Below the pieces are notes generated by a model. It was not told the origin of the DNA. It saw nothing but the letters and a program-made list of their open reading frames with translations, and searched no databases. Shown piece after piece: positions 1 through 64,000 of a DNA stretch of 64,000 nucleotides. Source of the stretch: Myxococcales bacterium (GTDB lineage: Bacteria > Myxococcota_A > Polyangia > Polyangiales > Houyiibacteriaceae); assembly GCA_019637115.1 (NCBI GenBank), contig JAHBWH010000006.1, positions 1 through 64,000 on the forward strand, given 5' to 3'. The translations under genes and the position numbers were made by a program. Position 1 is the stretch's first letter, and the number at the start of each line of letters is the position of its first letter.

Positions 1-483
1 GACACGCGCGGCCTCTACCGCGTGCACCAGTTCCAGAAGGTCGAGCAGGTGGTCATCGACGTGGCCGACAAGGCGCGGTCGATCGAGCACCACCAGCGCA
101 TCGTGGCCAACGCCGAGGCGCTGCTGCAGGCCTTCGAGCTGCCCTACCGCGTGGTCGCGGTGTGCGGCGGCGACCTCGGCGTGCCGCAGGCGATGAAGTA
201 CGACATCGAGACCTGGATGCCCTCGCGCGGCGGCTTCGGCGAGACCCACTCGGCGTCGCGCTTCTACGACTACCAGGCCCGGCGGCTCGATCTGCGCTAT
301 CGGCCCAAGGACGGCGGCAAGCCGCAGTACTGCCACACGCTCAACAACACCGTCGTCGCGAGCCCCCGCATCCTGATCGCGCTGCTCGAGAACCACCAGC
401 AGGCCGACGGCACGATCCGCGTGCCGGCGGCGTTGCGGCCCTACGTCGGCGGGCGCGCGGTCCTGGGCCGACCGGTGTTCTGA
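1..483 (+). CDS. serS: Seryl-tRNA synthetase, C-terminal part (cut by window edge)
   Basis: Charges tRNA-Ser (and tRNA-Sec) with serine in the cytoplasm. The open frame already runs at base 1 and supplies the last 160 residues. These include class II synthetase motif 3 and nearby conserved stretches: RVHQFQKVEQ at the start, then KYDIETWMPSRG, QARRLDLRYR and the C-terminal HTLNNTVVASPRILIALLEN followed by VPAALRPYVGG. All are hallmarks of SerRS. The usual SNCxDFQARR segment reads SRFYDYQARR here, a mild divergence. The gene converges on the RRM gene, 31 bp away, with no clear hairpin between. The 5' two thirds lie outside the window. Confidence 0.93.
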   Translation, partial: DTRGLYRVHQFQKVEQVVIDVADKARSIEHHQRIVANAEALLQAFELPYRVVAVCGGDLGVPQAMKYDIETWMPSRGGFGETHSASRFYDYQARRLDLRYRPKDGGKPQYCHTLNNTVVASPRILIALLENHQQADGTIRVPAALRPYVGGRAVLGRPVF

Positions 484-514
484 CGGCGGCGCGGCGCGAG
501 GCGAGCACGAGCTC

Positions 515-817
515 TCACTGGCCGCCGAACAGTCCGCCGCCGCCGCCGCCGAAGCCGCCGCTGCGGGGCGCGCGCTCGGCCGCCTCGTTGACGCGGAGGG
601 CGCGGCCGTCGAGCTGCTTCCCTTCCATCTGGTCGATCGCCGTCGCGGCCGCCGAGGCGTCCTCGAACGTCACGAAGCCGAAGCCGCGGCTGCGGCCCGT
701 GTCGCGATCCTGAATGACCTTCGCCTCGATCACGGCGCCGAACTTCTCGAACGCGCGGTAGAGGCCGTTGTCATCCGTGCCCCAGCTGAGGCCACCCACG
801 AATACTTTGGTCGTCAT
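515..817 (-). CDS. RRM-domain RNA-binding protein with Gly-rich tail
   Basis: A 100-residue single-RRM protein. RNP2 (VFVGGL, about residues 5-10) and RNP1 (RGFGFVTF, about 44-51) are intact, so single-stranded RNA binding is expected. The C-terminus is a glycine-rich stretch (GGFGGGGGGLFGGQ) as in cyanobacterial Rbp and myxobacterial small RRM proteins, which are often cold- or growth-phase-induced. It stands alone; the ATG is preceded by a weak GAGAG. Its ATG overlaps the stop of a 68-codon upstream open frame (1020-814) by ATGA, which may be chance. The RNA target is unknown. Confidence 0.92.
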   Translation of the reverse strand: MTTKVFVGGLSWGTDDNGLYRAFEKFGAVIEAKVIQDRDTGRSRGFGFVTFEDASAAATAIDQMEGKQLDGRALRVNEAAERAPRSGGFGGGGGGLFGGQ

Positions 818-1237
818 CTCTCGTCACACTTTCTCGTGGCTCGCGGTCCTGCGCCGTCCACCACATCGTTCGAGCTCACGCTGCGCGCGAGCCCGAAGGA
901 GGCGCCGATCGCCTCCCAACGCTCTCCCGAGACGCCGTCGTCACCGTCGCGGCTCTCGCCGTCGCGGTTCACTGCGTTTCGTCTCTTCTCCATCGTCCAG
1001 CCGTCAGAACCCTCGAACACACCGCTTCAGGCACACCGATGCGGGGTTGGGAACCGGGCAACGATAGATGGGCTCGGAGCGAGCCCTCGCGGGGAGAGTC
1101 GCACCTTTCTGGCGTTTGTCCACCTTCTTCGCTCGACACACCACTTTTATCCCTCGGGGTTCAGGCCGAGAGCACGACGAGCGCGCGCCTTTTCGTGAGC
1201 GCGCGAGCGCTGCCTCTCGGGCTTCACGCGGCAGGGT
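818..1237. other. Intergenic region upstream of RRM gene
   Basis: 420 bp between the RRM start and the stop of the STM4011-like gene. It must hold the RRM promoter and 5' leader. A 68-codon minus-strand frame (1020-814) fills part of it; its Arg/Asp-rich product resembles nothing I know. The left end of a 52-bp duplication (1158-1209) copies the 3' end of the neighbouring gene. No convincing promoter hexamers seen. Confidence 0.5.
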
Positions 1238-1286
1238 TCAGGCCGAGAGCACGACGAGCGCGCGCCCTCTCGTGAGCGCGCGAGCG
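1158..1286. repeat. Tandem copy of the 3' end of the STM4011-like gene
   Basis: Two 52-bp copies, 77 bp apart (1158-1209 and 1235-1286), differ at about two positions. The right copy encodes the last residues and stop of the radical SAM gene (ending RALVVLSA). The left copy lies just beyond that stop and keeps the same stop triplet. Confidence 0.85.
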
Positions 1287-2173
1287 TGCGCGCGCAGCGT
1301 GTCGGCGCCCGCGGCGGACATCGGCCAGCCGTCGGGGATGCGCTCGAGCAGGCCCTCGCCGAAGAGTGGCCGCAGGCCGAGGTGATCCATGTGGACGTAG
1401 CCGATGTGGCAGCCGCAGACGGCCTCGGGGCAGCGGCGAGGGCGGAGCGCGTCGTCGAGCGTCCCGTCGTAGAGGTTCGCGATGATCTCGTCCCGGATGA
1501 AGTGGCACCGGCGCACGTCGCCATCGCCGTCGACGCTGATCACCGTCTCGCCAGCCCCGCACGCGCGGCCGCGGCTCGGGTGCCGGACGGTGTTCACGCG
1601 AAAGAGCGGGTCGACGGCCTCGATCGCTCGGACGTCGTCTTCCACGTAGGGCTCGGCCTTCACCGCGTTGACCCACAGGTAGACCTCGGCGGGGAGCGCG
1701 GCGCGCATGGCCTCGATCTCCGGGATGAACTTCCGAAACCCGACCATGCCGACGCTGTAGCGCACGCCAGCCTCGCTCAGCGCCCGGCAGCGCGCGAGGA
1801 AGCGGCCGCGATCGGTCCACTCCGGATGGTAGGTGCACCAGAGCGCGAGGCGCGTGGGGTCGGCGGCGGCGAGCATCTCGGCCGCGGGGAACGAGAGGTT
1901 CGTCTGCGCCGCGACCCGGCGGACGTGGGGCAGCCGCGAGAGCTCGACCATCGCCTCGCGGTAGGCACGGCGCACGAGCGCCTCGCCCCAGGGCGTGAAG
2001 AGGATGGACACCGGCGCCTCGCGCGCGCGCACCCACGCGACGAAGCGCGCGAGCGCGGCGCGGTCGCGCGCGAGCTCCGCGCGCGACTCCTTGCGCTTGG
2101 CGAAGGGGCAGTAGGCGCAGCCGTAGTTGCAGCTCGAGAGCGGGCCTCGGTAGAGGATGGAGAGCGGGCTCAT
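1238..2173 (-). CDS. STM4011-family radical SAM protein
   Basis: A 311-residue cytoplasmic radical SAM enzyme. The cluster-binding motif is C15-N-Y-G-C19-A-Y-C22, giving a [4Fe-4S] cluster that cleaves S-adenosylmethionine. Further cysteines (ACGAGE, RRCHF, and CPEAVCGCH near residue 255) could hold an auxiliary SPASM-like cluster. The N-terminus LYRGPLSSCNYGCAYCPF and the overall order match the STM4011 family, named after an uncharacterised Salmonella gene; the reaction is unknown. The ATG at 2173 overlaps the stop of a 37-codon frame by ATGA. It is the last gene of the operon running down from 7453. An in-frame extension to 2203 is less likely. Confidence 0.87.
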   Translation of the reverse strand: MSPLSILYRGPLSSCNYGCAYCPFAKRKESRAELARDRAALARFVAWVRAREAPVSILFTPWGEALVRRAYREAMVELSRLPHVRRVAAQTNLSFPAAEMLAAADPTRLALWCTYHPEWTDRGRFLARCRALSEAGVRYSVGMVGFRKFIPEIEAMRAALPAEVYLWVNAVKAEPYVEDDVRAIEAVDPLFRVNTVRHPSRGRACGAGETVISVDGDGDVRRCHFIRDEIIANLYDGTLDDALRPRRCPEAVCGCHIGYVHMDHLGLRPLFGEGLLERIPDGWPMSAAGADTLRAHARALTRGRALVVLSA

Positions 2174-2283
2174 CGCGCCTCCGAGAGAGCGGTACGTATG
2201 CACCGCGCGACGCGAGCGCCTTCACCCTCTGGTTCCGCCGAGGCCGCGAGCTCGAGCGCGTCATGGGTTTCCGCGGGCGTCAT
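2170..2283 (-). CDS. Small 37-residue open frame coupled to both radical SAM genes
   Basis: Starts with ATG overlapping the stop of the STM4012-like gene (ATGA at 2280-2283) and ends with a stop overlapping the ATG of the STM4011-like gene (ATGA at 2170-2173). This exact double 4-nt coupling, with no spare bases, argues for translation. The peptide is acidic at first (MTPAETHDALELAAS), then has a basic segment with one cysteine (ARVARCIRTAL). No family is recognised. It could be a short modification substrate, a subunit or only a coupling leader; the sequence does not decide. It is short enough for standard gene callers to miss. Confidence 0.5.
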   Translation of the reverse strand: MTPAETHDALELAASAEPEGEGARVARCIRTALSEAR

Positions 2284-3611
2284 CGCACGGCGCTCTCGTT
2301 CATCCGCGCGACCACGCGCGCGGACCGGAGCGCGGGGCCGATGCGGTCGCAGCGCTCGAGGCCGAGCTCGGTGAGGGTGACACGCGCGCCCTCGCGCGTG
2401 GCGAAGCGCGCGTCGACGACGGCGCGGAGCTCCGCGAGCTCTTCCAGGGCGTCGCTCCCGAAGCGCGACCGGTAGGCGTCGAGGTCGAGCCCTTCGTCGC
2501 TCAGCAACGAGAGGATGACGAAGCGGCGGCGGCGGTCTTCGTCGTCGAGCACGTAGCCCCAATCGGCCACGGCGTGCTCTGCCTCGGTGCGCGCGGCGTA
2601 GCGCTCGAGGATGCCCCGCACCCCCTTCGCGCCGACGGCGTACGCCGACGCGTAGTGCACGCGCTCGGTGTACGAGCGCGCGCCGCAGCCGAGCCCGACC
2701 ATGCCGTCGGCCTGGCAGCAGTACACCGGGCCCGCGTCGCGGGGGACGTCGACGCGGCGGAACATGCGCATCGAGATCTGCGCGAAGCCCTCGGAGCGCA
2801 GCAGGTCTCGCGCCTCCCGATACATCGCGAGTCGCGCCTCGTCCCACGCCGGGTCGACCGCGGTCGCGCGCTGCTTCTCGCGCTGCTTCCCCAGCACGGT
2901 GAGCGGGCGGACGTAGAGCGGGTAGAGGTAGATCTCGGTCGCGCCGAGCGCGATCACCGCGCGGACCGAGTCGAGCCAAGTCCGCATGGTCTGCTCGGGC
3001 AGGCCGTACATCAGGTCGAGGTTGATCGTCGGGAAGCCGAGCGCCCGCATCCGCTCGACCGCGGCCTCGACCTCGGCGCGCGCTTGGCGCCGGTGCACGC
3101 TCGCGTTCTCGGCGTCGACGAGGCTCTGCACGCCCATGCTCACGCGGTCGATGCCGTGCTCGCGCAAGACCCCGAGCGCGTCCGCCGTCGCGGTCTGCGG
3201 TGAGGTCTCGACCGAGCAGGGGATCGCGTCGAGGTCGGCGCCGAGCGAGCGCGCGAGCCGGAGCACGCGGTCGAGCTGTCGGGGCTCGAGGTAGGTTGGC
3301 GTGCCGCCACCGAGGGCGAAGCGCGCGTACCTCGCGTCCGGCAGCGCCGCCTGCGTCGCCCGCGCCTGTCGCTCGAGCGAGGCGAGGAAGGCCTCGACGC
3401 CGTCGTCCTCGACGCCCGTCACGGTGAAGAGGTTGCAGAAGCCGCAGCGCTGCTCGCAGAAGGGCACGTGGACGTAGAGCGAGAGCGCGTCCCGCTTCTC
3501 CTCCGCCCAGAGCTCGCGGAGCGGGATGGCTGGCTCGATCGCGCGGTACGCGGTCTTGTGCGGGTAGGAGTAGAGGTAGGCCTCGTAGGGGGAGCCGCTC
3601 AGGAGATCCAT
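2280..3611 (-). CDS. STM4012-family radical SAM protein (HemN-like)
   Basis: A 443-residue radical SAM protein of the HemN/HemW-like class. The cluster motif is C52-EQR-C56-GF-C59, after LSLYVHVPF. It is followed by a glycine-rich SAM-binding loop (LGGGTPTYLEP) and the typical VSMGVQSL segment. Family resemblance is to STM4012, always found beside STM4011- and STM4013-type genes; its substrate is not known. I place the start at the ATG before DLLSGSPYEAYLYSYPHKTAYR, which begins the conserved region. In-frame ATG 3650 and GTG 3668 are alternatives with weak ribosome sites. Its stop overlaps the 37-codon frame. Confidence 0.87.
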   Translation of the reverse strand: MDLLSGSPYEAYLYSYPHKTAYRAIEPAIPLRELWAEEKRDALSLYVHVPFCEQRCGFCNLFTVTGVEDDGVEAFLASLERQARATQAALPDARYARFALGGGTPTYLEPRQLDRVLRLARSLGADLDAIPCSVETSPQTATADALGVLREHGIDRVSMGVQSLVDAENASVHRRQARAEVEAAVERMRALGFPTINLDLMYGLPEQTMRTWLDSVRAVIALGATEIYLYPLYVRPLTVLGKQREKQRATAVDPAWDEARLAMYREARDLLRSEGFAQISMRMFRRVDVPRDAGPVYCCQADGMVGLGCGARSYTERVHYASAYAVGAKGVRGILERYAARTEAEHAVADWGYVLDDEDRRRRFVILSLLSDEGLDLDAYRSRFGSDALEELAELRAVVDARFATREGARVTLTELGLERCDRIGPALRSARVVARMNESAVR

Positions 3612-3716
3612 GGGGGGTTCAGCGTGACGCACGGCGGGTCCTCGTTCCATCGTCGTTCCACGGAGCACCCGCGGCCCGCGTGGCCATCGATGATCGGCGC
3701 GCTCGCCTCGCCGCGC

Positions 3717-4997
3717 TCATTCCATCACCGCGACGTAGCGATAGACGTAGGCCGGCAGGGAGTCGTCGCGCTGCGCGGCGACGTCGGCGTTCGGCAGCTG
3801 CGTGGCCACCACCTGCGCGGCCTCGGGCCCGAGGAGGTTGCCGCGCAGGTCGAGGCGCTCGAGGTGGCGCAGGCGCGGGGCGAGCTGCACGAGGGTCGCG
3901 ACGGCGTCGTCGCGCAGCGTCCCGTCCGAGAGGTCGAGGGTGCGAAGAGAGCCGATCAGGCGCCCGCCGGCGACGACCCTCAACATCTCCTCTCCGAGCT
4001 CCGCGTTGCGCAGGCCGAGGTGCACGAGCGAAGGCGGCCAATCAGCGGCGAGGAAGGCGCGGACGTGCCGGGGCGCGAGCCGTGGGTTGTTGGCGAGGCC
4101 GCGGATCGGGTCGAGCGCCTCGGCGTCGTAGCCCGTGGCCGGGTCGTCGACCTCGCCATCGAGCTCGACGTCCTCCACCGCGCAATACGCGAGGCCCCCG
4201 AGTGAGAGGACGAGGCGCTCGAGCTGAGGCAGCTCCGCGGCGACGAGCGCGTCGAGGTCGGCGGGGGTGGTCTCGGCGTCGAGCACCGCGAGCTCGCGCA
4301 GGCGCGGGAACGCGAAGCGCGGGGGGCGCCCGATCGAGCTGCCCTGCACGTGGAGGCGCTCGAGGTCGGGGAGCACCTCCGCGAGCGCGTGGAGGTCCGG
4401 GAAGCGAACGTACGCCGAGGCGGCGACCGGCGTGCCGTGGCCGAACGCGAGCTCCTTCAATGTCCGCGGCGCGCGCTCGAGCGCGCGGATGGCCGCGGGC
4501 CACGGGTAGAGGTGGTTGTCGTCGGCGACGTCGTGGACGAGGAAGCGCTCGGGTAGCGCATCCAAGACGAGCGCCTCGAGGCGCCGCGCGACGGGGCGCG
4601 AGAGGATCGCCTCGACCCGCTCGGCGAGCGCGCGCTCGTGGTCGTGGCGCGCGCGGGGGGCCGCCTCACGGGCGCGCTCGCCGCGCTCGGAGGAGACCAC
4701 GGCGCGCTGCAGGAACCCCGATCGCCACGAGACGGGGTCGACCACGCCCAGGAGCGCTTCGCCGAGCAGCGCGGGGAGGGCCGCCCGCTCTTTGGCGCGC
4801 AGCTCGCCGCGCGTCGGCGCTCGATCGCCGACCGACCCATCGCCGAGCTCGGCCGCGTGCTGCAACGCGATGAGCTCGCCCCAAGGGTGACCATGGGTCT
4901 GGAGCCAGTCGGAGAAGACGAGCAGCGCGTCATCCGACGGGTCGTCGCCCAGGCGTGCGACCTCGGCCGCGATCGCGGCTGGGTCGAGCGCGCTCAC
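3717..4997 (-). CDS. TIGR02996-domain leucine-rich-repeat protein
   Basis: A 426-residue protein. The N-terminus (about 1-50) has the TIGR02996 repeat-companion motif: PSDDALLVFSDWLQTHGHPWGELIALQHA. The rest is built of irregular leucine-rich repeats (LVHLGLRNAEL, LRTLDLSDGTL, LERLDLRGNLLG near the C-terminus), suggesting a protein-protein interaction scaffold. It ends YVYRYVAVME, almost the same as the paralogue at 5963-7453 (FILRYVATME). The GTG start at 4997 overlaps the stop of a 42-codon frame by GTGA. Sitting inside the STM401x-like operon, it may play the role of the LRR protein STM4015. No enzymatic motif is visible. Confidence 0.85.
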   Translation of the reverse strand: MSALDPAAIAAEVARLGDDPSDDALLVFSDWLQTHGHPWGELIALQHAAELGDGSVGDRAPTRGELRAKERAALPALLGEALLGVVDPVSWRSGFLQRAVVSSERGERAREAAPRARHDHERALAERVEAILSRPVARRLEALVLDALPERFLVHDVADDNHLYPWPAAIRALERAPRTLKELAFGHGTPVAASAYVRFPDLHALAEVLPDLERLHVQGSSIGRPPRFAFPRLRELAVLDAETTPADLDALVAAELPQLERLVLSLGGLAYCAVEDVELDGEVDDPATGYDAEALDPIRGLANNPRLAPRHVRAFLAADWPPSLVHLGLRNAELGEEMLRVVAGGRLIGSLRTLDLSDGTLRDDAVATLVQLAPRLRHLERLDLRGNLLGPEAAQVVATQLPNADVAAQRDDSLPAYVYRYVAVME

Positions 4998-5122
4998 GCA
5001 CCCTCGCGGTCGTCGGCGAGGCGGTCGGAGGAGGCCCGATGAGCGGTCGGGGGCGACGAGGCCCCCGCGACGCCACCGTGGGCCGTGAGCGCCGCGATCG
5101 CTGCATGGACCAGCGCGCTCAC
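4994..5122 (-). CDS. Small 42-residue open frame between hydrolase and LRR genes
   Basis: GTG start at 5122 overlaps the stop of the STM4013-like gene, and its stop overlaps the GTG of the LRR gene; both junctions are GTGA. Its first codons (MSALVHAAIAAL) closely copy those of the downstream LRR gene (MSALDPAAIAAE), also at DNA level over about 32 bp. It therefore looks like a leftover of a tandem duplication of that gene's start. The remainder is Ala/Ser/Arg-rich without a known motif. Whether the peptide has a function is open; it keeps translation continuous along the operon. Confidence 0.42.
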   Translation of the reverse strand: MSALVHAAIAALTAHGGVAGASSPPTAHRASSDRLADDREGA

Positions 5123-5952
5123 GTCCCCTCCCCGTCGCGGGCTCGCGCCTCGAAGAAGACCTCGCCGTAGGGGACCGTCCAGACGATCGGGTGGCCGACA
5201 CGATGGCCGACGTAGCCGTCCTCGCCATAGAGGGTGCCGTGGTCGGCGCAGAGCAGGAGCAGCGTCGGGGCGCGGCGCGCGGTGATCGCGTCGACGAGGC
5301 GCGGGAGCTGGGCGTCGACGTAGGTGAGCGCCGCCTCGTGGCTCGCGAGCGAATCCTCGGTCGCGCCGGGCAGGTAGAAGCGGTTGGGTTGGTGGATCGC
5401 GCTGACGTTCACGAAGAGGAAGACGCGCTGGCCGGCGCGTCGCGCGAGGATCGAAGCCGCGAGCTCGAGCTGGTGCTCCGTCGAGCGAGGATCCGTGACG
5501 CCGAGGGCCTCCGACCAATGGGCCTCCGCGAAGAGGTCGGGCAGGACACGACCGAGCGGGTTGCGCTGGTTGAAGAACCCGGTGCCGCCGACGCAGGCGG
5601 TGTGGTAGCCGAGCGCGCGCAGGCCGCTGGGGATGTCCGCGGCGTCCAGCACGCACGTGGCCTCACTCGTGGTCTCGCTGCCCTCGAAGCGCATCGCGAA
5701 GCGGCGCGCGTGGCGGCCGGGCGCGACGGGCGTCGGCAAGAAGCCGGCGAAGAACGCCTGATGCGCCGCGAGCGTGAACGAGGCGGGCGTGTGGCGGCGC
5801 TCCCAGCCGCGCGGGAGGAGCGCGCGGAGCGTAGGGGTGCGCCCCTCTCGCCACGCGCGCTCCGCGACGTCGAAGCGCAGCGTGTCGAGGGTGACGAGCA
5901 CGAGGTCGTGCTCGCCGGCGACGAAGGGCTCCCGGGCCAGGAACGGACGCAC
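5119..5952 (-). CDS. STM4013/SEN3800-family hydrolase (sulfatase/phosphatase-like)
   Basis: A 277-residue protein of the alkaline phosphatase/sulfatase superfamily fold. It shows VTLDTLRFD near the N-terminus (metal-binding Asp), the NVSAIHQPN segment, and LLLCADHGTLYGEDGYVGH followed by GHPIVWTVPY, which supply metal-binding Asp/His residues. No Cys/Ser-x-Pro-x-Arg formylglycine motif is present, so it is probably not a true sulfatase. No signal peptide is seen, so it should be cytoplasmic. It begins with GTG 10 bp after the WGR/LRR gene. In other genomes this family accompanies the two radical SAM proteins; substrate unknown. Confidence 0.85.
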   Translation of the reverse strand: MRPFLAREPFVAGEHDLVLVTLDTLRFDVAERAWREGRTPTLRALLPRGWERRHTPASFTLAAHQAFFAGFLPTPVAPGRHARRFAMRFEGSETTSEATCVLDAADIPSGLRALGYHTACVGGTGFFNQRNPLGRVLPDLFAEAHWSEALGVTDPRSTEHQLELAASILARRAGQRVFLFVNVSAIHQPNRFYLPGATEDSLASHEAALTYVDAQLPRLVDAITARRAPTLLLLCADHGTLYGEDGYVGHRVGHPIVWTVPYGEVFFEARARDGEGT

Positions 5953-5962
5953 GGCGCCCGAC

Positions 5963-7453
5963 TCACTCCATGGTGGCGACGTAGCGCAGGATGAACTCGG
6001 GCACGGCCTCGCCGCGTTGCTTGTCGCATTTCGCGTTCGGGAGCGCCTCCTTGAGGCCCCGGATGGCGGCCTCGGAGAGCACGTTGCGCGACAGGTCGAG
6101 CGTCTTCAGGTGCGCGAAGCGGTCGCGCATGCGGACGAGCGCCTGCGCGCCCGCCTCGTTCAGCGTGCCGCCCGAGAGGTCGAGCGTCTCGAGCTTCGCG
6201 ACGAGGGCGCCCTCCGCGATCGCGCTCAACATCGCGTCGTCGAGCTGCGCGCTCTGCAGGCCGAGGTGTACGAGGGACGAGGGCCACGCCGCGTCGAGGA
6301 AGGCGCGGACGTGCGTCGCGTCGACGTTCGCGTTGTGGTCGTAGACCTCCATCTTTTCGAGATCCGTCGCCGGATACGAAGCTGGGTAGGACGCCTCGTA
6401 GTCGTCGCCGGCGTTCTCGTAGGGGTCATAGAGGTCGTCGAGCGTGCAATACGAGTAGCCGCCGAGGCCGACCGTGAGCCGCTCGAGCTTCGGCAGCGGG
6501 GACTTCGCGACGGTGTCGAGGTCGCTCGGCTCGGTCTCCGCGAAGCGCAACGTGAGCGACTTCAGCTCGGGGAACGAGAGGCGCTCGAGCTCGCCGCGCG
6601 AGGTGCCCTGCGCCTCGATCGTCTCGAGCTTCGGGAGCACGCTCGCGAGCTTCGCGAAGCTCGGGAGCTTCACGTAGGCGGCCGCGGCGGTGGGCGGCGG
6701 GTCACCGAAGAAGAGGTGCTTCAAGCCGGCGGGCGCGCCGGCGAGGGCGTCGAGCGTCTCGGGCCAGGGGTCGATGATGTCCTCGATGGACGTGTCCCAG
6801 TCCCGGTGGGGCGCGAAGCGCGCGGGCTGCGCGTGCAGCGTGAGCTTCGTGAGGCGGCGCGCGGCGGGGAGCGCGAAGAGCACCTTCAGCCGCTCGGCGA
6901 GGACGATCTTCTCGGCCGGGGAGGCGATGATCGCGTCCGTGAGGAAACCGTAGGAGAAGTTGAAGCGTGTCGGGCGGGCGGCGCGCGCGAGCTCGCCGAG
7001 GACCTCGACGCCGGACTCTTGCAGGAGCGCGCGCTCTTCCTTCTCGAGCTCGCCGCGCTTGCTCGCGTTCGGCGCGGTGGCGATCCCGTGGTGCAACGCG
7101 ATGAGCGTGCCCCAAGGGTGGCCCTTCGACTGGAGCCAGTCGGCGAAGACGAGGTAGGCGTCGGGCGAGGGGTCGCGCTCGAGGGCGGCGAGCTGCTCCT
7201 CGAGCGCCGCGCCATCGAGCGAAGCCTTCGGGGCGCTGTCGACGACGACCTCCGCGTAGCCCTTCTTGGTCTTCTCGGCGACGAGCTTGTTCGCGTCCTT
7301 CTCGGCGGCCTCCGGGCTCGCGAAGGACTTCGTCTTCTCTTGGCCGGCCGTGCCGATCTTTCCGTAGCGCACGGTGTGCGTCTTCCCGTCGACCGAGACC
7401 TCCCAGAACTTGCTCGACTTCCCGTCGTCGAACTCGAAGTATCGCTTCTGCAT
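5963..7453 (-). CDS. WGR-domain / TIGR02996 leucine-rich-repeat protein
   Basis: A 496-residue protein, first gene of the STM401x-like operon. Residues 1-70 form a WGR domain (KFWEVSVDGKTHTVRYGKIG), a fold known to touch nucleic acid in PARPs and found fused to many bacterial modules. A TIGR02996 domain follows (about 85-130: YLVFADWLQSKGHPWGTLIALHHG), then leucine-rich repeats to the end. The ATG at 7453 has a strong GGAGG site 6 bp upstream. An in-frame extension to 7624 is rejected because it reads through a decayed copy of the neighbouring protease gene's 3' end. It is paralogous to the LRR gene at 3717-4997 but keeps the WGR domain. Confidence 0.88.
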   Translation of the reverse strand: MQKRYFEFDDGKSSKFWEVSVDGKTHTVRYGKIGTAGQEKTKSFASPEAAEKDANKLVAEKTKKGYAEVVVDSAPKASLDGAALEEQLAALERDPSPDAYLVFADWLQSKGHPWGTLIALHHGIATAPNASKRGELEKEERALLQESGVEVLGELARAARPTRFNFSYGFLTDAIIASPAEKIVLAERLKVLFALPAARRLTKLTLHAQPARFAPHRDWDTSIEDIIDPWPETLDALAGAPAGLKHLFFGDPPPTAAAAYVKLPSFAKLASVLPKLETIEAQGTSRGELERLSFPELKSLTLRFAETEPSDLDTVAKSPLPKLERLTVGLGGYSYCTLDDLYDPYENAGDDYEASYPASYPATDLEKMEVYDHNANVDATHVRAFLDAAWPSSLVHLGLQSAQLDDAMLSAIAEGALVAKLETLDLSGGTLNEAGAQALVRMRDRFAHLKTLDLSRNVLSEAAIRGLKEALPNAKCDKQRGEAVPEFILRYVATME

Positions 7454-7541
7454 GGCGCCCTCCTGCTGTGGCGGGACGGTATACGAAGGGCACGCGCGGA
7501 TCACCCCTGGCGCACGCGCTGCCGGACTCGGGGCGGAGACT

Positions 7542-7731
7542 CGGGAGCTCGTGCCGGCGACGAGGCCGAGGGCGAGGGCGAGCGCGCTCGAGGACTCGTC
7601 GAGCTCCGAGCGCGAGCGGAGCACGAGCGGAGGGTGAGCGGGGACTGGGGACTGTACTCAGAAGCTCGTGCCGGCGACGAAGCCGAGGGCGAGGTCGCTC
7701 GAAGACTCGTCGAGCTCCGAGTGCAAGCGGG
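7542..7731. repeat. Tandem copy of the 3' end of the protease gene
   Basis: The last roughly 70 bp of the protease gene (7658-7731) recur at about 7542-7622, with a 9-bp insertion and scattered changes. Both encode SELDESSS followed by a LxxxAGTS ending. The copy lies between the protease stop and the start of the WGR/LRR gene, so it occupies that operon's presumed promoter region. Confidence 0.85.
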
Positions 7732-9541
7732 CGGTGAGGGCGACGAGCGCGCGCCGGAAGGTCGCGCCGGCGAGGAAGCGGAAGCCGATGGGGCTCACCG
7801 ACCAGGCGTGCGCGCGCCACGGCGTCCGCGTGGCGGAGAGCGGCGACCAGCTGATCTGCGCGATGAAAGCCGCGTGGCGCGCGCCGACGCGCAGGACGGG
7901 GCTGAGGTGTCCGTAGGTCGCCATCGCCCCATGATCGGAGCCGTCGACCTTGGCCCACTCGAAGCCGATGCCCGCCCCGAGGGCGAAGCGCACGGTCGAC
8001 GTGACGTCGCCCGTGATGAAGAAGGGGACGGTCGCGCTGAGCTGGACTCCATGCGCCGAGACGCCCGGCCCGCCGCCGAAGTTGTACACGTAGCCCGCCT
8101 GCACGAGCGGCATCCAGCCGCGTTGGCTCGGCGCTGCACCGACGCCTGGCGCGCCCGCGACGTGGCCCACGGCTCCTCGCGGCGGGTTCGTCAGGTGAGG
8201 CGCGAGGTACGCGAGGAAGGGCGAGCGGTGGCCGATCTCCGGGTCGGCCTCGAACGCCCGCGTGGCGAGCTCGTACGCCTTGTTCTGCGCCGCCATCGCG
8301 TGCGTACGCGCATGACCCAGCGGTAGATCAGAGGCCTGAAACGCGCCGCCGCTGCGCTCGAGGATCAGGATCGCGGCGTCCCAGAAGTACGCGGCGAGGA
8401 GCGCGAGCAGCGAGGCGTTCTCGGTCGCGTCGGCGAGACGCGCGAAGCGCTCGAGGTGCTCGGGTCGGGCCGCGCGCTCCGCCGCACCCGCCGCCTCGAC
8501 GAGGACTCGAGCGTCACCGAAGCGCGCGAGCACGTCGACGATCTCGGCGGCGCGCTGCCACGACGCCGGATCGCGCTCGAGGTCGCGGCTCGCGAGGCGA
8601 AGGTCGCCGGTGTCGTAGGCGGCGCGGACGACGGGGACCATCCGCGCCGTGGGCACCGCGATGCCGATGCCCTGGATGCCGCGCTCGACGTTGCCGCGCG
8701 CGATGATCATGCCGACGAGGTTCTCGTGCTCGTCCACGATGGGCCCGCCGGAATTGCCAGGGTTGACGCTCACGCTCAGCGTGAGCCGTCCGTCGTCGCG
8801 CGCGCCGCTGATGATCCCGCGCGAGGACTGCGGCTGCTCGCGCGCGGCGTCGAGCGGGTAGCCGACCACGTCGACCGTCTGCCGCACCGCGAGGGGGCGT
8901 GGGGTCGTGGGGATGCGCAGGACGTGCTGGAGCCTCGCCGGGGGCCGCACGAGCAGGACGGCGAAGTCGAGCTCCTCGTCGCGCCGGACGACCACCGCGG
9001 GGAGGAGGCCGCCGCCGTTCGGCATTCGGACCGCGACGTGCTGGGCGCCGCGCACGACGTGGGCGGCGGTGGCGATCACGCCGCGGGGGTCGATGACGAA
9101 GCCGCTGCCGTGGCCGACCTGGGGGATCGCGACCACCCGCCGGTGGTATCGGCCGCGGAGCTCCTCGGTGGTGACGCCGCCGACGGCGAAGACGCGCACG
9201 GTAGCGGCGTCGACGAGGCCGTAGCTGAGGCCGTGCGCGAAGGGGGTTGGCGCCGACGCGGGTGGAGGCGACGGGATGTGCTCGGTGGAGCCAGCGGGGG
9301 AGGCGGCGGGCGGCGGAGGCACGTGCTCGGCCGATGTGGGCGGCGCAGACGTCCGCGCGGGGGCTGTTTGTTGCGTCGGCGTCGGTGCAGGGGACGTCAG
9401 GTCCCCGGACTGCGCCGCGGCCAGGGGGACGAGCGTGAGGGAACCACAGAGGAAGGCTGCGGCGCCGAGCGCGACGGTGCATCGAGGGACGAGGAGCAAG
9501 GCGCGACTCTGCCAGGTTGGGCGTTGGGTCGCCTCCCCCAT
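7658..9541 (-). CDS. Secreted trypsin-like (S1C/HtrA-type) serine protease with C-terminal barrel-like domain
   Basis: A 627-residue exported protein. A hydrophobic N-terminus ends in PLAAAQ (signal peptidase I-type, about residue 44), followed by a Pro/Ala/Ser-rich linker (45-100). The chymotrypsin-fold domain carries the full triad: H161 (ATAAHVV), D192 (ELDFAVL) and S264 (NPGNSGGP). No PDZ domain follows. The C-terminal 300 residues are first helical, then rich in alternating small/aromatic residues, ending ALGFVAGTSF, as in outer-membrane barrels. It may act in periplasmic protein quality control or be surface-anchored; substrates unknown. The start ATG lacks a good ribosome site. Confidence 0.85.
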   Translation of the reverse strand: MGEATQRPTWQSRALLLVPRCTVALGAAAFLCGSLTLVPLAAAQSGDLTSPAPTPTQQTAPARTSAPPTSAEHVPPPPAASPAGSTEHIPSPPPASAPTPFAHGLSYGLVDAATVRVFAVGGVTTEELRGRYHRRVVAIPQVGHGSGFVIDPRGVIATAAHVVRGAQHVAVRMPNGGGLLPAVVVRRDEELDFAVLLVRPPARLQHVLRIPTTPRPLAVRQTVDVVGYPLDAAREQPQSSRGIISGARDDGRLTLSVSVNPGNSGGPIVDEHENLVGMIIARGNVERGIQGIGIAVPTARMVPVVRAAYDTGDLRLASRDLERDPASWQRAAEIVDVLARFGDARVLVEAAGAAERAARPEHLERFARLADATENASLLALLAAYFWDAAILILERSGGAFQASDLPLGHARTHAMAAQNKAYELATRAFEADPEIGHRSPFLAYLAPHLTNPPRGAVGHVAGAPGVGAAPSQRGWMPLVQAGYVYNFGGGPGVSAHGVQLSATVPFFITGDVTSTVRFALGAGIGFEWAKVDGSDHGAMATYGHLSPVLRVGARHAAFIAQISWSPLSATRTPWRAHAWSVSPIGFRFLAGATFRRALVALTARLHSELDESSSDLALGFVAGTSF

Positions 9542-9936
9542 TTGGGGTAGCAGGCCGTCGGCGAGGTCCGCCTTCGACAGGCTTCGTGCTCGTGCACCTT
9601 CTGTCGACTTCGCCGAGGGAAAACGGACCTCGTCACGGGCCCCAGAGAGAAGGGGTCGTCGAAGGACTCGAAGTGCACCTCGGCGGCGGGCTCCGCAGGC
9701 CGTTCCACAGATCGCGACACCGTCCCCGCACTTCCTGCCGAGCGCCCGCTCCCTCGGGCGGGACGTGTCACGACTGGCGTCCTGACCCGATGGCTCCGTC
9801 CGGCGTCCGCGTGCCCAACACCCCCCGGGCTCGCGCCACCACTGTCAACCACACCACCGCCGGACGGGGTCTCGTGTCAGCTCACGACCTGGTTCGGTCA
9901 GCGCGCTCGATCAGCGCGCTCGATCAGCGCGCTCAA
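9542..9936. other. Intergenic region upstream of protease
   Basis: 395 bp between two minus-strand genes; expected to carry the protease promoter. The only structure seen is the 13-bp tandem repeat at 9898-9949. No RNA gene or convincing promoter recognised. Confidence 0.5.
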
Positions 9937-9949
9937 TCAGCGCGCGAGG
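9898..9949. repeat. 13-bp tandem repeat copying a gene's stop region
   Basis: Four head-to-tail units of TCAGCGCGCTCGA (starts 9898, 9911, 9924, 9937). The rightmost, slightly different unit is the last 13 bp of the neighbouring minus-strand gene including its stop. The other three lie beyond it. Confidence 0.85.
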
Positions 9950-11142
9950 ACCAGGCCCACGGCGACGCTCGGCCCATGCAGACCGCCGGCCTCGGGGTAG
10001 GTCGGCTCGCAAGGGGCGAGCGCGCACGACGAGAGGTCGGGGCGGGTCTCGTCGAGCCCCACCATGCCGCGGAGGTATCCGACCTCGAGCGAGAGGCCAA
10101 GCGTGAGCCGCCCGAGCGCGCGCCCGAGCGTCAGGCGCGCCCCGCCGCCGATCGCGGGGACGCGCGCGAGCGATCCCAAGGTGTCTGCGTGGTGCGGGTG
10201 TCCTTGGACCCGCACGAGGCCCCCCTCGGCGAAGAGCTCCGCGCCCACACGCCACCGCTCCAGCGCGAGGTGCAGGGGACGGAGAGCGAGCCGCCCGAGG
10301 AGGGCGAGCGCGCCCACGTCGCCGCTCTGAGTCGAGGGCCGGTTCCCGAGCGCGCCGACGCCGAGGCTGATCCAGCGCCACCGCGCCCCCACACGCAGAC
10401 CTGGCGCGAAGGCGTACGTCCGCGCCCAGAAGAACCGCCCCTGCGCTTCGACCTCCACGCCGAGCCCAGCGTCCCACCGCGGCGCGGTCGGGACGGCTTC
10501 TCGGAGGCCGTCGTCGACACTCGGACCTCCACTCGGGTCGACCGCTGCCCGCGGTCGGGGAGCGTCGAGCCCTTCGGAGCGTGGGGCAGACGCGCTGGCG
10601 CCCTCGGAGGCCGAGGAGGCCTCCGAGCTCATGATGGGATCGGAAGGTGCGGCGCGATCGGAAGCTCCGAAGGGTCCAGAGCTGCTGGCGCCGTCGCTGT
10701 CTTCGGACCCAGATCGCTGGGCGTCGACGGGTGCAGAAGGTCCGCTGGCGGTCGCTCGAGCCTGCGGGTCGACCGCAGGGGGCTCCGGCCCGAGCGCCGC
10801 GAGGTCCGCGAGCAAGAGCGCGACGGCGCGGGTCCTCGCCGGCTCTGGCACGTCCGAGAGGTCGACGGTCGTCGCGCGCGCGCCCACATCCCACCGCGCC
10901 TCGAGGCGCGCGGAGGAAGCGCCGCAGTCGCGGACGATCAGCGCGGCGGCCACCACCTCCCCGCGAAGGGCGGCGCCGAGCTCGGTCTGGTCGATCCAAG
11001 GGCAGCGCTCGACGCTCGGCTGCGCGTAGGCCACCCGCGAGAGGCTCGCGAAGGTCGACAGGGCGACCGCGAACGCTGCCCATCGGGCGGGTCCCCTGCG
11101 ACGGGGCTCTCCAGGCGTTGCGCCGCTGGTCAGGGGGCCCAC
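9937..11142 (-). CDS. Putative outer-membrane-type protein, third gene of ECF/FecR module
   Basis: About 401 residues, not recognised as a named family. A basic N-terminus and hydrophobic core ending SRVAYAQ form a probable signal peptide. Residues 30-110 are a small mixed domain with two cysteines. A Ser/Ala/Pro-rich linker leads to a C-terminal half with barrel-like alternation (WDAGLGVEVEAQGRFFWART, GLSLEVGYLRGMVGLDE, VAVGLVLAR end). It follows the FecR-like gene on the same strand. A 90-bp tandem duplication covers its 5' end, so an in-frame GTG at 11232 gives a 30-residue longer form that would overlap the FecR gene; I prefer 11142 because it yields a normal signal peptide. Possibly the surface partner of the sigma/FecR pair. 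Confidence 0.66.
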   Translation of the reverse strand: MGPLTSGATPGEPRRRGPARWAAFAVALSTFASLSRVAYAQPSVERCPWIDQTELGAALRGEVVAAALIVRDCGASSARLEARWDVGARATTVDLSDVPEPARTRAVALLLADLAALGPEPPAVDPQARATASGPSAPVDAQRSGSEDSDGASSSGPFGASDRAAPSDPIMSSEASSASEGASASAPRSEGLDAPRPRAAVDPSGGPSVDDGLREAVPTAPRWDAGLGVEVEAQGRFFWARTYAFAPGLRVGARWRWISLGVGALGNRPSTQSGDVGALALLGRLALRPLHLALERWRVGAELFAEGGLVRVQGHPHHADTLGSLARVPAIGGGARLTLGRALGRLTLGLSLEVGYLRGMVGLDETRPDLSSCALAPCEPTYPEAGGLHGPSVAVGLVLAR

Positions 11143-11248
11143 CGCTCGACCCGCGCCCGCGAAGGCTGCCCATCGGGCGGGTCCCCTGCGGCAGGGCTCT
11201 CCAGGCGTTTCGCCGCGGGTCAGGGGGCCCACGGCTCGACCCGGGCCC
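11069..11248. repeat. 90-bp tandem duplication across a gene junction
   Basis: Two roughly 88-bp copies offset by exactly 90 bp (11069-11158 and 11159-11248), over 90 % alike. Each contains the last codons and stop of the FecR-like gene (RVExWAP stop) and the signal-peptide start of the next gene. The 90-bp length keeps the downstream gene in frame. Confidence 0.88.
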
Positions 11249-12473
11249 GGTTCGGCCCGTCTGGGAAGTCCTGGAGATAGGCCCGCGCCGCGTCGGCGGC
11301 TTCGTGTCGCCGCCCCGCCCGACCGAGCGCGCTCACCCGACGCGCGAGCGCCGCCTCCCGCAGCGCCTCTGGGAGGCCGAGCGCGAGGCTGCGCTCGAGG
11401 TGCCGCGCCGCGTCGCTCGGTCGATCGAGCGACTCGAGCTCGATACGTCCGAGAGTGTAGGCCGCCAGGGCGACCTTCGGATCGTTCGGATGCTCGTCGA
11501 GGAGGCGCGTGAGGGGACCAACCGCGTCTTCGGGGTGGCCGGAGAAACGCGCGACGTCCGCGAGGGCCCAGAGCTCCGCCGGACCTCGGGCGCGCTCGGT
11601 CTCACGCTGGACACCCGACGAACCGAGCGCCTGGAAGGCCTCTTCGTATCGCGCGCGAGACGCCGCGGTACGCCACGTGATCGCGTCGCGGGGCCCGGCC
11701 CCCCGCGGGTCGAGGCTCATGGAGGTCGCCCTGCGCGGCGCGAGCTCCTCCAACGAGCGCTCTCTCAGAGGCTGCAGGGGGGCCTGCCTGGAGCCGGGCG
11801 AGGCCGCACTGCGCGACCCTTCGGATGCGGCAGCCTCGACGAGGGCCGCGTCGGCGACGGCCTCGCCCGGCGTCGCGAGCGAGGCCGGGACGAGGAGGGA
11901 CGCGCCCGCCTCGAGCCGCTGCGCGTGGTCGGGGACGCCGGGCCCGCGCACGACCACCGCGCCACGCTCCACCACGACACGCACGCCCTCGGCGGAGCGA
12001 TCCACCTCAAAGACGGTGCCCACCACGTGCACGGACGCCCGACCGCACTCCACCCGCCACGCGCGCGGCCCGCCGGGGCGCACCTCGAAGCGCGCGCGCC
12101 CTTCGCGGAGCGCGAAGCTCACGGCCTCGACCCCATTCTCGAGCAGGTCGAGCCGCGCCCCGGGGCCCACGCGCACCGTCGATCCGTCCGAGAGCGCGAC
12201 GTCGGCGGCCAGCGCGCGGGGGAGCGGCTCGCCGTTCGCCAAACGCAGCGGCCCCGGCTCGCCCTCTGCCCCGCCGAACGCGACGAGCCCGACGAGCAGC
12301 CCGCCGACCAGTACGACGACCCCCGCAACGGAGAGCCCCACGGGCACCCAGCGACGTCCGCTCCGACGTGAGGCCAGGTCGCGCCGGGCGTCGATCGCCG
12401 CCCACATCCGCTGCACCCGCGCCTCGTCGGCGCGGTCACGCAGCGCGTCCCGCGCCCGCTCGCGCTCAGACAT
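11220..12473 (-). CDS. FecR-domain anti-sigma-type membrane protein with tetratricopeptide-like C-terminus
   Basis: A 417-residue protein. A short cytoplasmic N-terminus (1-41) precedes one membrane segment (about 42-65: VPVGLSVAGVVVLVGGLLVGLVAF) and a periplasmic FecR domain. The FecR-type signature runs through LSDGSTVRVGPGARLDLL, FALREGRARFEV and VHVVGTVFEVD. The C-terminal 170 residues are helical repeats (AELWALADVARFSGHPEDAV, TRLLDEHPNDPKVALAAYTLG). The likely role is to bind and control the ECF sigma factor encoded just upstream, with which it overlaps by 8 bp. ATG 12473 has a GGAGG site; the GTG one codon earlier is an alternative. Confidence 0.85.
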   Translation of the reverse strand: MSERERARDALRDRADEARVQRMWAAIDARRDLASRRSGRRWVPVGLSVAGVVVLVGGLLVGLVAFGGAEGEPGPLRLANGEPLPRALAADVALSDGSTVRVGPGARLDLLENGVEAVSFALREGRARFEVRPGGPRAWRVECGRASVHVVGTVFEVDRSAEGVRVVVERGAVVVRGPGVPDHAQRLEAGASLLVPASLATPGEAVADAALVEAAASEGSRSAASPGSRQAPLQPLRERSLEELAPRRATSMSLDPRGAGPRDAITWRTAASRARYEEAFQALGSSGVQRETERARGPAELWALADVARFSGHPEDAVGPLTRLLDEHPNDPKVALAAYTLGRIELESLDRPSDAARHLERSLALGLPEALREAALARRVSALGRAGRRHEAADAARAYLQDFPDGPNRARVEPWAP

Positions 12474-13146
12474 CACCCACCTCCACCTGCCGCGCCCCTT
12501 TGGCCGCGGCGTCTTCTGCGGCGTCTTCGGTCTGCAGATGCGCCCGCACCACGTGCTCCGCCCGCGCGATCCGTCGCTTCACGGTCGCGAGGGAGCACCC
12601 GAGCAGCCCGGTCGCCTCGACGAGCGAGTGGCCCTCGAGCACGACCAAGACCCACGCCGCCCGCTCCTCGAAGGAGAGGGCGTCGAGCGCCTCGTCGAGC
12701 AGCGCGAGCTCGACGCGCGCCTCCTGCCCGGCGTCCACCCGCGCCTGGAGCGCCAGCGGCTCGTCGTCGCGCCCGCGCTCGAGCCCGATCAGGCGCAGGA
12801 GCTTCCGGCGACGGAACGTCTTGTGGACGCGGTGGACCACGATCTGCACGAGCCACCCGCCGAGGCGCTCGGGCTCGCGCAGCTTCGTGAGGTCGCGGAG
12901 CGCCTCGATGAAGGCGTCTTGGACCGCGTCCTCGATGTCCGGCCCGTGACGGAGCAGCCGCGCCGCGACCGTAGTCACCTTGTGCACGTGGCGCCGATAG
13001 ATCGCCTCCTCTGCCCAGCGGTCCCCGCCGAGGGCGCGCGCGACGAGCTCCGCGTCCGACGCGGCGGTCGGCAGCGCGGCGACGCGCGCGGCGTGGGCGG
13101 AGGAACGCACGTCCCTAGGGGCCACGGGCGGCTCGGATCGGCTCAC
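12466..13146 (-). CDS. RNA polymerase ECF sigma factor
   Basis: About 226 residues. Region 2 spans about 30-97 (DAELVARALGGDRWAEEAIYRRH and the core-binding DIEDAVQDAFIEAL). Region 4 is near the C-terminus (LSFEERAAWVLVVLEGHSL, then a helix-turn-helix around LGCSLATVKRRIARAE). Sigma-70 family without regions 1 and 3. The FecR-type gene overlapping its 3' end suggests a sigma/anti-sigma pair answering an envelope signal. The frame stays open to 13350, but that extension is Arg-rich and unlike sigma factors, so GTG 13146 is chosen; other in-frame starts nearby are possible. Confidence 0.85.
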   Translation of the reverse strand: MSRSEPPVAPRDVRSSAHAARVAALPTAASDAELVARALGGDRWAEEAIYRRHVHKVTTVAARLLRHGPDIEDAVQDAFIEALRDLTKLREPERLGGWLVQIVVHRVHKTFRRRKLLRLIGLERGRDDEPLALQARVDAGQEARVELALLDEALDALSFEERAAWVLVVLEGHSLVEATGLLGCSLATVKRRIARAEHVVRAHLQTEDAAEDAAAKGARQVEVGDV

Positions 13147-13659
13147 GTGAGGATCGTCCACCCCGAAGGGTCGGTCGCAGCCGCGGCAGATTCCATGAGG
13201 ACCACGCCACCAGCGCGCGGAGGAGGCCGAGCGGTCCTGGCGTGGTGGGTGACGTGGGCTCGCGCGCAGTGAGCGAACGACGTTTCGCTCGACGAGCGCT
13301 CCATCCTCTCGCGGCAAGGCCTCGACATCGAGTCGCGGCCGCCCCGACATCGTCTCGCGGCGCCCGACGTCGTCTCCATGGCGGCCATGCCCGGCCGTCT
13401 CTTCGCCTCTCGAGAGGGACGCGAGCCAACAGGCTGGCCGGTCGCTCCGCCGTTCGCCGTCCAGAACGCCTGCTCACTCGCCTCGCCCTCGGGCAGCTCG
13501 CCGCACCTCGAAGGAGCCGCGCGGGACGCCGCGAACGCTTGTCACGAAACAAACCGCATTCTCGATGAAGAAAATCGACGTTCGCGTGAGCCGATGCCGA
13601 GCGCTGGGGGCCCGTCACGTTCAGACAGCAGCTGGCTGCTCAGGATGAGGAGAACGAGA
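13147..13659. other. Divergent intergenic region (ECF sigma / MopE-like lipoprotein)
   Basis: 513 bp between divergently transcribed genes, expected to hold both promoters and perhaps an ECF-type promoter for autoregulation. AT content rises around 13540-13580. No clear -35/-10 pair or operator identified. Confidence 0.45.
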
Positions 13660-14214
13660 ATGCGATTTGCCGCCGTCGTCATCATTGCTTCCGCGATGTT
13701 TTCCGGATGCTTCGAGGAGGAAGAGAAGCCGGTGCTCACGCCCGCACCCACGAGCTCCGAGTGCGCGGACGACGCGGGCATCTGCGGGAGCACCGAGCTC
13801 TGCAACGGGATCGACGACGACCTCGACGGTCTCATCGACGAGGGATGCGTCGCTGATGATGACGCGGGCGCCGCCCCCTGCTTCGACGACGACTCGGGTG
13901 TCTGCGGGAGCACCGAGATCTGCAACGGCGTGGACGACGATCACGATGGCCTGATCGACGAAGGTTGCTTCGACGATGACGGCGGTGTCCCGCCGACCTT
14001 CGACGATGACGCCGGCATCCCCCCGACCATCCACGACGATGCTGGCGTGCCCTGCTTCGACGACTCGGGCGTCTGCGGGAGCACCGAGATCTGCAACGGC
14101 GTGGACGACGACCTCGACGGCCTGATCGACGAGGGCTGCTTCGACGACGACGCGGGCGGTCCCGTGATTTTCGACGACGCGGGCCCCTGCGTCGCGGACG
14201 CGGGCGTCTGCTGA
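13660..14214 (+). CDS. Lipoprotein with Asp-rich MopE-like metal-binding repeats
   Basis: 184 residues. The signal peptide ends in a lipobox-like MFSGC (Cys17), so it is probably an outer-membrane or periplasmic lipoprotein. The mature part is almost wholly repeat: three CxxDSGVCGSTEICNGVDDD-type units, each followed by LDGLIDEGCFDDD, with extra DDAG stretches. The CNGxDDDxDG motif is that of MopE-type proteins, proposed to bind Cu or Ca; binding here is inferred. ATG 13660 follows AGGAGAACGAGA. A strong hairpin terminator lies 31 bp after the stop. Confidence 0.85.
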   Translation: MRFAAVVIIASAMFSGCFEEEEKPVLTPAPTSSECADDAGICGSTELCNGIDDDLDGLIDEGCVADDDAGAAPCFDDDSGVCGSTEICNGVDDDHDGLIDEGCFDDDGGVPPTFDDDAGIPPTIHDDAGVPCFDDSGVCGSTEICNGVDDDLDGLIDEGCFDDDAGGPVIFDDAGPCVADAGVC

Positions 14215-14245
14215 GCGACGTCCCTCACGCCCTCGGGCGACGATG

Positions 14246-14270
14246 AAGGCCCGCGCATTGCGCGGGCCTT
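14246..14270 (+). terminator. Intrinsic terminator after MopE-like lipoprotein gene
   Basis: Perfect 11-bp stem (AAGGCCCGCGC / GCGCGGGCCTT) with a 3-base ATT loop, followed by TCGTCG. It sits between the stop at 14214 and unrelated sequence. Confidence 0.8.
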
Positions 14271-14425
14271 TCGTCGTCCGTCGCGGCTTCGACCGCGACC
14301 GACCGAGTGAGCGCCGCGCCGAGAGCTCGCGCCGTTCGGAGAGGCCGTCGAGCTCCGAGCCTAGGTTCCCCCGCTTCTCCCGTCATGCGCGCCGCAGCTG
14401 GGCGGCTCGCGAGATCGGCTGAGCT

Positions 14426-17113
<2,688 letters not shown>

Positions 17114-17220
17114 GGCGCATGGTGCGCTCGACCGTGGACGACGTCGAGACCCCCCGACGTCCCTTCGCGTGGCGCGACCGTCTCGGGCGCCTGCGAGACT
17201 CCTCGCACGCCGCTCGACGC

Positions 17221-17413
17221 ATCGACGGAGCGCCAAGAGGCCGCGTCCAGGCTCGGACACGACCTCTGAAGCTCACGACCTCTGCATCGACGGAGCACCA
17301 AGTGGCCACGTCCGGGCTCGGACACGACCTCTGGAGCTCACCACCCCGCTCGATGGATCGACGGAGCACCAAGAGGCCGCGTCCGGGATCGGACACGACC
17401 TCTGGAGCTCATG
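17221..17413. repeat. Three 65-70-bp direct repeats between lipoprotein and L31 genes
   Basis: Units start at about 17221, 17286 and 17357, each ATCGACGGAGCRCCAAGWGG, then a shared CGTCC and GGACACGACCTCTG segment. Identity among units is roughly 85-90 %. They fill the 324-bp gap (17114-17437) between two minus-strand genes. No coding role is apparent. Confidence 0.88.
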
Positions 17414-17437
17414 ACTCCGCTCGAGGCGTCGGTTCGC

Positions 17438-17674
17438 TCACTTCTTCGCGTAGCGCTTCTTGAAGCGCTCGACGCGGCCCTCGGTGTCGAGGACCTTCTG
17501 GCGACCCGTGTAGAACGGGTGGCTGTACGCGCTCACGTCGACGCGGACGACGTAGTGCTCGACGCCGTCGATCTCGCGCGTCTCCTTGGACGTCAGCGTC
17601 GACCGCGTGATCACCTCGTGCTCGTCGTCGATGAAGATCACGGGGTGGTAGGCGGGGTGAATGTCGGGCTTCAT
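17438..17674 (-). CDS. rpmE2: Ribosomal protein L31, type B (zinc-free)
   Basis: 78 residues from the ATG before [11 protein letters not shown] (17674, with GAGGT upstream). It shows the L31 signature [33 protein letters not shown]. The CxxC zinc motif of type A L31 is absent, so this is the C-minus (type B) form, which in many bacteria is made under zinc shortage under Zur control. No Zur box was identified here. The protein sits on the large subunit and helps bridge it to the small one. It is transcribed alone. Confidence 0.95.
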
Positions 17675-18049
17675 GGCGGACCTCACGCGTGGTTTCCGTG
17701 CACGCGATCGAGAAAGGGGGCGGATGTATGGCGCGGGGCTCGCGACCGGTCAAGCGCCACCCCACCGTTGTGGTGCAGGCACCAGTGCCGCCCACGACGT
17801 GATCCAGGCCGACGAACCGCGCCCGCCGAGGTGATGACCCGCGCCAGCGGAAATGGAGCTCGGCCGTTCTTGCGAGCTGCCTTACTGGACGCGCAGTGAG
17901 CCCAGCGAGCGGGGCCTCGTGGGGGGGCCGCCGGGGAGGGACGGGGGATCTGGCGACCGCCTCAAAGGAAGCTGACGTGAGCGCGCTCACCCCAACCGGG
18001 TCGCTCACCTTGCGTGCCGACAAAGCTGGAAGTAGCACTTCCCACTTTG
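17675..18049. other. Divergent intergenic region (rpmE2 / hydrolase lipoprotein)
   Basis: 375 bp with both promoters expected. Less GC-biased stretches lie near 18030-18055. No RNA gene, repeat or clear operator recognised; a Zur-like palindrome was looked for and not found. Confidence 0.45.
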
Positions 18050-19165
18050 ATGATGTACCGCCGCACTCTCCTACTGGTCGCGCTCGTCTCGAGCTTCGCA
18101 GGTTGCGGCGGAGACGACACCTCGTGTGATGCGGCGCCCTTCACCGACGTGGGGCCCTGGGCCGCGGGCGTGACGACCCTGATGGTCGACGACATCCCGG
18201 TGGAGGTCTGGTACCCGGCGCCCGTCGCGAGCGCGGTAGGGATCCCCCGGGACACCTACGACATGCGCGACTCGCTCCCCGCGGGCATTCGCGCGATGAT
18301 CCCCGCCGACGCCCCGACCACCTTCGAGACCCTGGCGCACCGCGGTCTCCCAGTCGCGACGGATGGCCCGTTCCCGGTCGTCTACTACAGCCACGGCCTC
18401 GGCGGCTTCCGCAAGCAGTCCACGGCGATCACGGCTCACCTGGCGACCTGGGGTTTCGTCGTCGTCGCCCCCGAGCACGTCGGGCGGAACCTCGACGCGG
18501 TCTTGCTCGCCGCGACGGAGATGGGGCGGATCACGGACGACGCCTACAACGAGATCCTCGCCGCGCACGAGCGGCTGACGATGGAGAACGAGGCCGGAGG
18601 CCAGTTCGCTGGCGCGCTCGACCTCGCGCGCGTCGCGGTCGGCGGCCACTCCGCGGGCGGCGGCGCGATGCAAGCGCTCGTCGACGATCCTTCGCTGAGC
18701 GCGCGAGCGTGGTTCGGCCACGCGACCGTGGTCGCGCCCCAGACCTCGACGGCGCCCGGCCTCTTGGTCGGCGGGACCTTGGACGGCCTCGCGACCCCCA
18801 TGGCGATGGGCAACCTCTTCGACGATCGGGTGATCGCGGAGCCAGCCCGCCTGCTGCTCGTCGAGGGCGCGGGTCACCTCGCGTTCACCGACATCTGCCT
18901 CATCGGTCGCGAGCGCGGCGGCGTGCTCCGCATCGCGCAAGACGCGGGCGTCGAGCTCGACGAGCTGCTCATCACGCTTGCGACGGACGGGTGCCAGGCC
19001 GAGGCCCTCCCGGCGGAGGCGGCGTGGCCCGCCATCAACCACTTCACCGTCGCGCATCTGCGGGCGCACCTCGGGGCCGTGGGGCCAGGGCCCGAGGTCG
19101 ACGGCCTCGGTGACGCGGCCGCGCAGTGCTTCGCGCCGAACCTCAGCCGCTACTCCGCGCGCTGA
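18050..19165 (+). CDS. Alpha/beta-hydrolase lipoprotein (dienelactone hydrolase / PAF-acetylhydrolase-like)
   Basis: 371 residues. The signal YRRTLLLVALVSSFAGC marks a lipoprotein. The hydrolase core begins with VEVWYPAP. It has the oxyanion-hole segment VVYYSHGLGGFR, the nucleophile elbow GGHSAGGG, and downstream Asp (GGTLDGLATP) and His (EGAGHLAF) as likely triad members. Resembles predicted dienelactone hydrolases and platelet-activating-factor acetylhydrolase-like esterases; substrate unknown. Two adjacent ATGs (18050, 18053) are possible starts. Confidence 0.82.
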   Translation: MMYRRTLLLVALVSSFAGCGGDDTSCDAAPFTDVGPWAAGVTTLMVDDIPVEVWYPAPVASAVGIPRDTYDMRDSLPAGIRAMIPADAPTTFETLAHRGLPVATDGPFPVVYYSHGLGGFRKQSTAITAHLATWGFVVVAPEHVGRNLDAVLLAATEMGRITDDAYNEILAAHERLTMENEAGGQFAGALDLARVAVGGHSAGGGAMQALVDDPSLSARAWFGHATVVAPQTSTAPGLLVGGTLDGLATPMAMGNLFDDRVIAEPARLLLVEGAGHLAFTDICLIGRERGGVLRIAQDAGVELDELLITLATDGCQAEALPAEAAWPAINHFTVAHLRAHLGAVGPGPEVDGLGDAAAQCFAPNLSRYSAR

Positions 19166-19240
19166 GGGCGCCGTCGTTCTTCCCAGTCTCTCTGGTGGTG
19201 TCTTCTTGGTGTGTCTCTCTTGGTGTGTCTTGGAGGTCTC

Positions 19241-19900
19241 ATGCGGTACGCACGCTCTTCGCTCGTCTTGGTCGCGCTCCTCTTCTCCTTCGGCTGCGGT
19301 GACGACGACGGAGACCGCCCCGGCGCGGACTCCGGCACGCCGGTCCCGGGCACGGACTCCGGCACGCCGATCCCCGGCACGGACTCCGGCACGCCGATCC
19401 CCGGCACGGACTCCGGCACGGTCGACCCCGGCACGGACTCCGGCACGGTCGATCCCGGCACGGACGCGGGCATGACCGACCCGGCGCGGGATCCACGCCT
19501 TCAGTCGGACCCGAGAGCGGGCTATGTGAGCTGCGGGGGCGCTTCGTGCGAGGTCCCAATGAACGCGTGCTGCACCAGCATGTCTGGCCAGACCTGTGGA
19601 CCACCGAGCTCCTGCTCGGGCGGCCTGATTGCGCAACCCGGCTACTGCGACGGCCCTGAGGACTGCGCGGGCGGCCAGGTCTGCTGTGCACCGGGCGGAC
19701 TGTCCGACGTGTTCGCCGGCACCGGAACAACGTGCGAGGCATCGTGCACGGGCACTCGTGTAATGATGTGCCAGACCGACGCTGACTGTCTGGCGGGCTC
19801 GGCCTGCCACACGTGTTGGCCCCCCATGCGGATGGGCAACATCGTCGGCATCTGTGGTGCCGCGGGTGGTGGCTGCCCCAGCCCGTACGAGAATCCATGA
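19241..19900 (+). CDS. Cys-rich lipoprotein with GTDSGT repeat linker
   Basis: 219 residues. The lipoprotein signal ends LFSFGC; ATG 19241 follows GGAGG. After Cys comes a five-fold 10-residue repeat (GTDSGTPIP, then GTDSGTVDP), encoded by a 30-bp tandem DNA repeat likely to vary in copy number. The C-terminal 130 residues contain about 16 cysteines in a disulfide-rich domain (NACCTSMSGQTCG, CAGGQVCCAPGG, CQTDADCLAGSACHTC). No known family. Its stop overlaps the next ATG, so the two proteins are probably made together. Confidence 0.82.
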   Translation: MRYARSSLVLVALLFSFGCGDDDGDRPGADSGTPVPGTDSGTPIPGTDSGTPIPGTDSGTVDPGTDSGTVDPGTDAGMTDPARDPRLQSDPRAGYVSCGGASCEVPMNACCTSMSGQTCGPPSSCSGGLIAQPGYCDGPEDCAGGQVCCAPGGLSDVFAGTGTTCEASCTGTRVMMCQTDADCLAGSACHTCWPPMRMGNIVGICGAAGGGCPSPYENP

Positions 19901-20424
19901 GGCGGCTGCTCGCTGGCTTTCTGCTGGTGGCGACCGCGTGCAGCGACTCGGCTCCTCCGGACGCTCCTGACGTTGGGGTCGAAGCCGAGGTTCTTCCGGG
20001 CGAGGGCATTGGACCTCTGCGCGTCGGAATGCGCTACGCGGAAGCACTCGAGGCGCTAGGGCCTCTTGAGGGTGTGTTCGTCGCCAACCGCCTCGCCTTC
20101 GGACGCTACAACTCCCTCCGCGTGGAGGTGGTCTTGGTCTCGGCCGACGACGACGACGTCAGCGACGACGCGATCGTGATCGGCGTGGGCGCCCTCGACG
20201 GCGGAGACTTCCACGGACCGGTCGTCCCCGGGACGTCTCGCGACGCCGTCGTCGCTCGCTTCGGCGAGCCCGACGACGTCGCGGGGGAGACCCAGTACTA
20301 CCGAGAGGGGTTCGGCCTCGAATACGACGGTGATCGCGTGCTGAAGGTCGGCATCTTCCGGCCCTACGAGGACGCCCCCGTTCCCCCCGAGATGAGACCG
20401 GCCGCGACCCGGATCGATCGCTGA
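19897..20424 (+). CDS. Small lipoprotein, translationally coupled
   Basis: 175 residues. Starts MRRLLAGFLLVATAC (lipobox ATAC), with the ATG overlapping the preceding stop (ATGA). The mature part has two similar halves: IGPLRVGMRYAEALEALG and GPVVPGTSRDAVVARFGEPDDV. These resemble the short helix-strand repeats of SmpA/BamE-like or DUF-type periplasmic proteins. Function unknown. Confidence 0.75.
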   Translation: MRRLLAGFLLVATACSDSAPPDAPDVGVEAEVLPGEGIGPLRVGMRYAEALEALGPLEGVFVANRLAFGRYNSLRVEVVLVSADDDDVSDDAIVIGVGALDGGDFHGPVVPGTSRDAVVARFGEPDDVAGETQYYREGFGLEYDGDRVLKVGIFRPYEDAPVPPEMRPAATRIDR

Positions 20425-20447
20425 CCCCACCGCTCGGAGCACCCCCG

Positions 20448-21635
20448 ATGCCGCCCGTGATCTCCTCAGCCCACGTCTCCTCGCCCCGAGCGACGGTGTC
20501 CCGCGCGACCCAGCCCCGCGCGACGGCTCCGCACGCGAATCTGTCCCGTTGGCCGCTGCTGACCACCCTCGCCCTGATCGCGAGCGCGCCGCTCCCCGCG
20601 CCCGCGAGCGCCGACATCGTCGTCGACGGCGAGCGCGTCGAGGTCGTCGACATGCACCTGCACCCCGGCCACTACGCGAACATCGCGAGCACCGGGCGAC
20701 GCTTCATCACCGAGAGCCTGCCGCCCTTCGCCCGCCTCTACGCGCCGGCGCTGCTCGAGACCCTACTCGATCCCTACGGCGAGCATGTCGGCATCCGAGA
20801 GCAGACCGAGATGGCCGGCGTCGACCACGCCGTGCTCTACGCCGTCTACACCCCCCGCAGCACGGGCTTCTACACGAACGAGGAGCTCGAAGAGGTGCTC
20901 TCCGACCCGCGCAACACGACCGCGGGAGGTCGCCCTTGGGCCTACGGTTTCGTCAGCGTGAACTTCGAGGACTTCGCGGAGCCGGGCGTCGCCGAGTCGC
21001 GCTACGCCGCGCTGAGCTCGTACTTCGAGCAGCGACCCGACCTCTTCCTCGGCATCAAGCTGGCACATGCCCACCAGGGCGTCCGCTTCGACGACGAAGC
21101 GTTCCTCGGCGTGTACGAGGTCGCGGCGCGGCACGGCGTGCCAGTGCTGCTGCACACGGGGTTCAGCCCCTTCCCAGGCACCCGGACCGAGCCCGAGTAC
21201 TACGACCCGCAGGGACTCGCAGCCGTCATCGAGGCCTACGACGGCGACCACGGCATGCCGCGCGTCGACTTCGTGCTCTCGCACGTCGGGCAAGGCGACC
21301 CCCGCGCCGTCAGGCGCTGCCTCGACCTCGCCGAGACGCACGACAACGTCTGGCTCGAGATCAGCGCGCTCGGACGGCCTTTCTTGCTCGACGAGATGGG
21401 GCGGCGCGCGATGAGCACCGAGCCTCAATACCCGATGGTCTTCGCCGAGGTGCTCTCCCGCGGGCTGGTCGACCGCACGCTCTTCGCGAGCGATGGCCCG
21501 CAGTTCTCCGGGATGGTCCGAGGCTACGTGCAGCGCATGGTCGCCGGGATGCAGGAGGCAGGCTTCGATCTCGACGCGATCCGCGCGGTGATGAGCGGCA
21601 ACTTCCACTCGCTCTATCTGCAGAGCCGCCCCTGA
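20448..21635 (+). CDS. Secreted amidohydrolase-family metal-dependent hydrolase
   Basis: 395 residues. A long basic N-terminus is followed by a hydrophobic signal segment ending PAPASA. The TIM-barrel hydrolase (Amidohydrolase_2-like) shows VDMHLHPG (metal-binding HxH), VLLHTGFSP and VLSHVG (metal His residues) and LFASDGP (catalytic Asp). Residues in between (SVNFEDFAEPG) fit the same fold. The substrate cannot be read from sequence; the family includes decarboxylases and lactone hydrolases. The gene follows the small lipoprotein by 23 bp and may be cotranscribed. Confidence 0.8.
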   Translation: MPPVISSAHVSSPRATVSRATQPRATAPHANLSRWPLLTTLALIASAPLPAPASADIVVDGERVEVVDMHLHPGHYANIASTGRRFITESLPPFARLYAPALLETLLDPYGEHVGIREQTEMAGVDHAVLYAVYTPRSTGFYTNEELEEVLSDPRNTTAGGRPWAYGFVSVNFEDFAEPGVAESRYAALSSYFEQRPDLFLGIKLAHAHQGVRFDDEAFLGVYEVAARHGVPVLLHTGFSPFPGTRTEPEYYDPQGLAAVIEAYDGDHGMPRVDFVLSHVGQGDPRAVRRCLDLAETHDNVWLEISALGRPFLLDEMGRRAMSTEPQYPMVFAEVLSRGLVDRTLFASDGPQFSGMVRGYVQRMVAGMQEAGFDLDAIRAVMSGNFHSLYLQSRP

Positions 21636-21647
21636 TTGGACTCGAAC

Positions 21648-22079
21648 ATGAAGACCCTTCGATCGATCCTCGGACTCCTCACGCTGCTCTCGGTCGCCTG
21701 CGGCGACGACGACACCGCGCCCATGACGGACGGCGGCACGGACGCCGCGGTCTCGTCGCGCGGCGCCGTCCGCGGCACCGTCAGCTACGCGCGCGCGGAC
21801 ACCTCGGGTCGCCTGACGGTGGGCGTGTGGACGACCCCGAGCCCCGTCGGTCCGCCCTACGAGTTCTTTGCCCAGACCAACCCGACCTTCCCCCTCGACT
21901 ACGAGATCACCGGTCTGCCTCCGGGCACGTACTACCTCGGCATCGTCTACGACATCGGCGCCAACAACCCGACGATCCCTGGCCCCGAGGATCCCGTCGA
22001 GTTCCCCCCGGCGCCGATCACGATCGAAGGCGGCGACGAGATCGTGTGGGATTTCGAGCTGGTCGACCCCGAGACGTGA
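21648..22079 (+). CDS. Small lipoprotein with Ig-like/CNA-B-type fold
   Basis: 143 residues. Signal KTLRSILGLLTLLSVAC (Cys at the lipobox), then Asp/Gly-rich linker. The mature part (RGAVRGTVSYA, FPLDYEITGLPPGTYYLGIVYD) resembles a carboxypeptidase-regulatory or CNA-B beta-sandwich. ATG 21648 is 13 bp after the amidohydrolase stop, so they are probably in one operon. Function unknown. Confidence 0.78.
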   Translation: MKTLRSILGLLTLLSVACGDDDTAPMTDGGTDAAVSSRGAVRGTVSYARADTSGRLTVGVWTTPSPVGPPYEFFAQTNPTFPLDYEITGLPPGTYYLGIVYDIGANNPTIPGPEDPVEFPPAPITIEGGDEIVWDFELVDPET

Positions 22080-22146
22080 CGCCCGTTCGCGCAATGTCGC
22101 GCGTGGCCTCGGCCCGCCGTTGCGCCGAATCCTCCGTGCCGCCAAG

Positions 22147-22752
22147 ATGGCCGAGCCGATGATTGCTCGCCTCACCGCCTTCACGCTCGTCCTCGTCTCG
22201 TTGTCCTCCCTCGCGGCGGCGCAGAGCGAGGGCGAGCCGGTCCGCGACGAAGAGGCCAGGCGGCTCTTCCAGGCAGGCGAGCTCGCCTTCGACGACGCGC
22301 GCTACGACGAGGCGCTCGATCTCTTCCAGCGTAGCTATCGGCTCAGCGGCCGGCCGGCGCTTCTCTTCAACATCGGTCAGGCGGCAGATCGCATCCGTCG
22401 GGACGAGGTCGCGCTGGAGGCCTTCGAGCGCTACCTGGAGCTCCGGCCCGACGCCCCCAATCGTCGGCAGGTGGAGGTCCGGGTCGAAGCGCTTCAGCGC
22501 ACCGTGGCCGAGCGACGAGCGGCCGCCGCGAACGCAGAGCAGCGCGAGCGCCGACCGCTCGATCTGAGCGCGCCCACGTCGGAGGAGCCGCGCGCCGAAG
22601 CCCCACGGCGACGCACGTGGGTGTGGGCCGTCGTCGGCGCGGTGGTCGCCGTCGCCGCCGTCGGGCTCGTCGTCGGCCTGACCTACGGCCGCACCCAAGA
22701 CCCGCTCCCTGGCGACGTGGGCCCGGGCGGCGTCGTCTTCGCGTTGCGCTGA
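22147..22752 (+). CDS. TPR-repeat protein with signal peptide and C-terminal membrane anchor
   Basis: 201 residues. Signal peptide (LTAFTLVLVSLSSLAAAQ), then a tetratricopeptide-like pair of helices (EEARRLFQAGELAFDDARYDEALDLFQRSY, PALLFNIGQAADRIRRDEVALEAFERYLEL). A charged Arg/Glu linker leads to a transmembrane segment (WVWAVVGAVVAVAAVGLVVGL) near the C-terminus. This layout is frequent in Myxococcota. ATG 22147 or 22159 may be the start. Role probably in envelope protein assembly, but unproven. Confidence 0.8.
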   Translation: MAEPMIARLTAFTLVLVSLSSLAAAQSEGEPVRDEEARRLFQAGELAFDDARYDEALDLFQRSYRLSGRPALLFNIGQAADRIRRDEVALEAFERYLELRPDAPNRRQVEVRVEALQRTVAERRAAAANAEQRERRPLDLSAPTSEEPRAEAPRRRTWVWAVVGAVVAVAAVGLVVGLTYGRTQDPLPGDVGPGGVVFALR

Positions 22753-22856
22753 CGGTCGCGTCTTCACGCGTTCGTGCGCAACTGGACTGATCCCCGACCG
22801 AGTAGTTATGCGGGACCTTTCGCCCTCGAACTACCGAACGCTCAGGAGCCCGTCTC

Positions 22857-24365
22857 ATGCATCGACTCTCGTCTCTCGTGCTGCTTATGGCCGCGTGCGG
22901 CAGCAGCCTTCCGGCAAACCCTTGCGGCGAGCTCATCCGCGTCGGGGGGACGTGCGTCTGCCCGGACGGATCGACGCCGATCGACGCCTGGCGCTGTGCC
23001 CTCCCGGACGGGGGCGTCATCACCGCCCCGAACGCACCCGATGGGTCGGTCGCCGACGCCGAGCCAAGCAGTGACGCGGGCTTGGGTGGCGACGCTTCCT
23101 GCGTCCCGACACCCGAGGTCTGCAACGGTCGCGATGATGACTGCAATGGCTCCGCGGACGATGCGCCTGAGTTCGAGTGCGTGTCGAACAGCCGAGGAGA
23201 ATGCACTACGGAGTGTGGCTCGACGGGAACGCGCGATTGCAGTCCTTCGAGTTGTACCTGGACCTTCTGCACCCCTCCGACCGAGCAGTGCAACTACCGT
23301 GACGATGATTGCGACGACCGGATCGACCCTGAGATGCAGACCCTCGTATTCGCTACTGAGTTCGGCGTACGGAATCAGGCTATGCGGTCTTGGGCAATCG
23401 GCACCTCGCCTGTAATCATTCTTACGCTCTTCGATGATGGCACCCTTATTGGCCAGCGCTTCGATAGCGAGACTCGCGCTGAGACTGGCTCGTCGCAAGT
23501 CGTTATGACTGGCCTCGAGCCATGGGGTCTGACGACCGAAATTGTCCCCTCGCTCGCCGGCGGGTTCGTCATCTTTTACTCGCGGGAGTCCGTGGGTGTC
23601 CGAGAGATCGTTGCTCACGAGTACGGAGCGACGTTCGAGTCGGTTCGGTCCTCCATGATTGCCTCCGGGGCGAACGCAGGCAGCGTGGCCGCCGCCCGTG
23701 GCACAGATGGATATCTGGTCGTCTTCGAAAACGGAGGGCCACTCCAGATAGTTCGCGTCGCCCCTTCTCTGGTCGCAGGGACCCCGTGGCAGGTGGAACA
23801 GGCTGCACCGGGGATGTATTCTGTTGCAGCGGACACGGTGGGAGGGTACTGGCTGACTTACTCCCGTTGGCCAGGGGGCCTATTCGTCCAACGCGTCAGG
23901 CCCGAAGGTATTGCGCAGGGTTCAGCGATTTCGATCGATGCTTCCGCACGATGGTCGCACCCGGTGATCGAGCACGGCGACGACACGTTTGGTCTCCTGT
24001 TCACGACTCAGGCGTCCGAAGACTATACGCTCCATTTTCAAGTGCGACGGACGGATGGCTCGCTAGTACGAACTCAGAATCTGGGTCCATGGCGACCGGG
24101 ATACTTCTTTACGACACTGGTCTTTCGTCCATCGAATATTCTGTGGACTGGTTCTCGATGGCTAACGAAGCGCGCTCTACCTGATGGCAGCAGCATCGCC
24201 GTGGACTCATTCAACGGCGATGGATCTGCGGCTGAGTCATCTGTCATTGCGACAACGGAGTTCACTGGTGCGATGATGGGCGGAACCGTGCTCCCATCGG
24301 GCGCAACGGTACTCACGGTCCCGACAGCAGAGCGGCCGAGGGTGGCTTTGTGGGGCTGCCCTTGA
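22857..24365 (+). CDS. Lipoprotein with MopE-like motifs and propeller-like C-terminus; atypically low GC
   Basis: 502 residues. Signal MHRLSSLVLLMAAC gives a lipoprotein; CAGGAG precedes the ATG. Two Asp-rich motifs follow (VCNGRDDDCNGSADD and QCNYRDDDCDDRIDP) within a Cys-rich region. Residues 160-500 are beta-rich with repeated GGFVIFYSRE / DGYLVVFENGG / GGYWLTYSRW-type blades, so probably a beta-propeller. From about 23150 to 24360 the GC content drops to an estimated 55-58 %, far below its neighbours, and third codon positions are mixed. This suggests a recently acquired or fast-evolving gene. Confidence 0.83.
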   Translation: MHRLSSLVLLMAACGSSLPANPCGELIRVGGTCVCPDGSTPIDAWRCALPDGGVITAPNAPDGSVADAEPSSDAGLGGDASCVPTPEVCNGRDDDCNGSADDAPEFECVSNSRGECTTECGSTGTRDCSPSSCTWTFCTPPTEQCNYRDDDCDDRIDPEMQTLVFATEFGVRNQAMRSWAIGTSPVIILTLFDDGTLIGQRFDSETRAETGSSQVVMTGLEPWGLTTEIVPSLAGGFVIFYSRESVGVREIVAHEYGATFESVRSSMIASGANAGSVAAARGTDGYLVVFENGGPLQIVRVAPSLVAGTPWQVEQAAPGMYSVAADTVGGYWLTYSRWPGGLFVQRVRPEGIAQGSAISIDASARWSHPVIEHGDDTFGLLFTTQASEDYTLHFQVRRTDGSLVRTQNLGPWRPGYFFTTLVFRPSNILWTGSRWLTKRALPDGSSIAVDSFNGDGSAAESSVIATTEFTGAMMGGTVLPSGATVLTVPTAERPRVALWGCP

Positions 24366-24417
24366 GTGGCGTGTGCGGAAGTCGCGCGCGGCGGGGCTGC
24401 GTGGCACCATCGCGCCC

Positions 24418-25170
24418 GTGACGCGGACCGCCTCGATCGTGCTGCTCCTCCTGTCGGTGAGCTGCGCCTACCCTCGCCGCTCGACCTCGACTTGCCCCGT
24501 GTCGGGGGAGGCGCCCTCCGCGCCGGCCGGGATGACGCGGCTGACCTTCACCACCGCCGTGATCCCGCCGACGCAGCGCGGCGGACAACCTTGGGACGAG
24601 GACGGCTCCCCGCCCGACGTCTTCGTGCGCGTCTACCGCGGTGACACGTTGCTCTTCGAGTCGCGCGCCGTGGAGGGGCTCGAGGTGGATCTCGCCGCGA
24701 CGACGCCGAACCTCTTCTTGCCAAACAATCAGCCATCGCGGATCGAGCTGTGGGACTCGGACCAGGTGCTCCCGACCATCATCGGGGTCTGGCGCGGGAG
24801 CGGGCTGCCGACGGGCGCGATGCTCGACGGCGACACGCGCATCATGCTCGACGGGCGAGCGACGGTCGGCTTCCGCGTGCTTCCGCCGCTCGCGACGCGC
24901 GGCGCCGGCATCCCCACCTACGAGGTGCGCAAGAGCCGCCTCAAGGTGATCGAGGTGATCGAGCACTCGCCCGCCGGCCGCGCCGGCCTGCTACCCGGCG
25001 ACTCGATCGTCGCGATCGGCGGCGAGTCGGTGCGCGAGCTCGGCGAAGGGCGCGCGGTGAGCGCGCTCGCGCGCGCGTGCAACGAGCGGGTCCAGCTCAC
25101 GGTCGAGCGGCGCGATGGGCGCACCGAAGACGTCGAGCTCGACGCGGGCTTCGTCTGGACCGCGCGGTGA
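24418..25170 (+). CDS. PDZ-domain lipoprotein
   Basis: 250 residues from GTG 24418 (VTRTASIVLLLLSVSC, lipobox). The N-terminal half is C2-like (PDVFVRVYRGDTLLFESRAV, RIELWDSDQV). The C-terminal half is a PDZ domain (KVIEVIEHSPAGRAGLLPGDSIVAIGGESV). No protease domain, so it may be an adaptor binding other envelope proteins. Its stop overlaps the next GTG (GTGA). An upstream GTG at 24373 is in frame. Confidence 0.82.
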   Translation: MTRTASIVLLLLSVSCAYPRRSTSTCPVSGEAPSAPAGMTRLTFTTAVIPPTQRGGQPWDEDGSPPDVFVRVYRGDTLLFESRAVEGLEVDLAATTPNLFLPNNQPSRIELWDSDQVLPTIIGVWRGSGLPTGAMLDGDTRIMLDGRATVGFRVLPPLATRGAGIPTYEVRKSRLKVIEVIEHSPAGRAGLLPGDSIVAIGGESVRELGEGRAVSALARACNERVQLTVERRDGRTEDVELDAGFVWTAR

Positions 25171-25793
25171 GCACCCGCGCTCCCTCCCGCCGACGCACCG
25201 TGGTCCGCGCGCCCGCCTTCTTGCTGACGCTCGCCGCGATGATGGGCGCGCTCGCTCCGTCGGACGCGCGCGCCGACGTGCAGTGGTCGTCGCGGCTCGG
25301 CTTCGGCTTCGGCGCGGCGATGGGCGCGCTCGAGCGGGCGTTCGTGTACGAGAACACGATCCGCGTCGAGGCGCTCTTCGGTGGCCGCGGCGACGAGCAC
25401 GTGCGCGTCGGCCCCGCGGTCGACCTGCGGACGCGCGCGTTTCGGAGCGCCGAAGGATCGTTCGGGCTCGGCCTGCTCCTGCCGATCGCGCGTGGCTACC
25501 CGATCGTGCTCACCGCCACGGCGGGCTACGCCTTCCGGCGCGAGGACGCGCTCGCGGGGTGGGGCAACGGGCCGATCTTCGTGGGCACCGTCGCGTGGGG
25601 CTACCGCAGCTACGACTTCCACGATCGGTACCAGCTCGGGTTCCACGTCTTCATCTCGACGCGGCTGCACCTCGACGAGCCCTCGCGGTGGGAGCTGACC
25701 GCGGGCATCGAGCTCGACCTCGAGATGCTCTTCGTCGTGCCCGCGCGCTTCCTCATCACGCTCTTCCGGCGTGGCCCTCCCGACGAGCCGTGA
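25167..25793 (+). CDS. Putative outer-membrane-type protein
   Basis: 208 residues. Signal peptide (APAFLLTLAAMMGALAPSDARA), then alternating beta-strand pattern (WSSRLGFGFGAAMGALERAF, SFGLGLLLPIARGYPIVLTATAGYAF, WELTAGIELDLEMLFVVP) suggesting a small barrel. GTG start overlaps the stop of the PDZ lipoprotein gene, so coexpression is likely. No named family recognised. Confidence 0.74.
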   Translation: MSTRAPSRRRTVVRAPAFLLTLAAMMGALAPSDARADVQWSSRLGFGFGAAMGALERAFVYENTIRVEALFGGRGDEHVRVGPAVDLRTRAFRSAEGSFGLGLLLPIARGYPIVLTATAGYAFRREDALAGWGNGPIFVGTVAWGYRSYDFHDRYQLGFHVFISTRLHLDEPSRWELTAGIELDLEMLFVVPARFLITLFRRGPPDEP

Positions 25794-25854
25794 GCACCGA
25801 CCGCGTCGAGCGCTGAGCGACCGCCCACCCACCTGGCCGACCAAACCGGACGGC

Positions 25855-26223
25855 TCACCCTGCCGACGGTTCGCGCACCGAACGGAACACGTCGAGGAGC
25901 GCGTCGGGGCCAAAAGGTTTGGCGAGGAATCCCGAGGCGCCCGCGGCTCGCGCGAGGGCGCGATCCGCCTGCGTCGCCCGCGCGGAGACGATCACGACGA
26001 CCGGGGCGTGGTCGCGCTGCCGGATCGTCCGACAGAGCTCGAGGCCGCTCATCCCGGGCAAGTTCCAGTCTGCCAGCACGAGCGAGAAGCGTCGCGCCTG
26101 GAGCGCGAGCATCGCCGCGTCTGCCGTCTCGGCGACCTCGACCTCGTAGCCTGCATCACGCGCGACCTCGGCGATGAGCTTCCTCATCGACCGAGAGTCC
26201 TCCACGACCAGCGCACGCGGCAT
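25855..26223 (-). CDS. CheY-like single-domain response regulator
   Basis: 122 residues from the ATG before PRALVVEDS. Complete receiver domain: acidic pair E8-D9, phospho-acceptor D52 (LVLADWNLPGMSG), S80 (VIVSARA) and K102 (FLAKPF). There is no output domain, so it must act through protein contacts or phosphorelay. No kinase gene lies nearby. It converges with the outer-membrane-type gene (61 bp gap). Confidence 0.9.
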   Translation of the reverse strand: MPRALVVEDSRSMRKLIAEVARDAGYEVEVAETADAAMLALQARRFSLVLADWNLPGMSGLELCRTIRQRDHAPVVVIVSARATQADRALARAAGASGFLAKPFGPDALLDVFRSVREPSAG

Positions 26224-26347
26224 CCGAGGAGCATGCACCACTCTGGGACCGACGTGGGAGGACAGACGCTCCGACGTCGTGAGATCTGCCGTCCACGCGG
26301 CGAAGGGAGGTGACGAGGCAACGACGCCTCGGTTCAGGAGGACGACG

Positions 26348-27814
26348 ATGAGACGGTGGATGATGTTGAAGCTCGTGATCGGCGCGATGCTCGGCGCGAG
26401 CGCGTGTGTGGCGCCCGTCGAAGGGTTGGAGACCGACGACGTGGTCGAGGCGACCGCCCCCTACGAGTCGGGGCGCGATTGGGTGGTGATCGAGCGACCC
26501 GACGAGGAGTTGGACGAGCTCGCGACGGAAGCCCTCGTGATGACGACCTTCGTCGACGAGGACGAGCGCCGCGTGGAGCGGGCGGTCGAGATCGCGGGTG
26601 TCGAGCGTTCGGAGGGAAGCCTGCGGGTTCAGCTCGCCGAGCCCTTCACGCCTGGCGCGCTCTATCACCTCGTCGAGCGGCACGACGATGGCCGCGAGCG
26701 GCTCGTCGACTCGCTGTTCGCGGCCGAGTCGCCGGATCAGGCGGAGGCGAGCCCAGACGCGTTCACCCTCGCGACCGCGGTGCTCTATCCCATCGAGGAG
26801 ATGGCGTTGCCGCCGCCCCCGCCGCCTCCGCCGCCCGGCCAGCTCGAGGTCGCCGAGCGGGTCCCCGCCGACTTCGCGCGGGACGTCCCGCGGGATCTCG
26901 ACATGATCCGTCTGCGCTTCACGAGCGCCGAGCGCATCGACTGTGCACGGACCGGCACCTCGGCCCAAGCTGGCCGATTGGTCTCCGAGGTCGCGGGCGT
27001 ACAGAATCACAGCTTCTTTCACGGGCCCGATCAGGCGCAGGCGAGCATCTACCATCGCGGCACGCTCGAGTGCGACGCCGCGCGCAACGAGCTCCGCTTC
27101 CGCATCCCGCAGACGGGCGATCTCTACGGGAACGGGTGGTACCGCTTCCGCTCGACCGTGTGGTCGACGGTCGGGAGCCGACGGACGTTCGAGATCATGT
27201 TCCGCACCGAGAACCCTGGACTCCGCGTGCAGCTGGTGCAGGTGCAGAACCGCAAGGAGCACTGCGGCGGGATCCCGCTCTTCCGCGACAAATGCGACGT
27301 CTACCTGGTCGGGAACGTGGCGATTGACGGCGACGAGGTCTCGACCGTGAAGCTCCCCGATCCGAACGGCACGCGGACGTTCGCGAACGCCAACCGCGAC
27401 CAGATCTTCACCGTCGACTCGCCTACGATCATCGAGTCGTCGCGCAACGTCGGGCGCGCGGTGCGGCTGTCGATCGTGGGCTTCGACAGCGACAACGACG
27501 ACCCGCGCAGCGTCGCGCAGGCAGTCGGCGCCGCGCTGGTCGCCACCGGACCGTTTTGCCCGCAGTGCGCGGTGGCAGGAGGCGTCGTGACGGGGATCGC
27601 GGCTCTCATCCCGGACAACCGGGACGACTACATGGGGGACATGCAGATCCACTTCACGGACAACACCAATCGATGGAACACGACCGCTCCTCCCGCGGCA
27701 GGCGATCCCGGCTACCTCGGGCGCCGCTACGACTTCCCGAATGGCTCGCTGCGCGTCTGGGTGCGCGCCGAAGAGTGGCCGCTCGTTTGGCGTGAGCCTC
27801 CCGTGATCCGCTGA
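26348..27814 (+). CDS. Large lipoprotein of unknown function
   Basis: 488 residues. Starts MRRWMMLKLVIGAMLGASAC (lipobox ASAC) after a GGAGG site. An acidic domain (residues 25-140) and a polyproline hinge of nine Pro (PPPPPPPPP) precede a beta-rich C-terminal domain with cysteine pairs (KEHCGGIPLFRDKCD, GPFCPQCAVAGG). A segment with SIVGFDSDNDDPRS and QIHFTDN is reminiscent of secreted polymorphic-toxin or protease-associated domains, but I do not recognise a family. Confidence 0.75.
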   Translation: MRRWMMLKLVIGAMLGASACVAPVEGLETDDVVEATAPYESGRDWVVIERPDEELDELATEALVMTTFVDEDERRVERAVEIAGVERSEGSLRVQLAEPFTPGALYHLVERHDDGRERLVDSLFAAESPDQAEASPDAFTLATAVLYPIEEMALPPPPPPPPPGQLEVAERVPADFARDVPRDLDMIRLRFTSAERIDCARTGTSAQAGRLVSEVAGVQNHSFFHGPDQAQASIYHRGTLECDAARNELRFRIPQTGDLYGNGWYRFRSTVWSTVGSRRTFEIMFRTENPGLRVQLVQVQNRKEHCGGIPLFRDKCDVYLVGNVAIDGDEVSTVKLPDPNGTRTFANANRDQIFTVDSPTIIESSRNVGRAVRLSIVGFDSDNDDPRSVAQAVGAALVATGPFCPQCAVAGGVVTGIAALIPDNRDDYMGDMQIHFTDNTNRWNTTAPPAAGDPGYLGRRYDFPNGSLRVWVRAEEWPLVWREPPVIR

Positions 27815-27823
27815 CCACGAACC

Positions 27824-27848
27824 GAGGCCGGTCCCGAGCGCCGGCCTC
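27824..27848 (+). terminator. Intrinsic-terminator-like hairpin, first of a repeated set
   Basis: Arms GAGGCCGG and CCGGCCTC separated by TCCCGAGCG, 10 bp after the lipoprotein stop, followed by GTCGCTG. It is the best-conserved of several tandem copies. Confidence 0.6.
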
Positions 27849-27981
27849 GTCGCTGCACGAATGGGATGAGGCCGGTCCCGAGGGCTGGCCTCGTCGTCTC
27901 CACGAATGGGACGAGGCCGGTCCCGAGCGCCCGCCTCGTCGGTCGACGAATGGGATGAGGCCGGTCCCGAGGCCCGCCCAA
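27824..27981. repeat. Tandem hairpin repeat (about 52-bp period)
   Basis: Four copies of GATGAGGCCGGTCCCGAG (starts near 27822, 27866, 27911, 27955). Three are followed by a complementary GGCCTCGTCG arm, and CACGAATGGGA links the units. Each unit can form its own stem-loop, with 1-2 mismatches in later copies. Confidence 0.85.
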
Positions 27982-28019
27982 CGCGTCGCTCGCTCGAGCA
28001 GGCTCCTCGGGCACGGTGC

Positions 28020-29696
28020 TCAGTGCACGAGGACCGACTCGCGCTCGCGGATCTCGAGGATCCCGCCCGACGTCGTCTCGTAGCGCACGGCGCCCTCGAT
28101 CTCCGGCACGAGGAGGTTCGCGTACCCGGCCACCGAGAGCTCGACCTGCCGAGCGGCGACCCACCCGAGCGAGCGACCGTAGGCATCACGAGCCCGCACC
28201 ATCACCACCTGCTCGTCCTCGCCGCTCTCGGCGGGCTCCTCGTCGAGCACGCCCGCCCAGCGAGGTGCCTGGAAGGGGCCGAGCTGGAAGAGGTGGTGAG
28301 GCAACGCGCGGCCCGAGAGCGTGCGCGAGCCGGTGACCGCGACCACACGCTCGCGCATCGCGCGGTACGTGTAGTCGGAGACCCACTGCGGGTTGCAGTA
28401 GCCCATGAAGTCCGCGGTGTTCGGGCGGATCAGGGTACGGTTGCGGAAGTCGAAGCCCCAGACGCCGATCGCGCCGCCCGCGTGCGGGAAGGCCGGATCG
28501 ACGCCCGCCGGGTTGCCACAGGGCGCGTGCGCTCGGCCCATGGAGTGCGCGAGCTCGTGGATCGCCGTGTAGCGAGAGGCCTCGGTGTTGTAGCCGACCG
28601 CGACGCCGTAGCGTTGGCTCGCGGCGTTGCGGCTGTTCAGCGGCGCCATGCCCGCGATGCAGCCGCGGCTGCAGAACTCGGCGTAGGTGGCGGTCGGCGC
28701 GATGAGGCCGACGTAGTACTCGTCCGCGGGCGCGCCGTCCGTCTGGCGAAGGTTTCCGATGCCGCTGAGCAGGTTGCTCCACGCCTGGCCGCTGCTCGGG
28801 GGCAACGTGGAGTTCGTGCTCACGGGCGCGCGCAGGCGGATGCGCACGTCGACGACCGGCCAGAGCGCGAGGAAGTGGTTGCGGAGATCCTCGAGGGCTG
28901 CGTCGCTCACGTCGGGCATCCGGCCGCTCCCGTCGGCGTTGTAGCGAATCGGCACGACGACGACGTCGAGGGTGCCGTTGGTCAAGAGCTGGAGATCGAG
29001 CTGGCTGCCGTCGCGCGGATAGCGCGTCGTGGCCTCGGCGCCGCGACCGCCGGGCGCGAGCAGACGCACGGACACGGAGGTCTCCGGCGTCAGGACGTCG
29101 CGAGGCACGAGCACGTTCAAGGTGGTCGCCGCGGTCTCGACGACCGACGCGCCGCTCACCATGGCCTCCGTGCGGAAGGTGCGCTCTCCGTCGCGAGTCT
29201 CGAAGCGCACGAGGGCCATCACCGTCTGCGGCGACCAAGCGCCGGTCGGGCGCACGAAGACGCGCAGCAGCGAGGGCTTGTTGGCGAGCAGAGGGATGGT
29301 GCGGGTCGCCGGCGCGCCGTTGACCACGAGGGGCACGCGGATCGACTGGTACATCTCGAGGCCAGAGAGCTCGAGCCCGTCGACCGGGCCATAGCCGGGC
29401 GGGGCGCCGTTGTCGTCGGCGCCCGCGTCGAAGCCCGCGTCCTCCATCGGCGGCGCGAACCCCGCGTCCTCCATCGGCGGCGCGAAGCCCCCGTCCTCCA
29501 TCGGCGGCACGAAGCCCGCGTCCTCGGTCGGCGGCACGAGGCCCGCGTCGTCCGTGGCGGGAGGAGCGCCGCCGTCCGTGACGTCCGGGGCGTCGGTGCC
29601 CGCATCGGGCTCGGGCGCCGGATCACGCCCGGAGGCCGTCCCCGAGGCGCTGCAGGCGAGGAGGAGGAGACAGGTCCACGAGAGGCTTGCACGCAT
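28020..29696 (-). CDS. Metzincin-type zinc metallopeptidase lipoprotein
   Basis: 558 residues. The ATG at 29696 gives MRASLSWTCLLLLAC (lipobox). A 90-residue Asp/Pro-rich linker contains repeats of PPMEDAGFA. The C-terminal half holds the zinc-binding motif HELAHSMGRAHAPC (HExxHxxGxxH), characteristic of metzincins. Asn/Pro-rich loops follow (GVWGFDFRNRTLIRPNTADFM), where the later Met could form the Met-turn (DFMGYC). Probably a surface or secreted protease; the substrate is unknown. Transcribed divergently from the metallophosphoesterase gene. Confidence 0.86.
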   Translation of the reverse strand: MRASLSWTCLLLLACSASGTASGRDPAPEPDAGTDAPDVTDGGAPPATDDAGLVPPTEDAGFVPPMEDGGFAPPMEDAGFAPPMEDAGFDAGADDNGAPPGYGPVDGLELSGLEMYQSIRVPLVVNGAPATRTIPLLANKPSLLRVFVRPTGAWSPQTVMALVRFETRDGERTFRTEAMVSGASVVETAATTLNVLVPRDVLTPETSVSVRLLAPGGRGAEATTRYPRDGSQLDLQLLTNGTLDVVVVPIRYNADGSGRMPDVSDAALEDLRNHFLALWPVVDVRIRLRAPVSTNSTLPPSSGQAWSNLLSGIGNLRQTDGAPADEYYVGLIAPTATYAEFCSRGCIAGMAPLNSRNAASQRYGVAVGYNTEASRYTAIHELAHSMGRAHAPCGNPAGVDPAFPHAGGAIGVWGFDFRNRTLIRPNTADFMGYCNPQWVSDYTYRAMRERVVAVTGSRTLSGRALPHHLFQLGPFQAPRWAGVLDEEPAESGEDEQVVMVRARDAYGRSLGWVAARQVELSVAGYANLLVPEIEGAVRYETTSGGILEIRERESVLVH

Positions 29697-29860
29697 GCGG
29701 GGCGCCGTGTGCACGAACCGTGCACAGGCGGTCACGATATATTCGTCAATGATCTCGGTGAGGCACGGGGCGACGGCTGTCATCCGCGGAGTGACACGGG
29801 CGTGCAGCGGTGATCTGCGCTCGCGAACAGAACCGCGTTCTCGTGATGACGTGCTCCCAT

Positions 29861-29917
29861 CGATTCCGAGCGCCCGTTGATTCCGAGCGCGCGCCCGTTG
29901 ATTCCGAGGGTGCGCCC
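29861..29917. repeat. Short direct repeat upstream of metallophosphoesterase gene
   Basis: Three copies of GATTCCGAGCGC or close variants separated by GCGCCCGTT, just before the start at 29933. Lies in the 236-bp divergent promoter region, which also has a short AT-rich stretch at about 29737-29755. Confidence 0.75.
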
Positions 29918-29932
29918 GCTACCGTAGGCGCG

Positions 29933-30967
29933 ATGCGGACGCTCGCGTGCCTCTCGGCGCTATTGCTCACATCGGCGGCGTGCGGCGACGGCGCCGCTCC
30001 GGGAGCCGACGGCGGCGTCCGCCCACCCGTGATCGCGCGCGACGCCGGCGCACCCGACGTCGGCCCGCCCGCGGACTGGACCCTCATCGTGTTGCCGGAC
30101 ACGCAGTACCTCGCGGCCTCGTATCCCGAGATCTTCGAGGAGCAGACGCGGTGGATCGTCGAGCAGAAGGAGGCCCTCAACATCCAGCTCGTCGTCCACG
30201 TCGGGGACATCGTCGACGACAACATGGATGGCCAATGGGCCGCCGCGCATGCCGCGCTGACACGGCTCGACGGCGTCGTGCCCTACGTGCTGGCGCCGGG
30301 CAACCACGACCTCGGGCCGGGTGGATCGGCGGCTGACCGCAGCACGCTGATGAACGCCTACTTCCCGCTCGAGAAGTTCGCGGTGCTTCCGTCCTATGGG
30401 GGGGCCTTCGAAGCGGATCGGGTGGAGAACACCTACCACCTCGTCCCCACGCCCACGGGCCCGTGGCTCGTCCTCGCCCTGGAGTTCGGCCCGCGCGACC
30501 CGGTCGTCGCGTGGGCGCGCGAGGTCGTCCGCGCGTACCCGGAGATGCCGTGCCTCGTCGTCACGCACGCCTACCTCTACTCGGACGACACACGCTACGA
30601 CTGGGCGCGCTACGGCGCCGCGCAGCTCTGGAGCCCCTACACCTATGGCGTCGCGAGCGACCCCGAGGGGGTCAACGACGCGGAGGAGATGTTCCAGGGC
30701 TTCATCGCCGACAGCTCCAACGTGCGCCTCGTGGTCTCTGGCCACGTGCTCAACGACGGCGTCGGTCAGCTCACGAGCGAGCGCGCCGACGGCGAGGTCG
30801 TCCACCAGCTCCTGGCGAACTTTCAGTTCGAGCCGCTCGGCGGGGCGGGTTTCTTGCGCGTCATGACCTTCTCGGCTGACGGCCGGCGCGTCGACGTCCG
30901 CACCTACTCGCCGTACCTCGACGAGCACCGCACCTCGCCGGAGCACGAGTTCTCGCTCGAACTCTGA
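29933..30967 (+). CDS. Calcineurin-like metallophosphoesterase lipoprotein
   Basis: 344 residues. ATG 29933 gives MRTLACLSALLLTSAAC (lipobox SAAC). The phosphoesterase core has LIVLPDTQYLA (metal Asp), VVHVGDIVDDN (GDxxD), VLAPGNHDLG (GNHD), LVVTHAYLY and VVSGHV (metal His). The domain matches secreted metallophosphoesterases acting on phosphomono- or diesters. Substrate unknown. The open frame extends upstream to 29810, but through repeats and without a signal sequence. Confidence 0.87.
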   Translation: MRTLACLSALLLTSAACGDGAAPGADGGVRPPVIARDAGAPDVGPPADWTLIVLPDTQYLAASYPEIFEEQTRWIVEQKEALNIQLVVHVGDIVDDNMDGQWAAAHAALTRLDGVVPYVLAPGNHDLGPGGSAADRSTLMNAYFPLEKFAVLPSYGGAFEADRVENTYHLVPTPTGPWLVLALEFGPRDPVVAWAREVVRAYPEMPCLVVTHAYLYSDDTRYDWARYGAAQLWSPYTYGVASDPEGVNDAEEMFQGFIADSSNVRLVVSGHVLNDGVGQLTSERADGEVVHQLLANFQFEPLGGAGFLRVMTFSADGRRVDVRTYSPYLDEHRTSPEHEFSLEL

Positions 30968-30993
30968 GCGATCTTCGCTGCCGCGACTGTGTG

Positions 30994-31172
30994 CGAGACC
31001 GGTCCGCGACCGGGTCGGAGACCGGGTCCGAGACCGGGGCCGAGACCGGGACCGAGACCGCGGCCGAGACCGCGGCCGAGACCGGGCCGAGACCGCGGCC
31101 GAGACCGGGCCGAGACCGCGGCCGAGACCGCGGCCGAGACCGCGGCCGAGACCGGGGCCGCGTCCGAGACAC
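30994..31172. repeat. GAGACCGCGGCC 6/12-bp tandem repeat tract
   Basis: About 30 hexamer-scale units of GAGACC alternating with GGGTCC, GCGGCC or GGGGCC fill most of the gap before the aldo/keto reductase gene. The 286-bp gap (30968-31253) holds nothing else recognisable. Confidence 0.9.
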
Positions 31173-31253
31173 GAACTGGTGCACGGGGCCCCGCGTGTGG
31201 GCCGATCGGTCACGCGGTCGACAGCGCCGGGGTGGGCCGACACAGTGCCAACC

Positions 31254-32339
31254 GTGAGCCAACGACATGCTTCTCTCGACCGCGTCGAGGTCGACGGGGT
31301 CATCCTCGGCGCGATGGGGTTCGGCGCCCCGACCGCCGACGAGGGCGCCGAAGTGGACCGGCTGCTCGCGTGCCTCGACGCCGGCTTCGACGCGATCGAC
31401 ACCGCGCCGCTCTACGACTTCGGGGCCAGCGAGCGCGTCATCGGCCGGGCGCTCGCGCAGCGGACGGGCGCCCGGCCCCTCGTGCTCACCAAGGTCGGGC
31501 TCCGCTGGGACGACCACCACGGCGAGGTGCTCTTCGTCGCCCGAGATCCCGCGAGCGGCGCGCCGATGCCGGTCAGGCGGGACTCCCGGCCCGAGTCGAT
31601 CGCGCTCGAGGTCGCGCGGAGCCTCGAGCGCCTCGGCGTCGAGCGCCTGGACCTCGTGCAGGTGCACCAACGCGACCCCCACGTCCCGGTCGCCGCGACG
31701 ATGGGCGCGCTCGCGGAGCTCGTCCACGCTGGGAAGGTGCGCGCAATCGGTGTCTCGAACTTCGAGGCGGCCGACGTCGCGGAGGCGGCGCGCGCGCTCG
31801 GCGAGATCCCGCTCACGAGCTTGCAGAGCGAGTACAGCCTGCTCGCGCGCGAGATCGAGGCGGGCCCCTTCGCCGCAGCGCGCGACGTCGGCGCGGGGCT
31901 CTTGGCCTACTCGCCGCTCGCGCAGGGTCTCCTCACCGGCGCCCACGGCCCGGAGCGCCGCTACGCGTCGGACGATTGGCGCGCGGACACGCCGCGCTTC
32001 TCGCGGCGGGCGCGCGCGCGCATCGCCCGCGCGCTCGACGAGGTCGCGCGGCCCATCGCGCGGCGGCACGACGCGACGCTCGCCCAGGTCGCGCTCGCGT
32101 GGGTCCTGCATCAGCGCGGGGTCGCGGCCGTGATCGCCGGCGCGAGCCGCGTCGAGCAGGCGCGCGAGAACCTCGGCGCCGCGTCGCTCTCGCTCTCGCC
32201 GCTGGAGCGAGAGCAGCTCGCGCGCGGCTTCGACGGCCTCGGTGAGGACCCGCTCGCGCGCGTGACGGGCCTGCCGCGTCGCGTGGGTCGACGCCTGCTC
32301 GGCCCGCTGCGCCGAGTCGGCGCGGCGCTTCGGCGCTGA
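31254..32339 (+). CDS. Aldo/keto reductase
   Basis: 361 residues from GTG 31254. NADPH-dependent carbonyl reduction is expected. The catalytic tetrad is visible: D49 (AIDTAPLY), Y54, K80 (LVLTKVGL) and His in LDLVQVHQRD. Later motifs fit the family: IGVSNFEA, LQSEYSLL, YSPLAQGLL and GVAAVIAGASRVEQARENL. Similar to D-threo-aldose/galactose dehydrogenase-like members. The tail is Arg-rich (RRVGRRLLGPLRRV). Substrate unknown. Confidence 0.93.
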   Translation: MSQRHASLDRVEVDGVILGAMGFGAPTADEGAEVDRLLACLDAGFDAIDTAPLYDFGASERVIGRALAQRTGARPLVLTKVGLRWDDHHGEVLFVARDPASGAPMPVRRDSRPESIALEVARSLERLGVERLDLVQVHQRDPHVPVAATMGALAELVHAGKVRAIGVSNFEAADVAEAARALGEIPLTSLQSEYSLLAREIEAGPFAAARDVGAGLLAYSPLAQGLLTGAHGPERRYASDDWRADTPRFSRRARARIARALDEVARPIARRHDATLAQVALAWVLHQRGVAAVIAGASRVEQARENLGAASLSLSPLEREQLARGFDGLGEDPLARVTGLPRRVGRRLLGPLRRVGAALRR

Positions 32340-32655
32340 CCCTCGCGCGCGCGGCGCCTCGTGCTCGGCGTTCAGGCCGCGGACGGGGAGGCCGGCCGCG
32401 CGGACTCGAGTCCGCACGAGCGACGCCGCCCAGCGTGGGGTACGACCGGCCCTCGGAGCGATCGTCCGCCAGACCGCCGGCCTCGGTCGTGGAAACGACC
32501 AGACATCGCCCCGGACTCGCCCCAGAGATCGCCGCCAGCTCGTGCACCGACGCTGGCCTGAACGACGACACGTCGACATCGAGTCGCACGCCAGACGCGA
32601 AGAAGCCGGCCTCCTCCCGGGGGCCGGCCTCTTCGAACACGCGCGTCGTGGCCGC
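32340..32655. other. Gap between convergent genes, with terminator
   Basis: 316 bp. The only element I can support is the hairpin at 32600-32634 next to the amidase stop. The rest shows no gene or repeat. Confidence 0.5.
32600..32634 (-). terminator. Intrinsic terminator of the amidase gene
   Basis: On the minus strand, GAAGAGGCCGGC pairs with GCCGGCTTCTTC around a CCCCGGGAGGAG loop region, ending in a short T-rich run. It lies 22 bp beyond the stop at 32656. Confidence 0.65.
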
Positions 32656-34077
32656 TCAGGTGCCGCAGCCGCGCTGGCCCGTCGACTCCGTGCAGTAGCA
32701 GGAGCCGCACGAGCCGCGCGTCCTCCACGAGCCGTTGCAGCACTGGTAGCTCGGGCTGCAGGCCGTGTTCGCGTAGCGACCGCCGTAGGTGTGCGTGCAC
32801 GCCGCGCCCGCCGGCGGGCCCGAGGGCGCGCTGCAGCCGCGCTGACCCGTCGACTCGACGCAGGCGCACGAGCCGCACGCCCCACGCGCGCGCCAGCTGC
32901 CGTTGCAGCACTGGTAGCTCGCGCTGCAGGCGAGGTTGCCGTAGGTGCCGCCGTAGGTGTGGCGGCAGCTCCCGCCGGTCGCGGTCCCGCCGCCCGTCGA
33001 GCCCCCCGAGCTGGTACCGCTCAGCGTCTGCGAGCGTCCGATGTTGATCATCTCGCCGATGCGCGAGCGGACGTTCGCGCCGGGGCAGGTCGTCGACTGA
33101 CCGGCGTGCTGGCCGTGGCCCATCACCGTCGAGGTCGAGAGGTTGATGCCGTAGATGCGGCGCAGCGAGCCCATGAGCTGCCCGACCTTGCGGACCATCG
33201 CGTCGGTCGGACGCGTCGCGCCGAAGCCCGAGCAGCCGCTGGTGTGGTAGCAGCCGATGAAGCTGATGCCGATGTTGCCGGAGTTCTGGCCGCCGACGTG
33301 CGTGCCGAGCAGGTGCAGCGGGCGACCCTCGTAGAGGCGGCCGTCCGCGCCGATGAGGAAGTGGTAACCGATGTCACACCAGCCGCGGGTGTTCATGTGG
33401 AAGTTCTGCATGCCGCGCATCTGGCGCGCGGGGTCCGACGACGACGTGACCGTGTGGTGGACCGCGATGCGCCGCTTGCTCGCGTCGCGCGAGGTGCAGC
33501 GGGTCGCGCGAGCGCCCCATTGGGCGCGCGTCACGATGCCGAAGCCCTGCAGCTCCGAGCGCAGCTCCTGAGCGGCCGAGGCCACCTCGGGCGTCTCGAG
33601 GTCGTCGGTGCTCAGGTCGAGCTCGAGGGCCTCGGGGATCACCGCGGCGAAGCGGAGGTTGCCGAAGGCGTCCATGTCGCCGACGCGGACGCGCAGCTCG
33701 GCGCCCGTGCCGATGTCGCCGAAGTCGACGTTGGCGACGAGCTGATCCTCGTCCGACCATGTCGCGTCGAGCGGCAGCCACGGCCCCGGCCCCTCGGGCG
33801 TCAGCAGGCGCGCCTCGAGCGTCGGCGTCCGATCCGGCAGCAGCAGCCCGACCAGCACGCCCGCGCGCGACGCGCCGTCGATGGCGTCGAGCCGAGGTGA
33901 CACGAGCCAGTCGCCGTCGGATGTCCAGCTCGCGAGCATCGACTCCGGCGTCGCCGTGAGCTCCTGATGATCGTGAGAGTGTGCGTACTCGAAGCGCTGC
34001 ATCTCGTTGACGCAGCCCGCCCCGAGCCCAACCAGCAGGGAAACCATCAGCCCCGCGCCCAATCCCGTGAATCGCAT
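32656..34077 (-). CDS. PGRP-type N-acetylmuramoyl-L-alanine amidase lipoprotein with two Cys-rich C-terminal repeats
   Basis: 473 residues. ATG 34077 (GAGG site) gives a lipoprotein signal ending LVGLGAGC. The amidase_2/PGRP domain (about 180-350) has the zinc ligands: the first His in IAVHHTVTSS, then VMGHGQHAG and the Cys of TTCPGANVRSRI. Conserved DIGYHFLIGADGRLYEGRP and HVGGQNSGNIGISFIG are also present. After a Gly/Ser/Thr linker come two near-identical 45-residue modules (HTYGGTYGNLACSASYQCCNGSW ending ESTGQRGC) with 8 Cys each. Probably cleaves peptidoglycan stem peptides of prey or self; the modules may bind the wall. Confidence 0.9.
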   Translation of the reverse strand: MRFTGLGAGLMVSLLVGLGAGCVNEMQRFEYAHSHDHQELTATPESMLASWTSDGDWLVSPRLDAIDGASRAGVLVGLLLPDRTPTLEARLLTPEGPGPWLPLDATWSDEDQLVANVDFGDIGTGAELRVRVGDMDAFGNLRFAAVIPEALELDLSTDDLETPEVASAAQELRSELQGFGIVTRAQWGARATRCTSRDASKRRIAVHHTVTSSSDPARQMRGMQNFHMNTRGWCDIGYHFLIGADGRLYEGRPLHLLGTHVGGQNSGNIGISFIGCYHTSGCSGFGATRPTDAMVRKVGQLMGSLRRIYGINLSTSTVMGHGQHAGQSTTCPGANVRSRIGEMINIGRSQTLSGTSSGGSTGGGTATGGSCRHTYGGTYGNLACSASYQCCNGSWRARGACGSCACVESTGQRGCSAPSGPPAGAACTHTYGGRYANTACSPSYQCCNGSWRTRGSCGSCYCTESTGQRGCGT

Positions 34078-34181
34078 ATGCGACCTCGGTTCACGATCCG
34101 TGCCGGCGATCTCGGGCCAAATCGCGGACTTCACTCCGCAATTCGTCGCACGCTGTGCTCGGATGGACGGGGATGAGTGAG

Positions 34182-34340
34182 GATGAATGATGGACGCCTA
34201 CATCCCAGCTCCACCCCTGGGATCCGTGGAGCGCTCGCCGATCGCCGCACGCTCTTCGCGGCTCCAGGCGATGGATGATGGACACCTACACCCCGTCTCC
34301 CATCCCCTGGAGCCGCTCGCCCATCGCCGCACGGTCTGCG
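34182..34340. repeat. Two 85-bp imperfect direct repeats between lipoprotein and amidase genes
   Basis: Units at about 34182 and 34270 share GATGRATGATGGACRCCTAC, the CTCGCC-ATCGCCGCACG block and spacing. They lie in the 266-bp gap between two minus-strand genes, so probably upstream of the amidase promoter. Confidence 0.8.
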
Positions 34341-34343
34341 CGC

Positions 34344-36812
34344 TCACTCCACCCGGCGACCCGGTCCAAGCACGAGCACGCGGTCGCGCGCGAGGATCCA
34401 CAATCGGCCCTCGGCGTCCGTCTCGACGTCGACCAGATCCGTCGTCGGGAGCGATGAGCCCTCGCCGATCACGAGCCAGTCGCTGCCGTCGTAGCGAACG
34501 AGCCCGCGCGGGCCGGCGCCCCAGACGTGGCCTTGCGCGTCGAGCGCGAGCGCGAGCGGGCGCGCGTCGCGGACCGCCTGCGGCATCCGGAACTCGAACG
34601 TCTGGCGGAAGTAATAGCCGGGGCCCTCGGCGGCGGCGACCCAGACCTTGTTGGCTGCGCCGACGAGCACGTCGCTGACGACCTCGCCGCGCACGCCGCG
34701 CGCTTCGCCGAAGGTCACGCTCTGGAAGTTCCCGATGCGCACCGCGCCGACAACGGAGCCGAACCACGCGAAGCCCTCTTGGCCGAGGTCGATCCCCGTC
34801 ACCTCATCCGGGAGCTGCAGCGCGCCGCGTCCGCCCGCGGGGCGGCCCGCGTGGTGGTGGAGGACGTCGTCGCTGCGCGGGTCGAGCTGCACCACGCCGA
34901 ACGCGCGCTCGCGGCCGCGGTCGCGCGCGCGCAGCGCCACCCACGCGGTCTCGTCGTTGGCGACGCCGAGGAAGGGCAACGCGACGAGCGTGAGCGCGGC
35001 GGGGGCCGCGTCGCCGGTGGTGGGCTCGCTCGACGTCGCGGGTGCCGCCGTCGCGGCTGCCGTCGAACCAGGCGCTCCAGCCGAACCAGCGGTCGACCGA
35101 GCCGAGCCAGCCGAAGCCGCCGGACCCGAAGAAGCCGCCGAGCCCGTCGCCGAAGGCGTCGCTCCCGGACCAGGCTCCGCGGCAGCGGAGGGCTCCGCGT
35201 CCTCGGCCGGGACCCGTCGCTCGAGGACGATCGCCCAGGCGTCGCCCTCGCGGCGGTAGACCCTCAGCGCCGTCGGATCGTCGGGCACGGTCGCCGCCGC
35301 GTACACCCCGCGAGGTCCCGAGGCGATCGCGTGCAGCCGCGCGTCGGCCGGCGGCGCGACCCGCGCGAACGCGTCGCCATCCCACGCGCCGACGCGGCCG
35401 AGGCCGTCGATCACGTGCGCACGCCCGCGCGCGTCCTGCGCGATCTGCAGATCCCGATCGGCGACGAGGCTTCGGCTCGTCATGCGCGCGCCGAGCCCGC
35501 TCGCCCGCAGCGCGACGACGCCGCGGTTGCGGTCCGCCACGATCACGCGGTCGCCCAGGCTTCGCGCGAGCGCGATGGCGTCGCCGACGCGCGCGAGGTG
35601 CGCGACGCCGAAGCCCGGCGCGAGCAAGGTCGGCGCGTTCGCGGGGATGGAGGCGAGCGAGACGGCAGGCCGCGACGTCCTAGCAGCGTGCTCGCGCGCT
35701 CCGCCGAGGCGCGCCCGGTACGCGACCGACTGCCCGCGGTCTCCGTGCGCGAGCGGGTGGAGCGGGACGCCCGTCGAGCGCGCGGCGTCGCGGATGACGA
35801 AGGCGTGGTCGGGCGTGACGAGGATGGCGTCGCCGCCGAGGCGCTCGAGCGCGATGGCGCGCCGGTCGAGCCCGGGCGCGGTGTAGGAGAACCATCGCTC
35901 GGTGTCGTAGTAGGCGAGCCAGGCGTCGCTCGGCCCCTGGACGAGCGCCATCGCGCGGCCGCCGCCCATCGGGACGACGCCGCGTACGTAACCGCCAGGC
36001 AGCCCGCTCGTTTCGCCGTGCTCGCGGATGACGTCGCCCTGGTCGAGGTAGATCAGCCCCCGCGTGCCGCCGACCCAGAGACGCTCTTCCGGGCTCGGCC
36101 ACAGGCCGGTGCACTCGAAGGGCTCGCCGAAGGTCTGCCACTCGCCGTCGACGCGGCGCGCGAGACCGACCGAGCCGCAGGCCCAGAGCGCGCCGTCCGT
36201 GGTCGCCTCGAGCGCGACGAGCTCGCCGACCGGCGGCGCGCCGAGCGGCTCGGCCACGCCTCCGCGGAGCTGCACGACGCCCGCGAGGGTGCCGACGACG
36301 AGCGCGCCGTCGACGGTGGCCGCGAGCGCGCGCACGTCGGGGGAGGGGAGGGCGTTGAGGACGCGCGTCGGCGGCGCGGCCTCGTCGGCGAAGAGGAGGA
36401 CGCCGAGATCGGTCGCGACGGCGAGCGTGCCGCCGACGTCGGCGACGTCGCGGACGTCATCGAGGTCGTAGAGCACGCCGACGCTGCGCGTGAGCCCGCC
36501 CGCGGCCATCGAGGCCCCTGGCGTGGTCGGCACGCGGACGGTGGTGGGCGCACAGGCCGCGAGCGCGAGGGCGAGGCCGAGCGCGACGAGGGCGACGCCG
36601 GGCGACCTCCTCGTGTGCGCGGGGCGAGCGAGCGAGCCGCGACGCCACCTCCTCGCGTGCGCGGGGCGAGCGAGCGAGCCGCGACGCGGCCTCCTCGCGT
36701 GCGCGGGGGCGAGCGAGTCCCGACGCGGCCTCCTCGCGTGCGCGGCGAGCGAGTCGCGGCGCGACGGATCGGCCGAGCGGCGCGTCGCGTGGGTCGATCC
36801 CGACGCGCTCAT
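34344..36812 (-). CDS. Beta-propeller (regulator-propeller-like) lipoprotein with repeated Arg-rich N-terminus
   Basis: 822 residues. The core is a series of short propeller repeats (VADVGGTLAVATDLGVLLFAD, DGALWACGSVGLARRVDGEW, RLWVGGTRGLIYLD, GHVWGAGPRGLVRYDGSDW, GRLWILARDRVLVLG), as in two-component-regulator propellers but without a kinase domain. An Ala/Ser/Gly/Pro linker splits it. The lipoprotein signal (VALVALGLALALAAC) begins only at about residue 71. The preceding 70 residues contain four ARRPRRGSLA-type repeats encoded by a 42-bp DNA repeat, so the true start may be further in. ATG 36812 overlaps the gshB stop by ATGA. Confidence 0.75.
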   Translation of the reverse strand: MSASGSTHATRRSADPSRRDSLAAHARRPRRDSLAPAHARRPRRGSLARPAHARRWRRGSLARPAHTRRSPGVALVALGLALALAACAPTTVRVPTTPGASMAAGGLTRSVGVLYDLDDVRDVADVGGTLAVATDLGVLLFADEAAPPTRVLNALPSPDVRALAATVDGALVVGTLAGVVQLRGGVAEPLGAPPVGELVALEATTDGALWACGSVGLARRVDGEWQTFGEPFECTGLWPSPEERLWVGGTRGLIYLDQGDVIREHGETSGLPGGYVRGVVPMGGGRAMALVQGPSDAWLAYYDTERWFSYTAPGLDRRAIALERLGGDAILVTPDHAFVIRDAARSTGVPLHPLAHGDRGQSVAYRARLGGAREHAARTSRPAVSLASIPANAPTLLAPGFGVAHLARVGDAIALARSLGDRVIVADRNRGVVALRASGLGARMTSRSLVADRDLQIAQDARGRAHVIDGLGRVGAWDGDAFARVAPPADARLHAIASGPRGVYAAATVPDDPTALRVYRREGDAWAIVLERRVPAEDAEPSAAAEPGPGATPSATGSAASSGPAASAGSARSTAGSAGAPGSTAAATAAPATSSEPTTGDAAPAALTLVALPFLGVANDETAWVALRARDRGRERAFGVVQLDPRSDDVLHHHAGRPAGGRGALQLPDEVTGIDLGQEGFAWFGSVVGAVRIGNFQSVTFGEARGVRGEVVSDVLVGAANKVWVAAAEGPGYYFRQTFEFRMPQAVRDARPLALALDAQGHVWGAGPRGLVRYDGSDWLVIGEGSSLPTTDLVDVETDAEGRLWILARDRVLVLGPGRRVE
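36604..36768. repeat. 42-bp tandem repeat inside the lipoprotein 5' end
   Basis: Four units of CCTCCTCGCGTGCGCGGGGC plus GAGCGAGCGAGCCGCGACG, with small indels. In the minus-strand frame they encode the repeated ARRPRRGSLARPAH segment. Each unit also carries an AGGAGG stretch on the coding strand. Confidence 0.85.
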
Positions 36813-37759
36813 GCCGCCCCCACGCGGCGCTCGAGCCAGTCGATCACTGGCGCCTCGCAGCGCCGGCCGGCGAAGCGAGACATCTGCTGGATCCCCGTGG
36901 GGCTCGTGACGTTCACTTCGGTGAGCTTGCCACCGATCACGTCGAGGCCGACGAAGAAGAGTCCGTCGGCGCGCAGGCGCGGGGTGACGGTCGCGATGAT
37001 GTGGCGATCGGCGTCGCTCAGGTCGGCGGGCTTCACGCTGCCGCCGACGTGCATGTTCGAGCGCACGTCGTCCGAGCGCGGCACCCGGAGGATCGCGCCG
37101 ATCACCTCGCCGTCGATCAGCAAGATGCGTTTGTCGCCCTCGGTGACCTCCGGCAGGAAGGCCTGCACCATCGCGAGGCGCCGGCCGAGGCGCGTGACGT
37201 GCTCGACGAGGCCGTTGAAGTTCTTGTCGTCCGCCATCAGCGCGAAGACGCCCTCGCCGCCGTGGCCGTCGATCGGCTTGATGACCGCGCGGCCGCCCAC
37301 CTCGTCCACGAAGGCGCGGATGCGGGCCTTGTCGGCGCTCACCAGCGTGCGCGGCGTCAGCTCTGGGAAGTGGCAGGCGTAGAGCTTCTCGTTCGCGTCG
37401 CGCAGGCCGCGCGGGTCGTTGACGACGAGCGGCCGCTCGCCGCGCAGACGCTCGAGCAGGAGCGTGAGCCAGAGGTAGTCGGAGTCGAAGGGGGGATCCT
37501 TGCGGACGAGGATGACGTCGTGCGTCTGGCCGAGGTCGACGAGCTCCGGCTCGCCGAGCGTGATGGGGGCCGCGGCGTCGCGCTGCATGGTCGCGCGGCG
37601 CACCCACGCGCGGACGCGGCCGTCGAGCAGGTCGAGGTCGCTCGGCTGGCAGTGGTCGACGTGGTGCCCGCGCCCTTGGGCCTCGAGCATCAGAGCGAAG
37701 GAGGTGTCCCCGTCGACCTGAACGGTCGAGACCGGATCCATCACGACGAGCAGCCGCAT
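36809..37759 (-). CDS. gshB: Glutathione synthetase
   Basis: Joins gamma-glutamylcysteine and glycine with ATP in the cytoplasm. 316 residues, the same length as the Escherichia coli enzyme, from ATG 37759 (MRLLVVMDPVSTV). Typical motifs: DGDTSFALMLEAQ, RKDPPFDSDYLW, VVNDPRGLRDANEKLYACHFPELTP, KPIDGHGGEGVF (ATP-grasp loop), GDKRILLIDGEVIGAILRVP, NMHVGGSVKP and LTEVNVTSPTGIQQM. No gshA in the window. Cotranscribed with the propeller lipoprotein. Confidence 0.95.
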   Translation of the reverse strand: MRLLVVMDPVSTVQVDGDTSFALMLEAQGRGHHVDHCQPSDLDLLDGRVRAWVRRATMQRDAAAPITLGEPELVDLGQTHDVILVRKDPPFDSDYLWLTLLLERLRGERPLVVNDPRGLRDANEKLYACHFPELTPRTLVSADKARIRAFVDEVGGRAVIKPIDGHGGEGVFALMADDKNFNGLVEHVTRLGRRLAMVQAFLPEVTEGDKRILLIDGEVIGAILRVPRSDDVRSNMHVGGSVKPADLSDADRHIIATVTPRLRADGLFFVGLDVIGGKLTEVNVTSPTGIQQMSRFAGRRCEAPVIDWLERRVGAA

Positions 37760-37859
37760 GTGCCTGCGGTAGCACCGCCCAGCCGCGCGGGGAACCCCGG
37801 GCCGCACGCACCTTGGCCGAGCGAACCCAGCGCTATGCAATAATACATCGCTATTGTAA

Positions 37860-37970
37860 CAAGCCGGGCGCCCTGACCTCGGTGGGGAGAACTTCTGCGG
37901 CCTGAGCTACGAAGGGACGGGGACCAGCCTGAACGACAACGTCCGCTCCTACGTGATCACGTACGAGTAG
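37860..37970 (+). pseudogene. C-terminal remnant of a secreted protein gene
   Basis: From the stop TAA at 37857 to TAG at 37968 the frame is open for 36 codons but has no start. It reads a plausible C-terminus (GENFCGLSYEGTGTSLNDNV then RSYVITYE), with Cys, Gly and Asn use typical of a secreted beta-rich protein. A strong terminator follows 22 bp later. The 5' part is gone; the AT-rich bases at 37832-37860 may mark the break. Confidence 0.6.
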
Positions 37971-37991
37971 TCGCGGTTGCTCGTGAACGCA

Positions 37992-38025
37992 GCGCGTCCG
38001 AGCACGTGCTCGGGCGCGCTTCTTT
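37992..38025 (+). terminator. Intrinsic terminator after the gene remnant
   Basis: Stem GCGCGTCCGAGCAC / GTGCTCGGGCGCGC (one G-T pair), followed by TTCTTT. Its position just past the remnant's stop supports that stop being a former gene end. Confidence 0.75.
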
Positions 38026-38053
38026 CACGCGCTCACGAGAGACGGCGAGCGCC

Positions 38054-38632
38054 TCAGGTGCCTGAGCCGAAGCGGGTCGTCAGGCCGAGCGAGACGACCG
38101 TGCTCGCGAAGCGGTGGACCCATGGATACTCGGCCCGAACGGCGAATGTTCGCTGAACACCCACACCGACCTCGCCGGTGAGGATGACCCGAGGATGGAC
38201 GACCACCCCGACGCCGCCGGTGAGGAACCCGCCGACCGAATGGCTGGTCGTACGGTATCCGTAGCTGTCGAGTCCACGCCCGAAGTGGTAGGCGGCCCCG
38301 AGGCGCAGGAGCGGAACGACGCGATCGGCCGCCGAAGCGTCGGGCGCGAGGGCGGCGTCCATGTTCCGCAAGTAGAGCTTGAGCGCGAGGGTTGGCCCAC
38401 CGGCCCAGTAGGAGGAGCGGAGCTCGCCTTCGGGATGTTGCGATTGGTTGCCCGAGAACGACGCGCTCGCCCCGAGGTGGAGCACGGCTTGGCGCCCGAG
38501 CAGCAGGCCGCCCGAGACCCCACCACCCCTTCCCATGGTGAAGTCCAGCTCCTGCGCGTGCGCGCGGTCGGGCGTGTCGGCAGCCAGCGTGAGGAGAGAG
38601 GTGGCGAGAGCGAGGAGAAGATGACGTCGCAT
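38054..38632 (-). CDS. Putative small outer-membrane barrel protein
   Basis: 192 residues. Signal peptide (RRHLLLALATSLLTLAADTPDRAHAQ), then regular beta-strand alternation (GLLLGRQAVLHLGASASFSG, LALKLYLRNMDAAL, PLLRLGAAYHFGRGLDSYGY, GGFLTGGVGVVVHPRVILTGEVGVGVQ, VVSLGLTTRFG end). Resembles OmpA/OprG-like eight-strand barrels but no family is certain. ATG 38632 has GGAG upstream. Confidence 0.76.
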   Translation of the reverse strand: MRRHLLLALATSLLTLAADTPDRAHAQELDFTMGRGGGVSGGLLLGRQAVLHLGASASFSGNQSQHPEGELRSSYWAGGPTLALKLYLRNMDAALAPDASAADRVVPLLRLGAAYHFGRGLDSYGYRTTSHSVGGFLTGGVGVVVHPRVILTGEVGVGVQRTFAVRAEYPWVHRFASTVVSLGLTTRFGSGT

Positions 38633-38982
38633 TCGAGCGCTCCAGGTTGAGGTTCGTCCCCTCACAGAGCAGCGCGCGTGCCGTCACGATCTCGTTCGTT
38701 CGTCGACGCCGACGAATGAAACGAAAGACCTTCACCCTGTCACGTTGGCTCGTCGACTTCGGCCCCGCTGCCAGCGTGACCCGACGACGTCCGGCGGGCC
38801 GATGACAGGCGCGCCGATGACAGGCGCGCCGAGGACAGGCGCGCCGAGGACAGGCGCGCCGAGGACAGGCGCGCCGAGGACAGGCACGCCGATGACAAGC
38901 ACGCCGATGACAAGCACGCCGATGACAGGCACGCCGATGGCATCGGCGCGCCGATGACACGGGGCGCTGCTACGTTCCGCCC
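38633..38982. other. Divergent region between barrel-protein gene and uvrB
   Basis: 350 bp. The left half (to about 38760) is more AT-rich and probably holds the minus-strand promoter. The right half is the 15-bp tandem array (38801-38957), directly before uvrB. No LexA-type SOS box was recognised. Confidence 0.5.
38801..38957. repeat. 15-bp tandem repeat array upstream of uvrB
   Basis: About ten units of GATGACAGGCGCGCC (variants GAGGACAGG, GATGACAAGCACGCC), in register every 15 bp from 38801. GGCGCGCC in each unit is itself palindromic. The array ends 26 bp before the uvrB ATG and so lies where its promoter or leader should be. Confidence 0.93.
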
Positions 38983-41010
38983 ATGGGCCAAGCCTTCGAG
39001 CTCGTCACCTCTCTCGCCCCTCGGGGCGACCAACCCCGCGCCATCGAAGAGCTGACCGCCGGCCTCGCCGCGGGGGACCGCTACCAATGCCTGCTGGGGA
39101 TCACGGGCAGCGGCAAGACGTTCTCCATCGCGAACGTCATCGCGCGCTCGAACCGGCCCGCCCTCGTGATGGCGCCCAACAAGACGCTCGCGGCCCAGCT
39201 CTACGCCGAGCTCCAAGAGCTCTTCCCGAACAACGCGGTCCAGTACTTCGTCAGCTACTACGACTACTACCAGCCCGAGGCCTACATCCCGGCGAGCGAC
39301 ACCTTCATCGAGAAGGACGCGATCATCAACGACGAGATCGACCGGATGCGCCACGGCGCCACGCACGCCCTGCTCAGCCGGCGCGACGTCATCATCGTCG
39401 CGAGCGTCTCGTGCATCTACGGCATCGGCTCGGCCGAGTGGTATCAAGAGATGCTCATCGACCTCCGCCTGGGCGAGGAGCTCCTTCGCGATCGGCTGCT
39501 CCGCCGGCTCGTCGACATCCAGTATCAGCGCAACGACGTCGACTTCCACCGGGGCACCTTCCGGGTGCGCGGCGACGTGGTCGAGGTCTTCCCCGCCCAC
39601 GCGGACAAGACGGCGATCCGCGTCGAATACTTCGGCGACGAGATCGAGCGCATCACCGAGATCGATCCTTTGCGGGGCATCGTGCTGAGGGACCTCGATC
39701 GATACGCAATCTATCCGGGCAGCCACTACGTCACCCCCGAGCAGCAGCGGGCCAAGGCGATCCAATCGATCCGGGCCGAGCTCCGCGAGCGGCTGGAGGA
39801 GCTCGAGGCCGCGGACAAGCTGCTGGAGCGGCAGCGGCTCGAGCAGCGGACGATGTTCGACCTCGAGATGCTCGAGCAGATCGGGCACTGCCAGGGGATC
39901 GAGAACTACTCGCGCCACCTCAGCGGCCGGAAGGCCGGCGAGCCCCCGCCGACCCTGCTCGACTATCTCCCCGAGGACGTGCTCATGATCCTCGACGAGT
40001 CGCACCAGACGGTGCCGCAGATCGGCGCGATGTTCCGCGGGGACCGCGCGCGGAAAGAGACGCTCGTCGCGCACGGCTTCCGCCTCCCGAGCGCGCTCGA
40101 CAACCGCCCGCTGACGTTCGAGGAGTGGGAGGCACGTATCAAACAAGCGATCTTCGTCAGCGCGACGCCCGGAGAGTACGAGCTCGACAAGACCGAGGGC
40201 GTGGTCGTCGAGCAGGTGATCCGGCCGACCGGGTTGATGGATCCCGTCATCGAGGTGCGCCCAGTCGGATCGCAGGTCGACGACCTGCTCGGGGAGATCC
40301 GTGCGCGCGTCGAGCGGGACGAGCGGGTCCTCGTCACGACGCTCACCAAGCGCATGGCAGAGGACCTGACGGAGTATTACGGCGAGCTCGGCGTCCGCGT
40401 GCGCTACCTCCACAGCGACATCGACACGCTCGAGCGGGTCGCCATCCTGCGCGACCTGCGCCGCGGCGAGTTCGACGTGCTCGTCGGCATCAACCTGCTC
40501 CGAGAGGGCCTCGACCTGCCCGAGGTCTCGCTCGTCGCCATCCTGGACGCCGACAAGGAGGGGTTCCTCCGCTCGACGCGCTCGCTGATCCAGACCATCG
40601 GGCGGGCCGCGCGCAACGTCGAAGGCCGCGTGCTGATGTACGCCGACAAGATCACCCCCTCGATGCAGGTCGCGCTCGACGAGACGGCCCGGCGGCGGGA
40701 GCTCCAGGCCGCGTACAACGTCGAGCACGGCATCACGCCCGCGACGGTCCGGAAGGCGATCTTCGACCTCGACCCCTCGCTCGGCGGGAGTGATTGGTCG
40801 ACGGTGCCGCGGGGCGACGTCGATGACGCGGGGCTCCCGGTAGAGGCGCGGATCGAGTCGCTGCGGGCGGCGATGCTGAAGGCCGCCGAGGAGCTCGACT
40901 TCGAGCGCGCGGCGAGTCTACGGGACGAGATCCGTCGGCTCGAAGAGGGCGGCAAGGTCGAGCGCGCGCCGCGGAACAAAGGTCGTGGTCGCGCGCGCCC
41001 GCGGAGATGA
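38983..41010 (+). CDS. uvrB: UvrABC excision repair helicase subunit B
   Basis: Damage-verifying ATPase of nucleotide excision repair. 675 residues, normal length. Walker A GITGSGKT at 39-46; beta-hairpin [16 protein letters not shown], which inserts into [15 protein letters not shown] (Walker B region); helicase motifs [26 protein letters not shown] and QTIGRAARN. The C-terminal UVR domain ([19 protein letters not shown]) for UvrA/UvrC contact is followed by a basic tail ([15 protein letters not shown]). ATG 38983 fits the family start. Monocistronic. Confidence 0.97.
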
Positions 41011-41651
41011 CAGACGTCGTGCTCGGACACATGGGTCCGACGAGCACGCGCGGAAGTCATGGCGCCGGCGAAGAGGATGGCGACGCGAATCTCTCCTCGG
41101 CCGGGTGGCGCGAGCGAGACGGCAGCGACGCGAATCGCGCGGGATACGAGGAGTATTCGGCGCCTTGCGTTCGATCGAGGCCGCGAAGATGACGACGACG
41201 TGAAGCGCTCGTCATCATGATGATGCGTTTGCATTGACCGTTTGGTCCGCAGACTGTCGCAAACTTAATGGTTAGTTCAGGACCGATGACGAGACGCTCG
41301 CTAGGTTGGGCGACACCTCTGCGATGACGTCCGCGCCGTCCGCTCCTCGGGCGTGTGGGCGCTGCGCGTTTCCATCGCCGCTCACGGCGCCGCTCACCAC
41401 CAGCCCAAACCCGCTCGTCTCGAGCCGGGGGTGGCCGCGCTTTCCGTCGTTCGGCGCCCCTCACCGCGATGCCCACATCCACTCGTCTCCAGCCGAAAGC
41501 CGTCGTCGCCGTTCGGTCATCGGCGATCACCACGACGACGCCCACACGCGCTCGCCTCGAGCCGACGGCGACCGCCCGGTCCGTCGCCGTCCGCTCGGCG
41601 GCGGCCGGCGCGACACCCGCTCGCCTCGAGCCAGCAGCCACGGCGCATTCG
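41011..41651. other. Gap after uvrB with repeats at its right end
   Basis: 641 bp before the chosen start of the porin-like gene. Bases 41190-41280 are clearly less GC-rich and are a likely promoter region. From about 41400 on, four imperfect repeats of about 66 bp (each with CTCGYCTCGAGCC) are in frame with the porin gene and would encode TRARLEPTATARSVAVRSA-like peptides if translated from GTG 41355 or ATG 41469. Confidence 0.5.
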
Positions 41652-43313
41652 GTGACGGCTCGGTCGGCGCCCATCACCACGACGCCCAGACTTCCTTCGA
41701 GGCGGAAGGCCTTCACCTGGGCGATCTGCGCGCTCGGTCTCCTCGCCGCGTCCTCGACCGCCGCGCAGCCGCCCACGGAACCCGCGGCGGGGAACCCCGC
41801 GCGCGCAGACGAGGCCAGTCCGGAGTCGGAGCGAGAGGACGCACCGTTCGATCCCGCGGAGGAAGCCCCGCCGAACGACCCCGCCGTGCCGACCGAGATG
41901 CGCGAGGAACCGGCGGCATACGTGGCCTCCACGGACGATCGAAGCGTGGAAGAGCCGAGCGTCGCTCGACCGCTCGACTCACCCGCCACCGAAGCGTCGG
42001 CGTCGGCGCCCGGAGACAGGATGGACGAGGCGCCGGGAGCAGACGAGGTCGACGAGCCGGCCCACGCCCACCGCGGAGGCCTCGTCGAGGAGCTGACCTA
42101 CGAGCAGCACCCGGGCTTGCCACCTGCCGCGTCCAAGATCTTCTTCTCCGAGCGCCGCTACGCGATCTCGGGCTTCGGCGAGCTCGCCTACACCCACTAC
42201 TTCGGGGACAAGAACCGCGCGAGCGGGGACATCGAGCTCTTCAACACGAACCTCTACCGCTTCGTGCTCTACGGCGCCTACCGCGCGACCGACTGGCTCG
42301 TCCTCTACGCCGAGGTCTTCGCCGAGTTCTTCCACGACGGGCTCCGCGAGCACGCGCACGAGCTCTTCGTCGAGGCCTTCGTCGACTTCGTCATCTCGAA
42401 GCCCTTCGGCCTCCGGCTCGGCTGGTTCCAGGTACCGATCGGCTACGTGAACAACAACGACGAGCCGATCATGTTCTACTCGGTCAACCGCCCCGAGGTG
42501 GAGCGGCTCATCATCCCGACCCAGTGGATCGAGCTCGGCGCGCAGGCGTACGGGCGCATCGGCGACCGGGCGAGCTGGCTCGTCGGCGCCTTCCAAGGCG
42601 TGCAGGGGCGCGACCTCGTGGGCGCGAGCTGGCTCCGGCGCGGACGCGAGAACAACGTCCGCATGAACTTCGACAGCATCGCAGTCGCCGGCCAGGTGAA
42701 CGTCTACCCGATCGACGGGCTGAGCCTGAGCGTCTCGGGCATGTTCGCGCAGAGCGGGAACCACGAGCGCGTCGCGGTCGGTGGGGAGGACCTCCGCGTG
42801 ACGGCGCCGACGGGGATCCTCTCGGGCTACGCCCGCTACGAGACCGGCGCCTGGAGCCTGATGGCGATGGGCGTGCTCGGCTGGATGGGCCAGACGGACC
42901 GGATGTATCACCTGACCGCCCTCGGCGAGGAGGGCCCGCAGATCCTGGGCGCGCGGACCTACGGCTACTATTTCGAGGTCGGCTTCGACCTCCTGCACTA
43001 CTTGCCCCGCATCCGCCGAGAGCCGCGCGAGACCTTCCTCTGGCGGACCCAAGAGATGCGGCTCCCGCTCTTCGTCCGCTACGAGCGGCTCGACACGCAC
43101 GACCGGGTCGCCGGCTCGCTGGCCGCGCAGATGACCGAGGCCGACCTGCTCTACCGTAGCAACCTCGATATCCTGACGTTCGGCGCGAACTTCAACCTCC
43201 GGCGCAACGTGGTGTTGAAGGCGAACTATCAGGTCCGGCGCAACCGGGAGCGCGCCCCCCACCTGGCCGTCGAGTCGAACCGCTTCGAGACCGGCCTCGG
43301 CTTCATCTTCTGA
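41652..43313 (+). CDS. Porin-like outer-membrane protein
   Basis: 553 residues from GTG 41652. Signal peptide (RKAFTWAICALGLLAASSTAAQ), then an acidic Asp/Glu/Ala/Pro-rich linker (about 35-150). A large beta-barrel follows: RYAISGFGELAYTHYFGD, NTNLYRFVLYGAYRATDWLVLYAEVFAEF, FGLRLGWFQVPIGYVNNND, NPR-type loops, ending ESNRFETGLGFIF with a C-terminal Phe. The GWFQVPIGYVN segment resembles phosphate-selective porin O/P-type proteins; the substrate is uncertain. The frame is open to 41355 through in-frame 66-bp repeats, so a longer product cannot be excluded. Confidence 0.78.
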   Translation: MTARSAPITTTPRLPSRRKAFTWAICALGLLAASSTAAQPPTEPAAGNPARADEASPESEREDAPFDPAEEAPPNDPAVPTEMREEPAAYVASTDDRSVEEPSVARPLDSPATEASASAPGDRMDEAPGADEVDEPAHAHRGGLVEELTYEQHPGLPPAASKIFFSERRYAISGFGELAYTHYFGDKNRASGDIELFNTNLYRFVLYGAYRATDWLVLYAEVFAEFFHDGLREHAHELFVEAFVDFVISKPFGLRLGWFQVPIGYVNNNDEPIMFYSVNRPEVERLIIPTQWIELGAQAYGRIGDRASWLVGAFQGVQGRDLVGASWLRRGRENNVRMNFDSIAVAGQVNVYPIDGLSLSVSGMFAQSGNHERVAVGGEDLRVTAPTGILSGYARYETGAWSLMAMGVLGWMGQTDRMYHLTALGEEGPQILGARTYGYYFEVGFDLLHYLPRIRREPRETFLWRTQEMRLPLFVRYERLDTHDRVAGSLAAQMTEADLLYRSNLDILTFGANFNLRRNVVLKANYQVRRNRERAPHLAVESNRFETGLGFIF

Positions 43314-43410
43314 GCCCGGACCCGGGCGTCGCGGGCGATGACCAAGCCGTGACACGACGATGACATTGCGGTGCGAGCTAGCCTCGCGGCCAGACCTTAT
43401 CCTCGGACCG

Positions 43411-44346
43411 ATGTCGCACGCGGTCGCTGTCGCTCAGCCGCTCGTTCACGAGCTCCACGCCACCCTGCTCGCGCTCGACGCGGCCCGGTTCCGGGACACC
43501 AAGCGAGCGGAGCTCGCGCGGCGACTGGGTGCGTTGCGAGAGCGGCTGCACCACGCGGCGCAGGCCCAGGAGCTCGGCGAGACGGCGCGCGGCCACCTCC
43601 ACGAGCTCGCGGAGTTCCTCCGCGCGCACCTCCCCGACGGCACCGCGGCCCGCGAGCGGTGGATGCGGCTCCGCGACGAGCTGCAGCCGCGCTACGAAGC
43701 GCTCCTGGTCGCGCTCCGCGAGCACGCCGTCCACGCGCCGAGCCTCCGACCGACGAACTACGTCCGGAACCTCTTCCACGTCGGCAACGCGCTCGTCGTC
43801 CTGACGCTCGTCGTGCTGCTGCCGAGCGCGTGGCTCATCCCGCTGGCGAGCGCGTTCTTCGGCCTCGCCGTCTTCCTCGAGACCTCGCGCCGCTTCAGCG
43901 CGCGCTGGAACGCGTTGCTCATGAAGCTCTTCGGGCCCGTCGCCCACCCCTACGAGCACTACCGGGTGAACAGCGCGAGCTGGTACGTCGGCGCGCTCTT
44001 CGTGCTCGCGTGGATGGAGCGCCCGATGGTCGCCGCGGTCGGCATCGGCGTGCTCGGCCTCGCGGACCCGGCAGCCTCGCTCGTCGGCCGCCGGTTCGGG
44101 CGGCGCAAGCTCCTCCACGGCCGCACGCTCGAGGGTACGCTCACCTTCGCCGCCGTCGGCGCGCTCGTCAGCGCCGCCGTGCTCGTCGGTTACGGCCTTC
44201 CCGCGCTGACGGTCGCGATCGTCTCCGTCGCGGCGGGCATCGCGGGCGCGCTCGCCGAGCTCATGAGCCGCCGCGTCGATGACAACTTCTCCGTCCCCGT
44301 CCTCACCGCGGCGGCCGCCTGGGGGATGGTCACCCTCCTCGGCTGA
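43411..44346 (+). CDS. Dolichol/phytol kinase-like integral membrane protein
   Basis: 311 residues from ATG 43411. A helical cytoplasmic N-terminus (1-120) is followed by about seven membrane segments. The motif ADPAASLVGRRFGRRKLLHGRTLEGTLTF matches the CTP-binding region of the SEC59/dolichol kinase and phytol kinase family, which phosphorylates polyprenols or phytol using CTP. Substrate not predictable. Converges with the next gene (23 bp gap). Confidence 0.78.
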   Translation: MSHAVAVAQPLVHELHATLLALDAARFRDTKRAELARRLGALRERLHHAAQAQELGETARGHLHELAEFLRAHLPDGTAARERWMRLRDELQPRYEALLVALREHAVHAPSLRPTNYVRNLFHVGNALVVLTLVVLLPSAWLIPLASAFFGLAVFLETSRRFSARWNALLMKLFGPVAHPYEHYRVNSASWYVGALFVLAWMERPMVAAVGIGVLGLADPAASLVGRRFGRRKLLHGRTLEGTLTFAAVGALVSAAVLVGYGLPALTVAIVSVAAGIAGALAELMSRRVDDNFSVPVLTAAAAWGMVTLLG

Positions 44347-44369
44347 GCTCGTCGGACGCGCCCTCGAGC

Positions 44370-45389
44370 TCACTCCAAGATCAGGCGGGAGACGACGAGC
44401 GCGCCCGCTTGGCCCTCCTGCCACTCGGCGCCGGCGCCGATCTGGAGGCGGAAGCGTCGTACGATCTGCCAGTGGAGCTGGGCGAGGGCCAGACCCTCCC
44501 AGTGGTTCTGCACCGCCCACGCGATGTTGCCCTCGAGGCCGATGGTGAACGCCTCGTTGATGTCGTAGTAGACGCTCGGGTTGAGCAAGAGCTCCTCGCG
44601 GCGCGTCTCGCCTCCGACCAGCACCCGCGCGCCGGCCATCGCGAAGAGGGCGAAGTGCCCGATGCGGCCGCCCGCGAGGTAGAGCGCCGTCAGCTCGGTC
44701 GCGTCTGCGTCGAGGAGGTACTCGACGATCGCCTGCACGCCGTGGGTGAAGCGCTCGGCGCGCGAGGGCGCGGTCCATTGGAACGCCGCCTTCAGCGCCT
44801 CCACCTCGCGGTCCACCATCGGCAGCTCGATCTCGATGGCGAGCCCGTCCCAGAACGCCCACTCGACCTCGGGCGCCCAGGTCGTCGCGCCGAAGCGACC
44901 GCGACGGGGGCGGACCTGGACGAGCACGTTCGCCTCCACCTCGCCGCGGCGCGCGCCGAGGCCCCGGACGAGATCGAAGTTCATCGGCTCGGGGATGTGC
45001 GGCGCCCCGCCCGGGAAGAGGCCCGGGCGCCGAGGATCGGACTCGCCAGCGTCGACGATGCCGTCTTGGTTGGCGTCCTCGACCCCATCGGGCACGCCGT
45101 CGCGGTCGGTGTCCGCGCGTAGCGGCGAGGTGCCCGTCGCGATCTCGATGGCGTCGGGGATCCCGTCGTCGTCGCTGTCTCGTGTCTCGTCGTCCTCGCC
45201 CTGCAGGTCGTCGTCCGCGAGCGTGTCCTCGACGTCGTGCTCGACGTCGTGCTCGCTCGGCTCGACGGCACTGGGTGGCGCTGCCGGCGGCTCGTCCTGC
45301 GCCGATACCTGGAGCCCGACGAAGCACGCGATGAAGATGCCGCAACGGAGGAGCCCAGGAACAAGTCTCGACTTCCGCTCAGATGCCAC
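44370..45389 (-). CDS. Outer-membrane-type protein with thrombospondin-type-3-like calcium-binding repeats
   Basis: 339 residues from GTG 45389. Signal peptide (GIFIACFVGLQVSAQ), an acidic stretch, then Asp-rich repeats DSDDDGIPDAIEI, ADTDRDGVPDGVEDAN, QDGIVDAGE like thrombospondin type 3 / EF calcium loops. The C-terminal 220 residues are beta-rich (VEWAFWDGLAIEIELPMV, GRIGHFALFAMAGARVLVGG, AFTIGLEGNIAWAV, ALVVSRLILE). Probably a surface barrel with a Ca-stabilised plug. Alternative GTG at 45401. Confidence 0.76.
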   Translation of the reverse strand: MASERKSRLVPGLLRCGIFIACFVGLQVSAQDEPPAAPPSAVEPSEHDVEHDVEDTLADDDLQGEDDETRDSDDDGIPDAIEIATGTSPLRADTDRDGVPDGVEDANQDGIVDAGESDPRRPGLFPGGAPHIPEPMNFDLVRGLGARRGEVEANVLVQVRPRRGRFGATTWAPEVEWAFWDGLAIEIELPMVDREVEALKAAFQWTAPSRAERFTHGVQAIVEYLLDADATELTALYLAGGRIGHFALFAMAGARVLVGGETRREELLLNPSVYYDINEAFTIGLEGNIAWAVQNHWEGLALAQLHWQIVRRFRLQIGAGAEWQEGQAGALVVSRLILE

Positions 45390-45613
45390 GTTCGAACGCA
45401 CCCTCCCGCAGACGCATGACGCGTCTCCATCGCTCGAGGGGCGACCTATGGGCCGGAAGCGAGTGGAGACGTCGACCTCGCAGCATCTGCTCGTGCCCCT
45501 GGGTAGCACGGCGTCCCTGACGGCGGCCGTTACGTTTGCGTAAGCGGTGGCAGCGATGGCGGCCGATCGAGGTCGGAAGGCGGTCCGCGTCGGGTCGGCT
45601 GGGCGGCGGACAC

Positions 45614-45778
45614 GGATGGACGTGGATGGGCACGTGGATGGGGCACGTGGATGGGCACGCGGCGGATGGGCACGCGGATGGGCACGCGGATGGGCACGTG
45701 GATGGGCACGTGGATGGGCACGTGGATGGGCACGTGGATGGGCATGTGGATGGGCACGCGGATGGGCACGTGGATGTT
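45614..45778. repeat. GATGGGCACGTG 12-bp tandem repeat tract
   Basis: About 13 units of GATGGGCACGTG or GATGGGCACGCG. The unit contains CACGTG but not the TTCACGTGAA core of parS. Confidence 0.92.
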
Positions 45779-45809
45779 CAACGACGGTCACATCTCCGCG
45801 TGGCTCACG

Positions 45810-45914
45810 GCGGGGGAGGACACGCCCCGCCACACCGGCGCGGCGCTGATGGGGCTGTAACTTCGTGACAGCCCCATCGGCCTTGACGGTGTGGCGAGGC
45901 GTGTCCTCCCCCGC
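45810..45914. repeat. Long nested inverted repeat
   Basis: Outer arms of 28 bp (45810-45837 and 45887-45914) pair with one mismatch. Inner arms GATGGGGCTGT / ACAGCCCCATC (45848-45858, 45868-45878) pair perfectly around a 9-base loop. A cruciform or strong RNA hairpin is possible. The left arm's CGCCACACCGGCGCGGCGCTGATGG tract recurs inverted near 54872-54896. Confidence 0.9.
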
Positions 45915-46494
45915 CTATCCGTTCGAGCGACCATTGGGGCTCCCGGTGCCGCTCGCGGTCGGGGGGCTCGCGGTGCTCCCGGTGCCACGAGGCTCGGACG
46001 ACGGCCCTTCAATCCCGGATTCGTGCGAGCGACCTCGGACGGCGAAGCGCGCCCGGTGCCTTCGGACGTTTGATGGAGCTCACGCCGGGAAATAGAAAGT
46101 AGGGTCGGAGGCGAGCGCCGTCGTGAGCTGCGCGCACGACAGCGCTCGCAGGGTCCGACGCGCGCGAGGTGGCGACGTCCCGTGTCGAGCATGCGGCGGT
46201 CTTCCGGGACGGCGGATGGGCGTGCCCGCTCCGCGCTGAGGCGCTGCGCTCGGCAGGTGGGTCGAGCGCACGCGGACGGATGCGGACGGACGCGGACTCG
46301 GTCCATCTCCGGCTTCGGTTCCGTCTCCGACTTCGCAACGCTGCAGGTGCGCGCGCGTCCCCGTCCCCGTCCCCGTCCCCGTCCCCGTCCCCGTCCACGT
46401 GCGCGACCAGAAACGTGTCGGGGTTCCGCGGGGGATAGACGGGACAGTTCTCACCACAGCGAAGCGCTGGTTTCTTTCGGCGAGTCGGACACAG

Positions 46495-46715
46495 ACTCGG
46501 ACTCCAAGTCGGACTCCGACTCGGAGGCGGACTCGGAGGCGGACTCGGAGGCGGACTCGGAGGCGGACTCGGAGGCGGACTCGGAGGCGGACTCGGAGGC
46601 GGACCGGAGGCGGACTGGAGGCGGACTCGGAGGCGGACTCGGAGGCGGACTCGGAGGCGGACTCGGAGGCGGACTCGGAGGCGGACTCGGAGGCGGACTC
46701 GGAGGCGGACGCGGA
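46495..46715. repeat. GGAGGCGGACTC 6/12-bp tandem repeat tract
   Basis: About 18 twelve-base units of GGAGGCGGACTC, preceded by GGACTC hexamers. Same hexamer family as the tract at 52095-52320. Confidence 0.93.
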
Positions 46716-46880
46716 CCACCCGGACTCAGCTCCGGACGCAAAGTCGGACTGCCCGCGCGGATGAAGCGCCGACCCGGTCGAGCCAGCGCGAGCGCGCGCT
46801 TTCCGGCTCCGGTCGGGTGTCCCCGTCCCGGTCGGGTGTCCCCCGTCCCAGTCCGGCTCTGGTGACCTGGCGGGGATCCG

Positions 46881-46923
46881 AAAATGCGACGAGGGGCCGT
46901 GGTTTGAACCACGGCCCCTCGTC
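46881..46923 (-). terminator. Intrinsic terminator of tRNA-Ala
   Basis: 16-17-bp stem (arms 46888-46904 and 46907-46923, GACGAGGGGCCGTGGTT and its complement), followed on the minus strand by GCATTTT. It lies 7 bp beyond the tRNA 3' end. Confidence 0.9.
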
Positions 46924-46929
46924 TTCGGG

Positions 46930-47002
46930 TGGAGCTGAGGGGGATCGAACCCCTGACCTCTAGAGTGCGATTCTAGCGCTCTCCCAGCTGAGCTACAGCC
47001 CC
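46930..47002 (-). tRNA. tRNA-Ala (anticodon CGC)
   Basis: 73 nt, minus strand. Acceptor GGGGCTG pairs with CAGCTCC, discriminator A. D-arm GTAGCTCAGCTGGGAGAGC, anticodon stem CTAGA/TCTAG with loop ATCGCAC (anticodon CGC, reads GCG), T-arm with GGTTCGATCC. The 3' CCA is not encoded. GCG is a major alanine codon in this DNA. Confidence 0.95.
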
Positions 47003-47486
47003 GAAAGGGAGCGGCAATATACACGGGGCGATGGACCGCGCAAGGGCTGATTGGCGGCATGATCGACGCCCGGTCCGGCGGCATGATCGAGACCCGGTCC
47101 GCGATGAGGTGGCGGTGGTCCTCCCGCCCGGTGAGACCGTAATGAGAGCGTCGGGAGAGCTTGCGATCGGGCGTGCTCATCGACTGGACGCCGCACGTGA
47201 GGAGCGATGGGGCTCCACGGCGCCGTCGGCACGCGGTCGCCGGACCAGCTGAGGTTGGCGGAGGTCAAGAGCCACAGCGAGCCGCTTCCGACGCGTCGGA
47301 CGCCACACCCCCAGTGACCGACTTGGCCGACGCCCACGTTTCGCGTGGAGGTCGTCGCGGCAAGCCAGCGCCGGCATCTTGCGACCTGCGGCGCCAGCAC
47401 CACGGCGCGAGGTCGGCTCGCGTGCGGTCCCGCATCGTCTTTCCGGGCGAGGCGTGGAAGGTAAGCCGCGTCACGGAGGAAGCGCG
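47003..47486. other. Gap between tRNA-Ala and acyl-CoA dehydrogenase gene
   Basis: 484 bp. Two copies of CATGATCGASRCCCGGTCC near 47058-47100. Otherwise no repeat, RNA or gene seen; promoters for both flanking transcripts are expected. Confidence 0.5.
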
Positions 47487-48665
47487 ATGGTGGACTACTA
47501 CGGCCTGGACGAAGAGCTCACGACCGACGAGCGGCAGGTGCGAGACGCGGTGCGCCGCTACATGGACGTGAAGGTCCGCCCGATCATCGCCAAGCACTAT
47601 CAAGACGGGACCTTCCCGACCGAGCTGATCGGCGGCTTCGCGGAGCTCGGCCTGCTCGGCGCGAACCTCGAGGGCTACGGCTGCGCGGGCATGGGCGACG
47701 TCGCCTATGGGCTCGCGATGCAAGAGCTCGAGCGCTGCGACAGCGGCGTGCGGAGCTTCTGCTCGGTGCAAGGCTCGCTCTGCATGTACCCGATCTGGGC
47801 CTTCGGGAGCGACGCGCAGAAGGAGCGCTGGCTACCCGGTATGGCGCGCGGCGAGATCATCGGCTGCTTCGGGCTCACCGAGCCCGACTTCGGCTCGAAC
47901 CCGACCGGCATGGTCACGCGCGCAGACAAGCTGCCTGGCGGCGGCTACCGGCTGAACGGGACGAAGCGCTGGATCACGAACGGCAACCTCGCGCACGTCG
48001 CCATCGTCTGGGCGAAGGTCTATGGAACCGGCGACGAGGCCCGCGACGGACGCGTACATGGCTTCCTCGTGCCCACCGAGACGGCCGGCTTCACCGCCCA
48101 AAAGCTCGACGGCAAGTTCTCCCTTCGGGCGAGCGTGACGAGCGAGCTCATCCTCGAGGACGTCGAGGTCGGGGAGGACGCGCTCATGCCCGGTGTGGTC
48201 GGCATGCGTGGCCCGCTGAGCTGCCTGTCTCAAGCGCGATACGGCATCTGCTGGGGCGTGATCGGCGCAGCGATCGACTGTTATGAGACAGCTCTGTCCT
48301 ATTCGAAGGATCGCGTGCAGTTCTCGCGTCCCATCGCGGGGTACCAGCTCGTGCAGGCGAAGCTCGTGCACATGGTCAGCGAGATCACGAAGGCGCAGTG
48401 GCTGACGCTCCGCCTGGGTCGCCTGAAGGAGGCGGGGCGCGTGAAGCCCGCGCAGATCTCGCTCGCGAAGCGCAACAACGTCCACCACGCGCTCGAGATC
48501 GCCCGCATCGCGCGGGACATCCTCGGTGGCAACGGGATCATGTACGACTACCCGGTCGGCCGGCACATGATGAACCTCGAGACGGTCTACACGTACGAGG
48601 GGACCCACGACATCCACACGCTGATCGTGGGCCAGGACATCACGGGCCTCGCCGCGTTCGAATGA
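47487..48665 (+). CDS. Acyl-CoA dehydrogenase, glutaryl-CoA dehydrogenase type
   Basis: FAD enzyme expected to oxidise (and decarboxylate) glutaryl-CoA in lysine/tryptophan breakdown. 392 residues from ATG 47487 (GGAGGA site), the usual length. Motifs: GCFGLTEPDFGSNP and LNGTKRWITNG (FAD/substrate), YGICWGVIGAA, QLVQAKLVHM, RDILGGNGI, and catalytic base E371 in YTYEGTHDIH, the exact context of GCDH. The C-terminus HTLIVGQDITGLAAFE also fits. Specificity is inferred; no partner electron-transfer flavoprotein gene nearby. Confidence 0.9.
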   Translation: MVDYYGLDEELTTDERQVRDAVRRYMDVKVRPIIAKHYQDGTFPTELIGGFAELGLLGANLEGYGCAGMGDVAYGLAMQELERCDSGVRSFCSVQGSLCMYPIWAFGSDAQKERWLPGMARGEIIGCFGLTEPDFGSNPTGMVTRADKLPGGGYRLNGTKRWITNGNLAHVAIVWAKVYGTGDEARDGRVHGFLVPTETAGFTAQKLDGKFSLRASVTSELILEDVEVGEDALMPGVVGMRGPLSCLSQARYGICWGVIGAAIDCYETALSYSKDRVQFSRPIAGYQLVQAKLVHMVSEITKAQWLTLRLGRLKEAGRVKPAQISLAKRNNVHHALEIARIARDILGGNGIMYDYPVGRHMMNLETVYTYEGTHDIHTLIVGQDITGLAAFE

Positions 48666-48818
48666 ACGAGCTTCGCGTCGAGATTTGGGCAAGCCACCGG
48701 AGTGGGCCCGGAGCCGGCTTCGCGGCGAGATTCGACGAAGCCCTGGAGTGCGGAATGAGGGTCATTGGTCCGAGGCCTTCGCAGTTTGGCACAGCCAGAG
48801 TGGGCTCCCAAACGAGGG

Positions 48819-49574
48819 TCATCGGTACCGCGCAGGGTGGGTCGTCGGGGGGCAGCGCTCACGCGCCGCGTCGACCGCCTCACGGACCGATTCCGGGCGC
48901 TGCGCTAGCTCGGTCGTGATCGGGTCGTGCAGCACGCACGCCCGCGCGAGGCCGATCATGAACGCGTTGGACGACTCTGGGAGCTCTGCTCGGAGCGCCC
49001 GCAGCTCTGGGTCGTTGCGGCGTAGTCGCGCGAGCGTCGCGCGAATGGTCACCGCGAGCGAAGGATCTCCTATGTACGTGTAGCTTCTGTCCGCGAGGTC
49101 ACGAAGGGCCGCCTCTGCGCGGGAAGGGTCGTGGGCTTCGAGGGCGAGCGCGGCGAGGAGCCGACGGCGAAGGTCCAAGGTCGCGTCGAGGCTCCTCCAG
49201 GCGAGCGCCTCGAGGATCGAGGGATCGACGCGCCCCGTCGAGGTGTCCTCGCAACGCGCGCTCGCTTGGGTGATCGAGCAGACGCTTTCGTCGACGGCTG
49301 CGGCGAGCTCACCCGATGGCAACCGGACGGCCCGAGCGTGACCGAGCCCATGGACCTGCGCGTGACCCGAGAGCACCGATTGGCGGGTCCCGCGCGTGAT
49401 CACCTCGACCTCCCACGACCCCACCGGGTCGGGGAACCCGCTCGCGCGTCCGATGTTCAGCATGACCTTCGCCTCGGCGTCGTGGAAGAGCACGCGCGAG
49501 GTGGCCGGCGTGGTGGGCAGCTCGGGGGAGCAGAGCAACGGGACCAGCGCGAGCAGTGAGAGCAGGTGGTTCAT
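48819..49574 (-). CDS. Exported protein of unknown function
   Basis: 251 residues from ATG 49574 (MNHLLSLLALVPLLC, possible lipoprotein signal). Mature part: a beta-rich first third (SRVLFHDAEAKVMLNIGRASG, WEVEVITRGTRQ), one probable disulfide (SVCSITQASARCED), then helices (LRRRLLAALALEAHDPSRAEAALRDLADRSY). No family recognised. The frame stays open to 49859 without a better start. Convergent with the acyl-CoA dehydrogenase gene. Confidence 0.7.
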   Translation of the reverse strand: MNHLLSLLALVPLLCSPELPTTPATSRVLFHDAEAKVMLNIGRASGFPDPVGSWEVEVITRGTRQSVLSGHAQVHGLGHARAVRLPSGELAAAVDESVCSITQASARCEDTSTGRVDPSILEALAWRSLDATLDLRRRLLAALALEAHDPSRAEAALRDLADRSYTYIGDPSLAVTIRATLARLRRNDPELRALRAELPESSNAFMIGLARACVLHDPITTELAQRPESVREAVDAARERCPPTTHPARYR

Positions 49575-49997
49575 TGGGCCATGGACGCTTGGTCGCGGCG
49601 TGTGGATTCCGAGGCAAGAGACTGATCGGATGATCAGCGGATTCCTTGGCAAACGAACTGGGCCGTCGTGGTCAACGAACGGCCGCGCCGGTCGCCCGCG
49701 ACGCGGCAAACACTGGGCGCCCTCAATCGCCCGCGTGGTCGAGTACCTCGCCACAGGAATCTTGACCGGTGGTTCGCGGTGCTCGACCTCGATCTCGGCC
49801 CCGCGCCGCGGATGCCCGAAACGAACGTCGGGTGGGGGCACGATAGGTTGTGTGATCACGTCGGCACGACGAGGTCGACCAACCCAGACCGCTCCGCCTG
49901 GTCCGCGAGGGTCGTCCCTCGTTGCGTGAGCACATCGTGACGACGAGCTCGCGAGCTCTCCTCGTTCGCGAGATCCTCGTCGGCCGTCGTTGCGTGA
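49575..49997. other. Gap downstream of bioD containing a decayed bioD 3' copy
   Basis: 423 bp. Bases 49853-49930 copy the end of bioD; the rest is unremarkable. Confidence 0.6.
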
Positions 49998-50078
49998 TCA
50001 GACGGCCACGACGAGGTCGACCAACCCGGACCGCTCCGACTCGTCCGCGAGCGCCTCGGCGTCATCCCTCGTCGCGCG
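49853..50078. repeat. Tandem copy of the bioD 3' end
   Basis: The final 80 bp or so of bioD (49993-50078) recur at 49853-49930 at roughly 80 % identity. Both carry ACGACGAGGTCGACCAACCC and a stop-like GTGATCA. The copy still reads SGLVDLVVPT in the minus frame against SGLVDLVVAV in bioD. Confidence 0.85.
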
Positions 50079-50672
50079 GAAGGTGACGATGGGGCTGTCG
50101 GTGTAGCGAGCGAGGATCGTCGCGTTCGTCGCGGCGCTGCGATCCGCAGGCTCGACCGCGCGGAGCACAACGGCAGCGGGCGTCACGCCCCGCCGCTCCA
50201 AGCTCTCGAGCGCGGTGCGTGTGTGGGAGAGCGTGCCGAGGGCGTCCGGCGCGACCATCACCACGTGCGCGTCAAGCGCGTCGGCCAGGTCGACCAGATC
50301 ATGCTCCTCATCGACGGGGACGAGCACGCCTCCGGCCCCCTCGACGAGCAGCCACGAAGCGCGAGCTCGAAGGACGCGGAGGGCGGCGACGATCTCCGCC
50401 CATTGGGGCGGTGGCTCTCCCTCCAACGTCGCAGCGAGCGGCGCGAGCGGCGCCACGGCCCGATACCAAGGCGCCGCATCGACCAGGTCCTGAGGCGTGC
50501 GCGAGGCCCGCGCGATCGCCGCAGCATCGAGCGCCCCCTCGGCCGAGACCCCGGTCTCGAAGGGCTTGATCGCGAGCACTTCCCCACGGCGCGCCAACGC
50601 GCGCCCGAGCCCTCGGGTGAGGAAGGTCTTGCCGACGCCGGTCCCCGTCGCGGTGATGAGCCACGCGCTCAT
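49998..50672 (-). CDS. bioD: Dethiobiotin synthetase
   Basis: ATP-dependent ring closure of 7,8-diaminopelargonate in biotin synthesis. 224 residues, typical. P-loop GTGTGVGKTFLTRGL near the N-terminus, KPFETG, APLAPLAATLEG, and LLVEGAGGVLVPV (conserved EGAGG). Last of a bioF-bioD pair; bioA and bioB are not in the window. Confidence 0.95.
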   Translation of the reverse strand: MSAWLITATGTGVGKTFLTRGLGRALARRGEVLAIKPFETGVSAEGALDAAAIARASRTPQDLVDAAPWYRAVAPLAPLAATLEGEPPPQWAEIVAALRVLRARASWLLVEGAGGVLVPVDEEHDLVDLADALDAHVVMVAPDALGTLSHTRTALESLERRGVTPAAVVLRAVEPADRSAATNATILARYTDSPIVTFRATRDDAEALADESERSGLVDLVVAV

Positions 50673-50680
50673 TGGATGCC

Positions 50681-50797
50681 CTCCCCCAGCGCTGCGGTGG
50701 TCGTCGAGCTCATCGCTCGCGGCTCCCTCACCAGCTCCTCCCCCAAGTCTGCAGTGGTCGTCGAGCTCATCGCCCGCGGCTCCTTACAAGCTCTCCG
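50681..50797. repeat. 57-bp tandem duplication at the bioF 3' end
   Basis: Two copies offset by 57 bp (50681 and 50738), sharing CTCCCCCA, GGTGGTCGTCGAGCTCATCG and CGCGGCTCC. The right copy contains the bioF stop; the left copy lies in the 111-bp bioF-bioD gap. Confidence 0.85.
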
Positions 50798-51923
50798 CAA
50801 CGGCGCGGACGACCTGATCGACCTGCTCGACCGTGTGCGTCGCCATGGGGGTCAGGCGGATGCGCGCGGTGCCGGGGGGCACCGTGGGCGGCCGGATGGG
50901 CAGACCGAGCACCCCACGCTCGCGGAGCGCGGCGCCGAGCGAGAGGGCCCGCTCGTTCTCACCGACGAGCACCGGGACGATCGCGTGATCGCCGAGGACG
51001 GGGAGGCCGAGCGCCCGCAGACCTGCGCGCAGGTGGTCCGCGTTGGCGCGGAGCTGTGCGCGAGCGGCGTCGGCGCCCACGACGAGCTCGAGGGAGCGCG
51101 TGAGCGCCGGGAGGAGCGCTGCGGGATACGCGGTCGAGAAGACGAAGCTCCGAGCCGTGTTGAGCAGCCAGTCGCGGAGGGGCACGGGGCCCGCGACGAA
51201 CGCGCCAGCGACGCCGAAGGCCTTGCCCAGCGTACCCACGAGCACGTCGGGTTGGACCCCGAGCTCCTGGCAGAGCCCTGCGCCCTGCCCGCCCCGGACA
51301 CCGAGCGAGTGGGCCTCGTCGACGTAGAGCCAGGCGTCGTGGGCGCGGGCGAGCGCCGAGAGCGCGACCAGCGGCGCAGGGTCGCCGTCCATGGAGAAGA
51401 CGGCGTCCGTCACGATGAGGACCCGCTCGAAGCGCTCGCGGTCGTCGAGCCCTGCGCGAAGGGACTCGACGTCGCCGTGCACGTAGGTCCGGACTTCGGC
51501 GCGCGAGAGGCGGCAGCCGTCGATCAGGCTGGCGTGGTTGAGCGCGTCGCTCAGGATCAGGTCCCCAGGGCCCACGAGCGCCGGGATCGCACCGACGTTG
51601 GCGGCGTAACCGGCGGTGAAGAGCAGCGCCGCCGGCTTCTCCACGTAGGCAGCGAGCGCCCGCTCGATCTCGGCGTGGGCCCGGAGGTGGCCCGTGATGA
51701 GGCGGCTCGCGGGCGCGCCGACCGCCCCCGCCTGCGCGAGCGCCTCGCGCAGCGCAGGCGACCCCGCCAACCCGAGGTAGTCATTCGACGAGAAGTTGAG
51801 GAGCCGCTGGCCGGCATGCACCACGACGGGCCCGACGTCTTCGAGCTCTCGGAGCTGCCGAAGCAACCCAGCCGCGTGCCGGCGGGTGAGGCGTTCGCGG
51901 AGGTCGTCGGAGAGGTCGGGCAC
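50784..51923 (-). CDS. bioF: 8-amino-7-oxononanoate synthase
   Basis: PLP enzyme condensing pimeloyl thioester and alanine, first committed ring-building step of biotin synthesis. 379 residues from GTG 51923. Motifs: FSSNDYLGLAGSP, HASLIDGCRLSRAE, DAVFSMDGDPAPL, LYVDEAHSLGVRG (Asp binding PLP nitrogen) and GTLGKAFGVAG (Lys forming the Schiff base). An N-terminal open extension to 52430 runs through repeats and a parS site and is rejected. The first parS lies 52 bp upstream. Confidence 0.94.
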   Translation of the reverse strand: MPDLSDDLRERLTRRHAAGLLRQLRELEDVGPVVVHAGQRLLNFSSNDYLGLAGSPALREALAQAGAVGAPASRLITGHLRAHAEIERALAAYVEKPAALLFTAGYAANVGAIPALVGPGDLILSDALNHASLIDGCRLSRAEVRTYVHGDVESLRAGLDDRERFERVLIVTDAVFSMDGDPAPLVALSALARAHDAWLYVDEAHSLGVRGGQGAGLCQELGVQPDVLVGTLGKAFGVAGAFVAGPVPLRDWLLNTARSFVFSTAYPAALLPALTRSLELVVGADAARAQLRANADHLRAGLRALGLPVLGDHAIVPVLVGENERALSLGAALRERGVLGLPIRPPTVPPGTARIRLTPMATHTVEQVDQVVRAVAESL

Positions 51924-51974
51924 CGGGCGTGGTGTAGCAGGTCGACCTGGGTCGGGCCCGAGTCGACGATGTCG

Positions 51975-51990
51975 CGTTTCACGTGAAACG
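51975..51990. other. parS site 1 (ParB binding)
   Basis: Perfect 16-bp palindrome CGTTTCACGTGAAACG, holding the widely conserved parS core GTTTCACGTGAAAC. ParB/Spo0J binds this and spreads to organise origin segregation. Lies just upstream of bioF. Confidence 0.88.
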
Positions 51991-52094
51991 TCGGGGAGGC
52001 AGGGAGAAATGTGCCCGAGATGATGGTCACCGCCTGGCCCCGACGGCAAAAGGGCGGACTGCGCCTTCTTCTTCGGCACAGCCCCCTTGGCCCT

Positions 52095-52320
52095 GCAGTC
52101 GGACCCGGACCCGGACTCGACCCGGACTCGGACTCGGCCCCGGCTCGGACTCTGCCCCGACTCGGACCCTGCCCCGACCCTGCCCCGACCCTGCCCAGAC
52201 TCTGCCCCGACTCGGACTCGGACTCGGACTCGGACTCGGACTCGGACTCGGACTCGGACTTGGACTCGGACTCGGACTCGAACTCGGACTCGGACTCGGA
52301 CTCGGACTCGGACTCGGAGA
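52095..52320. repeat. GGACTC hexamer tandem repeat tract
   Basis: Starts with mixed GGACCC / GGACTC / CTGCCCCGA units, then becomes a nearly pure run of about 20 GGACTC hexamers, all in register. Confidence 0.93.
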
Positions 52321-52474
52321 CGGAGGCTGACCTCAGCAAGAGTCCTCCCGAGATCCGTCGTCAGGGTCCTCGGGAGCTCGGGAGCCCCCCCAAGCGAGCA
52401 CCTTCGCGGGGGCACAGCCTGGTGACACACTCGCGCAGGAGGGTCGGCAAGGACCCCTCGACGTGGCGAGGGTG

Positions 52475-52490
52475 CGTTTCACGTGAAACG
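52475..52490. other. parS site 2
   Basis: Same perfect 16-bp palindrome, with flanks GAGGGTG and GTCGCCAGG shared with site 3. Confidence 0.88.
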
Positions 52491-52587
52491 GTCGCCAGGC
52501 TCGGCAACCTCGCCAGGAGAGCTTCGGCAAGAACCCAAAGGGCTTCGGCAAGAACGCTGCATCCTTCGCGGGCCTCCCCGAGGGTGC

Positions 52588-52603
52588 GTTTCACGTGAAA
52601 CGG
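52588..52603. other. parS site 3
   Basis: Same 16-bp palindrome, 113 bp after site 2. The shared flanks show the two arose by local duplication. Confidence 0.88.
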
Positions 52604-52612
52604 TCGCCAGGA

Positions 52613-52895
52613 GGGCTCGGCAACCTCGCCAGGAGAGCTCCGGCAAGAACCCTGGATCCTTAGCGGGCCTCCGAGCACGCATCTGGCCCCCCCTTCCGTC
52701 CGGGGCCGCCTCCTCCTGGCCCGGGTCCGCTTCCGGTCCTCCTGGCCAGGAGCTTCGGAAAGAATCCTGGATACTTCGTCGCAGCTTCGGGAGGCTCGGC
52801 AACCTCGCCAGGAGAGCTCCGGCAAGAACCCTGGATCCTTAGCGGGCCTCCGAGCACGCATCTGGCCCCCCTTCCGTCCGGGGAAGCCTCCTTCT
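52613..52895. repeat. 178-bp higher-order direct repeat
   Basis: About 90 bp from GGCTCGGCAACCTCGCCAGG on (52615) recur almost unchanged from 52793 (period 178 bp). Each includes one near-palindromic element and the CTTCCGTCCGGGG segment. Confidence 0.9.
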
Positions 52896-53819
52896 GGCCG
52901 GGTCCGCTTCCGGTCCTCCTGGCCGAGAGCTTCGGAAAGAATCCCGGATCCTTCGTCGCAGCTTCGGATGTCTCGTCGGGCCCTCGGAAGCCTGACCCGG
53001 ACCTTCGGAAAGAATCCTGGATCCTTCGTCGCAGCTCATCGAAAGAATCCTGGATCCTTCGTCGCAGCTCATCCTTCGTCGCAGCTTCGGATGCCCGTCC
53101 CGGTCTGCTTCCTTCTGGACGGGTCCGCTTCCGGTCCTCTTCGCCGAGCGGTAGCGATGAAGGATCCAAGGACTCTTGCTGACCGTGGGCGCCAACCTCG
53201 CCAGGAGAGGTTCGGCAAGAACCCCAGGAGAGGTTCGCCAAGGACCGTGGATCCTTCGCGGGCCTCCAAGTACGCATCTGGGCCCCCTTCGGTTCCGTCC
53301 GGGTCTGCTTCCTTCTGGGCGGGTCCGCTTCCGGTCCTCCTGGCCAGGAGCTTCGGAAAGAATCCAGGATCCTTCGTCGCGGGTTCGGATGCCTCGTCGG
53401 GCCGTCCGAAGCCCGAGCGCTAGCGATGAAGGATCCAGGACTCTTGCTCACCGCGGGCGCGAACGGACCCCCGACTAGCCCCGGCAAGAGTCCGCGGTCG
53501 TTTCCGTTCCCCCAGGCCGTCGGGGGCTCCGCGGCAAGTATCCTGGATCCCTTGTCGCGCCCCTCCCGTCGGGGGCTCCGCGGCAAGAATCCTGGATCCC
53601 TTCTCGCGCCCCTCGATCCCTTGTCGCGCCCCTCCCGGTCCCTCGTCGGGGGCTCCGCGGCAAGAATCTCGGGGGCTCCGCGGCAAGAATCCTGGATGCG
53701 TCGTCGGGGCACTCGGGAGCCCGTCCTCGAGCCCCGGCTGAGTCCCGGCTAAAGTCGTGGTTCCTCGCAAGACCGTGCCTCACGAAGCAAGATCCTGGGT
53801 CGCTCGCCGCTGCGAGGTG

Positions 53820-53835
53820 CGTTTCACGTGAAACG
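53820..53835. other. parS site 4
   Basis: Same 16-bp palindrome with flank GCGAGGTG and GTCCCG, about 1.2 kb beyond site 3, on the far side of the repeat array. Confidence 0.88.
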
Positions 53836-53879
53836 GTCCCGCCCAGGTTTGGCAAGAATCCTCGAGCCTTCATCCGGGG

Positions 53880-55060
53880 CCTCTGGGTCCGCTTCCGCGT
53901 CCCCTTCCAAGTCCGTGCCCGCGTCCCCTCCTTCCGGGTCCGGGTCCGCTTCCGGGTCCACATCTGCGTGCGTCCGGGTCCGCGTCCGCGCGTCCGCGCG
54001 TCCGGGTCCGCGGCGTCCCCTTCCGCGTCCCCTTCGAGGTCGGGTCCGCGTCCGCTTCCTTCTGGGTCCGCTTCCGCGTCCGCCTCCGGGTCGGGTCCGT
54101 GTCCTTGTTGTTCGTCTCCGGGTCGGGTCCAAACCTCGCACGCGCACGCGCACGTGGACGACGTGGACGTGGACGTCCGCGTCGATGTGGACGGGCGCGC
54201 ATCAGCAGCGTTGCGGACACGGAACCGAAGTCGGACACGGAGCCGAGTCGCGTCCGTCCAGGCTTGCGTCCATTTGGCTCCGCGTCCGTCCGGGACCGCG
54301 TTGCGTCGGAGCCCAGGAGGTTTGGCAAGAATCCTGGAGCCTCATCCGGGCCCTCTGGTCCGCTTCCGCGTCCCCGTCCGCCGCGTCCCCTTCCGAGTCG
54401 GCGCCCGTCCGCTTCCGGGTCCGCTTCCGCTTCCGGGTCCGCTTCCGGGTCCGCGTCCGCTTCCGGGTCCGCTTCCGGGTCCGCTTCCGGGTCCGCTTCC
54501 AGGTCCGCTTCCGGCTTCCGCGTCCGAGTCCGCGTTCGCGTCCGAGTCGCGCGACGAAGCAGCGCTTCTCCATGGAGAGGGCTCTCGCGCCTCTACCCCC
54601 CTGCGAAACGCCGACGGACCTTCCTGGTCGCGCACGCGCACGCGCACGCGGACGTGGAGGTGGACGGGCACATGGACGTGGACGGGCACGCCCCGGGCAC
54701 GCGCGCGTACCTTCCGCGTAGAACCGAGGCCGGGGCATGGACCGAGTCCGCGTCCGCCGCGTCCATCCGCGCCGACCGCCTGTCGACCCACGTGCCGAGC
54801 GCAGCGCCTCAGCGCGGAGCGGGCAGGCCCGTCCTCCGCTCCGGAAGACCGCCGCACGCTCGACGTGGCTCCATCAGCGCCGCGCCGGTGTGGCGGTTCC
54901 CCGCCGTGAGCCACACGCCGCATTGGTCCGGGGAGCGTGTCCTCCCTGCCATGTCCATCACCGCCGCGCTGGCGTCCTCCCCCCAGAGGCGAAGCATCAG
55001 CCCCGCATCGGTGTCCCGGGACTCCCACGCCCTAAGCCACGCGAAGATCATGCTTCGGTG
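53880..55060. repeat. Inverted copy of the 45.8-46.7 kb dispersed element
   Basis: Read on the minus strand, the same modules appear in the same order as at 45795-46715: GTGGCTCACGGCGGGG units, GTCGAGCGTGCGGCGGTCTT, ACGCGGACTCGGTCCAT, GTGCGCGACCAG, AAGCGCTG, then hexamers (here AAGCGGACCCGG). A second partial copy of the middle module lies at 54120-54250. No open frame or terminal repeats typical of an IS. Confidence 0.75.
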
Positions 55061-55092
55061 TCCACATCCCATGCGCGGACTTGGACTTGGGC

Positions 55093-56016
55093 TCAATCCA
55101 GCTTCGGCAGCCCCGCCCGCACGTCGCCTGCCACCTGGGCATCCAAGGTCGCGACCGCCGCGCGCACCTCGTCCCCGCCCGACGCAGGCCACTGCACGTC
55201 GAGGTGCACGAAAAGATCACCGGCCTTACCGCCGCGCTCCTTCGCGCCCTTCCCCTTCAGCCGCATCTTCTGCCCGCTCCGGCTCCCAGGCGGCACCCGC
55301 ACCGTGACGCTCCCCTCTGGCGTGCTCACGCTCACCTTCGCGCCCTCGAACGCCTCGAGGGGCCGAATCGGCACGCGCAGGTGGAGCCCATCCTCCTCGA
55401 ACCAGAGCTCCGCCCGATCGCGCACGTGCATCGTCAGGACCAGATCCCCTCGCCCACCGCGCCGAGACGCCGCCCCTTGCCCACGGATTCGCAGCTTCGC
55501 CCCGTCCCGCACGCCGGACGGGATCCGCACCTTCACGCGCCGCCCGTCGCTCCCGAGCACCAGCTCCCGCTCGCCTCCCTGCAGCGCCTCGACGATGTCG
55601 AGCTCCAGCGACGCCTCCAGATCCCTCGGCCTCGCCGCGCCAGCGCCAGCACCCGCCCCACGCGCCTGGCGGAGGATGTCGGAGATGTCGAAGCCGAAGC
55701 CCTCGAAGCCCCCGAACCCACCGCCGCCGCCGAAGCCGTCGAACCCGCCATAACTCTCCCGCTGGCGTGCGACGTCGGGGTCGAAGCCCTCACGCAGACC
55801 GATCACCCCGAACTCGTCGTAGAGACCTTTCTTCTTGGCGTCCGACAGCACGCCGTAGGCCTCGGCTACCGCCTTGAAGCGCTCCTCCGCCTTCGCGTCA
55901 CCCGGGTTCCGGTCCGGATGAAGCTCCCGCGCCAGCTTCCGATATGCGGACTTGATCTCGTCCGCCGAAGCCGACCGACTCACCCCGAGCGTTGCGTAGA
56001 AGTCCTTGTCGGACAT
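55093..56016 (-). CDS. DnaJ/CbpA-type co-chaperone (no zinc finger)
   Basis: 307 residues. J-domain 1-70 with HPD at 33-35 (RELHPDRNP), which stimulates DnaK ATPase. A Gly/Phe-rich region ([20 protein letters not shown], about 88-110) follows. The C-terminal substrate-binding domains ([59 protein letters not shown]) have no CxxCxGxG zinc repeats between them, so it is type II (CbpA/DnaJ class B). Transcribed divergently from uppS. A dnaK gene is not in view. Confidence 0.93.
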
Positions 56017-56150
56017 GCACGGAGGATAACGCGCCCCGCCCAGACATCAATGCCACAATGGGGGTAACGGCCCCCAATTCAGCATTCCGTTCGCCGTTCC
56101 CCGACCCAGGGAACAACGCCCACCCGCGCTCACCTTCTCTCCTCGTCTTG

Positions 56151-56936
56151 ATGGAACAACCCTCGCGTGATAGCGCCACGGCCGTGGCCACCGTCGACCT
56201 CCAGCGGCTCCCGCAGCACGTTGCCATCATCATGGATGGCAACGGCCGCTGGGCGCAGGCCCAGGGCCACCTCCGCACCCTCGGCCACCGCGAGGGCTCG
56301 CACGCCGTCCGCCGCATCGTGCGCGCGTCGCGCCGCCTCGGGGTCAAGGCCCTGACCCTCTTCGCCTTCAGCGAGCAGAACTGGCTCCGCCCCGGCCACG
56401 AGGTCGCCGCGCTCATGGAGCTGCTCCGCGAGTACCTCGTCACCGAGCGCGACGAGCTCGTCGACAACGGCATCCGGCTCCGCGCCGTCGGTCGCGTCGA
56501 TCGTCTCCCGCCGAGCGTCCGCGACGTGCTCGAGCCCCTGATGCGCGACACCGCGCACCTCGACGGCATGACGCTCACGCTCGCCCTCTCCTACGGCGGA
56601 CGTGAAGAGATCCTCGACGCCACACGCCGCCTGGCCGAGCGCGTGCTCGCCGGCGAGCTCGCCGCCGACGCCATCGACGAGGCGCTCTTCGAGGCCCACG
56701 TCCCTTCCGTCGACGTCGGGCGCGTCGACCTCCTCGTCCGCACCGGCGGCGAGCAGCGCATCAGCAACTTCTTGCTCTGGGGCGCCGCCTACGCCGAGCT
56801 CCACTTCACCGAGCGCCTCTGGCCCGACTTCGACGAGTCGGACCTCTACGAGGCGGTCCGCGCCTATCAAGGTCGCGAGCGGCGCTTCGGCCGCGTCGAG
56901 CCGCGCCCCTACGAGCCCGTCGAGGTACGAGAATGA
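56151..56936 (+). CDS. uppS: Undecaprenyl diphosphate synthase (cis-prenyltransferase)
   Basis: Makes the C55 lipid carrier for peptidoglycan and O-antigen from FPP and IPP. 261 residues from ATG 56151. Motifs: IIMDGNGRWA with catalytic D29, GHREGSHAVRRIV, LTLFAFSEQNWLRP, LALSYGGREEI and LLVRTGGEQRISNFLLWGAAYAELHF. Its last codons overlap the cdsA start (ATGA). Confidence 0.96.
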   Translation: MEQPSRDSATAVATVDLQRLPQHVAIIMDGNGRWAQAQGHLRTLGHREGSHAVRRIVRASRRLGVKALTLFAFSEQNWLRPGHEVAALMELLREYLVTERDELVDNGIRLRAVGRVDRLPPSVRDVLEPLMRDTAHLDGMTLTLALSYGGREEILDATRRLAERVLAGELAADAIDEALFEAHVPSVDVGRVDLLVRTGGEQRISNFLLWGAAYAELHFTERLWPDFDESDLYEAVRAYQGRERRFGRVEPRPYEPVEVRE

Positions 56937-57808
56937 GCGAGCCGACGACCCCGTCATCGGGGTCGGAGCCCACCGCACCGAAGAAGGGTCTCGGGAGCAC
57001 CGCGCTCCGGTTCCTCTCGGCGTTGCCGCTCATCCCCTCGGTGCTCTGGCTCATGTTCGCCGGTCCCGGCTGGGCCTTCGAGGTCTTCGGCCTCCTCTGG
57101 ATCACGATCTGCGGTCACGAGCTGATGGCCATGGCGATCCCCGAGTCGCGCCTCGCGCGGGTCTGGGGCACGCTCGCCACGACCGGCCTAGCGGCTGCGA
57201 TCCTACACGCGCCCTCATCCGAAGCCCTCTTCGGTGCCTTGCTCCTGCTCTCGATCGGCGCGCTCTTCGTCGCCCTCGTCGCACCCCACCCGATCCCGGA
57301 CGCCAGCCGCCGGATGGGCTGGCTCCTCGGCGGCCCCATCTACGTCGGCGCCACGCTCGCGTGCCTCGCCGCCGTCCACCGCCACGACCACGGGGGCGCG
57401 TGGGTGCTGCTCAGCATGTTCATGGCGTTCTTGAGCGACACCGGCGCGTACTTCGCCGGCCGCGCGCTCGGGCGTCACAAGCTCTACGCCGAGCTCTCGC
57501 CAAAGAAGACCGTCGAGGGGGCGATCGGTGGCCTCGTCACCAGCGCCGCTGGCGCCGTCGCCCTCCAGCAGACCTTGCTCCTCGACGTCCTCCCGATGCT
57601 CGACGCGATCGTGCTCGCGCTCGTTGGCACGGCCTTCGGCCAGGCGGGCGACCTGCTCGAGTCGCTCCTGAAGCGAAGCTGCCAGGTGAAGGACAGCGGG
57701 AAGATCATGCCCGGCCATGGCGGGCTGCTCGACCGCTCGGACGCGCTGATGTTCACGGGCATGGCGGTCTGGGCGTACGCGACCTGGATCCTGCCGCTCC
57801 GCGGTTGA
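56933..57808 (+). CDS. cdsA: Phosphatidate cytidylyltransferase
   Basis: Makes CDP-diacylglycerol, the precursor of all major phospholipids. 291 residues with about eight membrane segments. Signature: SPKKTVEGAIGG and the C-terminal KDSGKIMPGHGGLLDRSDAL. Overlaps uppS by 4 nt, the common uppS-cdsA order; dxr and rseP, which often follow, are absent here. Confidence 0.95.
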   Translation: MSEPTTPSSGSEPTAPKKGLGSTALRFLSALPLIPSVLWLMFAGPGWAFEVFGLLWITICGHELMAMAIPESRLARVWGTLATTGLAAAILHAPSSEALFGALLLLSIGALFVALVAPHPIPDASRRMGWLLGGPIYVGATLACLAAVHRHDHGGAWVLLSMFMAFLSDTGAYFAGRALGRHKLYAELSPKKTVEGAIGGLVTSAAGAVALQQTLLLDVLPMLDAIVLALVGTAFGQAGDLLESLLKRSCQVKDSGKIMPGHGGLLDRSDALMFTGMAVWAYATWILPLRG

Positions 57809-58439
57809 AGAGACCACGGTCGTCACGCCCGGCCCCTGATCTCCCGTTTGGTCGCGGACCTCGAACACAGCCGTCGGCCTCCTCCGACGGTGGCGCGACA
57901 TCGACGCCCGCCGGCGTGCGCATTCGCACACCCATGGGGGCGGGGGGCCTGAACGCGCGAACCATCCTCGTGCGCTCGCAGAGGCAAGTGCTCCCTCCAC
58001 GAGCGAGCCCCCTGTCGCGCCCGCCCGTCGCTCGAGAGGGGTGTCGAACAACCTCGGAGCGATCCCAGGATGCGGTCAGCCCGAGCCTGTGCCGACTCGC
58101 GCGTCCCCAAGGGACGGGTCACCCCGCCCGTCCGCTCCCCCACCGCGGATGGCATCGAGTCGACGGAATAAAGGCGGCCGCAGTGGGGGGGAATCACTGC
58201 GGCCGCAACAAAGCGAGACGACGCGCCGGGAAGGGGGGGACAATGCCCGGCTTTGCGCCGCCTCGCGCGGATCTCCTATGCGAAGCCCGTGCCAACCAAC
58301 TCAGCGAGCAATTTCGGGGAAACCGTCCCTAAGTGAAGTGCATTCGCGCAATCGGCTTTCAACTTTGGAAGCCGCCGATCTCAACCCCGCACAAACACGA
58401 ACTTGACGTCGGGTTCATATTAGTTCATCTTGACCCCCG
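57809..58439. other. Gap between cdsA and TetR gene
   Basis: 631 bp. One strong inverted repeat (58174-58206). The last 60 bp before the TetR start are markedly AT-richer (58380-58435), with GTTCATATTAGTTCAT, a probable promoter/operator for the regulator. No gene seen. Confidence 0.5.
58174..58206. terminator. Perfect 12-bp stem-loop after cdsA
   Basis: Arms GCGGCCGCAGTG and CACTGCGGCCGC around GGGGGGAAT. No T-run on the plus strand; on the minus strand it is followed by CTTTATT. It is 365 bp past cdsA, so it may end a transcript from either side or be a separate structured element. Confidence 0.45.
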
Positions 58440-59081
58440 ATGAACGACGTTCGAAGCGACGCCTCGAGCCCGCGCCTGCCCAAGCAGGCACGCGCCCAGC
58501 GAACGCGCGAGCAGCTCTTGTCCGCAGGACAGGCCGAGCTCTCGGAGCACGGCTTCGCGGGCGCGACGGCGAAGAGCATCGCGGCGCGCGCGGGCGTCGC
58601 GACGGGCAGCTTCTACCAATACTTCGTCGACAAAGACGCCCTGCTCCGAGAGCTCGCCGCGGCGCGCTTCGCCTCCATCGCGCTCCGCGCGCTCGACACG
58701 CTCGCCGTCGACGACCCGGCGGCGGAGGGCGCCGGGCCCGCCGAGGTCCGCGCACGCATGGCGGCCGTCGTCCAGCTCGTGATGGCCTACCACCGCGAGG
58801 ACCCTGGCCTCCACGCGGTGATCGCGGAGCGCCGCGCGCACGACGCGACCCTCGACGCCATGACCACCTCGGCCGAGCGCGCGCTGATCGCCCGGATCGG
58901 CGCGCTCCTCGCGCAGTGGAAGCACCCAGGTGACCACGAGGCCGTCGCCTTCGTCCTCTTCCAGCTCGTCGAGGGCGCCGTCCACAGCCACTGCCTCGGC
59001 CACGCGCTCGTCGACGACGAGCGCTTCACCCGCGCGCTCGTCGACGCGCTCGTCCGCGTCGCGCTCCCTGCTTCCCCTTGA
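58440..59081 (+). CDS. TetR-family transcriptional regulator
   Basis: 213 residues. N-terminal helix-turn-helix: RTREQLLSAGQAELSEHGFAG, then ATAKSIAARAGVATGSFYQYFVDKDALL (about 45-72). The C-terminal ligand/dimer domain is variable, as usual. Likely controls itself and the Mpo1-like gene 68 bp downstream; the ligand may be a lipid, judged only from that neighbour. Confidence 0.92.
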   Translation: MNDVRSDASSPRLPKQARAQRTREQLLSAGQAELSEHGFAGATAKSIAARAGVATGSFYQYFVDKDALLRELAAARFASIALRALDTLAVDDPAAEGAGPAEVRARMAAVVQLVMAYHREDPGLHAVIAERRAHDATLDAMTTSAERALIARIGALLAQWKHPGDHEAVAFVLFQLVEGAVHSHCLGHALVDDERFTRALVDALVRVALPASP

Positions 59082-59149
59082 TCGCCCACCTCGAGCGAAA
59101 GCAACCGCCCGCCAACCCAAAGCTGCCGCAAGCGCCCGAAGGAGAGACC

Positions 59150-59497
59150 ATGTCCAAGATCGAAGAGCTCATCGAGAACTACAAGCGCGACCACCAGCAC
59201 CCCGTGAACAAGGCGCTGCACATGGTCGGCATCCCCATGATCGTGACCTCGTTGCCCCTCATCTTCTTCGTACCGCCCCTCGGCATCGCCCTCTTCGTGC
59301 TCGGCTGGATCCTCCAGTTCGTCGGCCACGCGTTCGAAGGAAAGCCCCCGAGCTTCTTCCGCGACCCTACCTTCCTCCTGATCGGCCCGACCTGGTATGC
59401 CAAGCGGCTCTTCGCCAAAGTGACGGGACGTACCTTCGACGACCCCGCGCCGACCCCGGCGCCCGCCGCGCCCGAGCCGGTCGTCGCCACCGCGTGA
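59150..59497 (+). CDS. Mpo1-like (DUF962) membrane protein
   Basis: 115 residues from ATG 59150 (GGAGAG site). Family signature: NYKRDHQHPVNKALHMVGIP, then two hydrophobic segments and WILQFVGHAFEGKPPSFFRDP. Conserved His residues bind Fe in yeast Mpo1, a 2-hydroxy fatty acid dioxygenase of alpha-oxidation; the same chemistry here is inferred. C-terminal Ala/Pro tail. A terminator hairpin follows. Confidence 0.88.
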   Translation: MSKIEELIENYKRDHQHPVNKALHMVGIPMIVTSLPLIFFVPPLGIALFVLGWILQFVGHAFEGKPPSFFRDPTFLLIGPTWYAKRLFAKVTGRTFDDPAPTPAPAAPEPVVATA

Positions 59498-59515
59498 GCC
59501 CCCCAACGAAGCCGA

Positions 59516-59548
59516 AGGCCGCGAGATCACGAGCCGATCTCGCGGCCT
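59516..59548 (+). terminator. Intrinsic terminator after the Mpo1-like gene
   Basis: Perfect 13-bp stem AGGCCGCGAGATC / GATCTCGCGGCCT with a 7-base loop, followed by CGTCGTT, 19 bp past the stop. Confidence 0.82.
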
Positions 59549-59698
59549 CGTCGTTCCGTCTCCGTGACGCCCACGTGACGCGCTCCCCGGCACGTCACGT
59601 CACAGAAACCCGCGAATCGGGCTCCGTGTCACACGACTGTCACATAGAGGGCACGGAGCCGTCGCGCTCTCCCCCAAGCCCCGACGCATACTCCGCGC

Positions 59699-60844
59699 GT
59701 GGCGACCAGCGGTCCAACCCTCTCCCCCGTCGTTCTGCCCCCCGCGTCTTCCCAGACGACGGCGGAGGTGACGTCGGCGAGCGCCGGAACCTTCGTCACC
59801 CTGATCCGGGAAGAGCGCCTCTTCCTGATGCTGATGGCCCTCGGCTTCATGGCCGTCGGCATCGTCGTCGAAGACGCGTCCATCGCCCGCTGGCTCGGCT
59901 TCGCGCTCGCTGGGTACTCCGCCGTCGCGAACGACAGCATCCAGACCATCGGCACGTTCATCGCGTCGAACCGCAACAAGCCCTGGTGGATGCTCTGGCT
60001 CTTCATGGGCGGCATCTTCGTAGCGACCACGCTCTACAGCTGGTTCAGTTACGGCGGCGACGTGAGCCACCAACGCCTCGCGTCCAAGGGGTTCGACCAG
60101 ACCCCGATGAACTTCACCTATCTTCAGGTCGCAGCGCCGCTCGTCCTGATGATGCTGACCCGGATGAGGATGCCGGTCTCCACGACCTTCATGCTCCTCA
60201 CCTGCTTCGCCGCGCAGCCGGGTGACGTCTGGGGCGTCGTCTCGAAGAGCCTGATCGGGTACGTCGCCGCGTTCGCGACGGCCATCGCGGTCTGGTACGC
60301 GGTCTCGAACGTCGTCCATCGCTACGAGCAGCGCGGCCCCGCCCACGCCAGCTGGCGCATCTTCCAGTGGTTCACCTCGGGGACGCTCTGGGCCGTCTGG
60401 CTGATGCAGGACGCCGCCAACATCGCGGTCTTCCTCCCGCGCAGCCTCTCGGTGCTCGAGCTCCTCGGCTACCTCGGCGTCGTCGTCGTCGGCCTCGCGT
60501 TCCTCTTCCGCGTCGGCGGCGAGCGCGTGCAGAAGGTGGTCGACGAGAAGTCGCGCGTGACCGACGTGCGCTCGGCGACGGTCATCGACCTCGTCTACGC
60601 GATCATCCTCTACTTCTTCAAGGAGGTCTCGAACCTCCCGATGAGCACCACCTGGGTCTTCGTCGGCCTCCTCGCTGGTCGGGAGCTCGCGATGAGCCTC
60701 CGTGGTGTGTCCGGCCACCGCTTCCGCTTTGCGGCGCGGATGATGGGCAAGGACCTCCTCTTCGTGACGATCGGCCTCATCGTCTCGGTGCTGATGGCAG
60801 CCGCGGGCAACCCGCAGTTCCTCGCCTCGCTCCTCGGCGGTTGA
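59699..60844 (+). CDS. Pit-like (inorganic phosphate transporter-related) membrane protein
   Basis: 381 residues with about ten membrane segments. Two inverted half-motifs recall PiT/PHO-4 transporters: GYSAVANDSIQTIGTFIASN and MRMPVSTTFMLLTCFAA in the first half, KEVSNLPMSTTWVFVGLLAGRE in the second. Divergent from classical PitA (GFANDxxN), so the substrate is unsure. GTG start at 59699, no overlap with neighbours. Confidence 0.75.
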   Translation: MATSGPTLSPVVLPPASSQTTAEVTSASAGTFVTLIREERLFLMLMALGFMAVGIVVEDASIARWLGFALAGYSAVANDSIQTIGTFIASNRNKPWWMLWLFMGGIFVATTLYSWFSYGGDVSHQRLASKGFDQTPMNFTYLQVAAPLVLMMLTRMRMPVSTTFMLLTCFAAQPGDVWGVVSKSLIGYVAAFATAIAVWYAVSNVVHRYEQRGPAHASWRIFQWFTSGTLWAVWLMQDAANIAVFLPRSLSVLELLGYLGVVVVGLAFLFRVGGERVQKVVDEKSRVTDVRSATVIDLVYAIILYFFKEVSNLPMSTTWVFVGLLAGRELAMSLRGVSGHRFRFAARMMGKDLLFVTIGLIVSVLMAAAGNPQFLASLLGG

Positions 60845-61444
60845 TCCGACCGCGAGCCGACTCGCCCGCGCTCGTCGACGGCAATCGTCGACGATGCGGC
60901 GCGTCGGCGACGGGGCAGCTCGCGACGCTCCTCGACGACGATGGTCGTCGCCGACGACGCGCTCGTCGCCAACGACGCTCGTCGATGCGGCGGCCACGGC
61001 GACACGGCGCGACTCGCAACGCGAGACCGCGGTCGACGGCGCTCGGCGGCAACCTCGGCGGCGACGCTCAGCATGTACGCGCGACATCGCGATGGCCGCT
61101 CTCGCGCTATCGCACGCCACCGTGCGCCCCGGCCGTCAAAGCGTCGCGCTGTCGCAATTTCGTGGCCTGGGCTCCTTGCCTTCGATACATTCGCGAACCA
61201 GATTCACGTCTCAGCGGCGCTCGCCGCGACAGACTTCCCTTCCACACACACCACACCACCACAGACGGGGTCCTTCGGGACCCCGTCACTAATTCCGGCC
61301 CACGACGCCCAAGTACTGCCTCTCCGACCTCACCGCCTTCTGCATTCGTCACAGTTTTTGTGGAAACGTCCGTCGACAGTGCCAATCACTCCGGATATCC
61401 TCCGTGCCGGGCGTGTGGTGACGCCCAAGGGAGCGGATGGGCGA
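60845..61444. other. Gap before the MopE/propeller lipoprotein gene
   Basis: 600 bp. Bases 60870-61010 are a degenerate CGTCGACG-rich stretch. A perfect UUCG-loop hairpin sits at 61264-61287, and AT content rises from 61320. No gene recognised. Confidence 0.5.
61264..61287. terminator. UUCG tetraloop hairpin
   Basis: 10-bp perfect stem GACGGGGTCC / GGACCCCGTC closed by TTCG, an exceptionally stable RNA tetraloop. Followed by ACTAATTCC, without a T-run. Could end the Pit-like transcript or sit in the leader of the next gene. Confidence 0.6.

Positions 61445-64000
<2,556 letters not shown>

Follow-up and report, generated by a model that had tools for sequence, protein, structure and literature searches.

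A conserved C-terminal glutamate tail on the leucine-rich-repeat proteins of a split STM4011–STM4015 radical SAM system

STM4015 proteins, the leucine-rich-repeat (LRR) component of the STM4011–STM4015 gene set, share a conserved tail that ends in glutamate. This tail is a new feature, and it explains the genes found in a Myxococcales bacterium better than the view that a reduced system, devoid of its ATP-grasp enzyme, operates there. In the reading preferred here, to which we assign a probability of about 0.5, the LRR proteins would be carriers or substrates that are loaded at the terminal glutamate by the ATP-grasp enzyme STM4014, while the pair of radical SAM enzymes and a phosphodiesterase-like hydrolase would act on the resulting adduct.

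The locus and its STM4015 component

The window (the whole stretch of 64,000 nucleotides that was analysed) contains five minus-strand genes in a single run with short gaps between them (1238-7453). The genes, and the codons for the tails discussed below, are the following:

1238..2173, minus strand: STM4011-family radical SAM enzyme (NF038073, 378.5 bits; cut-off 200)
2280..3611, minus strand: STM4012-family HemN-like radical SAM enzyme (NF006067, 554 bits; cut-off 380)
3717..4997, minus strand: STM4015-like LRR protein, copy b (NF038076, 98.5 bits; under the cut-off of 275)
3717..3740, minus strand: tail codons R-Y-V-A-V-M-E plus stop of LRR copy b (sequence, pattern match)
5119..5952, minus strand: STM4013/SEN3800-family alkaline-phosphatase-superfamily hydrolase (NF038075, 378 bits; cut-off 250)
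5963..7453, minus strand: WGR-LRR protein, the second STM4015-like copy (NF038076, 103.6 bits; under the cut-off of 275)
5963..5986, minus strand: tail codons R-Y-V-A-T-M-E plus stop of the WGR-LRR protein (sequence)

Each of the three enzymes scored above its NCBIfam cut-off, which bears out an earlier note on this DNA that had placed STM4011, STM4012 and STM4013 types in one tight minus-strand operon. An alternative GTG start of the STM4012-family gene lies at 3632. The same searches against the STM4011–STM4015 families, proposed in that note as a check, identified the LRR pair as divergent STM4015 homologues: STM4015 was the best NCBIfam family of both, and the two are 41% identical to one another. 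Judged by sequence, they are not extra parts: the locus has its STM4015 component in duplicate. The genome's three copies all stayed under the curated STM4015 cut-off of 275 bits (98.5, 103.6 and ∼157 bits), whereas an iterated STM4015 profile scored the genome's STM4015-like proteins at 312–346 bits (331 bits for LRR copy b); because they are clear homologues by the iterated profile but fall under the curated cut-off, they are filed here only as STM4015-like.

As to the domains that had been ascribed to the pair, the LRRs and the N-terminal WGR domain of the second copy (Pfam PF05406, 74 bits) were recovered, but TIGR02996 remained below its cut-off of 29.05 bits in both proteins (25.4 and 22.9 bits). 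The nearest solved structure of the WGR-LRR protein by sequence was PDB 2RA8 (E 5.5e-31), a Bacteroides fragilis protein of unknown function (Q64V53_BACFR) with the same WGR plus LRR architecture, which was also the best solved relative for both LRR proteins of the window. In the AF2 model of LRR copy b, the LRR core was mostly predicted with a pLDDT >90. STM4015 bodies are large, folded and diverse, some of them carrying WGR, BRCT or TIGR02996 domains, and their genes can form tandem arrays (six copies at locus L077, nine in G188).

A 42-aa ORF in the gap between the STM4013 and LRR genes (4994-5122) was considered as a precursor peptide and rejected: it had no clear homologue and falls where the start of the LRR gene is locally and imperfectly duplicated. 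A known anti-phage defence system was likewise discarded, as PADLOC gave no covering match but only short partial PDC-M51A and WGR_XIII matches, to two of six proteins.

The neighbourhood comparison that the earlier note had also suggested revealed a cluster conserved far beyond Myxococcota, with at least 579 candidate STM4011–STM4015 stretches from several phyla in one scan. The DUF6745 LRR protein is not the universal sixth gene for which it was considered, being present in only 36 of the 100 loci searched; it had no match in 30 Myxococcota genomes either, in a search in which no control matched. Similarly, a HAD phosphatase was dismissed as a constant member, since it occurs in several lineages only. 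No functional study of STM401x was found in the literature searched, whether under those names or by broader queries, in agreement with the earlier description of the locus type as uncharacterised.

The radical SAM enzymes and the STM4013 hydrolase

STM4011 contains a CxxxCxxC motif and five invariant C-terminal cysteines (C203, C221, C246, C251 and C253 in alignment A1) in a SPASM/twitch-like pattern; its C-terminal half resembles the SPASM region of SkfB in a weak match (E 0.07). STM4012 carries Radical_SAM and HemN_C domains. In STM4013, threonine occupies the nucleophile position (SFTxAxH), a DHG motif is invariant, and residues D13, T50, D227 and H228 are invariant in alignment A3. Among solved structures, its closest relatives are nucleotide pyrophosphatase/phosphodiesterases and sulfatases. 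A pairing of the anSME/formylglycine sulfatase kind was considered and rejected, as the Cys or Ser of CxPxR/SxPxR is lacking and the threonine (T50) is invariant in 17 STM4013 proteins.

STM4014 is encoded on a second contig

The ATP-grasp partner had been reported missing, from which the earlier note concluded that a different composition works in this organism. No STM4014 gene is indeed present at the locus, but the same genome encodes one on contig C52 (6386-7495; 339 bits against a cut-off of 175), the translation of which contains the family's conserved GVD...EANAFGDLLP motif. It lies beside, and divergent from, a third STM4015 gene, whose product has a TIGR02996 domain that passes the cut-off. 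All five STM4011–STM4015 families are present in this genome; what is absent is a single contiguous operon, the system being split between contigs C391 and C52. Because such splitting occurs in other genomes too, contiguity is no strict requirement, and in split operons STM4014 usually adjoins an STM4015 gene. Of 284 Myxococcota genomes, 18 had STM4011 above cut-off, and exactly these 18 also had STM4014 above cut-off; STM4014 was found in all 12 genomes that were re-checked, most of which had been chosen because it did not lie beside STM4011. By these profile matches, the operon is split rather than reduced. The idea of a reduced system working without the ATP-grasp enzyme has in its favor that the gene is absent from the window locus, yet it is contradicted both by the C52 gene, with its score and family motif, and by the perfect co-occurrence with STM4011 (18 of 18 genomes), and we consider it extremely improbable.

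The structure model of STM4014 (pLDDT 92) had ArgX in complex with the carrier LysW as its top Foldseek match (3VPB, 1.4e-12), and the top nine rows in VIA-align were LysX, ArgX or RimK (Z 20.5–21.9). These three enzymes act on protein C-termini. Because D-Ala-D-Ala ligases scored close to them (Z 20.2), within 2 Z units, the class of acceptor is not fixed by the fold. Profile searching gave RimK first, with LysX among the seven matches; the match to RimK/LysX was weak (E ∼5e-4).

A conserved glutamate ends the STM4015 proteins

When the C-termini of 22 STM4015 representatives (below ∼50% identity) were right-aligned, a tail of the form R-Y-V-x-V-[S/G]-E-COOH emerged, with Glu at position −1 in 21, Arg at −7 in 20 and Tyr at −6 in 18 of them; it is preceded by a variable, acidic linker (positions −30 to −8). 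Both LRR copies of the window terminate in ME. In 100 loci, the strict tail ends 119 STM4015 ORFs and only three others among 29,335 six-frame ORFs, and those three appear to be pieces or frameshifted versions of STM4015 genes from the same loci. In genome G188, from the family to which the window belongs, unlinked paralogues keep the tail: their final six residues are 52% identical, compared with 13% and 11% in the two stretches preceding them; the cores are ∼39% identical. In ten additional genomes, where the STM4015 ORFs mostly lie on different contigs from the radical SAM genes, 17 of 22 such ORFs retain the tail. It is absent or overrun in several STM4015-like proteins (e.g., L042, L089, L093 and some G188 paralogues), and in several tails the tyrosine gives way to Phe, His, Met, Ser or Asn, with the glutamate unchanged. 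In the model of LRR copy b, the last ∼16 residues have a pLDDT of 51–56 next to an LRR core above 90, that is, the tail is predicted without confident packing.

Proposed mechanism and alternatives

From these observations, we infer that the tail is the ligation site and the LRR protein the substrate, and propose an order of steps. STM4014, as a LysX/RimK-like ATP-grasp enzyme, would activate the C-terminal glutamate of STM4015 and attach an amine or amino acid; the HemN-like STM4012 and the SPASM-like STM4011 would then alter either the tethered group or the tail; and STM4013, a threonine-nucleophile member of the AP superfamily, would strip a phosphate- or nucleotide-type group or free the product, a step that the HAD phosphatase may share in some genomes. 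More tentatively, and with somewhat less than even confidence, STM4014 and STM4015 may define a widespread class of protein-tethered biosynthesis or modification, in which one shared ligase would load sets of LRR proteins, as many as nine of them in a tandem array, at their invariant C-terminal glutamate, and two radical SAM enzymes would remodel the adduct. A modification pathway, as a general idea, had been put forward in the earlier note and is supported. The note's further suggestion, of a target held by the LRR proteins, is probably not correct; the flexible, conserved glutamate tail makes these proteins themselves the likelier substrate or carrier. Counted against the carrier reading was that an LRR protein of 300–500 aa is unusual in this role, carrier proteins such as LysW being small. 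A tree correlation, too, carried no correction for species history. A further objection was that the tail might serve for docking and not as the reaction site.

If the tail were such a docking tag, it would recruit STM4015 to an enzyme, with some other target being displayed by the LRR surface. In favor of this, LRR proteins commonly serve as scaffolds for binding, some copies bear WGR and BRCT domains that hint at binding roles, and V-x-V could conceivably add a β-strand to a partner. A docking motif, however, need not stop at the carboxylate, yet 21 of the 22 representatives have glutamate as their final residue, and no other substrate-like gene recurs across all the neighbourhoods; this explanation is regarded as unlikely. 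Slightly more doubtful still is that the tail is a core peptide and STM4015 a giant RiPP-like precursor, the tail of which is crosslinked or oxidised by the radical SAM enzymes and cut off as a short product. Tyrosine and glutamate are residues involved in the maturation of PQQ and mycofactocin, and both are frequent in the tail; the SPASM/twitch-like cysteines of STM4011 and the tandem, precursor-like STM4015 paralogues would also fit. Against this stand the replacement of the tyrosine in several tails while the glutamate is constant, the lack of any recurring peptidase in the neighbourhoods of related loci, and STM4015 bodies that, being large, folded and diverse, are not leader-like. Finally, STM4014 might belong to a small-molecule pathway, as an MptN- or Ddl-like ligase of a free amino acid or cofactor; STM4015 would then have a regulatory role only, its tail serving inhibition or sensing. 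MptN is the second NCBIfam match of STM4014, and Ddl and other small-molecule ligases score near RimK and LysX, but the conservation of the tail in unlinked STM4015 arrays, the rest of which has diverged, and the pairing of STM4014 with STM4015 in split operons would both be left unexplained; this possibility is regarded as quite improbable.

Relation to known systems and implications

Compared with the Salmonella STM4011–STM4015 genes (NCBIfam), all five families are found here, three enzymes above cut-off in the window and STM4014 above cut-off on C52; in contrast to them, the operon lies on two contigs, with three divergent STM4015 copies, one of which bears WGR. The LysW/LysX (ArgW/ArgX) system has in common with the present one an ATP-grasp enzyme, of the nearest fold by the top structural matches, and a partner tail ending in glutamate (EDWGE in LysW, RYVAVSE-like here). 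LysX joins an amino acid to the γ-carboxyl of the C-terminal glutamate of LysW, in the tail EDWGE (PMC10433800). The partner here, however, is an LRR protein of 300–500 aa and not a small zinc protein, and radical SAM enzymes take the place of LysZ/Y/J/K-type enzymes; the system may thus work like LysW without being a member. RimK and ribosomal protein S6 (RpsF) offer a similar likeness, that is, the ATP-grasp fold and a protein C-terminus as the acceptor, here a proposed one, except that this acceptor would be an LRR protein and that, in the genomes tested, the ligase and STM4011 occur together. With the SPASM RiPP maturases PqqE, MftC and SkfB, STM4011 shares the radical SAM core and a cysteine-rich C-terminal region, but no small precursor ORF recurs in the gaps of related loci, and the proposed substrate tail belongs to a folded LRR protein.

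A great many genomes carry annotated members of the five STM4011–STM4015 families. For these families, the conserved glutamate tail sharpens a vaguely defined modification operon into a prediction of the protein, the residue and the enzyme of the modification. If true, the principle of LysW and RimK would also cover folded LRR proteins and take in radical SAM chemistry.

Composition of the locus

From 7453 down to 1238, the window carries a run of five genes, all on the minus strand and separated by short gaps:

5963-7453, minus strand: WGR-LRR protein (NCBIfam best family STM4015, below cut-off; Pfam WGR)
5119-5952, minus strand: STM4013 (NCBIfam 378 bits; Pfam sulfatase-superfamily domain)
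3717-4997, minus strand: LRR protein, copy b (NCBIfam best family STM4015, below cut-off)
2280-3611 or 3632, minus strand: STM4012 (NCBIfam 554 bits; Pfam radical SAM and HemN_C domains)
1238-2173, minus strand: STM4011 (NCBIfam 378 bits; Pfam radical SAM domain)

On these NCBIfam and Pfam assignments, the locus belongs to the STM4011-STM4015 type. The three enzyme types named in the earlier note were upheld, with bit scores far above the cut-off for each. Its two LRR proteins are both present, one with WGR; they form its duplicated STM4015 component rather than an addition.

Local direct repeats are frequent across the whole window. Immediately downstream of the STM4011 gene lies a repeat of its 3′ end (1157-1209/1234-1286; 53 nt, 96%), and a comparable 3′-end repeat lies past a serine-protease gene (7567-7619/7678-7730; 87%). 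A 42-aa ORF (4994-5122, minus strand) overlaps the STM4013 stop and the LRR gene start, has GTGA at both ends and sits within an imperfect duplication of the LRR gene start (4966-5036/5091-5161, 72%); a search for a clear homologue of it found none.

STM4014 is encoded elsewhere in the genome

The ATP-grasp protein STM4014 had been considered missing, and a different composition therefore functional. Its true absence is ruled out by a gene on another contig of the same genome (C52, 6386-7495; 339 bits, over cut-off), divergently oriented from a third STM4015. Among 284 Myxococcota genomes (drafts, part of them fragmented), STM4011 and STM4014 were over cut-off in the identical set of 18. STM4015 (E ≤ 1e-30) occurred in 19, namely 17 of these 18, G190, which also holds sub-cut-off fragments of STM4011 and STM4014, and the orphan G048. 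In the latter, STM4015 lies at a contig edge (L233, G048:C43:1-4000) and ends THVDVGE; STM4011 and STM4014 were not detected in that genome. When 12 genomes were re-checked, mostly because the fetched locus was without STM4014, it was over cut-off in all 12, in several on a separate contig, and adjoined an STM4015 in most. Distances of STM4011, STM4012 and STM4014 were correlated (r 0.64-0.79, shared species history included; shuffles ≤0.23; 61-63 genomes). By sequence, then, the genome of the window has the same parts in a split operon.

Other enzymes and neighbours

Profiles for all five families were built with 80 further loci from Myxococcota, Actinomycetota, Planctomycetota, Chloroflexota, Cyanobacteria, Bacteroidota, Alphaproteobacteria and others. 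The STM4011 alignment contains the radical SAM CxxxCxxC motif and five invariant C-terminal cysteines; similarity to SkfB's SPASM region was weak (E 0.07). STM4012 is HemN-like. STM4013 has an invariant threonine at the position occupied by cysteine or serine in sulfatases, and among solved structures a nucleotide pyrophosphatase/phosphodiesterase matches it best; sulfate would thus be a less natural substrate than a phosphoester or nucleotide group. In several loci, a HAD-family phosphatase gene either separates STM4014 from STM4013 or immediately precedes STM4013 (L047:10870-11553, L050:450-1127, L054:10747-11424).

Some STM4015 proteins carry a BRCT-like domain inserted inside the LRR region (L047:12537-13847, Pfam BRCT 53 bits; L046:2487-3761). 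Near 36 STM4011-4015 loci in Actinomycetota, Planctomycetota, Chloroflexota and Alphaproteobacteria lies a gene for an LRR protein whose C-terminus carries a DUF6745 domain (for example L075:1732-2799) and which nearly always ends in [EQ]T; it gave no match in 30 Myxococcota genomes, in a search in which control sequences were equally silent.

STM4015 ends in a conserved tail

STM4015 ends in the pattern R-Y-[VITA]-x-[VI]-[SG]-E. Among 22 representatives (<~50% identity), the last residue is glutamate in 21, position −7 is Arg in 20 and position −6 is Tyr in 18, and the stretch before them (−30 to −8) is acidic and variable. The strict tail ends 122 of 29,335 six-frame ORFs, non-genes included, in 100 loci; 119 are STM4015, and the other three resemble fragments or frameshifts of STM4015 genes. 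The overall tail is preserved in both window copies (YRYVAVME and LRYVATME), each of which has Met at −2; the second deviates from the strict pattern by Thr at −3. Throughout their genome, the tail DNA pattern plus stop occurs only in two STM4015 genes; the two remaining matches read TGG, without a stop. Since several STM4015-like proteins (profile and G188 ORF sets) lack it, the tail is more than a mere property of the fold.

G188, from the same family as the genome of the window, carries a tandem run of nine STM4015 genes on a single contig, with further copies scattered, away from the enzymes. In the array (L213, G188:C53:37000-54500; far from radical SAM genes), at least one paralogue has N-terminal WGR-like and TIGR02996 matches, and several tails converge on YTxVGE. 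In eight G188 paralogues, picked for having the tail and hence a description rather than an unbiased test, the last six residues are 52% identical, the two preceding stretches 11% and 13%, and the cores ∼39%. The strict tail is present in 17 of 27 STM4015 ORFs of the G188-related set holding these eight, and in 17 of 22 from ten more genomes, with two further ORFs near it. AlphaFold2 modeled the LRR core of copy b beside the tail at pLDDT >90 and the last ∼16 residues at 51-56; a tail conserved yet modeled without confident packing is as expected of a site read or modified by another protein.

The predicted STM4014 fold is nearest to ligases that act on protein C-termini

The predicted STM4014 model (pLDDT 92) is closest in fold to LysW-bound ArgX, LysX and RimK. 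Foldseek placed 3VPB (ArgX complexed with LysW) on top (1.4e-12), and the top nine VIA-align rows had Z 20.5-21.9, with D-Ala-D-Ala ligase close behind (Z 20.2), so that Ddl-like folds score near LysX/RimK. Pfam returned RimK-like and other ATP-grasp models, and the profile gave seven weak matches to solved structures (E 5e-4 to 8e-3), RimK first and LysX included. On LysW, which ends in EDWGE, LysX joins aminoadipate to the γ-carboxyl of the C-terminal glutamate (PMC10433800), and RimK puts glutamates onto the C-terminus of S6 (PMC10092738). As a putative partner protein with a near-invariant terminal glutamate, STM4015 would fit the acceptor pattern of LysX/RimK-type ligases, as suggested by fold and tail conservation rather than by a reaction.

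Follow-up and report, generated by a model that had tools for sequence, protein, structure and literature searches.

An imperfect palindrome, here called M1, lies in the window (the whole analysed stretch of 64,000 nucleotides from a Myxococcales bacterium) between a leftward-read gene with a weak TSP3-repeat match below the cut-off and, on the right side, a tRNA-Ala gene (46928-47002, minus strand) and an acyl-CoA dehydrogenase gene. Its outer arms (45809-45837 and 45887-45915) comprise 29 nt each with one mismatch, and its inner arms (45848-45858 and 45868-45878) are 11 bp long and perfect. The sequence-only reading had placed the palindrome at 45810-45914 with 28-bp outer arms; the palindrome itself, the single mismatch and the perfect inner arms were borne out, and the outer arms proved to be one base longer on each side. 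Folding joined inner and outer arms through a weaker-pairing middle into one continuous hairpin and not a branched nest. The claim that such arms are unlikely by chance held: the best ungapped inverted-repeat score (span up to 140 nt) in the 2-kb region around M1 was 26, a value that none of 40 dinucleotide shuffles approached (12 at most), and the z-scores of the fold were -10.6 as RNA (131 nt) and -13.5 as DNA (116 nt). A listing of inverted repeats in the window, under the settings used, gave 19, of which M1 had the longest arms (36 nt). Further modules and tandem arrays adjoin the palindrome (Table 1).

Table 1. Features of the repeat and its surroundings in the window
Feature	Position	Strand	Basis
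Tandem array (ACGTGGATGGGC)n, locus-specific, left of element	45620-45776		TRF; other copies adjoin arrays with different units
Conserved left border (ACATCTCCGCGTGGCTCAC)	45790-45808	+	CTCCGCGTGGC in flanks, alignment variants
M1: 107-nt imperfect palindrome, single long hairpin of about 48 bp	45809-45915	+	Folding, arm alignment, 11 complete own-genome copies
M2: core segment with greater variation	45916-46097	+	Mean pairwise identity 0.84 (45916-46096)
M3: second hairpin, GCGAGCGC-C-GTCGTG / CACGAC-A-GCGCTCGC, nine-base loop region	46102-46161	+	Fold, identity, model matches, stem compensation; common to congener G001
M4: moderately conserved segment	46159-46203	+	Identity 0.89
M5: conserved block, starting with CCCGCTCCGCGCTGAGGCGCTGCGC	46225-46262	+	Identity 0.92 (46225-46249, 0.985)
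Tail module (CCGCAACGCTGCAGG ... GTGCGCGACCAGAAACG ... CAGCGAAGCGCTG) with internal arrays	46296-46500	+	Own-genome BLAST
Tandem array (CGTCCC)n within tail module	46356-46400		TRF
Tandem array (GACTCGGAGGCG)n right of element	46518-46715		TRF
Deletion derivative: palindrome-query positions 23-51 beside core positions 260-336	54788-54896	-	BLAST with M1 and core queries

The left border showed variants in the alignment of copies, and the string CTCCGCGTGGC was present in 9 of 28 left flanks, in 7 of those 9 exactly at the border. A BLAST search of the host genome with the tail module gave 73 rows, including many short, array-like ones. The recurrence of part of one arm near 54.88 kb, noticed from the sequence alone, is real and represents a deletion-shortened relative: a palindrome part on the minus strand (54868-54896, 97% to query positions 23-51) sits beside a core fragment (54788-54864), with a piece of the tail module nearby (54540-54747). 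Positions 51924-55092 of the window contain no predicted gene; within them, at 53000-53700, lies another intergenic repeat cluster with direct and inverted copies of GCAAGAATCCTGGATCCCTTCTCGC-like units.

The host genome (G000; 8,880,847 bases in 434 contigs, 98% complete) was searched with M1 (116-nt query) and with the core of about 340 nt to its right (336-nt query). M1 yielded at least 76 rows, many of which arise from a single copy whose arms match on either strand, and at least 11 complete copies with 89-100% identity (ten with 97-100%, one with 89%), besides partial ones; these copy counts are lower bounds from the best 40 of 86 candidates. The core yielded at least 41 rows, at least 27 of them near full length (270 nt or more; 86-100% identity), among the best 40 of 402 candidates. 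In all 11 complete copies of M1 the core follows on the right. In the copies found with the core, M1 was either whole, truncated where a contig stops or lost by deletion; no full-length M1 with less than 89% identity was seen among them. Three copies (contigs C417, C431 and C159) begin at core position 165-173, just before M3, and the modules are therefore partly independent. Altogether, matches to the two queries were spread over 52 contigs (weak rows included).

Many copies coincide with the ends of contigs. The left part of M1 holds the ends of eleven contigs (C385, C368, C97, C282, C144, C50, C11, C64, C39, C27 and C405) and its right part those of five (C38, C190, C209, C430 and C375, found with the M1 query). 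Another seven, found with the core query, break off somewhere from the final bases of M1 to about 30 nt on its right, or left of that point (C263, C214, C256, C384, C70, C205 and C334). As 23 of the 868 contig ends thus lie in M1 or within about 30 nt of it, assembly gaps probably divide about a dozen further copies, which would bring the estimated total to roughly two dozen.

Some copies are rearranged. At L057:2991-3139, L074:2933-3029 and L082:1-180 the left border and first arm are tandemly repeated and a second arm is either absent or not visible, a pattern that reflects either a real rearrangement or a misassembly of the palindrome. In a scrambled copy (L101:3050-3130, contig C418) the apex half stands ahead of the arm half, an order that might stem from cruciform breakage or template switching. 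Apart from this element, the host genome carries copies of a classic MITE-like family (L044:11-181 and 2646-2806, L093:4790-4962; contigs C422 and C334), about 160-175 nt long and bearing terminal inverted repeats CCTAGTGCCCCCAACCCGAAGTTCGTTCCGGG...; the repeats of one copy are perfect over 32 bp, those of another have a single mismatch in 34 and those of the third are degenerate, and their ends are of the CTAG type.

The mean pairwise identity over the 11 complete copies was 0.52 left of the element (45775-45804), 0.94 in the left arm, 0.98 in the centre and 0.92 in the right arm of M1 (values biased upward by the use of M1 itself as the query), 0.975 in M3, 0.68 in the spacer at 46204-46224 and 0.56 beyond M5 (for the other modules see Table 1). 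M1, M3 and M5 thus form islands of conservation, and the two hairpins differ less from copy to copy than do the regions that separate and surround them. Within M1, 98.1% of the cells of 48 pairs were paired and none of the 48 pairs was changed on both sides, so that its variation speaks neither for nor against selection on pairing; the same mismatched A was found in the right arm of 7 of the 11 copies.

For M3, a comparison with a congener was possible (G001, the one congener compared; 89% complete). The middle stem reads CGC/GCG in all 28 pattern-matched hairpins of the host genome; when aligned by structure, with a one-base bulge in the congener, it reads TCG/CGA with all three pairs kept in 9 of 15 congener hairpins, with two of the three kept in 5 and one in 1. 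From these sequences the middle stem appears to be compensated between the two species, which together make one evolutionary contrast. The other M3 stems showed no covariation when pairs were counted without the middle stem. Both bases of the C.A mismatch beside the middle stem were invariant in 15 aligned rows; this mismatch is part of the patterns used for counting M3, and the congener members of the 15 rows were found with a pattern that leaves both bases free.

Among the genomes searched, M1 is limited to one species and M3 to one genus. The M1 apex with up to three mismatches occurred 15 times in the host genome and in none of 176 other genomes, and the 116-nt query gave only matches of 24-29 nt in three genomes outside the host among 57 relatives including the host (best 15 candidates at most per genome). 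The core query found short matches in 12 of the 57 relatives (the host included), mostly in the congener at M3. A shorter apex pattern had no match in GTDB r220 contigs or in viral contigs, and the 471-nt region had none in plasmids or phages, collections that may omit the window's own genome. The exact M3 motif was found 28 times in the host, 13 times in the congener and in none of 181 further genomes searched from the order; a covariance model of M3 recovered at least 30 and at least 29 hairpins, respectively (32 candidates scored per genome), and with strict filters none in 175 further genomes of the order. In a public collection the exact motif occurred in five records of a Myxococcota MAG (Prado145), with coordinates matching the congener, and at one place each in two Streptomyces, one Nocardioides and one Sumerlaeota record, which we take as chance matches. 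In the congener M3 stands in tandem arrays (L063:2380-2630, with a 49-nt period, and C596:12959-13449).

None of the 52 repeat segments overlapped a gene predicted by a codon-score gene caller at two score thresholds, i.e., all are intergenic (the count disregards open reading frames whose codon diversity is very low, e.g., 45651-45860, which runs through the array into M1). A protein-coding reading was rejected, as the variable columns showed no codon periodicity (46/42/40 by codon position) and the frame that is open in most copies has stops in others. For 25 segments both neighbouring genes were visible (10 gaps convergent, 6 co-directional tandem, 3 anti-directional tandem and 6 divergent), and for 36 the upstream gene was visible (21 co-directional, 15 oppositely directed). 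Tandem arrays (period up to 30, at least four copies) were present in 24 of 25 element gaps versus 17 of 94 other intergenic gaps of at least 60 nt in the loci examined, a contrast inflated by the greater length of the element gaps (median 1128 versus 253 nt); among gaps of at least 400 nt they were present in 22 of 22 with and 7 of 24 without the element. The array unit varies from copy to copy, and the arrays are private to each locus.

A gene matching PF05635 (S23/IVP-like, four-helix-bundle) lies just downstream of three copies (L048:4331, L095:2373 and L100:2125; contigs C335, C24 and C15), and inverted sequences of 18 nt (GGGGGATTCGAGCCTGGG) flank it. At about 46755 in the window, what may be a remnant of its end can be made out by eye. 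PF05635 had seven matches in the host genome (five over the cut-off), and the S23/four-helix-bundle gene was rejected as a constant partner, since just three of them adjoin elements. No true empty site was seen: the tRNA-Ala/acyl-CoA dehydrogenase pair of the congener was the sole comparable one, and it is rearranged. The interval between these two genes lacks the element in the congener, the tRNA is inverted there, and the element of the window lies on the other side of the tRNA.

Many copies with dissimilar left flanks, intergenic sites, internal deletions, conserved hairpin islands and locus-private arrays were observed directly. We regard M1, with a probability of roughly 70%, as the left hairpin module of a mosaic repeat family that is non-coding, is dispersed over intergenic sites and spread non-autonomously via recognition of its hairpins; the repeat is probably a young, genus-limited mosaic of the BOX/ERIC/BIME kind. 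On this view, the spread of the element would depend on a trans-acting enzyme, or on replication and repair proteins, recognising its hairpins either as single-stranded DNA or as a cruciform; copies would decay afterwards by deletion, and replication stalling at the hairpins may promote the making or expansion of the arrays next to them. If the element is transcribed, it might act on neighbouring genes through protection of the 3' end or attenuation, a hypothetical effect that would be secondary. The search for a mobiliser covered the Pfam family PF01797 (Y1/RAYT transposase) alone, which had no match in the host or the congener; as a control, it matched in 5 of 14 genomes and in a wider search in 21 of 37 at an E-value of 0.001 or better (19 over the cut-off). 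A RAYT-driven REP was accordingly rejected. A more novel reading, a new class of hairpin-directed element in Myxococcota that is copied without Y1/RAYT and seeds a private array at each site by hairpin-primed or template-switching synthesis, appears unlikely.

Several results count against the preferred reading: the PF01797 search gave no mobiliser, the 12-nt scan gave no terminal inverted repeats or flanking duplications common to the copies, no true empty site was seen, and neither M1 nor the M3 helices counted without the middle stem showed compensatory change. Gene conversion or segmental duplication could also have been the route of spread. Copying by recombination or gene conversion between arrays and repeats, with no transposition enzyme involved, is possible but somewhat improbable: it agrees with the mosaic internal deletions and rearranged copies, with the association with simple arrays and with the S23-like gene downstream of three copies, so that longer segments may have been duplicated, but a distribution over so many contigs with dissimilar left flanks would be hard to reach by conversion alone. 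The suggestion in the sequence-only reading that the palindrome is a recombination site found no support in this analysis. Its third suggestion, a miniature element, fits best: other copies, whose absence that reading counted towards a refutation, exist in at least 11 complete examples. M1 as a stand-alone MITE was, all the same, rejected on account of the core attached in every one of them, which means that M1 is no independent insert. A classical MITE, with M1 alone inserted and moved by a DDE transposase recognising the arms, is for this reason very improbable, even though the size and the near-perfect inverted arms would suit it and a separate family with the expected anatomy exists in the same genome (terminal repeats of 32-34 bp with at most one mismatch). 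Shared terminal repeats and long duplications were likewise lacking: between 154 nt on the left and 1 kb on the right, no 12-nt terminal inverted match was shared in 10 of the 11 copies (the 11th gave a repetitive, GC/CG array-like one), and no flanking duplication was detected as a shared 12-mer in 10 of the 11 (an array-like match in the 11th), the borders being blurred by arrays.

Could the copies instead be a multicopy structured RNA, or a hairpin of the 3'-UTR or terminator type, kept under host selection and stabilising or ending transcripts? We consider this improbable. The conserved hairpin islands, the stable fold of M1, the apparent compensation in the M3 stem between species, the co-directional upstream genes and the convergent gaps would all be in line with it; the oppositely directed upstream genes and divergent gaps, and the confinement of M1 to one species among those searched, argue against it. 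Furthermore, M1 is not followed by a T tract, on which ground a canonical intrinsic terminator there was rejected, the sole terminator-like site in 45600-46500 being at 46457, and no sigma-70-like promoter was found in the same interval (one promoter type scanned). At the gathering threshold Rfam identified tRNA-Ala alone in the window and nothing at M1, where permissive matches were to microRNA models far below their gathering scores. The regulatory RNA hairpin proposed from the sequence alone is thus not sustained, given the mixed orientation and the lack of an Rfam match above the gathering score. An assembly artefact, in which palindromic reads were folded onto themselves, might be suspected from the contig ends in or near M1 and from the odd tandem half-palindromes, but it is hardly credible: the 11 complete copies lie wholly within contigs and have different flanks, and their arms are non-identical, with the recurrent mismatched A in the right arm.

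The element is dispersed, intergenic, stem-loop forming, non-coding and modular, as are the repeats of the BOX-, ERIC- and BIME-like descriptive class, in which we place it. ERIC (or IRU) is an imperfect palindrome of about 127 bp present in tens of copies in enterobacteria. By description the element resembles it as a single long imperfect palindrome in intergenic regions in tens of copies, but the complete palindrome is here always joined to the core, and the lineage differs. ERIC/IRU are taken to be MITEs in PMC3116915. BOX of Streptococcus pneumoniae, as treated in PMC3049150, is likewise a dispersed modular stem-loop repeat with a variable-number tandem part that proliferated in one lineage; an insertion sequence with similar terminal repeats has been proposed for BOX, whereas none was found here and the arrays are locus-private; the likeness is one of description. 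REP/REPIN-RAYT systems (PMC3733652, PMC3116915) are defined by a palindrome of 20-40 bp, a terminal unpaired GTAG or CGTC tag and a RAYT (Y1 transposase) gene. M3 is similar to REP/BIME as a short hairpin with a mismatch, tandem in the congener and part of a mosaic organisation; AGTA(G) precedes it in 22 of 28 host copies, and GTAG occurs within 15 nt upstream in none of 17 congener hairpins. The absence of a Y1/RAYT match in both genomes and the much greater length of M1 set the element apart from REP/REPIN. MITEs, again from PMC3049150, are short, non-coding, base-paired and present in many copies, features that the element shares, and have terminal inverted repeats, target-site duplications and a high AT content; here no such repeats or duplications were detected in the 12-nt scan, and the element is not AT-rich.

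Judged by title or abstract, none of the papers listed in searches of open-licence full texts, outside of which most subscription journals lie, deals with this family, and within that literature the element adds a lineage-specific mosaic hairpin repeat to the myxobacteria. The M1 repeat accounts for a small share of the fragmentation of the assembly (23 of 868 contig ends). Between two congeneric genomes, M3 was kept with apparently compensated changes, with M1 confined to one species among those searched. In this lineage the hairpin copies are accompanied by private microsatellite-like arrays, and if the new class of hairpin-directed element were real, hairpin-primed or template-switching synthesis would create both the copy and its adjoining array.
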